From NCBI GenBank assembly GCA_949358305.1, contig OX442316.1, positions 14,324,001 to 14,384,000 of the forward strand: DNA of 60,000 bases, given 5' to 3'. Source of the stretch: Strigamia acuminata. Its lineage: Eukaryota > Arthropoda > Chilopoda > Geophilomorpha > Linotaeniidae. A model generated the notes under the pieces. That model was not told the origin of the DNA. It did not search any database and saw nothing but the letters and a program-made list of their open reading frames with translations. Each line of letters starts with the position of its first letter. Position 1 is the first letter of the stretch. Positions 1 through 60,000 of the stretch are shown here, piece by piece. The translations under genes were made by a program, and so were the position numbers.

Positions 1-39
1 ACACTTTTACTTTTTGACTATTTCTCTATACATTTGCCA

Positions 40-279
40 AATTTTAAAAAGTGTCAAAACGTGCTGAATACATGTACAATGAGCTAAAAAGTCGATTCAC
101 GTTGGCGGAATTTGCATATCTGGCACCGTTGCAGAGATAAACAACTTTCACGGTTTAAAAAATCACTTTTCTGCCTATATCTCTGCAACGGTGCCAGATA
201 AGCAAATTGTGCACACGGGAATCAACTTTTTAGCTCATTTTACATGCATTCAGCACGTTTTGACACTTTTTAAAATTTT
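40..279. repeat. Long palindrome (foldback element)
   Basis: Two arms of about 100 bp (40-140 and 179-279) are imperfect reverse complements around a spacer of about 38 bp. Both arms carry the block GTGTCAAAACGTGCTGAAT or its complement, and the inner arms share TCTGGCACCGTTGCAGAGAT or its complement. No ORF lies inside. It directly abuts the tandem repeat that starts near 286, so it may be part of that repeat family or a foldback/MITE inserted beside it. I could not define a target-site duplication. Confidence 0.7.
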
Positions 280-285
280 GGGGTG

Positions 286-522
286 TGAAGTTGTGGCACC
301 AGATTCGGAAATTTAGGACAAGTCTTTTTTGCGCCATATTGAAACGGTTGCTGCTCGAAAACCAAGAGGGCTAGAGAGTTGTCCTTTACAGAGTTTGTAG
401 AGAAAACATTCCTCTTTCGTTTGGCTTTTGAAAGAAAAAGATCGGTGTTCACGTTGTTGAGATATTGCAGTTTGAAGTTGTGACACCAGATTCGTGATTT
501 CGCAATTTCAGTTGCGCCATAT
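286..522. repeat. Tandem repeat unit 1 and start of unit 2 (left of LTR element)
   Basis: The phrase GAAGTTGTGGCACCAGATTC occurs near 286 and, slightly changed, near 474, giving a period of about 188 bp. Shared blocks include GCGCCATATTG and TTGAGATATTG. Unit 2 is cut at 522 by the LTR retrotransposon and resumes at 10970. This looks like a short satellite-like tandem array or repeated segments of a larger dispersed repeat. No coding potential is apparent. Confidence 0.65.
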
Positions 523-1090
523 TGTCACGTGTACGAACCGTGCCAATTAATGCGCGATTCGTAACACGTAATTCGATCCATTATTAGTTAAATGTTGCTA
601 AATTTCGGCAACAGATGGCGCGGGCGATTGGAAACCGTCATCGTCGTCTGTTGGACCGATCAATTAGATTAAGGGTAGAATAGGAGATTTTCTATGAACT
701 AACCCACTCCAAGACAGCTCACTTAACCTTATGTTGCTTTGCAGGAAACATCAATTAAAATCACTAGCCTAATGTCGCCCAATAAACAAAGGGTACGGCT
801 GACGGCTATCTTCTGTATTTATGAGTTACACAATTTATCACCCAGTTGTTAAAGTGTTTATTTAATTGTAGTGAATTTAAGTGATGTAAATGCCATTTCA
901 TTCAAAGTAATAATGTTTAATTATTCGATTTGTAAAGCGCACATTTAAAGAAGGTCGAACAGACTTTGTCTGTCCGGTCTAATAAAGACTAGATTTGAAT
1001 TTGAACATAAACACGCCTCATTCATTCCCCTCACTCATTTAATAACAGTCACGTGGACCTCGGTCAGAAAGGGCCAGAATCCACGTAACA
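523..1090 (+). repeat. 5' LTR
   Basis: 568 bp, starting TGTCACGTG and ending CGTAACA. It is aligned by eye along its length with 10402-10969, with a single mismatch seen at 691. An AATAAA polyadenylation signal lies at 981-986. Immediately upstream, ACAGAC (959-964) and GTCTGT (968-973) can form a small hairpin. I did not find a clear TATA box, so the promoter/U3-R border is not assigned. Confidence 0.95.
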
Positions 1091-1092
1091 AA

Positions 1093-1107
1093 TGGTGGAG
1101 ATGCGAG
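1093..1107 (+). other. Primer-binding site, tRNA-Ala type
   Basis: Two bases after the LTR, TGGTGGAGATGCG complements the 3' end of cytosolic tRNA-Ala (acceptor strand CAUCUCC, discriminator A, CCA), including the base facing the U of the G3:U70 identity pair. The match runs 13 bases, then weakens. The tRNA sequence is from memory of eukaryotic tRNA-Ala and was not searched against this genome. Confidence 0.7.
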
Positions 1108-1430
1108 TCTTTCCCACACCGTATAAAAATTGGAATAAAATTTGTGAAAATTAGCGAAAATTCTGAAATTAGGCTTAGTTTAGCTTGGATTTGCCTAGTG
1201 TTTGGTTTTTCAGGAAATTGGAAAATTAAAATTGGAAAATTAAAGCAATTAGAATTGAAATTTGTGAAAAAATTGGTTTGAAAATCATATAAAATTTTGA
1301 AAAACTGTAACTTAATTTGCATACGGATGACTCATTGATAAGAGTGATAGAAATGAAAAAGGTGACTCATTGCTAATGAAGATAATAGACTTAATTAGGT
1401 TTAAAATTGGCAAAATTAAGAAATAATATA

Positions 1431-2192
1431 CAGGGTGGAACAAAAGTCTGTTCCCCTCAAATATTTCCTCAGCAATTGCATCTAGGCCAACTTTGATGAA
1501 GCAATCGTATAGGAAGTTGGGTGAGAGCAATCCAATGATGTCATCAAATTTGACCTTGACGGCCATTTTCAAGGATATTCACTTGCTAACTTTTAAACCA
1601 ATCAGGTTAGAGCAAAAAAGTCAATTACAAAGTTGTAGAGCATCATCAAATTAGTACTATCCAACTTATCTTAGTCATCTTAAGTTAAATGTTTTCCTTT
1701 TCAAAAGGAGACAAATCAGAAAAAAATCAGCAAAGTGAAATTTTTTATTCTTGTGATAAAATAATTATTAGGGCATTAAAAAAAGGCAGTGGTTGTTCTT
1801 GTTTACTTGCATAATGATACACATTTGAATATGTTTATTTAAGTAATTCAGTATTTTTGTGATAGAAATTTAAGTTTTGTCACAATGGCTGGCTTTATTT
1901 CAGCTGATTTGTCTTCTTTTTAAAAGGAAAACATTTAACTTAAGATGACTAAGATAAGTTGGATAGTACTAATTTGATGATGCTCTACAACTTTGTAATT
2001 GACTTTTTTGCTCTAACCTGATTGGTTTAGAAGTTAGCAAGTGAATAACCTTGAAAATGGCCTTCAAGGTCAAATTTGATGACATCATTGGATTGCTCTC
2101 ACCCAACTTCCTATACGATCGCTTCATCAAAGTTGGCCTAGATGCAATTGCTCAGGAAATATTTGAGGGGAACAGACTTTTGTTCCACCCTG
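1431..2192. mobile_element. Non-autonomous DNA transposon (MITE) inside the LTR element leader
   Basis: Terminal inverted repeats of about 288 bp start CAGGGTGGAACAAAAGTCTG and end with the complement. A TA lies on each side (1429-1430, 2193-2194), as expected for Tc1/mariner-type insertion. The arms (1431-1718, 1905-2192) are nearly identical; the central 190 bp is AT-rich with no transposase ORF. It lies between the primer-binding site and gag, lengthening the 5' leader by 762 bp. Short ORFs within it are products of the palindrome. Confidence 0.85.
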
Positions 2193-2486
2193 TATAGTTT
2201 GAATTTATTAATGAATTTTTGAATTTCAGGATATTTTTGTAATTGTTTACTAATAAAAAGTTTTCTTGAATATTTACTACTAATAAATTTAATAAAGTTT
2301 TGAAATATGACCGTGAAAATTTAATTGTTTTGAAATTTTGAAATTTGATTGTGAAAATTGAATTGTTTAAATTGTTTAATCATTGACTTATTTTCAGAGA
2401 GTAAAAGTGTTATAGTGTTATTTGCAATTGAATAAATTGATTCTGAGTGCTTCAAAGGATTGTGTCTTCAGTTTAACTAATTAATC

Positions 2487-3947
2487 ATTGCGGAATCCAA
2501 ACGCTATAAACTGCCAGAGTTTGTAGCAGACTATTTGTTTTCAACAAAAGAACCAGGAGAACTTGATCCATTGGATGATAAAGTAAGTGATCGGAGGAAG
2601 AGATCAAAATCCAAAAGTGAACAAAAAACACAAAAAAGGGAAGATCTCGAAACCCCCGACCAGCGTTATAAAAGACTAATTCATCCAGAACTTTATGAAG
2701 GATTGACCCCAGATGAAGTAAATTTATTGGGAAATTTCTTGGACGAAAGGTTAGAAATATTGGACGACGCATTTGAGGACGCAGCCCAAGAGATTGAGGA
2801 CTCAAAGGAACTAATTCAATCGAAAGTGATAATTAAAAGTGAACAATCTTCTAGTGCAATGGCTAATGCTTCACCATCACCAGAATTTGTAGCGATACAA
2901 ACGGTATTACAAAATTTAGTGGTAAATAGAAGAAATCCAGTTGATTTTGATCCGGCTACAGGAAATATTGACACGTGGTTGATCGGATATGAAGATACGA
3001 TCGCCGATGATACTGAACGTATTAAACATCTGTCAATTGTGCTGAAATCTTCCACATCATCATGGTACTTAGATCAACTTCCACTGCATCCGACTAGAAC
3101 ATGGACACAATGGAAAGATGCGTTGAAGACTAAATTTAGACGACAAATAACAACAATTCTGTTGAAATTACAGGCAATGCAGCACAAGGATGGAACAGCT
3201 TTGGAACACATGCAGAAGATACTGAAAGAATGTTCTTTTGCAAGACCGTCGTTCACTGAAGAGCAAAAGATATTTCATGTGTTTCAGACACTTAAAAAGG
3301 CGACTAGAGATAGATTGGTTGTCAATTTTCCAAAGACATTGGATCAACTGACATCTCAACTTGGATTATTGGAAGCTCATGCATTCAGTGAGGACCCTGC
3401 AGAAGTTTTACTAACCCTACTGCAAAAAGCTGTTGATACACCTAGTGAGGTGACACCGAGTTGCTTGGTAGAACCGAGCAACATCAATAAAACAAAAGAC
3501 GAGTTGTTAGCAGAGGTCAAAGTGCTAAGACAACAGCAGCAGTTTGGGGGTGTTCAATATGCAGAGGTTACTCCAGTTTTCTATCAAAACCAATGGTATA
3601 CACCACATCCAAACCAGGCGCAGTTCTATAATAGAGGTAACTTTAGAGGACGACCTGGACAACAACGAGGATGGTGGAATAATAACAAAGATCAAAACAG
3701 AGGTAATTGGAATAATCAGTGGAATAATCCAGGTCAAGGATTCCAACAGCAATATCCACAACAGCAATGGAATCCGCCACAACAGCAAAGGAACCCACCA
3801 CAAGGTCAAAGACAACAGGGGAATCCAAATAACCAAGGTCATCCTAAAAATCCGAATTATAAAGGTAAAAATTTTATTGAAAATTACCAAGGCCGAGGAA
3901 ATCGAGGAGCCCCACGTGGTGGACCACCTAATGCATCGAGAAACTAG
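2487..3947 (+). CDS. Gag polyprotein of the LTR element
   Basis: The frame is open from 2481 to the TAG at 3945-3947, about 485 codons. The central part matches the Ty3/gypsy capsid (retrotransposon gag) fold signature, with residues such as TWTQWKDALKTKF near 3105-3140. The C-terminal 120 residues are rich in Gln, Asn, Gly and Arg with RGG-like repeats. They contain no CCHC zinc knuckle, so RNA binding is probably through the Arg/Gly-rich tail. No in-frame ATG precedes 2860: the likely start region has ATT at 2487 in a context suited to initiation, and the next candidate is TTG at 2535. Either this copy lost its start or the family uses a non-AUG codon. Pol follows in the -1 frame. Confidence 0.85.
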   Translation: MAESKRYKLPEFVADYLFSTKEPGELDPLDDKVSDRRKRSKSKSEQKTQKREDLETPDQRYKRLIHPELYEGLTPDEVNLLGNFLDERLEILDDAFEDAAQEIEDSKELIQSKVIIKSEQSSSAMANASPSPEFVAIQTVLQNLVVNRRNPVDFDPATGNIDTWLIGYEDTIADDTERIKHLSIVLKSSTSSWYLDQLPLHPTRTWTQWKDALKTKFRRQITTILLKLQAMQHKDGTALEHMQKILKECSFARPSFTEEQKIFHVFQTLKKATRDRLVVNFPKTLDQLTSQLGLLEAHAFSEDPAEVLLTLLQKAVDTPSEVTPSCLVEPSNINKTKDELLAEVKVLRQQQQFGGVQYAEVTPVFYQNQWYTPHPNQAQFYNRGNFRGRPGQQRGWWNNNKDQNRGNWNNQWNNPGQGFQQQYPQQQWNPPQQQRNPPQGQRQQGNPNNQGHPKNPNYKGKNFIENYQGRGNRGAPRGGPPNASRN

Positions 3948-6900
3948 AATGGCCACAAAGACGAAATAACAAAAAGAAAAGAAGAAAAAGGAAGTTAGAA
4001 ATCATTGAGTTGAATGCCACAGATGACCTTTTGCAAATTCCAGTAGTGGTGAATGGTATGGAGATAACAGGTGTCTTGGATTCTGGAGGTTATCGTAATA
4101 TTATTAATGAAGATTTGGTAAGAACATTGCAGCTTAAATACCAGCCATGTCCACATATTTGACTTAGAGTTGTGGACGGATCGATAATACTTCCAGAAGG
4201 AAAAACCAAAATTACTATTGACGTTGGACAACAGCAACACACCATTGAAGTGCTGATCGTCAACGGATTTGGCCACCATTTACTGCTGGGACACAGCTTT
4301 TTGACATCTGCTAGGTGTAAACTTGACTATGACCAACAGAAGATCTTTGTAGGCCCAAAAGATGAACAACAAGAAATTTTCCCAATGTCTAAAAATCATA
4401 CTGATCAAAATTACATAGCTCGAGTTTTGAAACCTATTACTATACCAGCTTTACATGAATGTGTAGTACCAATAAAAATTGCAAAGAAAATAGATGATGA
4501 ATTATTTATTGAACCACTTAGCGGAGTAGTAGATCGATTTGGAGTGATTTGCTGTAAAACATTGACCAAATTCAGAAAAGGTGAAGGAGTTCTGCGTGTT
4601 GCGAATCCGACTAAAAAGACAATTTATTTAGGACGTAACTCAGCAATTGCAAAAGCATTTTATGTAATTGAGTCTGGCGTGCTTGATGAAAAAGGAGATA
4701 ATCATTTTGACTTTAGCACGGCCATGGCAAATGATAATATGACGCCATCACAACAAGAGCTAATGGTGCAATTGCTAGAGAAAAATTCTGATAGATTTGC
4801 AAAAACTGACAATGATTTAGGCAGAGCTCACACGATTAAACATCGAATTGATACTGGAGATTCTCCTCCAATTCATTTACAACCTTATAGACGATCAATT
4901 AAGGAGAAAGAAATCGAGGATGCCGAAACAAAGAAGTTACTTGACCAGGGAGTCATTAGAGAATCTGAGAGCCCATGGAGTGCACCAGTACTACTCGTCA
5001 AGAAAAGAGACGGCAAATGGAGATTTTGCGTTGATTGGAGACGGTTAAACGCAGTAACAAAGAAAATGGTTTATCCCTTACCGCGTATTGACGACACCCT
5101 AGATCAATTAGCGGGTGCGAAGTATTTTTCGATGATGGATCTCATTCAGGGATACCACCAAGTCGAAATAGACGAACAAGATCGTGAAAAGACAGCGTTC
5201 ACCACGTCTAGCGGACATTATGAGTTTAATGTCCTCGGAATGGGATTATGTAACAGTCCAGCCGCCTTTCAAAAATTGATGAATAAAGTACTTGGTAATC
5301 TCTTGGGAAAAGTATGTATTGCATATCTTGATGATTTGATAGTGTTTTCAAAGACTTTCGACCAGCATCTTGTCGATTTGGAGGCAGTTTTCCAAAAGCT
5401 TAGAACAGCGAATCTCAAAGTCAAGCTGAGCAAATGTACGTTTGCGACACACACCATACGATACCTCGGACATGTGGTTGATGCTGAAGGTATTTCACCG
5501 GATCCCAGGAATTTGGATTCAGTAGCTAAGTTTCCGGTTCCTGTGAACGTTAAACAACTACGTGGTTTTCTTGGATTATGTTCGTATTACCGGAAATTTA
5601 TTAAAGGTTTTGCGGATATTTCCAAACCTCTGGTGAATTTAACCAAAAAGGATGAAAAGTTTGACTGGGGGCCGCCCCACGATAAAGCATTCCACACGCT
5701 CCGAACAGCATTAGTAACAGTGCCGGTGTTAGCGCATCCAAATTTCGCTCAGCCCTTCATGATATCAACTGATGCAAGTGCCTACAGCTTAGGAGCAATT
5801 CTAAAACAAAAAGTCAACAATCAAGAGCGTATCATCGCTTATGCAAGTCGTTTAATGAGCACAGCTGAACAGAATTACACTGCAACTGATAGAGAAATGT
5901 TAGCAATCATTTTTGCTATTGAGAAGTTCAGACCGTACTTATATGGACAGAAATTCCAGATAATTACTGACCATTCTGCCCTTCAATGGCTGAAAGGAGT
6001 CCGAAATCCAAATGGACGTCTAGCCAGGTGGGCGCTGCAATTAGCTGAGTATGATTTTGAAATATTTCATAAAAGCGGCAAGAAACATACAGATGCCGAT
6101 GCTTTAAGTAGGATCCAGGAAGAGTTAAGTGAAGAAGAAATCAAAAAATTGCCTTCGCTTTTCTTAGAAAATTTGGACCTCCCTGTTGAGCAGAGGAAGG
6201 ATCCCAAACTTCTGGACCTCATAACAGCGCTAGAAATCCAAGAGCAACTTCCAAGAAAGAGAAGACGGCCGCTGAAGCAGTTCGTACTTCAAAATAAAAC
6301 GTTGTTCAGGAAGAAAAAACTTAACAGTTCCCTGAACATGGAAGATTTATTACTAGTAGTTCCAAAACAACTTCAAAAAGATGTATTGTATGAAATGCAC
6401 GATGGATTACTAGGAGCTCATTTGGGATTGGCAAAAACGTGGAAACGAATAAGAACACGATTCTTCTGGACAAGAATTTACAAAGATGTTAGAAATTATG
6501 TCTTGTCTTGCCAACACTGCGCGAAAGCAAAAACAATGACAACGCCAGCTAAAGGATTAATGCAGCCATGGTCAACAGTTTCAAAGCCTTTTGAACGAAT
6601 TGGAATAGATACACTTGGACCATTTCCATTATCACGTCTTGGAAATAAACATGTTTTTGTTGTAACTGATTATCTTTCGAGATCTGCAATAGCTAGACCA
6701 GCAGCAGCAGCTACAGCTTTAGAAGCAGCGAAAACTTTGCTGTACGAAGTGATTCTGAAAGAAGGCAGCCCAAGAGAAATTTTAAGCGACCGTGGAACGG
6801 AATACAGGAACAAAATGGTTGAGGAAGTCTCAAATATGTTTAAAAGTTTGCATAAAACTACGTCAGGATATCATCCAAGAACAAACGGATTAACTGAGAG

Positions 6901-7744
6901 ATTTAATGCGACATTCGCAAAAATGTTGCAAAGTTACGTTAATGATGAACACACTGATTGGGATGAGTTTCTTCCATTTCTTCTGTTTTCATATAACACG
7001 GGAGTTCATGAAACAACAGGCTATACACCACACTATCTTTTACGAGGATATGACGTGGATTTGACAGTAGATGTAAATCTTGATTTGCCACAGAAAGAAT
7101 TTACTTTAAGGACAGCGAAATTTATTCGAGCAGCCAGGAAAATTGCAAATGAAAGATTAGAAAAACAATCTGCAAAAAGCAAGAAAAGGTTTGATGAAGA
7201 TAGAGTCAACAAAGAGTTTGAACCAGGTGAATTGGTTTATTTGAAAACCATCAACAGAAAAGTTGGCTTGTCAGAGAAGCTTTTACCGCAATTTTCCGGC
7301 CCATACGAAATTGTGCGAAGAACAGCACCGAATGATTACGAAATAATCAATTCAACAAGAAAGAAGAGTGATATAGTGAATGTAGAAAGACTAAAATCGT
7401 ATAAAGAACGAGTTGAACCAGAAATAGACAAAGTTTTGAAAGATTTACCAGAAAAGAAAGTGAAATTTGCTGATAAAGTAAAGAAAATCAGTAAAAAAGG
7501 AGAAATTGTAGTAGAAAACATCGAAAAACCAGTTAAAAAGATGAAAATCAAACCAAGGGAACGTTACATAGACGATACAGAACAAATCTCGTTAAAATCG
7601 CTATTTGAACCACAGCCTTTAATAGGAACTAATGAAAAACAACTTAAAAATCCGCCACAAGATGGCGCAAATACACAAAAAGACGATTTCCGGTCGCGCA
7701 GACTCAGACCGCAGAAACGAAAAGACTATCGTCATTGCTATTGA
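3932..7744 (+). CDS. Pol polyprotein (PR-RT-RNaseH-IN), interrupted by a TGA
   Basis: The pol frame opens at 3932, overlaps the end of gag by 16 nt in the -1 frame and runs to 7744, except for one TGA at 4160-4162. Order of domains: aspartic protease with the DSG core at 4079-4087; reverse transcriptase with YLDD at 5324-5335; RNase H (TDAS near 5770, DREM near 5890, TDHSALQW near 5968); integrase with an HHCC zinc region near 6399-6520 and catalytic Asp 6608, Asp 6788 and Glu 6896 (35 residues between the last two); and a C-terminal GPY-type module near 7230-7350. The premature stop falls after the protease active site and before RT, in place of one residue. Expression is expected by -1 frameshifting; I saw no textbook slippery heptamer in the overlap. 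This copy probably makes no full Pol unless the TGA is read through. Confidence 0.95.
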
Positions 7745-8664
7745 TTTTGCTACGGTGAACACGAACTCATAGTGTGACCCGGAAACAATTTCTTTTTTGT
7801 CTATTTATTTATATTTTGTGTATGATATTGTGTTTCAAAAGGTTTGTATGAATGATATTGATAATTTTAAGTGACTTTAGAGATGAATTTTGAGGTTTTA
7901 AACGTTTTTTTTGAGCGATTTTCGTAAAGTGAAACTAATCGCCATGTTCGTTCATTCGTGTTAGAATTTTAGTTAGGTGAAAATATTTTAAAAATTGAAA
8001 TTTTAAATAATTAGGAGTTAAATTTAATGACATATTAGTGTGAAATAAAATGATTTTAAAGTGTAAATAAGAGGTAATGAAAGTGCGAATGGCGGGGACG
8101 CGAAAGGACCCAGCGCGATCTTCGTTCATCTGCATTGAATTTTAATTAGGCTTAACAATTTAGGTAAAATTTTGAAATTATGAAATATTGAATTTAATAA
8201 CATAGTAGAGTAAATTAAAAATAAATTTCAAAGAGGAATTGAAAATTTAGTTCTAACAGCACGAATGATTCGAGACGCGATAAGGAAATTCATTGCGAAC
8301 TTTGTTAAAATCGAATAAGTTTGATAAATGTAAATATTTTTCGATGGAAATTTGATTGAATTTTGATAAGAATAATTTATTGTAAATAAGTAAAATGGAA
8401 TAAGTTGATGTTTATTTTTGAAAATATAAATGATTTTTTTTTAAAGAAAACTTGAAAAATGAAAGAAAAAATTTAATTAATTTGAAATTCTTTTAGAAAT
8501 AATTGAGTGTTTGAAGTTTACTATGGAATATTTATTTGCAATAGGAACAATTTTATTTATTAGGCATAATATAGTTGATATTATTTAATCTCATTTTGTC
8601 TTATTTTCTTCATAAGTAGGTTGGAATCGTTTAGTGCTTAGTGATAAGTGCGAAGGACCATCAA
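7745..8664 (+). repeat. AT-rich spacer between pol and ORF3 with degenerate direct repeat
   Basis: About 920 bp with no ORF. Two imperfect copies, spaced roughly 170-180 bp, can be read at about 7945-8120 and 8120-8300. Shared landmarks are CGTTCAT plus a GAATTTTA-TTAGG block (7949, 8124), TTTAAT.ACATA.TAG (8025, 8192) and CGA.TG......GACGCGA (8085, 8265). The 3' end has a strong T-rich tract (8590-8610) followed by AG at 8615-8616 and 8618-8619, a good candidate 3' splice site about 46-49 nt before the ORF3 ATG. Confidence 0.55.
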
Positions 8665-10107
8665 ATGGAAAGTATGGCAAGCAAATTCGACAGGATAGAC
8701 ATCCATTCGAGCTCGGACGAGAGCGACGAGTTCGAAATACCAGAATACGAACCAACCGAACCAATTGAAGTTGAGCCGATTGAACCAACTGAAGAGTCAA
8801 CGGACTTAAATGATGCGATGCCTGACCAAGCTGAAGTGGAGATCGACCCGATGGCCATGTGGAACTGGTACGATAGGAGCATAGACCTGAATAATCCAAC
8901 AGCGGGTACCAGCAAAACGGTTAAATTGGAAGACATAGTCCAGTTTGAACGCCCATTTACCGATAGACGTAAGAAAGGTCACAACCAGCCACCAAAGATG
9001 CTAGATCCAAACGACCCGAAGTTCATTAAAAGAAAGAATCGTCAGGAGCGGCGTAAGCGTAACAGAACCTTGCGTCGTAAAACGGAAGGTATTGAGAAGA
9101 AGAAACTGACGCCAAAGGGTTTGAGAATTATTCGAGAGCAATCTCAGCGAGCGGTGAGGAGAAATTTCCGTCGTTTGCTGGAGATTAACGTTGAACGGAG
9201 AAATCTAGCGGCGGCGGTTATTCCTCTTCAACCGAAGGGCGCGGAAGGACGACCGATCTTTCAAGCTTATAAGCAGGAGGCGCAGGTATTGATCCTGGAA
9301 GAAGCGAAGATTCGTAATAAAGTGGATCGCGCGAAGGAATTAGGGAAGAGAACAGCGCTCTATGATCCGCGAATTAATTTACCGTTACCACCAGTGGATT
9401 ACGAAGTTAAGATCCCTGCGGATAAAGCGATGGAAGCCCTAGGGAAATGGCGGGAATATTTTCAACATCACCCAGATGAACCAATGTATGTGTCGGAAGT
9501 GCGACCACATATCGCAGTCGGCCCCAGAGAGATGATCGCTTTAGGAGCATTAATGCCAGGCCGAATATCTTGGGTTCACGACACGGTGGTCGATTATTAT
9601 TTGGGTATGTTGATGAAGCGTTATCCTATAGTTTATGCATTTCCAGTGGCAACCGTGGCGAAACTGATGAAAGGCGATGATAAGCCCAATACATGGCGTT
9701 GGGTTCGCGACCAAGTGGACCAACCAAAAAAGGAGCACAAGATCTGGTTCTTCCCCATACCGGCGGAAGAACACTGGATCATATACGTGTTCGATATGGA
9801 GCGTTCTCCGCCGTGTGTGGGGTTCTACGACTCGTCGGGGAAGCCACACTTAGATCATTTCAAGTGGTGGAATAACATCAAACTCAACTTGAGAGGTTCT
9901 GGATACGAGCTACCGAGTTACGAGACGTGGGAACCTCCAAAAGCAGCCCAGCTCGATGGGGATAGCTGCGGGCCTATGATTTTGCACTTTGCTCGTAGAT
10001 ATTTGGAGTGCCGAGACCTGATGAAGTTAGCGGAAGGCTCGGAATTGCGAGTTCGAATCCTGTACGAGATCCAGCACGGAAAATTCGAACCCTTTGAAGA
10101 AATTTAA
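8665..10107 (+). CDS. Third ORF of the LTR element: Ulp1/SENP-like (C48) cysteine protease
   Basis: 480 codons from the first ATG (8665); the frame is open slightly upstream but only with GTG. Residues about 10-55 are acidic, rich in Glu, Pro and Asp. Residues about 110-190 are strongly basic (Arg/Lys clusters resembling nuclear or nucleolar signals). The C-terminal part holds a C48 active site in the right order and spacing: His370 in EEHW, Asp389 in FYDSS, Gln429, and Cys435 in DGDSCGP (codons at 9772, 9829, 9949, 9967). In Ulp1/SENP enzymes this triad plus oxyanion Gln cleaves SUMO precursors or conjugates; this substrate is inferred. The ORF lies in the element's sense strand between pol and the 3' LTR, where errantiviruses have env. 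There is no signal peptide or membrane helix. It looks richer in G+C than the surrounding spacer. The frame is undamaged although pol has a stop. Confidence 0.85.
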   Translation: MESMASKFDRIDIHSSSDESDEFEIPEYEPTEPIEVEPIEPTEESTDLNDAMPDQAEVEIDPMAMWNWYDRSIDLNNPTAGTSKTVKLEDIVQFERPFTDRRKKGHNQPPKMLDPNDPKFIKRKNRQERRKRNRTLRRKTEGIEKKKLTPKGLRIIREQSQRAVRRNFRRLLEINVERRNLAAAVIPLQPKGAEGRPIFQAYKQEAQVLILEEAKIRNKVDRAKELGKRTALYDPRINLPLPPVDYEVKIPADKAMEALGKWREYFQHHPDEPMYVSEVRPHIAVGPREMIALGALMPGRISWVHDTVVDYYLGMLMKRYPIVYAFPVATVAKLMKGDDKPNTWRWVRDQVDQPKKEHKIWFFPIPAEEHWIIYVFDMERSPPCVGFYDSSGKPHLDHFKWWNNIKLNLRGSGYELPSYETWEPPKAAQLDGDSCGPMILHFARRYLECRDLMKLAEGSELRVRILYEIQHGKFEPFEEI

Positions 10108-10390
10108 GTTTGATTTTGTTTTGAGTTATTTGAGTTTTTGTACTTTTTCATTTCATTTCAAAAAACATGTAAAATAAAACATAGAAATACAAAAGACCTG
10201 TATAAATTAAACTAAAAGGGAGTACATGTAAAAATTGTGAAATTTTCTTTTGATTTTGAGATATAATTGTAAAACAGCTGAGTGATAACTTGTATAAAAA
10301 AAAAAGCAACCGAACATTCCTTAAGAATGTCCGACTATAAAAGAGACCTGTCTGGACCGAAATTTGTATTTTGGGGTCCAAAACACGGCA

Positions 10391-10401
10391 AAAAAGGGAG
10401 T
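10391..10401 (+). other. Polypurine tract
   Basis: The purine run AAAAAGGGAG directly precedes the 3' LTR and is the expected plus-strand primer for reverse transcription. An A-rich stretch extends it to the left (10389 onward). Confidence 0.85.
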
Positions 10402-10969
10402 TGTCACGTGTACGAACCGTGCCAATTAATGCGCGATTCGTAACACGTAATTCGATCCATTATTAGTTAAATGTTGCTAAATTTCGGCAACAGATGGCGC
10501 GGGCGATTGGAAACCGTCATCGTCGTCTGTTGGACCGATCAATTAGATTAAGGGTAGAATAGGAGATTTCCTATGAACTAACCCACTCCAAGACAGCTCA
10601 CTTAACCTTATGTTGCTTTGCAGGAAACATCAATTAAAATCACTAGCCTAATGTCGCCCAATAAACAAAGGGTACGGCTGACGGCTATCTTCTGTATTTA
10701 TGAGTTACACAATTTATCACCCAGTTGTTAAAGTGTTTATTTAATTGTAGTGAATTTAAGTGATGTAAATGCCATTTCATTCAAAGTAATAATGTTTAAT
10801 TATTCGATTTGTAAAGCGCACATTTAAAGAAGGTCGAACAGACTTTGTCTGTCCGGTCTAATAAAGACTAGATTTGAATTTGAACATAAACACGCCTCAT
10901 TCATTCCCCTCACTCATTTAATAACAGTCACGTGGACCTCGGTCAGAAAGGGCCAGAATCCACGTAACA
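10402..10969 (+). repeat. 3' LTR
   Basis: 568 bp, the same as the 5' LTR except C at 10570 for T at 691. AATAAA lies at 10860-10865. It is followed by the ATAT target duplication (10970-10973) and the continuation of the interrupted host repeat. Confidence 0.95.
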
Positions 10970-11270
10970 ATATTGAAAGGGTCGCCGCTCGAAACCTAAG
11001 AGGGCTGCAGTGTTGTCCTTTACAGGGTTTGTAGAGAAGACATTCCTCTATTATTTGGTCCTTAAAAGGAAAAAATCCGTGGTCAGGTTGTTGAGATATT
11101 GGGGTGTGAAGTTGTGGCACCAGATTCGGAAATTTAGGACAAGTCTTTTTTGCGCCATAATATTGAAACGGTTGCTGCTCGAAAACCAAGAGGGCTAGAG
11201 AGTTGTGCTTTTCAGGGTTTATTAAGGAGAAAGTCCTCTATCTTTTGGTGTAAAAATCATTGAAATCCGT
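10970..11270. repeat. Tandem repeat: rest of unit 2 and unit 3 (right of LTR element)
   Basis: The host repeat resumes at ATATTGAAAGGGTCGCC and a further unit begins near 11107 with GAAGTTGTGGCACCAGATTC. With the LTR element removed, the spacing from the previous unit is about 182 bp. Unit 3 has GCGCCATAATATTG where the insertion target in unit 2 had GCGCCATATTG. The repeat fades by about 11270. Confidence 0.65.
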
Positions 11271-11317
11271 GTAAAAAAAATTGGGATTTGTTCTATCTGT
11301 AGTTTGGGCGAATGTGA

Positions 11318-11857
11318 ATGTGGTGCCAACTTCAGCCTCGTGTCAACATGCACCTTCAAGTGAATCTCCTGGCGGCAGGGCCCTCAACTGGAAACATGTC
11401 CCTAAAGGAGCCTTCCCCGTCGCGACGACCTCCCAGCTCACGGACAAATGCAAGAAACAACACAGGTAAATCACTTTCCCCCTGATTGCAAAAGGACACA
11501 GCGTGGTGAGGGTTGTTCCTCTTGGGCTGAAACAGTTGTCAATGAGTGATAAAGAATTAGCCTGGTTTTTCCTGCACTTGCCGGAATCTAATTCTAATGC
11601 CTAGCCTTAAATTTAATCAGGACAATTTTTTTTAATTCCCCAGTACTATTGGAGAAGAATGTTGGTGTACGTGGATTTGAATTGCATGCTATTCGGGACA
11701 CACAAGGAAATAAAATTAGCAAACATTTTCATTTGGATGTAAGTAAACGATAAAAATGTTTGACAAAACTTGTGGCAACAATTTTCAAGAAATAAAACAT
11801 TAAAAAAAATAATAATTCATGTGTTTAGTCATGTTTTAGTTTGTGCATCGACGCTGA
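11318..11857 (+). CDS. Small spliced gene, not recognised
   Basis: Three exons can be joined in frame: 11318-11465 (alternative ATGs at 11318, 11348 and 11396), 11644-11738 and 11840-11857 (TGA). The borders are ACAG/GTAAAT, CCCCAG/TAC, GGAT/GTAAGT and TTTTAG/TTT. The product would be about 60-86 residues. The start is Ser/Pro/Arg-rich (LKEPSPSRRPPSSR), followed by a conserved-looking segment containing GVRGFELHAIRD. An AATAAA lies near 12119. The second exon reads like real protein and both splice sites are strong, but I know no family that fits, and the last exon is weak. It may be a longer gene with a missed exon. Confidence 0.4.
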
Positions 11858-12410
11858 ATTCCAAAATGGCTTCGCGGACGACACAGCGGGCAGCGTGCAT
11901 TCTCGAATAAAAATAATAATGGCGGAATTTATAGATTTATTTAGTTGTAAATTCTTAATTTTTGAAATCTTACTCACCCAAATACATTGTGACGTTGAGC
12001 AAACTCTAGTTTCGATCGTGGATGGTGGAAGATTGAGTGTTTAAAATTTCTACCAATGCCCTAGCTGCCGACCAAGCTCGTGCTTCCATCTGGTGGAAGA
12101 AACCTGAAACTTTATAATAAATAAAGCGTCATCGTTCTGATTCAGTTTTAATCCATCTCTGAATAAATAAAAAGGAAATAACCCAGAGCGTCAGCTCCAA
12201 ACTCGCCGAAAAAGACATTTTAAAACAAAGATACATTTATTGAAGTATGCAGAAATTACAAGGAAAAAATAACACAACATAGCACCCAACTCAATACAAA
12301 TAAAATAATAAACATTCTCGACAATAACCATGCGCTGCAAGAAACAATTAATTGTTTACTAAATAAAATAAAATAAAAAATAAATAAATAAAACTATTTC
12401 TTACCAAAAA
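11858..12410 (+). other. Intergenic / 3' UTR, no gene seen
   Basis: AT-rich. It contains AATAAA near 12119 (likely the end of the preceding transcript) and an A-rich tract (12360-12390) before the next gene. No conserved coding segment was seen. Confidence 0.5.
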
Positions 12411-13427
12411 ATGATGGATTATCTCTCGTCAACCCCAAACACCTCTATTCGGGATATAAACAACGACAGTAACACCTCCACAAATGATTCCATGAAAATC
12501 CTTGTTTTGATGTGGATTCGAAGAGTATGCATTTTATTAACCATCGCTTTCTATGGATCAGGCCTGTATACATCACAAATCAAATTCTCAAACTTGTAAA
12601 TCCTAAAATACGAATTTATTTAAACATAAGATTAGCGTGTTATAGGATACACATGCATAAATCCACAGAAGGCCATTCAATGATCCCATTACTAACTGGA
12701 ATTTTGAAGTAATTTGATGATAACGAGTATATTATTTGTACAAATTTAAAATGATAATCCTTTGTTTTGCCCAGTGGTGGTTTATGGTTTAATTACGCCA
12801 TTATAACGAATAATACGTTCACTTTAATTGCCAGCACCATCTGTTACTCTTTGAACTGTGTTTACGTTGTGATTTACAACTCATACACCGAAGACAAAGT
12901 GAAACAAAATAAAACATTTTATTTGTGTTTGACAATTCAACACGTTTGTTTACTGCAGGTCAGTGTGGCTAACGGAGTCAAGTTAGTTTTAACCAGTTTA
13001 GTTTCGGTAGTTGCCTACACGTGGTTGGCGCCCGGAAACCAGGGGCGGCGAAGAGCAGGTGAAATTGCGAATTTTGTCAGTATTCTCCTCACATCATCTC
13101 CATTGGTTCATTTGGTAACATAGTGTGATACGGGTTTGGATTAACTATATTAAAACACTTTGTTTTTATTACTTGGTACAGAAGGAAGTTTACGACACAA
13201 ATTCTAATCACAATATGCCGTTTACTATGATTCTAATCGGTTTCACTTCGTCTCTTTTGTATATAGTTTATGGATGGTTAATTGATGATGTTTATATTGT
13301 GGTAAAGTGTTTCGTAATTTTAATTTTTTTGTCATTTAATATTTGATTTTATTCACTGTAGAGACCAAATCGTATTTCTGGAGTTGTGACTGGCTTTCAA
13401 TTACTTGTATATTATTTGTATTCTTAA
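12411..13427 (+). CDS. SWEET/SLC50 sugar transporter, copy A
   Basis: Facilitative sugar transporter of the SWEET (MtN3/saliva) family, with seven expected membrane helices in a 3-1-3 plan. Exons read by eye: 12411-12595, 12646-12708, 12775-12898, 12959-13114, 13182-13301, 13362-13427 (TAA). The 60-bp intron 12899-12958 is uncertain because the frame is also open through it. Family marks: HKSTEGHSMIPLLTG (helix 2), LWFNYAIITNN (helix 3 start), SSPLVHL (helix 5), NMPFTMILIGF and YGWLIDD (helix 6), and a final SGVVTGFQLLVYYLY. The about 45-residue N-terminal extension (Asn/Ser/Thr-rich) is unusual. AATAAA follows the stop at once. The gene faces SWEET copy B tail to tail, with only 182 bp between the stop codons. 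It is more divergent from known SWEETs than copy B. Confidence 0.8.
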
Positions 13428-13609
13428 TAAAAACCTTTTTTTTTATCAGGAAATATAATTTTTTTTTACGTCTATTTCATTTCGTAAAACAATTGGGCAT
13501 TTTGTAAAAATTAAATACACCATTCGAACTCTTTATTTTATATATAATTATAAAAATCAACGTTACAGTTTTCCCAACTATTATCTGATCATTTGTCGCA
13601 AGATTTGGT

Positions 13610-14740
13610 TCAATACGTCTCGGCTTTCATGGGATATCGTGGAAAGATTACAAAGAGAAATAATTGAAATGAAGACAAACAAGCCCCGAGAAGATTCGGT
13701 ACCTACAATACAAACAATAGGTCCATTTTAAAATTGAAATATATCACTGACTAATCCTAACCTACCTGTATAAAGTAATCGTCGTGCAAAACGCCGTAAA
13801 CAAACCACAGTGCTGACATCGCGAGCGTCGTAAGAATTAACGTGAATGGCAAAGGCTCCACATTTTTCGTTTTACAAACCAGAGCCTAAATAATAAAAAA
13901 CATAAAAAATTAATTAATCTTTTAATTAATTAATTAATTTTCGTACCACACTGGCCAAAGGTGCCGCGCAAAACATAATACTGGCACAACAAGCCAAGAA
14001 ACCGGAAGTTTGTGTGGCTAGTATCAAATCTTTAGCAAAATATTTCAGGTACGCCAAAATAGGAAACAGAATCAAAGCAGTTACCAACAGATGTTTCTTA
14101 ATTTGAACCTAAAAAATGAATATTTAAATATTTAAAAAATAAATCCACATATTACCAGTGCCTGCACATCACGCACGTATTATACCTTATTGGACGAATA
14201 CCAGTAGTAAAAAAGTGTGTAAATGATCTGCAAAAATAATCCGACGGAATTAACGGTCATCAGAGTTCGATCTCTTTGTAGAATTCCATATTTTAACCAT
14301 AAACTGCAACTGAACGAAAAATATAAGAACAACTTTAGGATATTACTTTTTAATTACAACATTGAACGTATCACTTTATAATGCCCGCTAAAAATGGAAA
14401 AGCCGAGATGTCAGTCGTGTCTCGTTTTCGTCTAATGGTCAAGCAAATTCCTCTGGAAATTAACAATTTTTTTAATTTGATTTATTAATTTTTTTTAAAC
14501 ATTTTCAAACTCACGTTCCGGAAAAAAATGTAAGAATAGTGGCAATAGTTGCTGCCAACTCAACATAATCGTTCAGATCCCAAGAATATCCCATTCTTTT
14601 AGCTACAAAAGCGAAAAGTGATTAATTAATGAGAAAAATTATAATTTTCGCAAAAATAAATAAGAAATGTCAGTCTGATTGTACGTACCGTAATGAGGTA
14701 AACGAACGTACGATTCAAAGTATTTATCAGACAGAAACAT
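13610..14740 (-). CDS. SWEET/SLC50 sugar transporter, copy B
   Basis: Seven exons on the minus strand join in frame: 14740-14689, 14602-14515, 14452-14375, 14309-14186, 14108-13947, 13885-13766, 13702-13610 (TGA). Typical SWEET features: RRKRDTTDISAFPFLAG (helix 2), NCSLWLKYGILQRD (helix 3), CKTKNVEPLPFTLIL (loop and helix 6), WFVYGVLHDDYFIQ, then VPNLLGACLSSFQLFLF (helix 7). The start at 14740 gives the first 17 residues on their own exon; a second ATG at 14594 would still keep helix 1. Introns are 57-87 bp. This copy looks fully functional and is the better candidate for the insect saliva/SWEET orthologue. Confidence 0.88.
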
Positions 14741-15172
14741 TTTAACTAATCATATCCTTACTTCAGTGCATCAATCTGGTACAATCAAAGCGGGAAATTA
14801 TTTAATTAACTTCGATGACAGCAATACAAACCATCAAAATGTAAACAAACACCGGAACGTGGTGTCCATCTCCACATCCTGTAGGCATCCTGTATTTGTG
14901 GCATACCGTAATTGGTTATCAGGTATGGATTAATTCCTCACATTTTTATCGAGTATGACGACAGACTTGTAATTAATTATATAGTAATAGCATAATAAAT
15001 TGTGTCATAGAATTAATTTTAATTCTACGCACCAGATGTCACTTAGTAATTCCTACTAACCGAAGGACCATTCAAGTTTTTAAGATTGGGTATCGTCCTT
15101 TAGCTACTACATTTCATTTTAAATTGTGTTTAGCAGCCACGTGCGGGGCTAACTTGTCACTTTCCATCCAAA
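14741..15172. other. Divergent promoter region, SWEET copy B / TEX10
   Basis: The 430 bp between two genes transcribed away from each other should hold both promoters. No TATA box is obvious on either side. TEX10 is preceded by CACGTGCGGGGC (15140-15151). No coding segment was seen. Confidence 0.5.
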
Positions 15173-18100
15173 ATGACCAGCAGCTCGAAAAAGAAGAAGA
15201 AGAAGAAGGCAGATTTCCAAAAAGTGAAACTAAAAGCTGGACGACGCTTACCAAAAGGTTTAAATGTGACAAATACGGCTTTTAAAACCCGGAAAATTCA
15301 AATACGTGAACAACTCCGAAATGACGTCGGCGCTGCGGCATTCGATCACGGAAAAAAAATATTAAATTTAGACGTAACTAATTAAAAAAATTAAAATCAC
15401 AACGAGTAATTAATAATCATTTGATTCTTTCAGGATCTCCTGCGCAATTTGAACCATCAAAACACGACGGCTCGACAAAATGCTCTAAACGGACTCAAAG
15501 ATTTATTCAACTCGAACAAACAAATAATTTGCAAGAATTTAAACATGATATTGTCGGCAATAGCGAAATTATTTGAAGACAAGAGCAACGATGTCCGAAA
15601 AAGCGCTCAAAACGTGCTCGATTTGATTTTGTCGTCCGCAACGTCGAAGCAGATTTCGCCCGTTTTCCCAATCGTCGCTGCGTATTTGAACTGTGGAATG
15701 ACGCACGTCGAGCCGGCTATTCAACGCGATTCCTTGAAGTTTTTGGACGTAGTTTTACGTCATTTTCCTGAATTACTCGCGGATTCAAATCCGAAGATTT
15801 TATCCAATTTTTTGGAGCAAATTTCGCGTAAAACGCTCAACAAGTCAATTGCGGGCAGAACGTTGCTGGTCAACCTGGAAAGTCGACTCACCGGTCAGGA
15901 ATGGCGATTGCAGGTGTTGACGAGAGTTCAGAAATTTATTGAAGCGATGGTAAGCAACAGGACGAAATTAAAGCGCAGGAATGACGTTGACGCGAGGAAT
16001 ATCAGTTGGAATTCGAATCTTGTTCACGTTCATGTTCCGCACCCGGAATCGTTTTTAAATGAACATTTTCCTTCGAGTGGATTTTCCATGTAATTTTAAA
16101 AAAAAAATTGAATAGTGTTTATAAAAATATTAATTTTTTTTTTTATCTTTTTATGAAATAGTTCGAATTTTAATTTGAATAAAGGGAAACAGAATATTGT
16201 TGAAGATTCCGAAGAACTTCGAAAGTTTATGTCGTCTTTGGTTCCACTTTTAATCGAAACGTGGGTGGAAGTTAGACCAGAGCGAGCGAGCAATAGAAAT
16301 GGTTTGTGTTGAAGTTAACTGCGAGGATTTAAATTTATTCTTGAATTTTCAATTTTTTTAGGACGAATTTTGACGACTGATGCATTGGCCACGTTGAATT
16401 GTTTGATTGAAATATTGAAATTAATTTTAGATGCTATTGAGTCGTTTAATTTGGATGATCGATTGGTTTTGGTAGGATTTTTTAGACCGATTTTTTAAAA
16501 TTAATTCTAATCGATTTTTTTTTTTATTTTGCAGAACGATTTTATGAAACAAATATTTGAAAAAGAATTTTTTGAATATTTCATGACAAGTTTTCCTTAT
16601 GTTGCTACTACCGCTAATAATGCATCGAAGAACGGACAGAAAGGGAAAAAGAAATCGCAAAATCCATTACAAGGTGGAAATTTAAAGGTATTTTATTATT
16701 ATTTATACGTTTTATTTAAATGTTTTAAAATATAATTTTTTTTTATGTTTTCTAGGTTCTTAGTTGTAATTTAAATCTATTGATAGTTTACATATTTGTG
16801 AAACTAAGTCCGTCTTCCACTGGTAAAGAAGAGAGTTGGTCAACTGTAATTAAATATTTGATCGCCGTGCTTCAAAATCCCGAATATAAAGTCGTGGCAT
16901 ACGATACGAAAATCATGCACGATGTTTTAAAAACTATTTCGACAAATAGCAATTTTAAAGGTTTTTTATTTATTTTTGGTAAATTTAGGTTTTTATTGAA
17001 TTTATTTGTCCAGATATCGGTGAAAATCTGCTTTCAATCGCTCTGGGCTGCTACAAGAACGAAAATATATCCATAAAGAAAAGGCATTTTTTACTTGAAT
17101 TGTTCTCTGCATCGATTCTCAGTTCGGACCAATCGGCTGTGAGGTAAAAATTCGCTTTAATTCTTAACAATTTATCGACACATCGAATTATTTTGATTTT
17201 CTTTCTAGATCACCGGTCTTAACTGAATGGTTAATGCTCCTGCCTAAAGAATTGCTCAATGCTAAATTATTCGCGCAAGTGATTCCAATAGCGCAAACCA
17301 TGGCTACGATGCAAAACGAGGCTTTTCTTTCGGGATTGCAAATTGAAAAATCGAATATTTTAGGTGTTTTTCTTGATTGAAATTAAATTAAAATTAATTT
17401 TCTGGGTTTTAATTGATTTTCTCGATCCAGATTTGCTGCCGAGCATCGACGCGAGCTGCAATGACTCGGAGAAAAACTGTCGCGGTGTCATCGAGCTTTT
17501 ACTGCACGTGAAACAATTCGAAACGTGCGATTACAAAACGTTGACGAAATACGTGCGAAACGAAGCGATATCAATCAACCTCCGTTGTTATTGCATTTCC
17601 ATTTTAACTTTACGGTACAAATCGAAGAAAAATTGTTAACAATTTCTCTCTTTATTGATATCGATTTAATTATTTCAGATACAACAGAAATGCGAAAAGT
17701 TTGAGCGATACGGAAGCATCTTTGTTCATTAGTTTTTTACTTAGTCTTATTTTAGGTATTAATTCACGTTTCTACGATAACTATTTGAGTTTATTCATTT
17801 AAAAATATATATTTTAGAGCCGTCGTGTGAATCGCAATTAACGGGTTCGTATTTGCCGTTGCGTTTACGTGTGTTCGACGCCGATACGAATTCGTGGGTG
17901 TCGCGCGAGAGAATTTTAAAAACCGTCTGCATTTCCATCAACGAGTTTGAAAACTTGAATCAACTAAAAGATATATTTGTGGAGCATGTGTGCAGTTTAT
18001 TGGTATAATGTTTCTATTTTAGAGTATTTAACGATGTTAATTTTGGTTTATTTATTATTAGACTTCGGATTACAGCTGCTCTCTGATTTGTTCGTGGTCA

Positions 18101-18728
18101 ATCGTTAAGTTTTTGAAAGATATGGATTTATTGGACGCAGTGTTTAGTTCTGCGAAGGACGGTTTCGTGGAGTTTTTGATAGCGACGATTTATGCGGAAC
18201 TCGTTTACGAAAAGAGCGCGAAAACGATAAATTTAGCTCTTGAAAACGTATTAATCTCGTATAAAATTGTGAGCATTCTTGGAAAACTTACGAGAGGTAT
18301 GAAAATAATGTAATAATCTTAGTGAAGCGAACGGAACTTTAAGAAAAATGTGATATTTATTGCAGGTATTGAATCGGTAGCTCAGGCAACAACGGTTTGC
18401 GTTGTTTTATCCAAGTTACTGCAACACTGGTCACCAAATAATAAGTATCTTGTTATAATTAAGGATATTGGACGACACATGAAGGTAAATTTATGTTTAA
18501 ATTTACTTCCGGGGGGACTCGAAATGCATTGTGCTTCAAATACGCGATAATGCGAAGCGCAAATTCATTTTAATTGGATTTTATGAGTTAAATGGTTTCA
18601 ATGACGAACTGATTTGAGTTTTTAATTTATTTCAGTCGCGGTTTGGTCCTGCATTTACGGACTCGGTTGGATGGAATTCTTTAACATACGAATTGCAATT
18701 AAAATTCGAATCGATCAATGAAATTTAA
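15173..18728 (+). CDS. TEX10: Testis-expressed protein 10 (TEX10/Ipi1-like)
   Basis: Nuclear HEAT-repeat protein. In animals TEX10, with PELP1 and WDR18, forms a complex (rixosome) acting in 28S/60S ribosome maturation. The N-terminus has the family signature: a Lys run, then DFQKVKLKAGRRLPKG, TNTAFKTRKIQIREQL and later ARQNALNGLKDLF. Fourteen exons join in frame: 15173-15373, 15434-16089, 16162-16301, 16362-16471, 16535-16687, 16756-16960, 17014-17143, 17209-17363, 17431-17614, 17679-17755, 17818-18002, 18062-18296, 18366-18484, 18636-18728 (TAA). Most introns are 50-80 bp. The middle and C-terminal exons are helical and leucine-rich with no motif of their own; I include them because phases and sites match. 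AATAAA lies near 18855. Confidence 0.85.
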
Positions 18729-18947
18729 TAATAATAATATTTTTAAGCATTAAAATTTATTTCTGTTGTAAAATAGAAAAACAAACAAAAACAAATAGAA
18801 CATGAAAATCAGCCTCATCAATTTATGTACATAATTAATTGAATTATATTTGCTAATAAAAGAATTGACGATTCATTCGAAAACAAAAATTCCATTTATT
18901 TGTACCAAATGAGAAAGAAGGAAAAAAAAATCATTTCGGGACTCAAA

Positions 18948-21900
18948 TCAACTCCGGATTATGCGCCATGAGTCTCTTTCCAATTTCTGGATTTATTTCC
19001 GGCAAGGCGTGAGTTATTACCGATAAAGTTGGAGTTGGAGGAACGCTGGCTTCAGTCGTGTCGTTTTCATTCTCAATTTCGGACAATCTAAATATTTAAA
19101 TGTAAAAATAAAATAAAAATTCATTGTATCGAGTTCTCTTTTATGCAATGAAATTGGCTTTGTAAAGACTCGTCCTTGAATTAATTCGCCAAATCCAATT
19201 TCTGTTGCCAAAAAGTCGCCGGAGCGAAAAATGTCAAATTAATTTTGCAATTCATTTCGCATTTTGTCATACCGATCTAGCAGTTTTTGATGGCTATTTC
19301 CGAACACCGATTTGTACGGTTTAGGCAACGTGCTTTCAAAATGCGAATGAGAACTCCTGGGTGTCTCGTCGTTGACACACGACGACGTCGAGCCGGTACT
19401 CAAGTCCGAACTGCGTCTTCTGGTCATCAATCCGCCCCACAACGACGAGCTCTTGGGTTTTTCGTTTTCCTCGGGAATGCTTATGATGTGGCAATCGGGA
19501 GTCAAACTGCCACGTTTGGACAACATTGGCGAGTTCTGCGACACCTCGCTTCCCCTTTTTTTCCGACCTCTGTTGAGCATTGCGAGAAATTCGCCGGCCA
19601 TGAGACTTTCGCGGCGACCCAATGTACGGGTTCGGTGCAAACCTTCTTTCTGGCTCATGGGTTTAATCTGCACTGATTTCACGCTGATCTTTCGCCACAG
19701 TGATGATCTTTAGAATCGAAAATAAGTTTTAATTATAGTTCTGAAATTAAAATTAAAATTTAATTTACGTCGGTTCTTTTTGACAGCATAAAACTTTATT
19801 TTTGATGCTTTCAAACACGCCCGGTTTAGGCTTATCCTCTTCGATGGGTGAGACGTCTTTCCTTTGGTGGAACATTGGTTCTTTGTTTCCTGGGAGTCTG
19901 GTTTTGAAAATTTATGATAATTAAACATGTATGTATACATTTCGGGCTGAATACGAGGCGTATCGGTCGTAATAACTCCATCAACGTCGGATAAAAACCG
20001 GTTTGTTCGAATCGATTATAACTTTTTACCAAATTTGACCAATTCGAATTTGATTTCTATCAGTTTTGACATGTCCTACCTTAAATGCATCGTCGATCCA
20101 GCGTAATTGGGGATTTTGTGGATCAGGGTCGCTTGTGTGTACGGTAAATTTGGATGATTATCATCCCAGAAAATATCTTTCTCAATTCTAGGAAGTTTTC
20201 CATACAACTCATCGACGCCTAAATAAGAAACCTATAAAAATATAAATGTTTTGCTTGAAATAGCTTTTATTCGATTATAAATTGTATTTTTAATGGACCT
20301 GGATGTGTCTGTCGACCAACCAGTTTGTCTCAAAGTCATCTTCATCTTCGCCAAAAGGATTAATAAGTTGTTCAGCGACCTGTTCAATTTAGTCAATGAA
20401 TGGACAATGTTATTTCGACTGAATTCCACCACCCACAATGTGATTTGCTTTACCTGACCTTGAGCCAACCCATGTAGAAGAAAAACTGCAGCATGGTGAA
20501 AAAGGGCACGTACATATCAATGTCGTGCCGGTCATACTTTTGGGCGGGATCCAAATATTGCCGACCAATAAGGCACACGATGAAAAAAATATGCGTTGCC
20601 CAAGTGACCACCTGCAAAGCCATTATATCATGTCATCATTACAAGTACATCACCATATGTGTCTGATTTACTTGCGTGTAAACAATGGGAACGGTCACCC
20701 AGTCGTAACACCACAACAAACTCGTTTTTGATCGAAAATTATTCAATTCCTGAAAGAAAAACAAAAATTTCTATAAAGAAGCTTTGCCGCGAAGCGCAGG
20801 GGCAGCGCGACAAAAATGGCCGCTTTGAAACGTTCGTAATTCAAAAGTAATTACACGCTGGCAACAAAAAGGGGTTCACGAACTTCAAAGTAATTTCACC
20901 CTTAAATAGTGAAGGGTTGTCTGATGCGTAAACCTTTGTGTATAGTTGAAGGCCGACGTTTGGTATTTGTCTGAGGGTCGTAAAGGAGAAAACAAATCAA
21001 ACTTTAATTGCAAACTGAGATGAGGATTTCCTTTATACGCGGGCCCCTGCCGACCCCGGAGCCCTGGGTTGGGTTCGTCATCATGACAGACGTGTACTTG
21101 CAGTTAATTAAGGTCAAAAGAAGATTTATTATGTTTTCTATTCCTGGCTGAACATGTGTGTGGGTGTTAATAGGTTTGGTTTGAACAACGGGAATTAAAT
21201 TTTACGATATTTATTTTTATAGATCTCGTGACTTAACCTCTAAAATGTGCTTGACGGGGGCCCCGTCTTGGATCCGTCCTTCTTTTCGGGCTTGATTCAC
21301 TAGATTTATAAACCAATTCATCGGCACCCAGTATTTGTTGATTTTGGCGTTGATTTTATCCATCATATTTATTTCTTCTTGCGTCAGAAAACCTGTAGAA
21401 AAAGAGAAGAAATGGATGAATATGAATGCTGGTGAATGTGTCGTGTTTTTTGTGTCGTTTTAACCTGCTTCTATCAGGTGTTCGGGCGTTGGAAAACGTT
21501 TCTTTACGGCGATACTGATGGATCTCAAGATAAGCACGAAGCTGAGATTTAAATAACGCATTAAAGTTCTTCGGATCAGTCGACCCTTGTCGTCACTGCC
21601 GTGAACATACATGGCAACCGTGTTCATTACCCTTCAAAGAAAACATTAATTTGATACCTGCCATGGTTTTTTTTTTGTTGGAGAAAGTTTGTAATAAAAA
21701 AAAGTCCTTTTTTGGATAAGTAAGTAAAGCAAAAACGGTCCTGTTTACTTTATATCAAGTGTCACTGTATCAGTAACAACTGACTCAACTTGTGGCTTCG
21801 TTTTAACGACGCGCAATGGCGCACGTTTTATTTTTTTAAATTTTGTTTACTGTAAATGCAGGGCTGGATTAAAGAGCCACCCGTTTCTAAAGGGCATGGT

Positions 21901-22885
21901 ACATGTATAAAATGCATTTTTCAGTTAAAAATGCATGCTTTGTTCTTAAATGCAATTTTTTTGCCTGAAAATGCAATTTTTTGTGTAAAAATGCAATTTT
22001 TTGTGTAAAAATGCAATTTTTTTGTGTGAAAATGCAACTTTTTAGTTTAAAAATGCAACTTTTTAGTTTAAAAATGCAACTTTTTAGTTTGAAAATTCAA
22101 CTTTTTAGTCTGAAAATGCAACTTTTAAGTCTAAAAGTGCAATTTTTTGTCTAAAAATATATTTTTTTACATAAAAATACATTTTTTGTACATAAAAATA
22201 CATTTTTTGTACATAAAAATACATTTTTTGTACATAAAAATACATTTTTTGTACATAAAAATACATTTTTTGTACATAAAAATACATTTTTTGTACATAA
22301 AAATACATTTTTATGTACAAAAAATGCATTTTTTATGCGTAAAAATGCATTTTTCTTGAAAAATCGTGTGAAGATATCATTTCTGAATATTCCGGTCTGG
22401 CGGTCCCTTTCTCGGAGCCCTTTTTTCAGGACCCTATTTGAAAAATTATTTTGATCAAATCTTTTTCAAGCCCTGCGAGAACCCACAAATCCTCTCCTGA
22501 TTCATAAGCTCCTGTCGTACGTTCCTCGGGTCCCGTAACCTTAACCCCCCGACTAAACGAACAAAACTTACCTGTCAGGCCATGGTATTGTAGTGAACTG
22601 GTTCCACCATCGCTGAACCACAAACATAACGTAAAATCCAAGCACAAACGACAACGGGATCAAGTCCAAGTAGTAAGCACAATAAAGCGAGACTTTCTCA
22701 AAAGTTCTCTTCTGATCTTCAGTCATTAACAAGCGATACCACAAACTTATGAGGGTGAAACCCGCACAATACACCAACATTTCTTTGTAGACTAATTTGT
22801 AGATGGAGCCGCGCCATTTGGCTAACAGTTTGGCAAAACCACAAAACGTCGCTGTGGATACGTCGAATTGATAAGTGATGGTCAT
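18948..22885 (-). CDS. Bestrophin-family calcium-activated chloride channel
   Basis: Plasma-membrane anion channel. Coding exons: 22885-22572, 21631-21465, 21392-21238, 20749-20672, 20611-20459, 20379-20299, 20231-20080, 19897-19769, 19707-19273, 19087-18948 (TGA). The start MTITYQFDV is canonical, followed by [36 protein letters not shown] and RWW. Later parts are [49 protein letters not shown] and the acidic Ca-clasp [12 protein letters not shown] (exon 20379-20299). The C-terminal 240 residues are Ser/Arg-rich and presumably cytosolic and regulatory. Two donors are unusual but frame-supported (GTCAGG at 20458 and GTCCAT at 20298). A noncoding first exon ends at 23529 (GGAG/GTAAGC). The intron 21632-22571 contains a repeat array. 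Confidence 0.93.
21859..22475. repeat. 21-bp minisatellite with possible hAT-like ends in a bestrophin intron
   Basis: The region starts CAGGGCTGGATTAA, passes through tens of TGCAATTTTTT/AAAAATGCA variants (21900-22160), becomes a clean 21-bp array (TACATAAAAATACATTTTTTG, about 7 copies, 22165-22320), and ends near CAAGCCCTG (22467-22475). The ends resemble short hAT termini (CAGGG...CCCTG), but I see no matching 8-bp target duplication. Because 21 is divisible by 3, the array is open in several frames on both strands and gives false ORFs. Confidence 0.6.
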
Positions 22886-23529
22886 CACTCCTTTTGTTAT
22901 ACTGCACTCGAGATTCACTGCACACGATGAAAAGAAAACACATTGCTATATGTGGTAATGTGGGCTAGCTAACTCTCATTAAAACTCATTAGATTAAACC
23001 GAGAGACAGAACAAAGAGTGTCAATTGCTTTTTGACAAGGGGGTGGGTAGTTGGAATTGGGAAATGATTCATTTTATACTATCCTTGATGGTTTTTTTAT
23101 TTTTAAAATTTTTAGGCTTAAATTGTGAATTTTTCTTATTAAATTATTCGGTCAAAAGAACAGGTCAAATCCATTTAAACTAAATAAATATAGTATTAAA
23201 AAAAAGAGGAAAAATTGCTGGTTTTGTGTCGGACAACGTGTTATTAGCATTTAAACTGTAATTTAATAATAAAAGAAACCACAGAGTTGGCGAATAAAAC
23301 GTGTTATTTCTAGTCCTACTGAAATAACTGGTAAATTTAGAAAGGAAAAAATTTTTTGAGAAAAAAATAAAATCACGAAAAAGTGAAACAAAACGGATGA
23401 GGAAGTGAGAAAATGTCAGGAATGTTTAAACTTTGAGAAAATGAAATTAAATATAACATTTAGAATGGGTTTAAATGTAAAACTGAATCGTTAAAAATGT
23501 AAAAATAAATAAAAATAACAGCGCTTACC

Positions 23530-23611
23530 TCCGAGTTTCCGACGTTTTAATTTCAGAGATGCTTTATAGCTCACCGATAGAAAAGTGAACTTTATTTCAA
23601 CCTTTATATAC
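23530..23611 (-). promoter_or_regulatory. Bestrophin core promoter and noncoding first exon
   Basis: On the minus strand TATATAAAGG (23610-23601) lies about 70-80 bp upstream of a strong donor GGAG/GTAAGC (exon end 23529). This gives a plausible TATA box, a start near 23575 and a short noncoding exon of about 45 bp, spliced to the coding exon that contains the ATG at 22885. Confidence 0.5.
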
Positions 23612-25120
23612 CTGTTGTCCGAGGTAACTCCTGAAGGACACGTGACTGAATTCCAAGTGGATGCATGCGGTGCTCGGTGTGGTCATGCAGTCTGATGTCT
23701 GCTGTTTAAATTAAGGCGTTGCTGAAGATTTGAATTTTTTATTTTCGGTCGGAGCGAAATTAATTTGTTTGATGACAGGATTTATTCTTCCTGCACTGTA
23801 CGCTTATTATATAATTTTTTTGTGTCAACGAACTTTAATTTAATGTTTTTGTTCTTTTGCTATATCATTTCTTATGAAGTCATATCGAGTTGCCTCGTTA
23901 CAGGTTTTTTACTGACGCCATCCATATATTAACTCGTTTTACCTTTTTTCCCAGTTCAAACGTGATATGTTACGCATTGTTTCATTAAAATTAAAATTTT
24001 TATTTTTATGTGTTGCAATAAAAAATTTTAAAAAAATGTTTTTTAAATTTTAATTTTTTTTTCTTTCGTTATGTTTCACCATATGAAGACATTGTAAAAG
24101 TGATCTTACAAGGTGTACAGTAGAACAAATCGTTTTATTAGTTAATGATGTGGTGTTATAATGATGCATTAAGAAGCAATCAATTCATTGTGTAAGAAAA
24201 CCAATTTGATGCAGCCGAGGTTCATTAAGCTCATTTACGTATGCCAAGGATCATTATGGCGAGAGGGAAATAATTTCTTCCCACGAAGTTAATAATTCGC
24301 AGTTGGTGATCAACCTTTATGAAAAAAACGTGTTGTTGATGTGGTTGCCATGACCTTATAAAGTGAAGCAATGTGAGTGTGCTTGTTGAGAGATGGGTGA
24401 AGTTTTTATGTGTGCAATAAGTTCAGCTACCAAAGTAAAAATAATTAATTTTATTCGAGTGTAAAGAGAAGAAATCTCAATTATTTTTGACAAAAAAAAT
24501 AAAAATAAAAATTAATTCCACCTGTAAGCATAACCTGAGTGGAATCAGGACAAGCTTCTTTACATTTTGTGCCAGATCTTCACATTTTTGGACTAGTTTT
24601 GTGTTATTCAGTCGACAATGTTAAATTACATGTCATTTGTGTATAAAAATGCGCGCGCGCGTCAAAATGGGAACATCAGGATTTTCCGTCGTCTGCTACT
24701 GCAAGATAAATAAATTAAAGCACATTATAAAATGACAAATTCCAAAAGGCTAATCCAAAATGTTTTCATCATGTGTCAGCAAAATGTCAGCAAAATGAAT
24801 TACTAAGAATTACTAAGGGCAAAAGAATTTGATAACGGATTTCAAAAGTACCGAAAACGAAACCTTGAAGAAAATAAGCGCTGTAACTGTAATTCTTTGA
24901 ATTTAATGTCTTCGTCCGAACACTTTATTCGCAAATTATTGAATCAAATTTCTTATTATTTTCTTCTTGGTTTTTAAGCAATAACATTTTACTGAACTTG
25001 AAAAACAAAATTAAAACCCCTTATCCATATTTGTCATCGGCAGATGGCTCTTATCTCATGGTCATGGCTGCGGCATGGCGATGCATGATAGTGTAAAAGC
25101 CGACTGGACTACGATGTTTT
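23612..25120. other. Intergenic region, no gene seen
   Basis: Between the divergent bestrophin (-) and ABCB6 (+) genes. AT-rich, with a short GC alternation at 24651-24661. I see no conserved coding segment, tRNA-like fold or transposon end. Confidence 0.5.
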
Positions 25121-25153
25121 ATGCAATGTTTACCGATCTTCTTTAACAGAAAA

Positions 25154-28100
25154 ATGGAGTTTTGTCCACCAAATATTACTCTGTCCGAAGTGTGGTTTAA
25201 TCATGGAGTCTCTCAATGCTTCATGGAAACTGTTTCATCCATTATTTTATCCTCTTTTCTTCTAATTTTTGGATCTGTCCAACATTTCGTTTATTTTAAA
25301 TACGCAAATAAGTACCAACGAAACATCTTACCAAGTTCAATACTTTTCAAACTCCAGGTTAATCCCATTAATCGAATTTTCCATTGAAGAAAATTATCAT
25401 TTTTGTCTAATTTCAGATCATTTTGACCTTCGCTCTACCCATGTTGTCATTAATTCGACTCATTTTACAAGCAGCTCTGCTGAAGAATCATGTGTTATAC
25501 GGCTATATGATACTTTCATTCCTCTGCAATTCAATTTATTGGTTGTATTCACTTTCCATAATATTTTTAGAAAGATGGAATCTCTTGCCATCGGTCCCAA
25601 CACGGGGTCATGGGTTGATGATCCTCGTTTTCTGGACGTTGGCGTTTATAAATGAAAATTTAGCATTTCTTAACATGAGAAATGAAGATTGGTGGTTTCA
25701 TACTTCGAAAAGGTAAACAAAATAAATTAGTTTACGTCCAATTAAATTCTATTTACACATTTTAATTTTTTTTTAAATTTTTTTAGTCTTACGGACAAAG
25801 TAGAAATGACTTTGTTTGTACTTCGATATGTTTTTACCTTTCTTATATTCTTGATTGGTATGAAAGCACCGGGATTGGTTCGTGAGCCTGTAATGATCTC
25901 CCACGAACGTCTAGTTGAAGTAAATGACAAAAAATAATTTTTTTATTTTTAAAATATAAAAAAAAATTAATATTAATTTTTTTTCTTTCTAGGAAGATTT
26001 AGAAAATCAAACTGAATCGCAAGGTTCAGCATTTAGAAATGTATGTTCTAAAATAAAGCGGATCTTGCCTTTGATTTGGCCCAAGAAGAATATTGCTCTC
26101 CAATTTGTTGTGTTCTTTTGCTTCGTTTTACTAATTATTCAACGTGTGGTTAATCCTTTGACTCCATTATTTTACAAACACATAAGTATGGGATGGAAAC
26201 GACCAATAATAATTATTTTTGAAATTAAATTAATTATTTTTTCGCAGTTGATAGTTTGACGTACAGCGAATCGAAAACGGAGCTTCTGTACAGATGGGAT
26301 TTGGTTTTAATTTACATGCTCTTATGGTCACTACGAGGTGACTAATAATTTATTTAGTTATTTATATTTGTTGCAAAGATTTTCAAATAATGAAATTAAT
26401 TTTTATGTTTAACAGGAACTGGATTTTTGAGCAATTTAACGTCGTTTCTTTGGATCAAGGTCTCGCAATTCACCGACAGGGAAACACAGATCAACCTGTT
26501 TACTCATTTACATAGTTTAGCTCTTCGTTGGCATTTAAGCCGTAAAACTGGCGAGGTTCTTAAGGTTGTGGATAGGGGTGTGGCAAGTTTGGACGTTTTT
26601 CTTAGGTACGAAATTGATTTTGCAACAAAAAATATATATATATATTAATTTTTTAATTTTTTTAATTTTTAGTTACATTATTTTTAATATTTTTCCGACT
26701 ATAATTGATATTATAGTAGCGATTGTTTATCTCGCAACTGCTATAAGTGGATGGTTCGGATTGATTTTATTTATAACTATGGTTATTTATCTGTGTAAGT
26801 AATGCGAAAGGTTATTTTTTTATTTAGTTGTCGGAAGTGGAGTTTAATGATTAATTGGATTAAATTAAAATTGAATAAATTAATGTTAATGAATATTCCT
26901 TCGCAGCTGTCACAATTTTTATCACGGAATGGCGAACTAAGTACCGACGAGCGATGAACAAATTGAGTAATGAAATGGAAACGATTGCCGTTGATTCTTT
27001 GCTGAATTTCGAAACGGTATTTTATTTTAGAAGAAACTATTTGTTTATTTTATGAACAAAATATTAATCCATTGAATTAAATAGGTTAAATATTATACCG
27101 CGGAGAATTATGAAGTCGAGAGGTACAGGGAATCCATATTAAAATACCAAGTAATATCGAAATATATTTGAAATTATTTTGTAAATGTTTATTTTTCCTT
27201 CTAAAATCGAAGGTGGCGGAATGGCAAACGCAGGCATCTCTGAACGCTTTGAACACTGCTCAAAACGTTATAATGTCGACTGGTTTACTGTCCGGGATGT
27301 TGTTATGTGCTCACATGGTTGTGTATTATCCACATTTAACTGTGGGCGACTTCGTTTTATTCGTATCCTACACATTACAATTTTATCAACCGTTGAATTA
27401 CTTCGGCACATATTACAGGTTTGGACCTAAAAATGCGTTTTAATTTATATATCGGTATTATATATATTCTTTTTGTGTTTTAGGATCATCCAAAAATCGT
27501 TTATCGACATGGAAAACATGTTCGATCTAATGAAACAGAAATCGGAAGTGAAAGACATTGCCAACGCTCCGAATTTATTTTTTTCAACTGGGAAAATTGA
27601 ATTCAAAGACGTCTCCTTCTCCTACACACCCGAGTAAATATTTAAAAAAATAATAATTTACGCTTTATTAAGCAAATTTACCGTTTGTATTTTGATACCA
27701 GACGACAAATCTTGAAGAAAATTAACTTAACCATTGAGGCGGGACAAACAATTGCAATCGTCGGGCCAACAGGAGCCGGCAAAAGCACCTTAGTTCGTCT
27801 TCTGTTTCGTCTGTACGATGTCACACAAGGAATGATACTAATCGACGGTCAAGACGTAACGAAGGTCGCGCAGAAGTCCCTCAGACAACTCATAGGTGTC
27901 GTTCCGCAAGACACGGTCCTGTTTAACGCGGACATTAGGTACAATATTCGGTATGGCAGAGTCACCGCGGACGACAAGGAAGTCGAAACGGCCTCGGAAG
28001 CGGCCGAAATTCACAATTCCATTCTTAGTTTTCCACAAGGTTTGTTTCTAGAATTATTTCTGAATGTTAATAATTCATTTTTGTTTCGGTAATTCGTAGG

Positions 28101-28647
28101 TTACGAGACGGTTGTTGGCGAACGAGGGTTAAAATTGAGCGGCGGGGAAAAACAACGCGTCGCTATAGCACGAACGATTCTCAAGCAGCCGTCGGTGATT
28201 TTATTAGACGAAGCTACTTCCGCTTTAGATACTCAAACGGAAAGAAACATACAGTCCTCGCTGGCAAGGCTGTGTGCAAATAAAACAACGTTAATTGTTG
28301 CTCATAGGTGAGAAATTAAAATTAAAATTGTTTTTGGTGTTTATAATTTTGTTTTCGTGTAGGTTATCAACTATAGTGCATGCTGACCAAATATGCGTAC
28401 TAAAAGACGGAGAAATAGTCGAATCGGGCACGTAAGTTGCTGTAAATCGAACAATTCGTTCGTAAAAGGTGTAAAAATTGTTTTTTTCGTCTGTAGACAC
28501 GATGGATTACTGAAATTAGAAGGGGAATATTACCAAATGTGGCAGGCCCAGCAAAAAGAGTACAAGCAATCGGGAAGTAAAGACGAGGATGATGGTTCGT
28601 ACGACTACGACGACGATGTGACGCGCGATAATAATAAGTTAGATTAA
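25154..28647 (+). CDS. ABCB6: ABCB6/HMT-1-type ABC half-transporter
   Basis: Half transporter with an N-terminal five-helix TMD0, a six-helix ABC membrane domain and one ATPase domain. ABCB6 and insect HMT-1 relatives are linked to porphyrin or heavy-metal-thiol transport in mitochondrial or vacuolar/lysosomal membranes. Fifteen exons: from 25154 (or 25121, an in-frame ATG 11 codons earlier)-25357, 25417-25712, 25787-25919, 25993-26185, 26248-26337, 26416-26605, 26673-26794, 26907-27016, 27085-27150, 27213-27418, 27484-27633, 27702-28039, 28100-28317, 28363-28431, 28497-28647. ABCB6 marks: [64 protein letters not shown]. ATPase: GPTGAGKST (Walker A), [20 protein letters not shown], and the H-loop AHRLST. 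The acidic tail (Asp-rich) is lineage-specific. Complete and intact. Confidence 0.94.
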
Positions 28648-29025
28648 GTTTAATGTTGAATGTTGAATAAAATTGTTTCTATGGATGGATATATACAGAA
28701 TTATATGTATTTTTTTAATACTTAAATAGAAATTAAGTTAGAAATTAAATTAGTGTACAAGTTTTACAAAAATAAAGTGCCACAGAAAGAGTTTTAAAGC
28801 CTAAAAAAAAGAGATACAAATTGGTTTGAGGAAATTAAGTTTCAAATAAAAACAAAATTTTAAAGTACTAGGACCGATTAACCCTGTTTTCTCAAATTGC
28901 ACGTTGTAATTATTGCAAATAATTTGTCAAAAATGGCTTAAAATATCTATGTAGTCGTTAACAAGACCGTTATTATGACGAGAGAACGAAGTGCGAGACT
29001 CCAGAATACTGATCAATACATCGTA
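28648..29025. other. Convergent 3' ends of ABCB6 and the GALNT gene
   Basis: AT-rich 378 bp. AATAAA at 28667 fits the end of the ABCB6 transcript. No gene was seen. Confidence 0.5.
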
Positions 29026-31816
29026 TCATGCTGCCGGTTCTAATAAATCCCATTTTGTCGGCTCCAACTGAGTGCAAAACTCCATGCTCAAATACGCGCC
29101 TTCGGTAGGCGACTTGACACCCAGACAAGTTCCTGCGGCCATGTTGTACAGTTGAGTATCGAGCTGAAAATTAAAAAAAAAAAAATTAATTTTAAAAATT
29201 AATCATTTTATTATTAAATTCGTTCGCACTAGTGTTTTGTGACGCCAGGATTGCGTACTCCCCATTTCGTGGCACTTGGCCAACCGTGGATATTCTTCCC
29301 CCGCATCCATACATAAAAGTTCCGCCAAAACTAGCTCGTCTCGTGCAGATTCGAACCACATCTAGAAAAGAATAAAATGAAAGACAAATTGTTGTAATTT
29401 TTATATTTGTCTGTGTTTTATTTTATTTTACTTGGTTTTTGGCTTTGCGGCAGCGCCGTAAGATTAAAAGCGAGCCTTTAATTGTCACATCCTTATCGGA
29501 CTCCACGCACAAATCAGTCTTCCTTAAATGAATCTAACAAGGCGCCATTATTGCATGATTTAAGATGGAATTAAATGGTTTGTTTTGTCAGCTTCACCTG
29601 ATATTTCTTGATTAATTTCGATTTATTCTTCTTCCTCATAGGGTCGGCCGCGATTATTTTCTTCATTTGTTTGTGCTTTAAAACCATCATTTTCGACTTG
29701 GAAAGCCGCGGGTTCGGAGGTTTTAACTCGGGGTAAATGTTTTTTAAATACCAATCGAAGCTTTTGCAGTTCAGTCGCTTCCGAAGTTCGATGCGATCGG
29801 ACACGTTGCCGTAGAATTGTCGTCTCGCGTCGGGCCGCATTTTGAAGTAATTTTCCTTGTATTCGTCCATCCAAACGTGAGCAACTCTCAAAGAATTGTA
29901 CATGACCGTGTCCTTTCCGGTCGGCGACCCGTACGGTCTTCGTTGTCGAAATACGTGTCCGACGCGCGAACACGGCACGATGTACAGCGATCCTCCGCAC
30001 ATCCAAACCTGGATAAAATAACAAAATTTTAGATTTAAATTTTTTTCTGTTTAAAATAATGTCGGACCCGAAATGAAATTTCTAGATTTTCGCCGCCCCA
30101 AGTGTCCATTCCGCTGTCGTACTCGCCAATCTCGAAAAAATATGCGCGATCGATCGCAAACAGACCGCCGGCCATCGTCGGCGATCGAAATGGTTTGACA
30201 AAATCCGCCTTTGTGGCCAGAGCGTTCGGTGGTAAGCTATCCCACTTGAAATGAAGACCCCAATTGAATCCCCCGCGTACTATTGGTGAAGAAGTGTAGA
30301 GAAACGTGTCTGCATTAATAATATCTATGATGGGACAAACAACTTTGCTGCGATCGCTCGCGATTTCAGATATTAGCGGCTCCAGCCACACTTTATTAAC
30401 TTCGCAATGACTGTCGAGGAAAACCAAAACCTAAAAATTAAATTAAATTAAAAATTAAATTACATCAATTTTTTTAAATATATATACAGGGTGTCTCAAA
30501 AAATGTATACACTGTCCAATTAAATATACATTAATCAATTTCTGAGATTTTTCTACATTTTGTGAGATTTTGTTAAATTTTGTGCAATTTTGCTACATTT
30601 TGTGAGATTTTACCTACAGTAAAGTAGTACGATACCAAAAAAAGTGGTACAGGCACAGTATCACTACCAGGAGATGCGATACTTTTTGAAAATTACTGTG
30701 TACCTGTATCGGTATCACTAAAGAAATCCACAAATTGGGACAAAAATTGATTAAAAATGCAAATATCTCAAAAACGAAAGCTCGGATCGTCAAAAACTAA
30801 ACACCAAATGAAAAAGCGGAAAATTAATTAATTAATCAACACTGCCCACAACTAATGATTAATGTAATTGAACAGTGTATACGTTTTATGTGACACCCTG
30901 TATATTTTGTTATTTTCCCAACCTCGCCTTTCGTATGTTTCGCACCAAACATTCGTGCTCGAATCAGACCTTCGCGCTTAGCGGTACGTATCAGTTTAAC
31001 CCTATCTAAAAAATTAGCGGCCAGGTAATCTTGCAAAGGTTTTTTCAATTCATCTAAATATAGAATAGATTAGATTATGACACAAATTTTTTTTACGAGC
31101 ATCGAACCTAATTCGCTAAAATCGTCGACTAAGATAATCTCTTCGATCAAATAATCCGGAGTTCGGTCGAAAACGCTGTGAACAGTCCTAAGTAACGCGG
31201 ATTTCGCCTCGTTGTAGAAACAAATTACAATACTCGCACTGGGCAGAATTCTAGAGTAATTTAACGCTTTGCACCTATTAAATTAAATTAAAAAATTAAA
31301 TAAAAATTGATTTTCTTCTCGTTATAAATGGATTTACAATGGATTTCTAGTGTCGGGAACGGCTCGATGTCGACTCAATCGATTACTAACGAGAAGATTA
31401 AACGAATGCTGACGGTTTCCTTCGTCTCTTATTTTCTGGTCGTCCGGCGACCGCACTAGACCGATATCTTCGACGTTCTTTTTGAAATTGCGAATTTCGC
31501 CCTCTCGAATGTCGGGCATGTTGATTTTAACGGGCGATTTGCGTCGATGTTTTTTAAATTCGATATCTTTATTGGCGTACACGTTGAAATCGTTCGGGAT
31601 GTTGTTATCTTCGTCGTTGTTGACGGAAGGGCTGTTAATCTGTCTTCCATTCGCCGATTCTGCAGTGAGTCGCTCGAAAAAGTGCACATTTTGATGAGTA
31701 TTCGTCGTGTTTAGAGTGTTGTACAGGTAGAGGATGATGGCCCACGTGATGGATGTCACCAAAATTCCAAGGCAGAAGGATCTGCACTTAAAGGACATTT
31801 CTTGCCGAGATTTCAT
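29026..31816 (-). CDS. Pgant35A: Polypeptide N-acetylgalactosaminyltransferase, GALNT11/Pgant35A type
   Basis: Golgi type II membrane enzyme that starts mucin-type O-glycosylation (UDP-GalNAc to Ser/Thr). Exons: 31816-31338, 31274-31108, 31053-30923, 30430-30068, 30008-29598, 29533-29432, 29361-29230, 29163-29026 (TGA). Residues about 10-32 form the signal anchor; a variable stem follows. The catalytic domain has [24 protein letters not shown], the metal-binding LDSHCEV (30420), [13 protein letters not shown], the [11 protein letters not shown] motif, and [14 protein letters not shown] plus WMCGG. RRPYGSP and [10 protein letters not shown] support the GALNT11 subgroup, to which fly Pgant35A belongs. 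A C-terminal ricin-type lectin domain follows, with QSW and final TKWDLLEP. The donor at 30067 is weak (GTCCGA) but the frame requires it. The intron 30429-30924 contains a mariner-like MITE. Confidence 0.92.
30487..30900. mobile_element. mariner-like MITE in a GALNT intron
   Basis: 414 bp with inverted ends: CAGGGTGTCTCAAAAAATG...ATACACTGT at the left and its complement ending TGACACCCTG at the right. TA lies on both sides (30485-30486, 30901-30902). The interior contains TTTTGTGAGATTTTG repeats and no ORF. Ends starting CAGGGTGTC with a TA target are typical of non-autonomous Tc1/mariner elements in insects. Confidence 0.85.
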
Positions 31817-32389
31817 TCAATTTCGTTGGATGTTGGTTCTTGAAAAAAGAAAAAAAAAATTTATTTTTTGTTTAGTTTATTTTTAAAAATTGAGTAAATG
31901 ACTAATAAATTATATATTTTTAACGTTTAAATCAGCAACAACTGCTGGAAATTTACGATCTGAAGATACCGGCAGCTAATCGTTACATAACCAACTAATT
32001 TCTTCATTTTTTTTTTCAAATTTGTCCTGTTTATTTTTTTTTTACCGAGCTGGTTTGTGCTTGATTCCGGGAATTCGTCATTTTTAAAATCCAATCTTTC
32101 ATAGGCGACATAATAACGCGAGCAAAGCGAACGTAGTTAAATCCATCGTTCCGTAATTCCCCACTACGTGGCACTGCATATATTTAAAAAATATTTATTT
32201 ATTTCTACCATCGATTGCGAAAAACACAAAGAAACGTTTTAATTTCATCTAATAGTAATTCAACTTATAAAAATTAAAAAAATCTAAATTTATACGGATT
32301 TAACCAACATTGTCGTACACCGCCCAATCACGTGATATCGGTTTTAAATATGGCGCCAATGATGCAGTGTGCGGAGGTTTCATTTCATG
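31817..32389. other. Bidirectional promoter region, GALNT (-) / AMPK gamma (+)
   Basis: Separates two divergently transcribed genes. CACGTGATATCGG (32330-32342) and a small GC-richer island with ATGGCGCCAA (32350) mark the right-hand promoter. No coding segment was seen. Confidence 0.45.
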
Positions 32390-32500
32390 TCTCGCGATTA
32401 TACAGGAAAAATGGAAGAATTTTCTCGCTGCAGCTCGGGGGATTGATGATCACGAGTAAGTAAAATGTAGGACTCGGGCTCGAGCGAAGATTTGGTTTAA

Positions 32501-32527
32501 ATGGCTGTCTCGAAGCGCGCACTACGG
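32501..32527 (+). CDS. SNF4Agamma: AMPK gamma: candidate first coding exon 1
   Basis: A nine-codon start MAVSKRALR in a good context (TAAATGG), ending at a GTAAGC donor in phase 0. It can join to 33480 or 40556, both phase 0. Just upstream, 32411-32446 holds a short upstream ORF starting ATGGAAG and a donor GTAAGTA at 32454, so the leader may itself be spliced. Confidence 0.5.
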
Positions 32528-35500
32528 GTAAGCCCCGTTGTAACCAAACGAGTTTCTTTATGTGGGCAAAAAACTACATATGTAATAATAATAAAAGCTC
32601 TGGAGCCAAAATTGAATGCAAGCTGCGAGTTGGAAGCAGCACATAAATTCCGCTCTTACTTAACCAGTTTGGAATTTATTTATAAAAAGAATTGAATGAA
32701 AAGAGTCGAAATCAATAATCGTTTCGTGTGTTTGGAGTCCTTTCGGACCAAATATTTTCATTTATTTTCATTTATTTTTGAACTGTGTGGTGTTTAATGA
32801 CCATATAAAGAGTGTCGTAAAAATGAGTTATGAGTTGTTTGATTTTTTGAAGGTTGAAAAAAAATTTTTTTTAAACAAAAAAATTAAGTTTTCAGGTCTT
32901 CATCCGAGGAATTTGGACCCGAGTCGAATTTAAAGTCGTCAACAGCTGTAAAAGGTGTTATCTCACCTATTGGGTGCTAAGGTCACGTGACTAAAATATT
33001 ATGGGGAATTATTGATTTCTGCATCAATAAAAATCGGTTCGTTTTTGACCAAACTGCAGTGGATTTTTATTTTGATAATTTTTATTTTTTATTTTTTATT
33101 ATTTGTTCAAGTGTTTATTTTCTCGGAGGTTTGCGTAAAAAAAAAATTTTTTTATTGATAATTTTTTTTTCTTTATTTATTTTTGTAATTTATTAATTTT
33201 TTTTTGTGGTTAGATTGAATACAGTGTAATAAATACGCGTGGATAAATTTAGAGTTCATTGGAATTGCTGATATCACGTGGCAGGTTTCAATTATGACAG
33301 TCAACGCGGTTTTGGTGTTTGATATTGTAAACAGAGTTTAATTAATCGAGGATGGCTATCTCGGTTCTCATGGTTACAATTGGATTTTATGACAGTTTGG
33401 ATTACATAAAGTGTTATAAAGATTACATTTTGGTCGTTTTTGTTTGAATAAGAGAATAATTTGTGTTGTTTTCGTGCAGATCAGCAGCTCGGAAGAGAAT
33501 AATATGAAGGACATTAAAATGTTTCCACAAATTGAAGAAGAACCGGAGGATTCTGGACTCGAAGTCTCCTCCAAATTCACCGTGGAAAGAGTGACACTTG
33601 ATCCGAAAAGTGATTCGGCTAGCAACAAGGAAAATCGATGTAAAGATGACGTTTTCTTGGAGGTAATTTTCGATATTATAAATTATTTAATTAGTGTTTC
33701 AAGTGTCAATTTGTTTTTTAATTTTTTTTAAAATTGTTTTTAATTTTTTTTTATATTTTGATCACCCCGGTTTGATTAATGACGCTTCATTCATGTCTTA
33801 ATTTTTTTTTTTTTTGAAAAATAAATTTTCTGAGATTTTTGTTTATAAAAAAAATATTTGTTTTTTCTAATGTGATAAATCGATGAATTACTGAATTTTA
33901 ATTTTGTTTATCTTTTAAATTTATTCGTTGTTCCTTCAATTAAAAGTGTTGATGCAGTATAATGTCTGGAATGGCCTTGGTTTACTGGTAAAAGGTTCCA
34001 AATATATATTTATTTTAATTTAGGCCGACATTTATTTGTATTTAATTATATTATAATTTAAAAAAAAATTACAAATGTAATATTTATTAATTAATTTTTT
34101 TTTTTTTGCTTCAAAGAGTGATTGATGGCTCAATTCGGTTCCAGTGTGTGAATCTGAAATATAAATTAAATTACAGTAGGAAAGTTTAATTGCTGTTTTA
34201 TACGGCGATAAAAACGGTAAAATAATGTCGTAAATTTTTATTTATTTTTTTTTATTATTTTTTTTTGGGGGGGGGGGGGGGCAAAATTTTTCCTGACCTC
34301 TGTAATTTAGTCCAGATGCTCGTGGGAGGCTAATGAAGGTCACGTGACGTAAACGTTCACGAGTTCTCGAGTCTTGTCGCGTTACAGTTTGAGCAAGTGA
34401 CATTTTTGTGTTGACTGAAAAGTGCAATGTTTGATATAAAAACGGAAGTGAACCTTGTCGCACGTACGTGAGGGAGAAGGTGAGTACAGTTTGTGTTTAC
34501 CGACTGATAAAACGTGTATATCGGTCGTTGTTTACACAGTGACACGATATTTTTTTATTTTTCTTTTACCATAACCGCAAGTGGGACTTATTCGCTCACC
34601 TTAAAACATCAACGAACTTGGAATTTTTCGTTTTTTTCCATTCTCGCAATTCTTGACCTAGTTTCACGGCTTTTTTCAGGGCGGTGGTTGCCTTGGCAAA
34701 GTGAGTATGATGGAAAGTTGTGTAATCATTCGTTGTGCATGGAAATGATGGTGTTGTGCGGTTTTGGAATTGTTATGAGTTTTTTGTGGAGTTTTTTTTT
34801 TTTTTTGGGTTTATTCTGTTGGTTGGTGGATGGATTTTGTTTTATTTATTTTTTTGGATTTGTGGCGATGCTTTTTGGTTGGTTTTTTTAATTTACGTCA
34901 TTGGCTGAAAGCTAAGTGCGAACTCTAGGTCAATTTTGACAGATGATTAGTGTTATGTAATCAAGGTCAAACCGGTTGCTAAACCTACTAGTTTGAAATT
35001 TATGGGGTTGTAAAGGATTAAAATAAATAGAAAATTTAAATTTACAAAAAAAAGATAAATAAATATTTTTTTTTTTTAAATTCTAATTATTTTAGATGAG
35101 GAATTCAATTGTAAACGTAAGACTTGACATTTTCTTGTGTGAAAAGTAAGAAAAATTGGAAATTTTAGTCTAAAAAGATGGAAAAAAAATCAAATTTTAG
35201 TTAAAAACACGAAAAAACCATAAATTTTAGTTATAAACCAAAAAACTAGAAATTTAAGTTAAAAATACGAAAAAAACTAGAAATTTAAGTTAAAAATACG
35301 AAAAAAACTAGAAATTTAAGTTAAAAATACGAAAAAAACTAGAAATTTAAGTTAAAAATACGAAAAAAACTAGAAATTTAAGTTAAAAATACGAAAAAAA
35401 CTAGAAATTTAAGTTAAAAACACGAAAAAACTAGAAATTTTAGTTAAAAACACGAAAAAACTAGAAATTTTAGTTAAAAACACGAAAAGTAAGTTATAAA

Positions 35501-38089
35501 ATTTAGTTAAAAACATTATTTAAAAAAATCAAACCAAACGTGATTATAAAATATATAAATTGCAAAACACCAAGACAAAATCAGCCATAAAGATAATTTT
35601 CTTTTATCTGGAAGTAATTCAGCGGATTTGTTGTTCTTCCTGCTACATAATAGACGTTTCTTTACATCCCCATTCTCATTTACTTGCAGTCGTTTTATTA
35701 GAGCAACGAATCAAACTTGCGTTTCGACCATTTAATTCAAATGAAATTTTAAAAATATAATAATTTGAAAACTACGCACCAAAAAAAAAAAATGCCGATT
35801 CAAATCTTCAAATTGTCCGTAAAAAACTATAAATTCGACTCGCAGGTAAGCTCAACAACACATTTGTTCACCTTTTATATCTTTGTCCCCCTAAACTCGA
35901 GGTTGGTCTCACCCGCACAGCACCATTTGGTTTGTTATTGATCTGATGGGAGAAAGAGAACACTCGAGTGTTTGTGTATCGCCTGAAAAATTGCGCGATT
36001 GCTCGTTGCGATGAAACACAGGAAAAAACAATTTTTATTTTAACCTCTTTGCCTATGTCAGCATATTAGAACGGGGTTTTAGACCTCGGCCCGCCGCCCG
36101 ACCGCGACAGGAGAGGATTTTGTGATGATGAAATAGAGAAAATAGGTTTTGCTCGGAGAAAATCGTTACCTAAACACACATTTATTCAGCAAAATTGCGA
36201 AAAACAGCTGCAAACATGAATGTGAAGCAGTAAGCACTTTATTCATATAATAGCTTGTATTATAATATTTAATTTTACTCGTATTCGGGCCGCACGTGTC
36301 GGATTAGTGACGACTCCATTCGGGGGTTTAAAATTTTTATTTTTATTTAGTCGAGTAAATCTTTTATTAAGCGAATTTTGGATAAAATTAGCTCGCTTTT
36401 AGAGCACAAAGGTGTGCAGTTGAGAGTTGGGCGTGGCACTGGAGACTGAATTGCAGGCTGGAGAACAGTACGAGTAATTTTGCAATATAATAACCGCCTT
36501 TTTCTTTTTCTTTTTTTTATTATTTTTTATTATCGACGTGATTCATTTCTCCACGTGTAAGCTGGTTGGGCATGAATTACGTATTGGTTTTTTGATGTTT
36601 ATTTATTCAATATTTTTTTTAATATTTTTTTTATTGTTTTCGGCGTCAATGAATAAATAATGGTGGGTTTGTTTGAATTCAAGGTCAGATAATATTTAGT
36701 TTTATGGCGGCGAGTTTTGTAACTATCAAGGATGAGGATTGTGGGGAGAATGTGACGTCAGGGTTATTAGTTTGGTTTTAATGGCGCGGTGCGATGTGGT
36801 TTGATGGGTTTTATGTGTTTGTTCGATGAATTTGGTTTTTTAAATTAATTTTAATTAAAAAAAAAAAAGTTGGAATCGTCAGTGAATTATGTAATTTGTT
36901 GGTGAATTTTTAAAATCAATTTAACAAATTAAAAAAAAAAATATTTTTACAAAGATGACGTAATTTAACACACAAAATGAAAATTAACTCGTAAACAAAA
37001 TATAAATTTAAAAAAAAAAATTAAATTTTGTCAACAAGTGACTAAGAATACCAAATTAGAAAATAACCATCAATTGCCAAAAAAAATAATAATTAAAAAA
37101 AAAAATTTTTTTAGGGGTCTAATCGTGATGATCGTCCCACTATTTGGCTAAGGACGCGTTGATTAATCCCAATATCAAATCCGATCCGATTAAACTCTAT
37201 TATTATGAGGGGGCGCTACTTGTTTGCAATGATTTGCCCACTATAGAAATAGCGCAGAGCTGAAAACAGACATCAGCTGCTGCAAGGCGTGGTTTTTGTT
37301 CCCTCTGCACCAAACATGCGAAATTGTTCTTTCATCTTTGACCCCCGTCTTGTTTTATCATCTCAAAGTCAGCCGTTCTGTTGCTTAGGAAATTTTTTCT
37401 CTCTCTTCCGAACTATGATTGCACCGAGCTCGAGCTTCCGATGCATCTGAGCGGCTAAAATGGCAGAAGCCAGCAAAATAAGCGAAAGGGTGAGTTTGCA
37501 AACTGTTGAGTTATTTTAGTTGCAACAGATCGCATCGTAGAGGAGGAGAATGAACCTGGGAAATAGAAATGACACTGTAATTCGGGTTTTTAACTTTGTA
37601 TCTGTAAAAATAGTTGTTAAGTGACGGTCGGGTTCTTTTTTGGTGCATTGTTTATTACATAAAGAGGAGTTTTAGACGGTTGACACATGTTGTCCTTGAA
37701 GTGGTTGAAAATGTCAGTCCAAAGAAAGCGAAATGATTCAGATTGCGTTCGCAGCCAGAAACTAAACGTGAGATTCGTTGGTGCCGTTTGTGTGTTTTTT
37801 TATATATATTTTTTTATATATATAACGTTTTTCGTTATTATAGAGGTGCAACGTGGAAGTTTTGCTTGTGAATGAAATTAATCTGCCTTCACATGGTGCC
37901 AAATGTGGGCGTCCGGTTTTAATTTTCGGATTGCTCGGGCTTCGTTTGACCTTAGCCTCTCTCGATGGTTGCGAAGGATCAATTCGATCAATTTAATCAA
38001 ATCAAATTTTTTTTTTTTTTATATTGAAATAAATTGGGAATTTTTTTTTTTATTAATTTAGATTTGTATTTGGGTGAAATAAATTTAAT

Positions 38090-38122
<33 letters not shown>

Positions 38123-41100
38123 TTGGATCCTAATTAGATGACTAATTTAAAACGGTAAGTTCCAGTTTAGCCCAGACTGTTTGGTGCCAAGTGACTGCTT
38201 GTTATGAGTGTCGTAAATATTTTTAAAAACAACAAGGGCGAATGTAGGAGTTGCGGTTTTGGTTTTGATTTATGAATAACGAGATAGAAATCTAAGATAA
38301 AGTTTGTTGATCAATTAATTTGTTGAAGACTTTTTTTCGTTGTTGACAAATTGGGTTCCGGGTTGTCTATAGTGACGCACTGGAGCGAGAAAAGACTTAA
38401 ATATAGTGCGAGTTTGGTGGTCGATTATTAGTTTTGGAAGCGAAATGCAATCTGACTGCAAATCAATGATTTTGATCTGGTTTTGCTCGCTTAGAATGGT
38501 GAAAAGCGAATGAGGATCGATCTGTGGAAGAGTTGTCAGAATGATAGAAATCTCTCTTACTCCCCCCTGTGCATTTAAAGTGATTTCGTGGAAAATGCGG
38601 CGTTTTTCAAATGTGAAATCGTAATAAAAAAAAAAATGCGGATTCGAAGAACCCGCTCTGGTTTCCATCCCTCTGGCGATGTTGACGCGCATTAACCGCG
38701 CATGCGCAGTGCACTCGAGGGAAGCCCATTTATATATATGATAGAATTTTATGAGTGTGCGCGTGCACGTGCGAGCAGAGCTACGAGAAGGCCAACATGA
38801 GGGACCGGAAAAGTCGCAAAACTAAGGGACGGGTCTCTAAGGTACGCATTTGGCACCGGCAGGAATTTTTCTTTTTTTTTTTTCAAAAACCCATTCGTTT
38901 ATTGATTTTTTTTAAAAAGATTTTTTTTTTTTTTTTTAGTTTTAAATTGGAATTTTTTTTTTTTTAAATTTGAGTTTTAAATTTTTTTTTAGAAAAATTT
39001 AATTTTTTTTTTTGGGGGTTTGAAATGTTATTTGATATTATTCAAACCGGATCTCTTGTTTTCATAATTGAATTAATGTTAGCATTACACAATGTTTAAT
39101 TTCTTTTTCCCCTCCTCTGTTGGTTAATTTTGTAATTTGAAAGGATTTATTTTTTTGGTTCAGTCTCGGTTTGATTTTGTAATTTGCTATTTCTGAGGGG
39201 GATTTTGTGATGAAATTTTAGGTGTTATGGTAAGGTTTAAGTTGTTTTTGTATACTCAAGTTGGAGTTTTTGGAAGGAAAAATGTGGTGCGAGTTTGACG
39301 TTCACATGTGGCAGACCCAAATTTAGTTCTGTGGCAGAAGTTGTTCATTACGAAAAAGGAAATTAATTCCTTCAGAATCAATTCGCAATTTGTGTGTGTG
39401 TGTGCTTGAATGAATACAGCACGAAATATTTTTTTTTACTTTAAATAAATTTATTTTTTATTTTTAAATTTTTAAAAAATTATTTTTAAAAAAAAATTTA
39501 AAGTTGATGTGTGAAAACATGAACTTGTTTTTATTTCCTGGTATGTGTTTTAAAGCGAGGAAATCGCTTTAATTCTAAAAAAACGAGTCAATAAAGTAAT
39601 TATTAATACCAAAAATAGATTTTTTTTTCTAATTTTAAATCATTAAAGGTCAAATCACTATCTCGTTAATCTTCTTTCCTATTAAAACACCCAAAAAAAG
39701 ACGGAAAAAACTATTTTTCATTTGTCAATTTCGACACTTTCCACAATAAAGTGCTAAACATTAAAAAAAAAATCAATAAATAATAAAATTTACGCAATAC
39801 AAAAATTTCCTGTTTCTTTTTGTATGTAAGTACCATTTCCGTACAAAACTTCATAAAAATAAAAAACAAAAAATTTCCTGCATGTAAATCCAGTGTCGAT
39901 AACATAGCGTTACATAACCGTGTTATCACTCACTACTGATATATCATCCAAACAAATGCACGAAATTAATAATATTTTAAAATATATTTTTAAAAAAAAA
40001 TGTCGACAAATTTCACATTTGGGCACTGGAAGGATGTAGAAGGGTTGTTCGACTTCCACTTCCCTTTTATCTCGAGATTAATTTGTATTCCAGTCACAAG
40101 TTGATGGTAACCAAGAGCACACTCCCATTCCAACAACGCATTTTGTCACAATCCTTAAATACACTTCACATCAGCAATCAGGATCCGCCTTTAAAAATAA
40201 AACTTTAATTTATTATTTTCAATTTCGAGTACCACAAAGACGACACGAAAACGGTCTTTATTTCATATCGACCTTACTCACGACTATAAAAGATGAGCAT
40301 AAATCGCATTATCTCCATGGCAACACTCCGAGTTGTCCCAAACATGCAAAACAACTCGCTTACACATAATTTCACTCGATAGTATCAATAAATCATCGAA
40401 AACAACGATTTTATTGCGGTATAACACGTCACGTGGGATAATTATGATCAAATTAGGACTAAACACCTGCTGCAATCGATTAATTAAAATGCAATAAGAT
40501 AAAAGGAAATTAAATGCAAAATAATAAGTGCTTTTTTGGTTTTGTTTTCGTATAGGAGTTCCCTCCATTACCCGTCATCATCACGGAAGACTGCGACAGT
40601 CCCGCAGCAGACAACGGCCACGCAATGGTCAACGAAAACGGCAATGCCACTCATTCGGACAAGTCGTCAACGTCATCAACACGCACGTGGTCTGGTAAAA
40701 GGGCTCAATCGCCGACCGACGGCCGAATTCGGCGTAAATCAGGCGACGACGTCCTGACTTCGAATAGCGGTCGCAAGACAACCATCAATTTGTTCGACGC
40801 ATTCCGCCCGCGCTCAAAATCAGAGGCGAGCAAAAATAAGAAACCAACTATCATTAGTAGTGTGAAAAACTCGATTCAGAATTCGCTGCACTTGCACCCG
40901 TCGTCCACGCACGGGCAGAAAACCGCTCCCGTTTCGTCGTCAACTTCGGACAAGCACAAACACGACATGGTGGGCGATTCGCACAAGAAAACCAGTATGG
41001 CGGCTAAAGTGATGGACATGTTCCGTTCACGGTCACATTCGATGACCAATGATCCTCGACACCGAGAAGGCAGTCCTAAAATACAGGTATTTAAGGTTTT

Positions 41101-44100
41101 TATTTATTTTTATTGATTTATTCGAGGTTTGTACGATGAATTGTTCGAGTTTTCCCGCCATTTTGATTTTGACGGCGCTTTGGATGCAACGATTTGCACA
41201 GGTAATTGTGAACACAAATTAATGGTGAAACTAATTATTAGTGTGAGGTTAAATTGGGTGGAGATAATTTGAAACATTTTGTGTTTGTATATTTATATAA
41301 TTAAGCGGTAATGATTATATGATGACGGGGTTCGGTTTGTAGTTTGATTAATGGTGGCGTTTGGTGGCACTAGATGGCGCTATATATCTTACATTTTAAA
41401 TTTTGACCTTGTGGTTGAAAACAAAGGCTAGATTACCTTGAATTTAGCCACGGTTGCTCATAAATTGACAAAATTAAAATGAAAACTCGAAAATAAAACC
41501 ATTTTTGAGTTTTTTTTGTTATGAATATACAAATGGTTGCTTCGAATCAGTAATGGCGGATGAGTCATGCGCCATCGAGTTTTTCATTTTCTCCATATTC
41601 ATATTCTCATCGGTTTGTTTTACATTTATATCAGAGAATAATGAATAACTAATGACTAAATTTATATTTTGGCATTAAACCTCGCCCTTCCTATACACTT
41701 TCTCCATTTTTTTGTTGATTTTTCGGGGCAGTGGTTGCCCTCTTTCCGGGTACCAAATGTAAAAAAAAATTAATGGAGATTTTATTTATTTACTTCCTTA
41801 AAAATATCTATTCTTGCGAGTTTGAAAAAAATTGAAAACGCAAAGAATTAGATGAGAATCAATAAGGAATTTGATTTCCCGTCCCTTTTTCCCGTCGTGC
41901 GGCGCTGCGAATGAGAAAGGCTCGTTTCGTGAGCGGTGTTGTTGCTGTGGATCAGTCTCATTGCTCGGAAACGGTGAAGGGTCGAAGCGTAGTAGCTTTT
42001 CATTCCCGATAGTATTTTCCTCTCGTATTATTTATTCCGACACAACCTGCGCAACTCGGATAACCGATCGTTGTAATAACCCGATTTTTTGATACACACA
42101 CATCTCCAATTTTACCGGGTAAAAAGAAAAGGAGAAAAAAAAATCGGAAGAAGAAACGAAAAAAAAAGAAAATATTGGTTTGGATGTTTTTAAAATAATT
42201 TTGCCTTCTTCCTTTTCCTACGGTAGATGTGGCCTTGCCTTTGAGCCAAGGTTGAGTGCGATTCATCCGCTGTCGATTCACCCTGTGCGGTGAATATCGT
42301 GAATATTCGTGGCGATGGAGCTGGATAGTGGCAAATGGGGGTTGAGCGAGTACAAGCTTGAGCTTCCGGTGTTGTGTTGTGTGCTCTTTTATTCTTCTCC
42401 CTCGAGAAGTGGTTTGTGAGGACGGGTTCCTCGAACACGCGGCGGGCGCACGAGCTGGTAACAAGAGGAGTGCGCGATCCAATCAGATCGTGCTTGGCGA
42501 AGGAAGTGGATCGAAAACATTAAACAAGGTGGATTTGATTTGATTTGGTTTGACCGTTTGGTTCGTTTCGCGGGTTTGTGAGTGCGTGTTTGGCCAAGGA
42601 CGCGGTGGCTGTTCGCATGGTGTGGAACGCAATGCCGCTTTTCAGTTGGGGGAACCCCTTTTCGTCCAAAAATTTCAAACCTCCGTTTAAGAAACCACGT
42701 AGCCACTCATTGGGATCTGACACGCTCGAGCAGCAACTGGCGCATAATAGAAGTAAACATGGTGATGGGGTACGTATTTTTTTTGTGGAAAAATGTGGAA
42801 TTTTTTTCCTTTATTTTCGATTTTTTTTTTTTTTGAAAATTTTTATTTTTATTTTGCATTGTGTAATGTAATTAAGTTTTTCAGGTGTTGTAATTTTTAT
42901 TGCTTAATTTTCGTAATTTTTGTATTAAAATGGGAATAATTGAAGGTGTAATTTTGATAATGGTGCGAGGAATTGCATTATTTATTTGTGTTTTTTTTTT
43001 ATGGAGTTTTGTAAACACAATGTAACATTTATTTCAATTCTTTTATGTAATTTAGAAAAAAAAAGAGGGAAAAGTTTGAAATTTTTTTTGTTTAAGGGCG
43101 AAAATGTATTTTTTTTTCGCGATTATTTTGAAGGGGAAACACTTTGATGGCGCACGAATACTTAGTAACAATCGCATGTGTTAATAGTTGGAACTTAAAG
43201 TGCTTATCGCTGTTTATTTATTCAAGCACTCATTACTCTCGTGGAAGGGTTTAACCGAAACAAGTGTTCAATTGGAGGTAAAAAAAAAAAGAAAAGTTTT
43301 AGAGAAAATGTTGATTTTTTTTTCTCTAAAGGAACAAAAGCGTTTTATACAAGATTTTAAAGGTAGATTTAGGAATAAAAGGAGAATAAAATTGGATTTT
43401 GGCCAAATTGATATTTACAATAGATTAATTTCAAGTATATTAACATAGTTAGGTCATACGATTGAGATAACTGACAGATATTTAAATGATAAAGGTATTT
43501 TTCTTCAGATAATGGAGATGTTATCAATTGATAAGTGGTTGAACTTTGATTCTGTTGTAGTTAGAAGATTAAACTATTGTTTTGTTTAGTGTAGTCATTT
43601 TTTTTATTTTAATGGATTTTTTTTTATTCCTTTTTCATGTGTTGCAAGTGACATTACTGAAATAATAACTGGCATTTGGCCATAGGACATTCCATAAATG
43701 TTGGGCTGGATTTTGAAGGGAGATGAAAAAAATATTAGGAGTTAAAACTTGGGTTAATACACTTGTGTGACATTAATTTGAAAGAAAGTGGTGCTTGTTT
43801 TTCAAGTTATTATATGTGCAAAATTAAAATAAATTTTTTAAAAAAAAAATACAAGATTTATAGGTAATCATTAACCTAGTTGCGTAATAATTTGTGTTCA
43901 CATGGTGCCAAATTTTGTATTGAAATTGTATTGAAAGTTTTATTTATTTCTAATCTATTATTTGATTGCAGAGGCATTATCATTATCCAGCGTATGCATC
44001 TTCTCATGGTTACCCGGGACATTATGCAACTATTACAAGTGCCAGTGTACAAGGTGAGATATTTACTATTGACACTTGAATGCATAAAGTCATTTAGACT

Positions 44101-47100
44101 AAACAGCATTTTAAGCAACATATAAGCATCTCTAAAAACGGGATGCGTCTTACAATTGATGGTGTCTTATACTATGTTTACATGCACGGAATATTTCGAG
44201 TGAGATGAAATAGTCCGTTTGCATAAACATTCGGTGCATGTAAACGTAGTATTCAGGCCCAACTTTACCATTGGGCTAACTGGGCTGCAGGTACAGGGGG
44301 GCGTCGGGCACAGGGGCTCGATGGGCACAGAAAAGTGCTGGGCAAGGGGCACCTGAGTTTTATTAGCCCAGGGCGCTGAAAAGTGTAAAGACGGCCCTGG
44401 TAGTGTTAGAATCGAAGAAATACCGTATTTAAAGTTTTCTCGATCTAACGTCAAAAATGACGGTCGATTTAGCCCGTTTTCAGTTGCAGTGGGCTTGCGC
44501 ATGACATTTAAACAACAAAACACATTTAACTGCAAGTTAAACACGACTTTAACCTTTTTGCACCTCGTGCTGATAATTTCTACTCGCATACATGTGCAAA
44601 CGTTGATGGGAAGGTTATGAAAGCGCCAAAGTTGGAACGTGCTTTGGTGCAAAACGTCTATTGATAGTTTGGTGGTTGGCGTTTCGTAATGCGTTACCAA
44701 GAAAAGCTAAACCTTTAGACACGCATTGCTCTTATCGGAAAGAGAATCTTTAGACTGCATGTTGCTGTGTTCCAGTTCAAAATACTGTGTTGGAATACCC
44801 TCCCAAAATGTGCTGCTTTGTTACGGTACAGCCTGTCTTTTTGTCTATTGGCCAAATGGCTGGTGGTTTATGGCAATTAACCAACACATTAGTCATCACA
44901 TCAGGCATGAAAAGACAGGTTTATTCCATTTTTCTTGCACCCTTATACACGAGTATTATGGAGCAGAGCATCTTTTTCAGCAAATGTGAACAATTAGTGT
45001 TTGTTTTATCGCCTTTTGTGTGGGTGGTCACATGTTTCTGGATAGGCGTGGATTGGGATAAAGGCAATTGCTGCAAGTTTATACATTCACCCTTTCAACT
45101 TAGGGTCAAAATTGAGCCTTGAAATTATTTTTTATTGTTAAAACAAATGGTTGTGCTGTTGATAATATCACTCGTTAGTTCTCGACCAATGGGAAGCCTC
45201 TGAACAACCAATCAGTGAAAAATTATCCTGATAATCAACTGTTGTATGTGGTAATATCCCTTGTCGTGGTTTTGGCTGATAGCAACCAAAGAATTAAGAT
45301 ATCTTGATCATTTTTCGAGTTATTGATTATTTTGTTTGCACTTTGCTAGTATCTCGATGCCAAAGCCAGGCAATAAATTTAATTTTTTTGCACTTGAAAC
45401 ACAAAAGTGTCGTTTTCATACATTTTCTTTAGACCGGTTTGTCTTTTTTTGTATTTTTGTGTTCTATAGTCGAAGAAATACAGTGTATGTTTGTACTTTA
45501 TAGGCAAACATGTATTACATGTGCATATAATTTGCTCGTAATGGTCAGTTGTGCAAATACAGAACTCGCGGCAACAGGAAGTGTGTATGTGAGAAAACAA
45601 GTTGATTTGATAATTGATAACTTCCAAAACATGGTTTTTCCATCGTTCCATAACCAACTTTGATACTCAAAATTTTGTTTAGAGTGTTTTATTATTATTT
45701 TTCTGGATGATAATGAAAAGTTTTCCCCCCACTCTTAATTTTAAACTTGAGGTAATGACAGATGATAAAGTTATCAAGGACGAATTGGTATTGATAAAAA
45801 CGTAATAAAACCTTTTGACTGGCAGATACACAAAGGGAAAAAGGCATAAAATAACTTTTTAATGTCTTCGCTATATTTGTTATTGCAATAGGCTTATTCA
45901 GTGCAGTATCTGCACGTGGTGCTTGAACTTTTGTGGATTTTCTTACACACTTTTTCTGCGTTGGTAAACAATTGCTTATAATTACTGGAATAATTTATGA
46001 CAACAGATGGAATCAGGGACAAAAGTGTATAATTAAATACAGGAAGTTGTACTGTAAGCAGGTGAAGGAAATAAAGTGCAAAATCAAGTGTAGATTTCTG
46101 AAGTCATTATATTTTTGACGTTGAAAGGTAATTTTATACTCTGGTCTCTTGAGTGGCTTTTTAGATCCATTAAATGTATCAGGAAAAGTGTTATTGTAAT
46201 TGCTGCAATAATTCTCACCAGATGCTGCTGGTGCGACAATCACAATCAGCATGTCGGATATTCGAACCTTTCGTGAGCTTTTTGGGTCCCGAGATTTCGA
46301 CTGCCTAGGAACCTGTGAGCTCTTCTATTGGATACGTCCTTTATACGTTCATCATCTTGTGTATTGTTACGTCCTATGTAGGTTCAGCGTTTTGTTCAAT
46401 AAAGGCAGTCTAGTTTAGACAATCAATCAATCAATCAATCATTCTCACAGAACCTCATAGGGTTTAATCTGGTGCTGGTACCTAGTTACCAAATTTCAGT
46501 AATGCGTGCAACCCTGGTTGTAACTTACATACTGGCATTCTTCCACAAGCTGGCGCGATTTTTGAGGACGCCAAATTATGGAGTTTTGTCGGTGCATTCA
46601 TGAAGTCGTTTAAACTTGTTTATAATTTTTAAACCAGTCTAAATGTAGAATATAAAAATATAAACAAGTTTAAATGATTGCATGAATGCGCCTGTTTAAG
46701 CGCATCCATCGTACTGTTCAATAGTGGAAGTATTGTCCACTAAGTGGTTTTACTTCTGGGTTCTGAGGATTGGATATTTAGAAAGCATTCACAGAAAGCC
46801 TTTAGAAAATGGAGTATAATTTGTATAAAGAGGAAATAAAGCTGTCAGTTTCTTTGTATTGGTTTGCACACCCCACATTAGAACAACCTTGAAGAGAAGC
46901 AACTTGTAACAGTGGGCAAAAACTTCCAGGAAGTTCTCCCCCTTCTGGCATCTGTATTTAGTTGTATTCATTGAACCATTGCACTAGCCAGATGTTTAAA
47001 GTCATAAACTTAAACCCTCTCTTCGTGGCGAAGAATGGTGTCCCAAAAATAAATAGAAATATTAATAATTTTGACCATTTTTGGAGACTTTTTTTTAAAA

Positions 47101-50100
47101 ATTTTGATTGAACTCTTGGGTGTGCAGAATAAGGAGTGGATTGTTGCTAAGGAAATTGAATTGTTTGATGGATTTGTTATTTTGTGTTTCGCAATTGAGT
47201 TTTGTGTCAGCGACTTGGGGTTTTATTGACTTTAAAGGAAGGAAATAGAATGATGAAATGCATTATCAATTATTATTGATGACAGGGTATTTAATTTATA
47301 TTTCTGTATTTGTTTAAGTCATTTTGAAGTATTTGACTGAAACAAATACATGCATACATGTAAAAAGATTCTTAGTGTTTGTAATTTAATTTACTTTTTT
47401 TTCTTTGTATTTCAGGTGCTTTGCTCAGAAGGCAAGCATTGGATGCTGCTCAGCGCCGAGCATCTCTCGGTGGTCACCGTTCCTTGGACGGAGCCCTGGA
47501 CACACATTCTGCCATACTGTTTCGCGAATCGAGAGGGGTAAATTGCAATTGCATATAATTTTGTCAGATCACTTGTACACCTATGGTCAAAAAAGTCTTC
47601 ACATTTGGAACTGAAGCAGCCTGACAGCATGTGAAGATTTTTTTGTCCATAGGTGTACTATGTTTATGTGCACGGAATATTTTGAGTGAGATGAAATATT
47701 CCGTGTGCACAACTGTCACGTAAACAGGGATGACGAGGATTATTCGAGTAGTGAATGATCCCTCGCAGAAGGTTGTTTAATTCGAGTGAACTCGAACTAT
47801 TTTTATTGCTTCCGGCACTTCTCCATTGGTCGAAAACCGAAAGTGTTCACGAATTATTTTCTGCATGTAAACACAACAATTTGATTTTTAAACCACTCGA
47901 AATATTCACCACTCAAAATATTCGGTGCATGTAACCATATTATTAGTGAACTGCATTGAGCATTTTACAACAGGTGCATCCAGTCTTTAAAAGATGAATT
48001 CTCGATTGAACAAACTAAAAAGATGGCAACCTACAACATGTGGTAACAATAGGTCACTTCCACCAGTCAAAGAAATGATATCAATTTCGCTTAATCTTAA
48101 TCTTAATCCTCTTATATGAATTGTTTCAAGTTGACTTTTATCAGAGATACGATGTAAAAAACATCATATACTTGAGAAGTCATTTTAGATGAATAAGTGA
48201 ATTTGTTTTTTGTCTTTTGAGGATTGAATGCACCTAATGTCGTTGGTTCTTAACCTTTTCGTAGTTCGGCATCCTTTAGATTCTCAAAATATATTCTAGC
48301 ATTCTATTGATGAATGTGTTTAGTTTTATGTCATTGTAGACAATAAAAGTTACGCATTCGTTACGGTAAATAAAAACGTGAACTACAGTTCGCACCCGGT
48401 ATCTTGATGCAAAATTCATTTAACATGGCGATCGTCAAGCTTGTTGCACACAAAGGAAAAAAAAAAGCAACAAAATTTTGGTTTCAAGCTGTAAATTACT
48501 TTTGTTAATGAGTGTATTGTTGTTTATTTCCTTTATTTCAGCATTATTAGACCTAATATTAGGCTTAATACTGCTAATTAAGGATGGGAATTAGGAAATC
48601 ATCTGCGCAGAATGGTTTGCGCAGTATGAATTTGACATCAAGATGCTGTTGGTATTGTTTAATGTTTTGAACAAATAAAAACGGATATACGGGAATGTAA
48701 TCAACAGTTTTTTGGCTTAACATCTCGTATCCCTGGTTAAGAACCACTGCCCTAGTCCTATAAGCGATTTCATATCTATGAGTCATATTGTATGTGATGA
48801 TATTGCTCTTTGTTCTCCAAAATGAGCAAAAGATGTCGGATTGTTTGATTTAGCGATTCAAATTTCATTGCAATGCACGTCCTGGAAGCCTGAATACAAT
48901 GCAAATTTGACACCAAATTTAGTTTTACGTGAAATTGGTGATATTTTATGATTAAATTCAGTATTTGATTCATGAAATGGGGATTTTTGCAGACCTTGGT
49001 ACTTGTTTGTTTGTTTCTTGGGTTACATGTATATTAAGCACAGCTGTGTACGTTGATTGGGTTTAATTTTAGTATTTTCTTTTTTTTTTTTAAATAAAGG
49101 ACAATAAGAAATTAAATTATCGATAATTAAGTTGTGCAGGACATATTTAGTTGGTTTGTAGTTGCAATTAATTTCAGAGCTCTTGTAAACTAATGGAATT
49201 AACAAAAGGGTCAGCAGGAACTGCTTGTTTAGTGACCTTTAGTCAATGACTAATTTAATGTCAAACAAACACTTTAATTTTGTTCTGTGGCAATGACCCT
49301 TGAAATCGTGAAAATGTCCATTAATTATGAAATGATTGTAAAATAATTATTTTAATTATTTTTTTTTTACAAAAAATATATTTTTAGCTTCCTGTATCTG
49401 ACCCATTTTTGGATAAAATAGAAGTTGCTGATTTAGGTAAGTTTGAAATGAGCCAAATTGAATTTGAAGTTTAAAAAAATTTAATTTTAAAAATAAACAC
49501 CAGATGGTGTTATTACTTTTTTTTCTTCTTCGAATTGTTTTTATCTGCTGCATTACTATCTTTAGAAAAATTGATTTTCTACTTTTATTTCTATATTTGT
49601 GAATTATCGATAAGTTTAATAACAACTCATTCTATCGGATGATCATTTTTTAAGACGAAAAATGTATAAAGTTAATAAGCCTTTCGATCATCTTCAGTGG
49701 TCAAGCGATTAATGTCGTTAAAATCACACTATTATTATCACAAAGAAAGTGCGCATTGAGATAGACGTGTTTTTTTACGATAAGTTGAAGCTATTACACG
49801 GTCGGCGCTTATTGCTGGGTTCGTTTAATTCAATTGGTTTTAGATGTACTCGACGAGTTAATGAAATTACCTGCAAAACGAAAATAAAAGATGCAACAAG
49901 ATGAGGGACCCGAGTAATAGCTTAAAATAGATTTCATTCTGAGGAAAAGAATTCTTATCCTTTTCCAATTTGACCCAAGGCCAAGATGGCACTGTTGGAA
50001 GCTGCTAATGATAAAGCGCACCCCATACTGGACTCGCTCTGCATTTTGCATCAATTCTAGAGGCAGAAATGCAGAAAATGTAATCTAAATTTAAAATTTA

Positions 50101-53100
50101 AAATTATGTCGTGGTCCGAGTGTCCGGTGCACGGGGATGGTGCTTGGTTTAGCTCGAGTGACAGTTTGTCTTACGTTTATGGAGATGAAGACGAGGACGA
50201 CGATGACGAGGATGAGTTTGCTGGATCTGGATATGATCTATGGGAGTGGGACGTTTGGGAGACGTATGACAGCGACCAGATCAAGGAATTTGTCAAGGAT
50301 TTTTTACCGATCAGGTTCTTACGAGAGTTGTGGTTCGTTCGAGGTAATTTTTAATCATTGAGTTTGAATTGGGAGGAATGTTTTGGAGCGCTTTTGATCT
50401 GGGCGCAGGCCAATTTAATAATAACTTTTGAATATTGTGGATAAACAGTTAAATGTTGTTATTTTTAATAAGATTAATGAAAAAGAAACGGTTCGAATTC
50501 GGGTTTTGTTGCGGGATGTGACAATAATAATACACTTGTTAAGATGGCGCCGACGGAACTTAACGGAAATATTTAAACGTTTCATATGTTTTAACTGATG
50601 GTTACTGGAGGAAAATATGAGGAATTATGTTATTTTATATTGGAAAATTATATTTTAATTGCATAAAACATTAATTTGAGTGTTTAAGTGGTATTTATTT
50701 TTGGTTTTCGTTTTTTTTTTATTGCAGAACATGATGAGAATATGGTGTTTGTTAAATTTTTCAAATACCACAAGTGCTACGATTTAATTCCTACGAGTGC
50801 CAAGCTGGTGGTATTCGACACCCAACTACTGGTAATTTAGTGCAAATTGGAATGTTGTTTGATTAGATTTATATTTTGGTGGTGTTGCGAAGAATACGTT
50901 CATAGAATTAGTTTGTTACAGGTTAAAAAGGCGTTCTTTGCACTTGTTTACAATGGTAAGATAATATGAAATGATGGAATGAATTTCATAATACATTTTT
51001 CCCCTTAAAGGGTCGTAATAATGTTTAAATACTCGTAACAAATGCTTTTTTTTATTGCATTTTGTAGGTGTGAGAGCAGCCCCTCTTTGGGATAGCGACA
51101 GACAAGAATTCATAGGTATTAATCTTTTTGATTTTGCGGGATTTTTTGTTTAAATTTTTTTAAAAATTTGTGTTTGGCTGCACTTTGCACGTGAAAGTGA
51201 TGGGGAAAATTCACTATTATTTTCTTAGCGCCTTTTTGATTCTTTCTAGGTATGTTAACCATTACGGATTTCATCCGAATATTGCAGATGTACTACAAGT
51301 CTCCCTTGGTATGTAATGAAGTGATTTGTTCAAATCAAAAACACAGATATTATTTTGTCAACAGAAAGTTTCCACTAGCACATTTGAAGTTTAGAAGACT
51401 TGTTTTGATTTTTTTTGTTTGTTTTTTAATATATTTTTTTTTAATATTTATTATTTTTTTTTAATGTTTTAATTTATTTTTATTTTTTTATTTTATAATT
51501 TTTTTTAAATTTTATTTTGACTTGTGTGTTTGTTTTGATATATAACTTGTGCTGAATGTGTTTTGATTTATTAATTTTTAGTTTACAGGATCGCTAGTAA
51601 AGTAAACTTCTTTAATAGTGTAAAATTTCATTCCTGTTTAGGGTCAAATGGATGAATTAGAAGAACATAAATTGATTACGTGGAGGAGTGAGTATTGTTT
51701 TATTCAACTTGAGTTATTTACGGCGCTCTGAAGTAGAAATAATCTTTAAAAAAAGTCAAGATTTTGTCAATTTTTCTACAAATTTGATGAGATTTTCGGA
51801 ATTTACTTCATTTTTACGTGATGTTTTCCAATTTTACTTCATTTTTACGTGATATTTTCCAATTTTACTTCATTTTTACGTGATATTTTCCAATTTTACT
51901 CTATTTTTACGTGATATTTTGAATTTTTTATATTAAATTGCCAAATTGATGACATTTTTGAGTTTTATTCTGAAGCGCCATTAATTGACATTTTGAAATT
52001 TTGCGCAACAAACTGCGGATGATTTTACTTGCAAAGTGCCACGAGGACTTGATTATTTATAGACTTAGCGTTGAAATAAGAGTTGACGTTCTGAAATTAT
52101 TTATTTAAACAAAATCTCGGTTCCAGTCCCTATCAGGTTACGACAAAAAAAATTAACTTTATTGACTTGTTTATAACACAAAGTCTTACATAACTCGAAC
52201 TTTAAATTGCGGCGAAATAAAATTTCAATAAACAATTCAGAGCGCCGTAAACACCAATTAAAATACCAGTTTCATAAAAATGAAAACATTAAGAACACAT
52301 TAGGCAATTTTAATTTTTTTCTTTCTTCCGATTTATTAATACCGAACAAAAATTTGTAGATGTTTTAAAGGACCAAGCGCGAGAGTTGATTAGCATTGCT
52401 CCGGATGAAAGGTAAGAGGAAAAGAAGGAAAAAAATATATATATATTTGTTTTTTAGGTGATAATTATTTGATATTTTAATTTCAGTTTATTTGATGCCA
52501 TTAAATCTCTAATTGAGAACAAAGTTCATCGATTACCCGTTATTGACCCTAACACTGGAAACGTGCTATATATAATTACACATAAACGAATTTTGCGGTT
52601 TTTGTACCTCTATGTAAGTGGCTTTGACGTGATTTGTTTCGCTCTTTACACTTTTATAGCAATATATGCACGTAAGTTGTCTTTCAGATTCATGAACTTC
52701 CTCGTCCTAGTTGCATGAATAAAACACTCGCCGAGCTCAAAATAGGAACCTATGATAATATTGAAACTGTAAGTTGAACGTTTTATTTTTATTTTTATGT
52801 GTTTTTATTTATTTTTATGTATTTTTGTGTTTTTGTATTTTAGGCAAAAGGAGAAACACTCATTTCAGACGCTCTGAAACAGTTTATTGAAAGGCGAATT
52901 TCAGCTTTACCTATTATCGACGAAGAGGGGAAACTTTTAGATATTTATGCCAAGTTTGATGTCATTGTAAGAGTTTTTTTTTAATTACACGGTCAAGTGA
53001 ATACATTTGTAATGAATTCTTAGAGATGCAAATTTACATTTAAGTGGAAAATAGAAAAAAATATGCACCTTTTAGGCTTTTTTTTGCGTTTTTATTGAGG

Positions 53101-53953
53101 AAAAATGCAATTCTAGCTGGAATAAATTAAAAATGTGCATTTTTTAGGCTTAATAATGGAGTTTCATTGAGGAAAAATGCATTTCTAGGTGAAAAAAAGT
53201 AAAATAATGCATTTTTTAGGCTCAATAATGGAGTTTTATTGAGGAAAAATGCAATTCTCAGTGGAAAAACTGGATTTTAGAATGGAAAAACAAAAATTAT
53301 TTATCCTTTATTTAACACTTGTTACAAATGTATTCACTATATTCTTTGGTTGTGCGTATTTATTAACCTGAAATATATTTATAACATTTATAAAGAATTT
53401 AGCTGCTGAAAAGACTTACAACAATCTTGAAGTTACATTAAAGAAAGCTCTCGAACATAGGAATGAGTGGTTCGAAGGTGTTCAAAAATGTCATCTGAAT
53501 GAAACACTCGCTGCCGTGATGGAAAGGATCGCGCGAGCTGAAGTATGAGCAACCTAACAATAAATATTAATTATTTATATTAATTAAATTTATTAAATTT
53601 TTTATTTTTCTAAAATATAGGTTCATAGATTAGTTGTTACCGATGACCAAGATCGAGTTATTGGGGTTGTTTCTCTTTCTGACATTCTTTCGTATTTGGT
53701 ATTGAGGCCAGTAGGTGAGTATTGAAAAAAATATATAAATAATTAAATACAACACTGAAAAAAATTTTTTTTTATAGGTTTGGGACGCTGGGCTAAAGTA
53801 CAAACTCCCGAAGCGTCTTCGTCAATCGAAGAAGAAGAATTGGGCACGACGGGTGTTTCGGCATCGGCGCCTACGACACCCACGGAATCGAAACCTGAAA
53901 TCTCACTAATTAGTTTAGAATCTTTTGCCGAAGAAACCGGAAACGGAGAGTGA
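32501..53953 (+). CDS. SNF4Agamma: AMP-activated protein kinase gamma subunit (whole locus)
   Basis: Regulatory nucleotide-binding subunit of AMPK, which senses AMP/ADP/ATP through four CBS motifs. Common exons: 50728-50831, 50922-50955, 51068-51115, 51250-51308, 51642-51687, 52360-52411, 52487-52613, 52688-52768, 52844-52966, 53396-53542, 53621-53714, 53778-53953 (TGA). Signature strings: [83 protein letters not shown] and [10 protein letters not shown]. The nucleotide-contacting His-Arg pairs and the SLSD motif are present. Upstream, phase-compatible exons (32501-32527, 33480-33662, 37460-37489, 38797-38841, 40556-41086, 42617-42769, 43972-44053, 47416-47537, 49388-49436, 50106-50343) give several long and short isoforms. 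The gene spans over 21 kb. AATAAA lies near 54520. Confidence 0.93.
33480..33662 (+). CDS. SNF4Agamma: AMPK gamma: N-terminal cassette exon
   Basis: Acceptor TTTTCGTGCAG and donor GAG/GTAATT bound 61 codons open in phase 0-0, beginning [11 protein letters not shown] and rich in Glu, Asp and Ser. A start at the internal ATG (33504) is also possible. It fits between exon 1 and the exon at 40556. Confidence 0.55.
34267..34281 (+). repeat. Homopolymer run of 15 G
   Basis: An uninterrupted G run after a T-rich tract, inside an AMPK gamma intron. It may be a polymorphic or error-prone site. No function is visible. Confidence 0.8.
35215..35490 (+). repeat. 31-bp minisatellite in an AMPK gamma intron
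   Basis: About eight copies of ACTAGAAATTTAAGTTAAAA plus 11 more bases (ATACG and an A run), with the central copies almost identical and edge copies degraded. No ORF. Confidence 0.85.
37460..37489 (+). CDS. SNF4Agamma: AMPK gamma: candidate alternative first exon 2
   Basis: Ten codons [10 protein letters not shown] from ATG (context AAAATGG) to a GTGAGT donor in phase 0, compatible with the exon at 40556. Preceded by a GC-richer, T-tract-containing stretch (37240-37450) that may hold a promoter. Confidence 0.5.
38797..38841 (+). CDS. SNF4Agamma: AMPK gamma: candidate alternative first exon 3
   Basis: Fifteen codons [15 protein letters not shown], strongly basic, from ATG (context AACATGA) to a GTACGC donor in phase 0. 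The upstream 150 bp is GC-rich for this genome and includes GCGCATGCGCAG (38697-38708), resembling an NRF1-type site, and TATATATA (38733-38740). Confidence 0.5.
40556..41086 (+). CDS. SNF4Agamma: AMPK gamma: large isoform-specific exon
   Basis: 177 codons open in phase 0-0 between TATAG/GAG and ACAG/GTATTT. The sequence is Ser/Thr/Lys-rich and low in hydrophobics, with basic patches such as [10 protein letters not shown] and [12 protein letters not shown], suggesting a disordered, phosphorylated N-terminal extension as in long gamma isoforms. It also contains in-frame ATGs (40625 first). Confidence 0.8.
42617..42769 (+). CDS. SNF4Agamma: AMPK gamma: alternative first exon 4
   Basis: 51 codons from ATG 42617 ([11 protein letters not shown]...) to a GTACGT donor in phase 0. 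It contains [16 protein letters not shown], similar in style to conserved N-terminal exons of insect gamma subunits. The frame is also open upstream to about 42578 without an ATG. Joins in frame to 43972. Confidence 0.65.
43972..44053 (+). CDS. SNF4Agamma: AMPK gamma: cassette exon (His/Tyr-rich)
   Basis: Acceptor TTGATTGCAG and donor CAAG/GTGAGA, phase 0-1, coding [18 protein letters not shown] and a short Thr/Ser tail. The next exon (47416-47537) continues in phase 1 with [21 protein letters not shown] and ends in phase 0; 49388-49436 ([16 protein letters not shown]) then ends in phase 1, matching 50728. Confidence 0.7.
44171..44251. mobile_element. Short hairpin MITE (related to the one at 47.7 kb)
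   Basis: 81 bp. The ends ACTATGTTTACATGCACGGA and its complement (TCGGTGCATGTAAACGTAGT) form a hairpin. The left end and the following TTCGAGTGAGATGAAATA match the left end of the larger element at 47.66-47.94 kb, so this is a deleted family member. Confidence 0.75.
44254..44399. mobile_element. hAT-like MITE, 146 bp
   Basis: Left end CAGGCCCAACTTTAC, right end (complement) CAGGGCCGTCTTTAC. The flanking 8-mers GTAGTATT (44246-44253) and GTAGTGTT (44400-44407) match 7 of 8, the duplication length expected for hAT elements. It is GC-rich inside and inserted exactly at the end of the preceding hairpin MITE. Confidence 0.75.
46219..46440 (+). mobile_element. Retroposed fragment with (CAAT)n tail
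   Basis: 222 bp ending in five CAAT repeats (46420-46440), flanked by an 8-bp duplication ATTCTCAC (46211-46218, 46441-46448). A simple-repeat 3' tail plus target duplication is typical of a 5'-truncated non-LTR retrotransposon or a SINE. AATAAAGGCAG lies near 46399. I see no RT motif in this remnant, so the family is not assigned. Confidence 0.7.
47578..47655. mobile_element. Tiny Tc1-like MITE, 78 bp
   Basis: Perfectly matched ends CACCTATGG and CCATAGGTG, with arms extending to GTCTTCACAT and ATGTGAAGA, and TA on both sides (47576-47577, 47656-47657). The whole sequence can fold into one hairpin. Confidence 0.75.
47656..47942. mobile_element. MITE, about 287 bp, family of 44.2 kb hairpin
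   Basis: Left end ACTATGTTTATGTGCACGG with TTTTGAGTGAGATGAAATAT; right end complement ATGGTTACATGCACCGAATA. No ORF. Its left end abuts the preceding TA-flanked MITE, so one inserted next to or into the other. Confidence 0.7.
50106..50343 (+). CDS. SNF4Agamma: AMPK gamma: short-isoform first exon
   Basis: ATG 50106 opens 79 codons ending CGAG/GTAATT in phase 1, which fits the common exon at 50728 exactly. [14 protein letters not shown] is followed by a stretch of 12 Asp/Glu among about 15 residues, then Trp-rich [10 protein letters not shown] and [17 protein letters not shown]. It replaces the exon at 49388 (also phase 1), so a promoter should lie just upstream (49.8-50.1 kb). Confidence 0.75.
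51785..51935 (+). repeat. 31-bp minisatellite in an AMPK gamma intron
   Basis: Four to five copies of a unit containing CATTTTTACGTGATATTTTC, period 31 bp. Unrelated in sequence to the 31-bp array at 35.2 kb. Confidence 0.8.
53020..53290 (+). repeat. TGCA(T/A)TTTT-type degenerate repeat in an AMPK gamma intron
   Basis: Repeated GAGGAAAAATGCAATTCTAG and TGCATTTTTTAGGCT modules, about 60 bp apart. Similar in style to the arrays in the bestrophin intron (21.9-22.4 kb) and at the end of the window (59.8-60 kb). Confidence 0.6.
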
Positions 53954-54974
53954 AAAGAAAAAAAATGAGAGATTTTTTTCAGTGTTTGAAATGTTCGAAT
54001 CGATGGGAGAGAGAAGTGTTTTGGTCACGTGATGCGAGTGACGGGTGAAAAAAGGGGTTTTTTACCCGTCGCACGAACATTGTCCACGAAAACCGTGCAA
54101 AACGAGAAGCGGAAGAGCAAACTGAAAAGAAAATTGAGAATTGTATTACTAGGTTATATAGACTATTTGATAATTACAAAAAAAAATGTTAGTCTAGAAC
54201 GTTTATTTAATTGCGTTTTAACAAGAGGAAATAATAACGCGTTTATTCTATTTTTTCTTCTCTTTTGTTTCTTTTTCTTATGTTGTAATTTCTTGGTTCA
54301 TTTTTGTAGTGGGGTCATCAATCGAGATGAATGAATTGTTTTTTTCTTCTTTTTTTGGTTGTCAATCATTGTAATTTAAATATTCTAGGCTTAAATTTAA
54401 TTTTGTTATCATTTTTTTTTTAATGTTTTGCTTGGGAATTTAAAAAAATGTTTAAAATTTTGTTAAAAGCTCAATATTTGTTAATCATATTGATTTAATA
54501 AGTGAAGTAAAACCCTGTGAATAAACCGGTGTTTAATTTTACTTTTGTGTAGAGGTAGAAATTAATCAATTTTAGGCCTATTTGGGGATGTATTGATAGT
54601 AAATGAGTAGAGAAATTACATTGTCTTCCAGACAGGTATTTATTTACTCTTGCAATTATCATTTAAGTTGATGTAGTTACGGGAGAGAAAAAAAAATGTT
54701 AACGATTTTTCATTTTGTCAGTATTAATATATTAATGGAAATTGATTTTGATCATTTGATTGAGCATAGGGAAAAAGGGGGTTTACTAAATTTAATCAGT
54801 ACAAAATAGTGTATATTAAGGAAAGTTTATTATTATTATTATTATTAATTATCTGGAATTGTGTAGTTAAGTGAATTTTACTGATGATTATTATTATTTT
54901 TTTTAATTATGAAATGTATTGGCAAAACTGTTGTATGTAAAAAAAAATATAAAACTTTGGATCAGAAGTAAATT
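53954..54974 (+). other. AMPK gamma 3' UTR and intergenic DNA
   Basis: Follows the AMPK stop. Contains T-rich and ATT-repeat tracts (54829-54848). AATAAACCGG near 54520 is a likely polyadenylation site. No gene was seen; the 101-codon ORF at 54029 lies in the UTR and has no protein-like features. Confidence 0.5.
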
Positions 54975-55281
54975 AGCGTATTTCTCGAATTATAAGTGCA
55001 CACTGTATCAAAACCGCCATCTTTTTAGTTATAGGGTTGCCAGGTTACCAGGTTACCGCCATCTTGTCCCAATGTCCCAAAACGAGGCCCTGGGTTGGTC
55101 ATTGGTCAAATAAATGTCTAAATATTTTATTTTTTTAATATAATCAGTGAAAAATTAAGTCATATCGGGCGTAACAATATCATTTGGTGTTATTACATCA
55201 TTGTCTCGTTGAAAAACATCGTAATAACGTTATTATGATGTTTGCAAATGGAGGCTTGCGCTTCTAATTCGAGAAATACGG
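54975..55281. mobile_element. MITE with CGTATTTCTCGAATTATAAG ends
   Basis: About 305 bp. Left CGTATTTCTCGAATTATAAG, right complement CCGTATTTCTCGAATTAGAAG. A T/A-rich target flanks both ends. No ORF. This end sequence resembles a widespread animal MITE type with (C)CGTATTT...TATAAG termini. Confidence 0.75.
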
Positions 55282-55969
55282 TATGTATAATTATGCTATT
55301 GCTTTTATATCTAATCCAGTTTTATTTCTGCTCTTTTTTTCAAAAAAAATAATGATAATGCAATTTCTGCAGGCGTTTCTATTTTTTAAAAGAAAGTGTC
55401 GTCCAAAATTGTTGGATTTTGAATGATTTTTAAATTCCCCTATTTCCCTCCCAATTTCACTTTTCAACGAAACAAGCCATTAAAGATTTTGTTATCAGCT
55501 GGCAATTTGTATATATGTAATGTATATATATATATAAATATATATATAAATACATATAAAATATATATTGAAAGATAACTGACACTTAAAAATATCTCAA
55601 GAAAATGCTTAGCATTTATTAAAGAGTAATATTGTCAGAAATCAGAAAGAAAAAAAAGGGCTAGTTATAATGATATTTTAGTGCTTATGAAAATTTGGAA
55701 AAATATGAAAAAGATAATTTTCATTTTCCTAAAAAACAAAAAAAAATATACGCACTGTGAAGAGTAATTGTATAATAATTTCAAAATAATATTCTGGATA
55801 TGTTGAATTGTGTATTAAAGTGAATCGAAACGAATTCTCAAGTTTTATTCTTAAAAAGAAGGCGTACGGAATGACGTCACTAACGAGTCCAGAATTAGAT
55901 CTTAAACCCTGATTCGATCGCAATCTATCTACGGTAATCATTAATCGAAGCAGAAGTAAACTTGTAATC
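55282..55969. other. Intergenic, upstream of AKR copy 1
   Basis: AT-rich with a TA-rich microsatellite (55518-55570). No gene was seen. The AKR promoter should be near 55850-55960. Confidence 0.45.
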
Positions 55970-57111
55970 ATGTGGAAGACGAGTCAAACGGTTGAAACTT
56001 TAGTTCCAACAAATATCGGTTCGACAATGACTCTTTCCGATGGCAACAAGATACCGTTTTTCGGGTTGGGTACGTACAAATGTTCTCCCGGCGTGGATGG
56101 ATCAGCAATCAAGTCTGTTCGGGTCGCTCTAAAGAACGGATATCGCCTGATAGACACAGCACAAATCTACCAGTACATGCGAAATAAACATTTCGAATTT
56201 CAATCGCTAAATTTTCACGTTTTGTTTGCAGAAATGAGAAAGAAGTTGGATTAGGGATCGCCGAGAGTAAAATTCCCCTTGACGAAATTTTTGTCGTTAC
56301 TAAGGAATGGAAGAAAGTAAACACGAAACAAACGTTTTTGGAAAGTTTGAAAAAGTGATTTGGTTTTTTTTTAACGGTTAAAAAATAATTTATTAGTTAT
56401 AGAGACAATTTTTATTTATTTAGGTTGTCGACGGGTTATGTCGATTTATTTCTGATTCATCATCCGAGAGGTGGGCACAACATTAAAGCGTACGACGATA
56501 TGATCGAATTGCAATCGCAGGGATTAATTCGGTCGATTGGGGTCTCGAATTTCGGTGTAGATCACTTGGAAGAATTGAGAAAAGCGAACAAACCGATTCC
56601 TGCTGTTAACCAAATTGAACTTCATCCGTTTTGTCGTTACGAATCAGTCGTTAATTACTGTCGTCGAAATGGCATTGCAGTCATGGGGTTTTGTCCTATT
56701 ACTAGAGGAAAACATTTTGATGACCCCAAACTAGTTGAAATAGCGGCCAGGTAATAGATTGTAAAAATTTATCATTAAAACAAAAAAAAAAACAGATTTT
56801 GAGCACTTTTATAGGTATAATAAAACTCCGGCGCAAATTATGTTGAGATGGAGCATCCAAAATGGTTACATTACGATCCCGAAATCGGAAACACCCGGAC
56901 GAATTAAATCAAATGCAGATATATTTGATTTTGTTCTCACGGACGATGATATGAAAGAAATGGTTGGTCGTCTCGGTTTCGTATTCAATTTAATTTTTAA
57001 CATTTTTATTATAATGTAAAATTATTTTATTTTATTTTATTTATTTTTTAGAATTCTTTTCCAACCAAAAGAGTAACCGAGATAACTCTTGACGGATTCT
57101 GGGAAGGCTGA
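55970..57111 (+). CDS. Aldo-keto reductase, copy 1
   Basis: NADPH-dependent carbonyl reductase of the AKR superfamily, cytosolic by lack of a signal. Exons: 55970-56172, 56232-56354, 56424-56750, 56815-56962, 57052-57111 (TGA). All four catalytic residues are visible: Asp and Tyr in LIDTAQIYQ, Lys in VVTKEWK, His in FLIHHPRG. Also [34 protein letters not shown], the cofactor loop [10 protein letters not shown]. Length of about 285 residues is slightly short: the loop after the catalytic Lys is compact. Start: ATG 55970; a second ATG at 56027 would begin nearer the conserved barrel. Intron phases equal those of copy 2. Substrate unknown. Confidence 0.88.
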
Positions 57112-57532
57112 AAAAATGAATTTCCCATTCATTGTCATTTCTACACAAATTTAAATACAGCTTTTGTAATTTCTATAAGCAAACTTTACGAATGAATAAA
57201 ATTTTTTTAAATGTTTTATTATTTATTATTTTAAAAATAAACTCGTAAAACGATTTCAACTTGACCTTTTTCACATTACGTAACATCTTGCAACATTTTA
57301 CATAAAAGTTATTTTCATTTCGCTGTCTGAAACCGATTACCGTATTTCTAGAAACAGAGCGATCCCCTCGTGAGCAGCCAGCGCAAAGCACAGTTCTCCC
57401 GCTATCCACACTGACGAATTGATCCTGTCGACTTTAGATCAGCTGTTTGTAAGTTGCCACTGTTGTGACCCAAAACGACATTGTTTCTTCCGCACATTGT
57501 TTGATGGGGGAGTGACAAAATTTTCCGTGGAA

Positions 57533-57769
57533 ATGTTTCTGAGAAAAATAGGCTTGACAGCAATTTCTCTTTCATCCCTCTTGGTGTATTGCAATGGTTC
57601 GTGCACTGTCGGAACTAACATTGGGCTAGAGGTTCCAAAGGAAAAATTGACACCCAAAGATGTAGCCACAGAAATCGATAAAAGAATTAGAAATGTAACC
57701 GATGTGACGTTTTGGAATGTGTGTTTACCAAAAACATGTATCAGAACAGTCGGACAATCAGTGTGTTGA
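57533..57769 (+). CDS. Small ORF with signal-peptide-like start
   Basis: A 78-codon uninterrupted ORF between the two AKR genes. Residues 1-22 (MFLRKIGLTAISLSSLLVYC) look like a signal peptide. The remainder is polar, with five Cys in all, including CLPKTC and a terminal Cys, and an N-glycosylation sequon (NVTD). No homologue is recognised. A donor GTAAGT at 57450 and the acceptor at 57829 suggest this stretch may be intronic to AKR copy 2, so it could be chance, a nested gene, or an alternative 5' exon. Confidence 0.35.
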   Translation: MFLRKIGLTAISLSSLLVYCNGSCTVGTNIGLEVPKEKLTPKDVATEIDKRIRNVTDVTFWNVCLPKTCIRTVGQSVC

Positions 57770-57832
57770 TTAGAAGCGATTAAAATTCGATTTTTAAACC
57801 GAAATTTCACGTTTTTATCTCTTTTTTAGGTG

Positions 57833-59137
57833 ATGGATTTGACCAGCAAAGTGACGCTGAAAAGCGGAGTCGAAATGCCTTTATTTGGTGTTGGGACATA
57901 CATGATGAGGTCCGGGCCGGGAACTGAGACCGTCAACGTGGTCAAATACGCTCTCGACCACGATTATCGACTGATTGACACGGCGGAATATTACGAGTTA
58001 ATTTTTCTCATTTGATTTTGTTTACAAATGTTAATTTTTATTAAATTCTCCGTTTATTTAGGAATGAAATCGATGTCGGTCGAGCTATCAAAGCCAGCGG
58101 GATCCCGCGAGATCAAATTTTTGTTGTGACTAAACTTTGGGACCAGGGTTATGATAAATGCAAAGAGGCGTTTACTTTGAGTTTGAAAAAGTTGGTAAAA
58201 CATATTTTTATTTATTTTTATTTTTATTTAATTAATTAATTTTTTTTTAAGGTTAGATACGCCTTATGTGGATTTGTATTTAATTCATTCGCCATTGGGA
58301 GGTGAAGTGATTGATTCGTACCAGGCTATGATGGAATTGAAAGAGCAGGGATTGATCCGAGTGATTGGCGTGTCTAATTTCGGGGTACATCATTTGGAGG
58401 AGTTGAAAAACGCAGGGTTGCCGACACCCGAAGTGAATCAAATCGAACTGCATCCTTTTTGTAAACAAGAAGAAATCGTTGCGTATTGTCGTAAAAATGG
58501 CATTGCGGTCATGGGATACAGTCCTTTAGCTCGTGGTTATTTCTTCGATGAACCAGCGTTTCAAAAAATTGCAAAAAAGTAACGGAGATTATTGCATTTA
58601 TCAATTTTAATTGTTTTTTCTTGTTTTTTCTTAATTTTTTCTGTTTTTTCTTATTTTTTATTGTTATTTCTTATTTTTTCTTATTTGTTTTTCTTGTTTT
58701 TATTTAATTTTTGTTGTTTTTTGTTGTTTTTTCTTGTTTTTTCTCATTTTTCTTGTTTTTTCTTGTTTTTTTCTTTTTTTTTCTATTTTTCTTAATTTCT
58801 TTCTATTTTTTCTAATTTTTTTCATATTTTTTCTTATTTTTTAGACATAACAAAACACCTGCACAAGTTATGTTGAGGTGGTCAGTTCAAATGGCCTACG
58901 TCACGATTCCAAAGACTGAACAGCTGGATCGAATTATTGCCAACGCAGATATTTTTGATTTCAATTTGTCGAATGAAGATATGGAAGTTTTAGTAAGAAT
59001 TGATTTGTACTTTTTTTAATTTAATTTTTTTTTTGAATTGATTTTTATTTTTATATTTATTTTTATTTTAAATTAAGAATGCTTTGCCAAACAAACCAGT
59101 GACTTGGAATCCAGTTGATTCACCGTGGACGGGATAG
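57833..59137 (+). CDS. Aldo-keto reductase, copy 2
   Basis: Exons: 57833-57996, 58062-58190, 58252-58582, 58853-58986 approx., 59080-59137 (TAG). ATG 57833 lies four bases after an acceptor (TTTTTTAG), implying a noncoding first exon, perhaps ending at the GTAAGT at 57450. The catalytic set is intact: LIDTAEYYE (Asp, Tyr), VVTKLWDQ (Lys), YLIHSPLG (His). Also [39 protein letters not shown] and IPKTEQLDRI. It is strongly similar to copy 1 and has introns at the same positions and phases (for example phase 2 inside KK-L before YVDL), so the pair arose by tandem duplication. A T-rich intron (58583-58842) of repeated TTTTTCTTG-like units separates exons 3 and 4. Confidence 0.88.
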
Positions 59138-59371
59138 AAATTTGTCTGTATCAAAAAGTTATGTTTCACATTTTGTTTTGTAAAAATTTTGTAAAAAGAG
59201 AAAAAAGTTTGAAATAACTGAAAAAAAAAAGGAAAAATTAAAATATTTCAGCAGCAGTTATAAAATCATCTTTCGATCGTATTTATTTCACAAAGTAATT
59301 TTATCTGCAAATTTTAAATTCCAGAAAATATCCACAATCTTCAAAAAAATCACTAATAACGCCATTACAAA

Positions 59372-59758
59372 ATGTCTAAACCACCCAACGACAACTTGAC
59401 CACTTACAAACTAATGGTGGTTGGCGATGGTGGTGTAGGCAAATCCGCACTGACAATTCAATTTTTTCAAAAATTGTTCGTAACTGATTACGACCCGACC
59501 ATCGAATATTCCGACATCCAACACATAGAAGTGGATGGCCACTGGTGCATTTTGGATGGTGATTTTGACTAACTTTTACACTTTATTGCGTTTTTTTCTA
59601 TTTATTTTTGGTTTTAGTGTTGGTCACGGCCGGCCAGGAAGAATTCAGCGCCATGAGGGAACAGTATATGAGGAAAGGCGACGGGTTCCTTCTTGTGTAT
59701 TCTGTTGCGGATAAACAAAGTTACGAAAACATCCGCAATTTCTGCGCGTTAAAGATCG
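59372..59758 (+). CDS. Divergent M-Ras/R-Ras-like small GTPase (partial)
   Basis: Exons 59372-59558 and 59618-59758; the gene continues beyond the window. [20 protein letters not shown] is the P-loop of the R-Ras/M-Ras type, followed by [13 protein letters not shown] and [20 protein letters not shown]. Departures: the switch I core, usually PTIEDSY, reads PTIEYSD, and the DxxG Asp (Ras Asp57) is Val (codon GTC 59623-59625, VLVTAGQEE). The catalytic Gln61 equivalent is kept. Loss of the Mg-coordinating Asp would be expected to upset GTP cycling, so this may be an atypical regulator, or a decaying paralogue. The end of exon 2 (FCALKIG) also deviates from family. CAAX end not visible. Confidence 0.75.
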
Positions 59759-59778
59759 GTTAGGATTTGTTTAGATGT

Positions 59779-60000
59779 AAGGTTGGATTAAGGCGACAGG
59801 GGCCCCATGAAAATCCAGAAATGACGTCTTGACAATATTTTGAAGCAAAAATGTACTTTTGCAGGTGGAAAAATTGATTTTTATGAGAAAGAAATTCATT
59901 TTAAGCTGGAAAAATGCATTTTTTTGGTGAAATTATGCATATTTATGTGAAAAATCGCATTTTAAGTATTTTTGAGCAAAAACATGTATTTTGAGCTAAA
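59779..60000 (+). repeat. TGCATTTTT-type repeat in the GTPase intron, runs off the window
   Basis: Starts AGGTTGGATTAAGGCGAC, resembling CAGGGCTGGATTAAAGAGCC at 21859. Then TGCATTTTT/AAAAATGCAT modules continue to the window end. Same layout as the bestrophin-intron array, pointing to one dispersed element family. Confidence 0.55.

Follow-up and report, generated by a model that had tools for sequence, protein, structure and literature searches.

Domains of the Ulp1 type recur in DNA transposons, in Cryptons and in some non-LTR elements. The Ginger1 DNA transposons combine a gypsy-type integrase and a Ulp1 protease in one mobile element, which is bounded by terminal inverted repeats and whose transposase has the protease at its C-terminus, and other C48-carrying mobile elements are the Mutator/MULE DNA transposons with ULP domains (both described in part of PMC2836005). 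The Cryptons with C48, which are tyrosine-recombinase elements, represent an independent Ulp1-like association (part of PMC3212892). In the NeSL/Utopia retrotransposons, which are non-LTR elements, the Ulp1-like domain lies at the N-terminus of the element protein (sections of PMC4640811). The bdelloid LTR-retrotransposons possess an enzymatic ORF3 after pol, shared between retroelements, in which the enzyme is a GDSL esterase or a DEDDy exonuclease (sections of PMC5408684). Insect endogenous retroviruses, or errantiviruses, also have a third ORF after pol, expressed from a spliced transcript, and their Env shows a signal peptide, a furin site and a transmembrane domain (portions of PMC12992720). 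An earlier note on the present DNA had described a Ulp1/SENP-like protease ORF in a Ty3/gypsy retrotransposon, and had held that a publication of the same gypsy lineage would speak against it. No such publication, and no Ty3/gypsy element in which C48 forms a gene of its own, was found in the literature searched, including that on LTR-element Ulp1 (Repbase reports and most subscription journals aside); the sections consulted of PMC6338049, PMC7264820 and PMC8127270 held no LTR-element Ulp1 in Ty3/gypsy.

The window, a stretch of 60,000 nucleotides of the Strigamia acuminata genome (G000:C4:14324001-14384000), contains a Ty3/gypsy element at positions 523–10969, oriented on the forward strand. 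The element is delimited by two LTRs of 568 bp with TG...CA ends (523–1090 and 10402–10969), which differ by one mismatch (691/10570), and is flanked by the short target-site duplication ATAT on the left (519–522) and on the right (10970–10973). A purine-rich (polypurine) tract (10390–10400) ends one base 5′ of the 3′ LTR. The gag frame (2481–3947, first ATG at 2859) gave a weak Ty3_capsid match below cut-off. In pol (4163–7744), Pfam showed the Ty3/gypsy order of RT, RNase H and integrase, the latter with H2C2, core and a p58/SH3-type C-terminus; the rve core reached 30.8 bits, just under the cut-off of 32.6. A DSG-type aspartic protease motif was recognised by eye in the frame upstream of the stop that interrupts pol. 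An A+T-rich, C-poor spacer of 920 bp (7745–8664) separates pol from ORF3, and diverged direct repeats with a spacing of about 170 bp were visible inside it (7964–8220). The surroundings of the element (1–520 and 10970–11318) are repetitive, with inverted repeats as well as a 159-bp unit in near-tandem copies. Scanning the window for tRNAs and Rfam families gave no match.

The in-frame TGA that breaks pol in its protease region (4160–4162) and a foldback (inverted-repeat) insert of about 0.8 kb in the 5′ leader (1414–2209, arms of 306 nt, 96% complementary) indicate that the window copy is damaged. The sequence of its 5′ LTR is also present elsewhere in the same genome. Five more window-type LTR pairs of the same subfamily surround an open ORF3 and span 9.87–9.91 kb, compared to 10.45 kb in the window copy, and a sixth surrounds a broken ORF3 (40 of 350 candidates scored in the search with the window LTR). 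Judged from spacing only, the foldback insert is probably specific to the window copy. The window copy is thus not intact, its gag frame having no ATG before 2859 either. Of the 3219 pol relatives, 120 were listed; the named ones among these were mostly chelicerate, at 34–52% identity, and two were plant entries. Nothing ORF3-like was seen among these 120, and a search of viral contigs with pol gave no relative. The nearest RT relatives were P0002 and P0006 in a compared set without a named errantivirus sequence.

ORF3 (8665–10107, forward strand) is located between pol and the 3′ LTR, in agreement with the placement first given. Its frame is open from 8635, begins with the ATG at 8665, ends with the stop codon at 10105–10107 and codes for a 480-aa protease of the Ulp1/SENP type (C48) with acidic and basic N-terminal regions. 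The 490 open codons observed, against a maximum of 187 in 1000 single-base shuffles of 8635–10107 (three frames, one strand), exclude a chance origin of the frame. The succession of acidic and highly basic regions previously reported was recovered in the net charges of −12 (residues 1–40), −9 (41–80) and +14 (121–160). The Lys/Arg-rich region suggests that the protein would enter the nucleus. ORF3 showed no membrane segment (maximum 19-residue hydropathy of 1.03, three Cys, one N-glycosylation motif), and the envelope gene reading was dropped on this ground. The membrane anchor and glycosylation of an errantivirus env were not recognised in it, and an affinity to errantiviruses is not supported.

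A pyrimidine tract followed by TAG (8598–8619) resembles a 3′ splice site by consensus match. The TAG at 8619 lies 45 nt before the ORF3 start, and this interval is free of ATG. In the examples taken from all nine clusters of copies defined below, an AG followed a more or less pyrimidine-rich stretch (pyrimidine share 0.56–0.94) at 5–48 nt before the ATG, with a strict automatic splice-acceptor criterion retaining only 22 of 54 copies. From the location of such sequences just before the start, ORF3 would be made from a spliced subgenomic RNA.

The search of the genome (237.5 Mb, 157 contigs) with ORF3 gave at least 90 rows at E <=0.001, 75 of them free of internal stops, counting partial rows. 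As scores were obtained for only 89 of the 391 candidates, 90 is a lower bound, and the case of a one-off captured host fragment, which the earlier note had envisaged as a refutation, does not apply. We fetched 83 of the 89 non-window rows, in 80 loci, together with 20 loci showing C48 matches, three of which (L092, L095 and L096) belong to the ORF3 family. Matching frames of 120 aa or more were present in 82 loci, of which 54 were full-length by a set criterion, and the window brought the number of full-length copies to 55. At 85% identity these copies grouped into nine clusters, and the cluster representatives are 30–71% identical to one another. In an alignment of 20 rows, Met4, Lys7 and Phe8 were nearly or wholly invariant, and so were several positions in the basic stretch. 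A pol of the same lineage was located upstream in 16 of the 20 loci fetched with flanks; only the pol end was present in L008, and no pol was seen in L012–L015. L095 possesses an open ORF3 and just two parts of pol.

Several side observations were made during these searches. The ORF3 relatives L012, L034, L013–L015, L037 and L038 include some without a nearby pol and some without the catalytic His (absent from L012 and from L013, which is outside the 55, and retained in L015). Sequence 3′ of a cluster 4 ORF3 recurs on either side of several ORF3s of this cluster (40 of 1572 candidates scored). Contig G000:C13, which at 10.3 Mb constitutes 4.4% of the genome, held 30 of the 90 ORF3 rows for 3.9 expected, some of these rows being pieces of one copy. 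This contig behaves as a strong sink for the element and is perhaps a heterochromatic or sex-limited chromosome. The same genome also contains MULE-type frames with C48 (L085 and L093, which also have PHD, and L094 without PHD) and C48 plus PHD frames (L088 and L098), and some C48 frames exist in several identically scoring copies.

Taken alone, the window ORF3 matched Pfam C48 with an E-value of 0.11 and 12.7 bits, under the cut-off of 20.7. Against the PDB sequences, the full ORF3 matched SENP2 (9.6e-5), SENP1 (1.5e-4) and Ulp1 (2e-3), and the values improved with the protease domain alone (residues 285–480, positions 9517–10104) to 2.1e-5, 2.2e-5 and 4.8e-4, respectively. With the reversed domain as a control, the best PDB match was 0.37, none was of clan CE or SENP-like, and Pfam gave none. 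A profile of 20 copies matched SENP1 (8.7e-11), SENP5 (8.1e-8), SENP2 (3.1e-6), Ulp1 (6.1e-5) and SENP3 (1.9e-4). In Pfam, C48 was the leading family, with 15 of the 20 profile members at E <=1 and a best value of 1.2e-4, and L095 reached 22.5 bits, above the cut-off. In the genome scan for C48, the frames of L092, L095 and L096, three diverged copies, also exceeded the Pfam cut-off, with 25.2, 23.9 and 22.5. The C48 identity proposed at first reading was in this way borne out, and the clan CE search that had been recommended gave a significant match with the 20-copy profile. None of the remaining 17 C48 loci retrieved from the genome exceeded 14.0 bits with the ORF3 profile, compared to 44.2 for SENP1. 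A derivation of ORF3 from another C48 gene of this genome is unsupported, the best of the stop-to-stop pieces compared being L086, at these 14.0 bits. Single-sequence structure models had a mean pLDDT of 39.7 and 35.5, and Foldseek returned no significant match with them. Searches of limited sensitivity found no ORF3 relative in protein databases, by phage tblastn, in viral contigs or in GTDB contigs, nor in NCBIfam and PHROGs, where one irrelevant weak NCBIfam match was obtained.

The predicted catalytic residues His370 (9772–9777 with the adjacent Trp371), Asp389 (9829–9831) and Cys435 (9967–9969, the nucleophile) and the predicted oxyanion residue Gln429 (9949–9951) align in the same order with those of the SENPs. 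The set noted earlier is complete, and the spacing between Gln429 and Cys435 is six. Asp, Gln and Cys were found in 55 of 55 full-length copies and His in 53, both copies without it belonging to cluster 2. Trp303 (9571–9573), aligned with the Trp of SENP1 WLND, and Trp371 were equally present in all 55. The C-terminal catalytic domain, the order and spacing of these residues and the aligned WxxD and HW motifs are features shared with SENP1, SENP2, SENP5 and yeast Ulp1. Trp303 and Trp371 align with SENP Trp residues that presumably line the channel for the SUMO Gly-Gly tail. This channel is described in a review (part of PMC8123143).

In Pfam, the isolated window domain matched the poxvirus processing peptidase C57 (0.014) slightly better than C48 (0.034), both below cut-off; we take the two families to be members of clan CE. 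The weak C57 match is in line with a protease that cuts structural proteins after di-glycine, comparable to ASFV pS273R, or that processes them in the manner of the adenovirus protease. Such an activity is known for viral SENP-like proteases, and the adenovirus enzyme, with its SENP-like structure, processes viral proteins and is devoid of deSUMOylating activity (part of PMC5513362). We consider this role unlikely for ORF3, since all matches of the 20-copy profile at E <=0.04 were SENP, Ulp1 or XopD, with adenain absent, and since the DSG-type motif seen by eye could do the processing of the polyprotein.

Within clusters, the dN/dS values of ORF3 calculated by the Nei-Gojobori method were 0.07 (45 pairs), 0.12 (28), 0.06 (66), 0.14 (10), 0.07 (91) and 0.15 (1). 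Cluster 2, a degenerate cluster of two copies with a value of 0.88 (one pair), showed relaxed constraint along with the loss of the catalytic His. For the parts of pol fetched, the values were 0.07 within subfamily A (21 pairs), 0.09 within subfamily B (6 pairs), and 0.07 and 0.11 in clusters 4 and 5 (one pair each). The comparison of ORF3 with pol that the earlier note had suggested (0.06–0.15, cluster 2 excepted, versus 0.07–0.11) therefore shows a protease constrained about as much as pol, although these values are descriptions rather than tests, because the sequence pairs share ancestry and are non-independent. The selection that had been deduced from a single open frame in a young copy, which is no evidence by itself, is seen instead across the copies. 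Between deep clusters, ORF3 evolves faster than pol, with a dN of 0.715 (one representative pair, clusters 0/4) compared to 0.209 for pol (mean of 14 pairs).

The codon usage of ORF3 differs from that of the rest of the element. Its GC3 is 0.517, against 0.307 for gag and 0.321 for pol (Fisher p 3.5e-15 for gag plus pol), and is similar to the value of 0.545 pooled over seven presumed host exon frames chosen by eye (p 0.30); a GC island covers 8649–10078. Recent host capture of ORF3 was first suggested by this codon usage. It was dropped as the high GC3 is common to all nine clusters (0.46–0.53, with 0.29–0.41 for pol), which indicates that the contrast is old. The third positions of pol are A-rich, and the contrast with ORF3 is a lasting one inside one family (for gag, in the window only). 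The resemblance to host exons would also suit a passenger, either a captured fragment devoid of function or a piece of a nested DNA transposon. We judge this highly improbable: the GC3 is high in every cluster, the dN/dS of 0.06–0.15 argues against neutrality in six of the seven clusters that contain more than one copy, and no convincing terminal inverted repeats were found around ORF3, for which reason a nested DNA transposon was rejected. The passenger reading is refuted for the main clusters and possible for cluster 2. That ORF3 is a C48 gene belonging to the element and under selection is nearly certain.

Subfamilies A and B are sisters in the ORF3 tree (support 1.0, midpoint-rooted). Their pol sequences differ by a dS of 0.365 and a dN of 0.027 (28 pairs), whereas in ORF3 the synonymous sites are saturated (pS 0.83) and the dN is 0.289 (one pair). 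Along window positions 6163–10969, the identity to three B copies was 0.84–0.97 up to the pol end and 0.56–0.76 beyond it, with the exception of the segment 10363–10562 (0.87–0.89). A similar pol followed by strongly diverged 3′ modules is poorly explained by one shared history and well explained by recombination or gene conversion near the pol end. The sequences strongly suggest that pol and the ORF3 module were separated by recombination at least once. This pattern bears on the possibility that ORF3 deSUMOylates the Gag or integrase of the element itself, tuning particle assembly, nuclear entry or the integration site. The evidence for the identity of the enzyme would apply equally to such targets, and the stable linkage to one lineage, with pol upstream in 16 of 20 loci, would be in keeping with them. 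Two strongly diverged ORF3 types behind closely similar pol genes seem, however, not to require a tight fit to their own pol, and we hold this possibility to be doubtful.

Three sequenced copies, L101, L102 and L103, are without ORF3. L101 and L102 correspond to A-type LTR pairs 8.5 kb apart, in which the spacer is retained along with the last 147 bp of ORF3 in L101 and about 30 bp in L102. These remnants indicate a secondary loss of ORF3. The deletion differs between the two copies, and inspection by eye showed short stretches of shared sequence at the junctions. Copies lacking ORF3, which had been listed as an argument against the gene, hence do exist, but two of the three once possessed it. 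In L103, ORF3 is wholly missing, and the 722 bp covering the pol end and spacer are 98.5% identical to a cluster 4 copy. Five further cluster 4-type LTR pairs, known from spacing only, have the L103 spacing (7.3–7.7 kb between LTR starts for this type) and no ORF3 row. It seems that an ORF3-less derivative of cluster 4 multiplied, and as ORF3-less copies seem to multiply, the ORF3 protein probably acts in trans. ORF3 may be supplied in trans or be dispensable at times. A window-type LTR pair of 9.7 kb at G000:C8:7707033-7716730 also lacked an ORF3 row in the search that scored 89 of 391 candidates.

We propose that the ORF3 protein, once produced, would free host proteins of SUMO or of another modifier ending in di-glycine. 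The element would most likely benefit through a weakening of its SUMO-dependent transcriptional silencing, and the protein, probably trans-acting, would serve the ORF3-less copies as well. In Drosophila, Piwi-guided silencing requires SUMOylation (part of PMC8733420), which makes silencing factors plausible targets of ORF3. In yeast, the Nup84 complex keeps Ty1 transcription in check by anchoring Ulp1 at the pores (part of PMC8585004). Taken as an analogy, the yeast data are opposite in sign to a simple model in which deSUMOylation helps the element. The anti-silencing deSUMOylation role, as read from the sequence, falls a little short of an even chance. The whole statement, in which ORF3 is a real, long-established accessory gene for a protease of the SENP1/2/5 type, trans-acting and most likely weakening SUMO-dependent silencing, is in our estimate evenly poised between right and wrong. 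More tentatively, an LTR lineage may encode its own deSUMOylating counter-defence, consisting of a nuclear protease under pol-like constraint, carried in a recombining 3′ module and shared in trans with ORF3-less derivatives. If true, SUMO-dependent transposon silencing would here have an inhibitor encoded by a retroelement. ORF3 also bears on whether SUMO-based host silencing meets element-encoded resistance. The protease is here a gene of its own, its copies are numerous and differ in age, its dN/dS is like that of pol, and one genome contains natural copies with and without ORF3; this makes the benefit of a SUMO protease to a mobile element directly testable.

The carrier of ORF3 differs from Ginger1 in its LTRs and RT and in an ORF3 that is separate from pol, from the MULEs in not being a DNA transposon, from the Cryptons in not being a tyrosine-recombinase element, and from NeSL/Utopia in being an LTR element. 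The position after pol is that of the errantivirus third ORF and of the bdelloid ORF3s. Compared to errantivirus Env, ORF3 has no membrane segment. The bdelloid ORF3s showed no significant departure from neutrality (sections of PMC5408684), whereas the ORF3 of the window family is under strong purifying selection. With regard to SENP and Ulp1, the predicted protease is distinguished by its location in an LTR retrotransposon, by its own N-terminal regions and by WVHD in place of the SENP1 WLND. Mobile elements with a Ulp1 protease are a known kind, as are LTR elements whose ORF3 is enzymatic; what is new here is their combination under such constraint.
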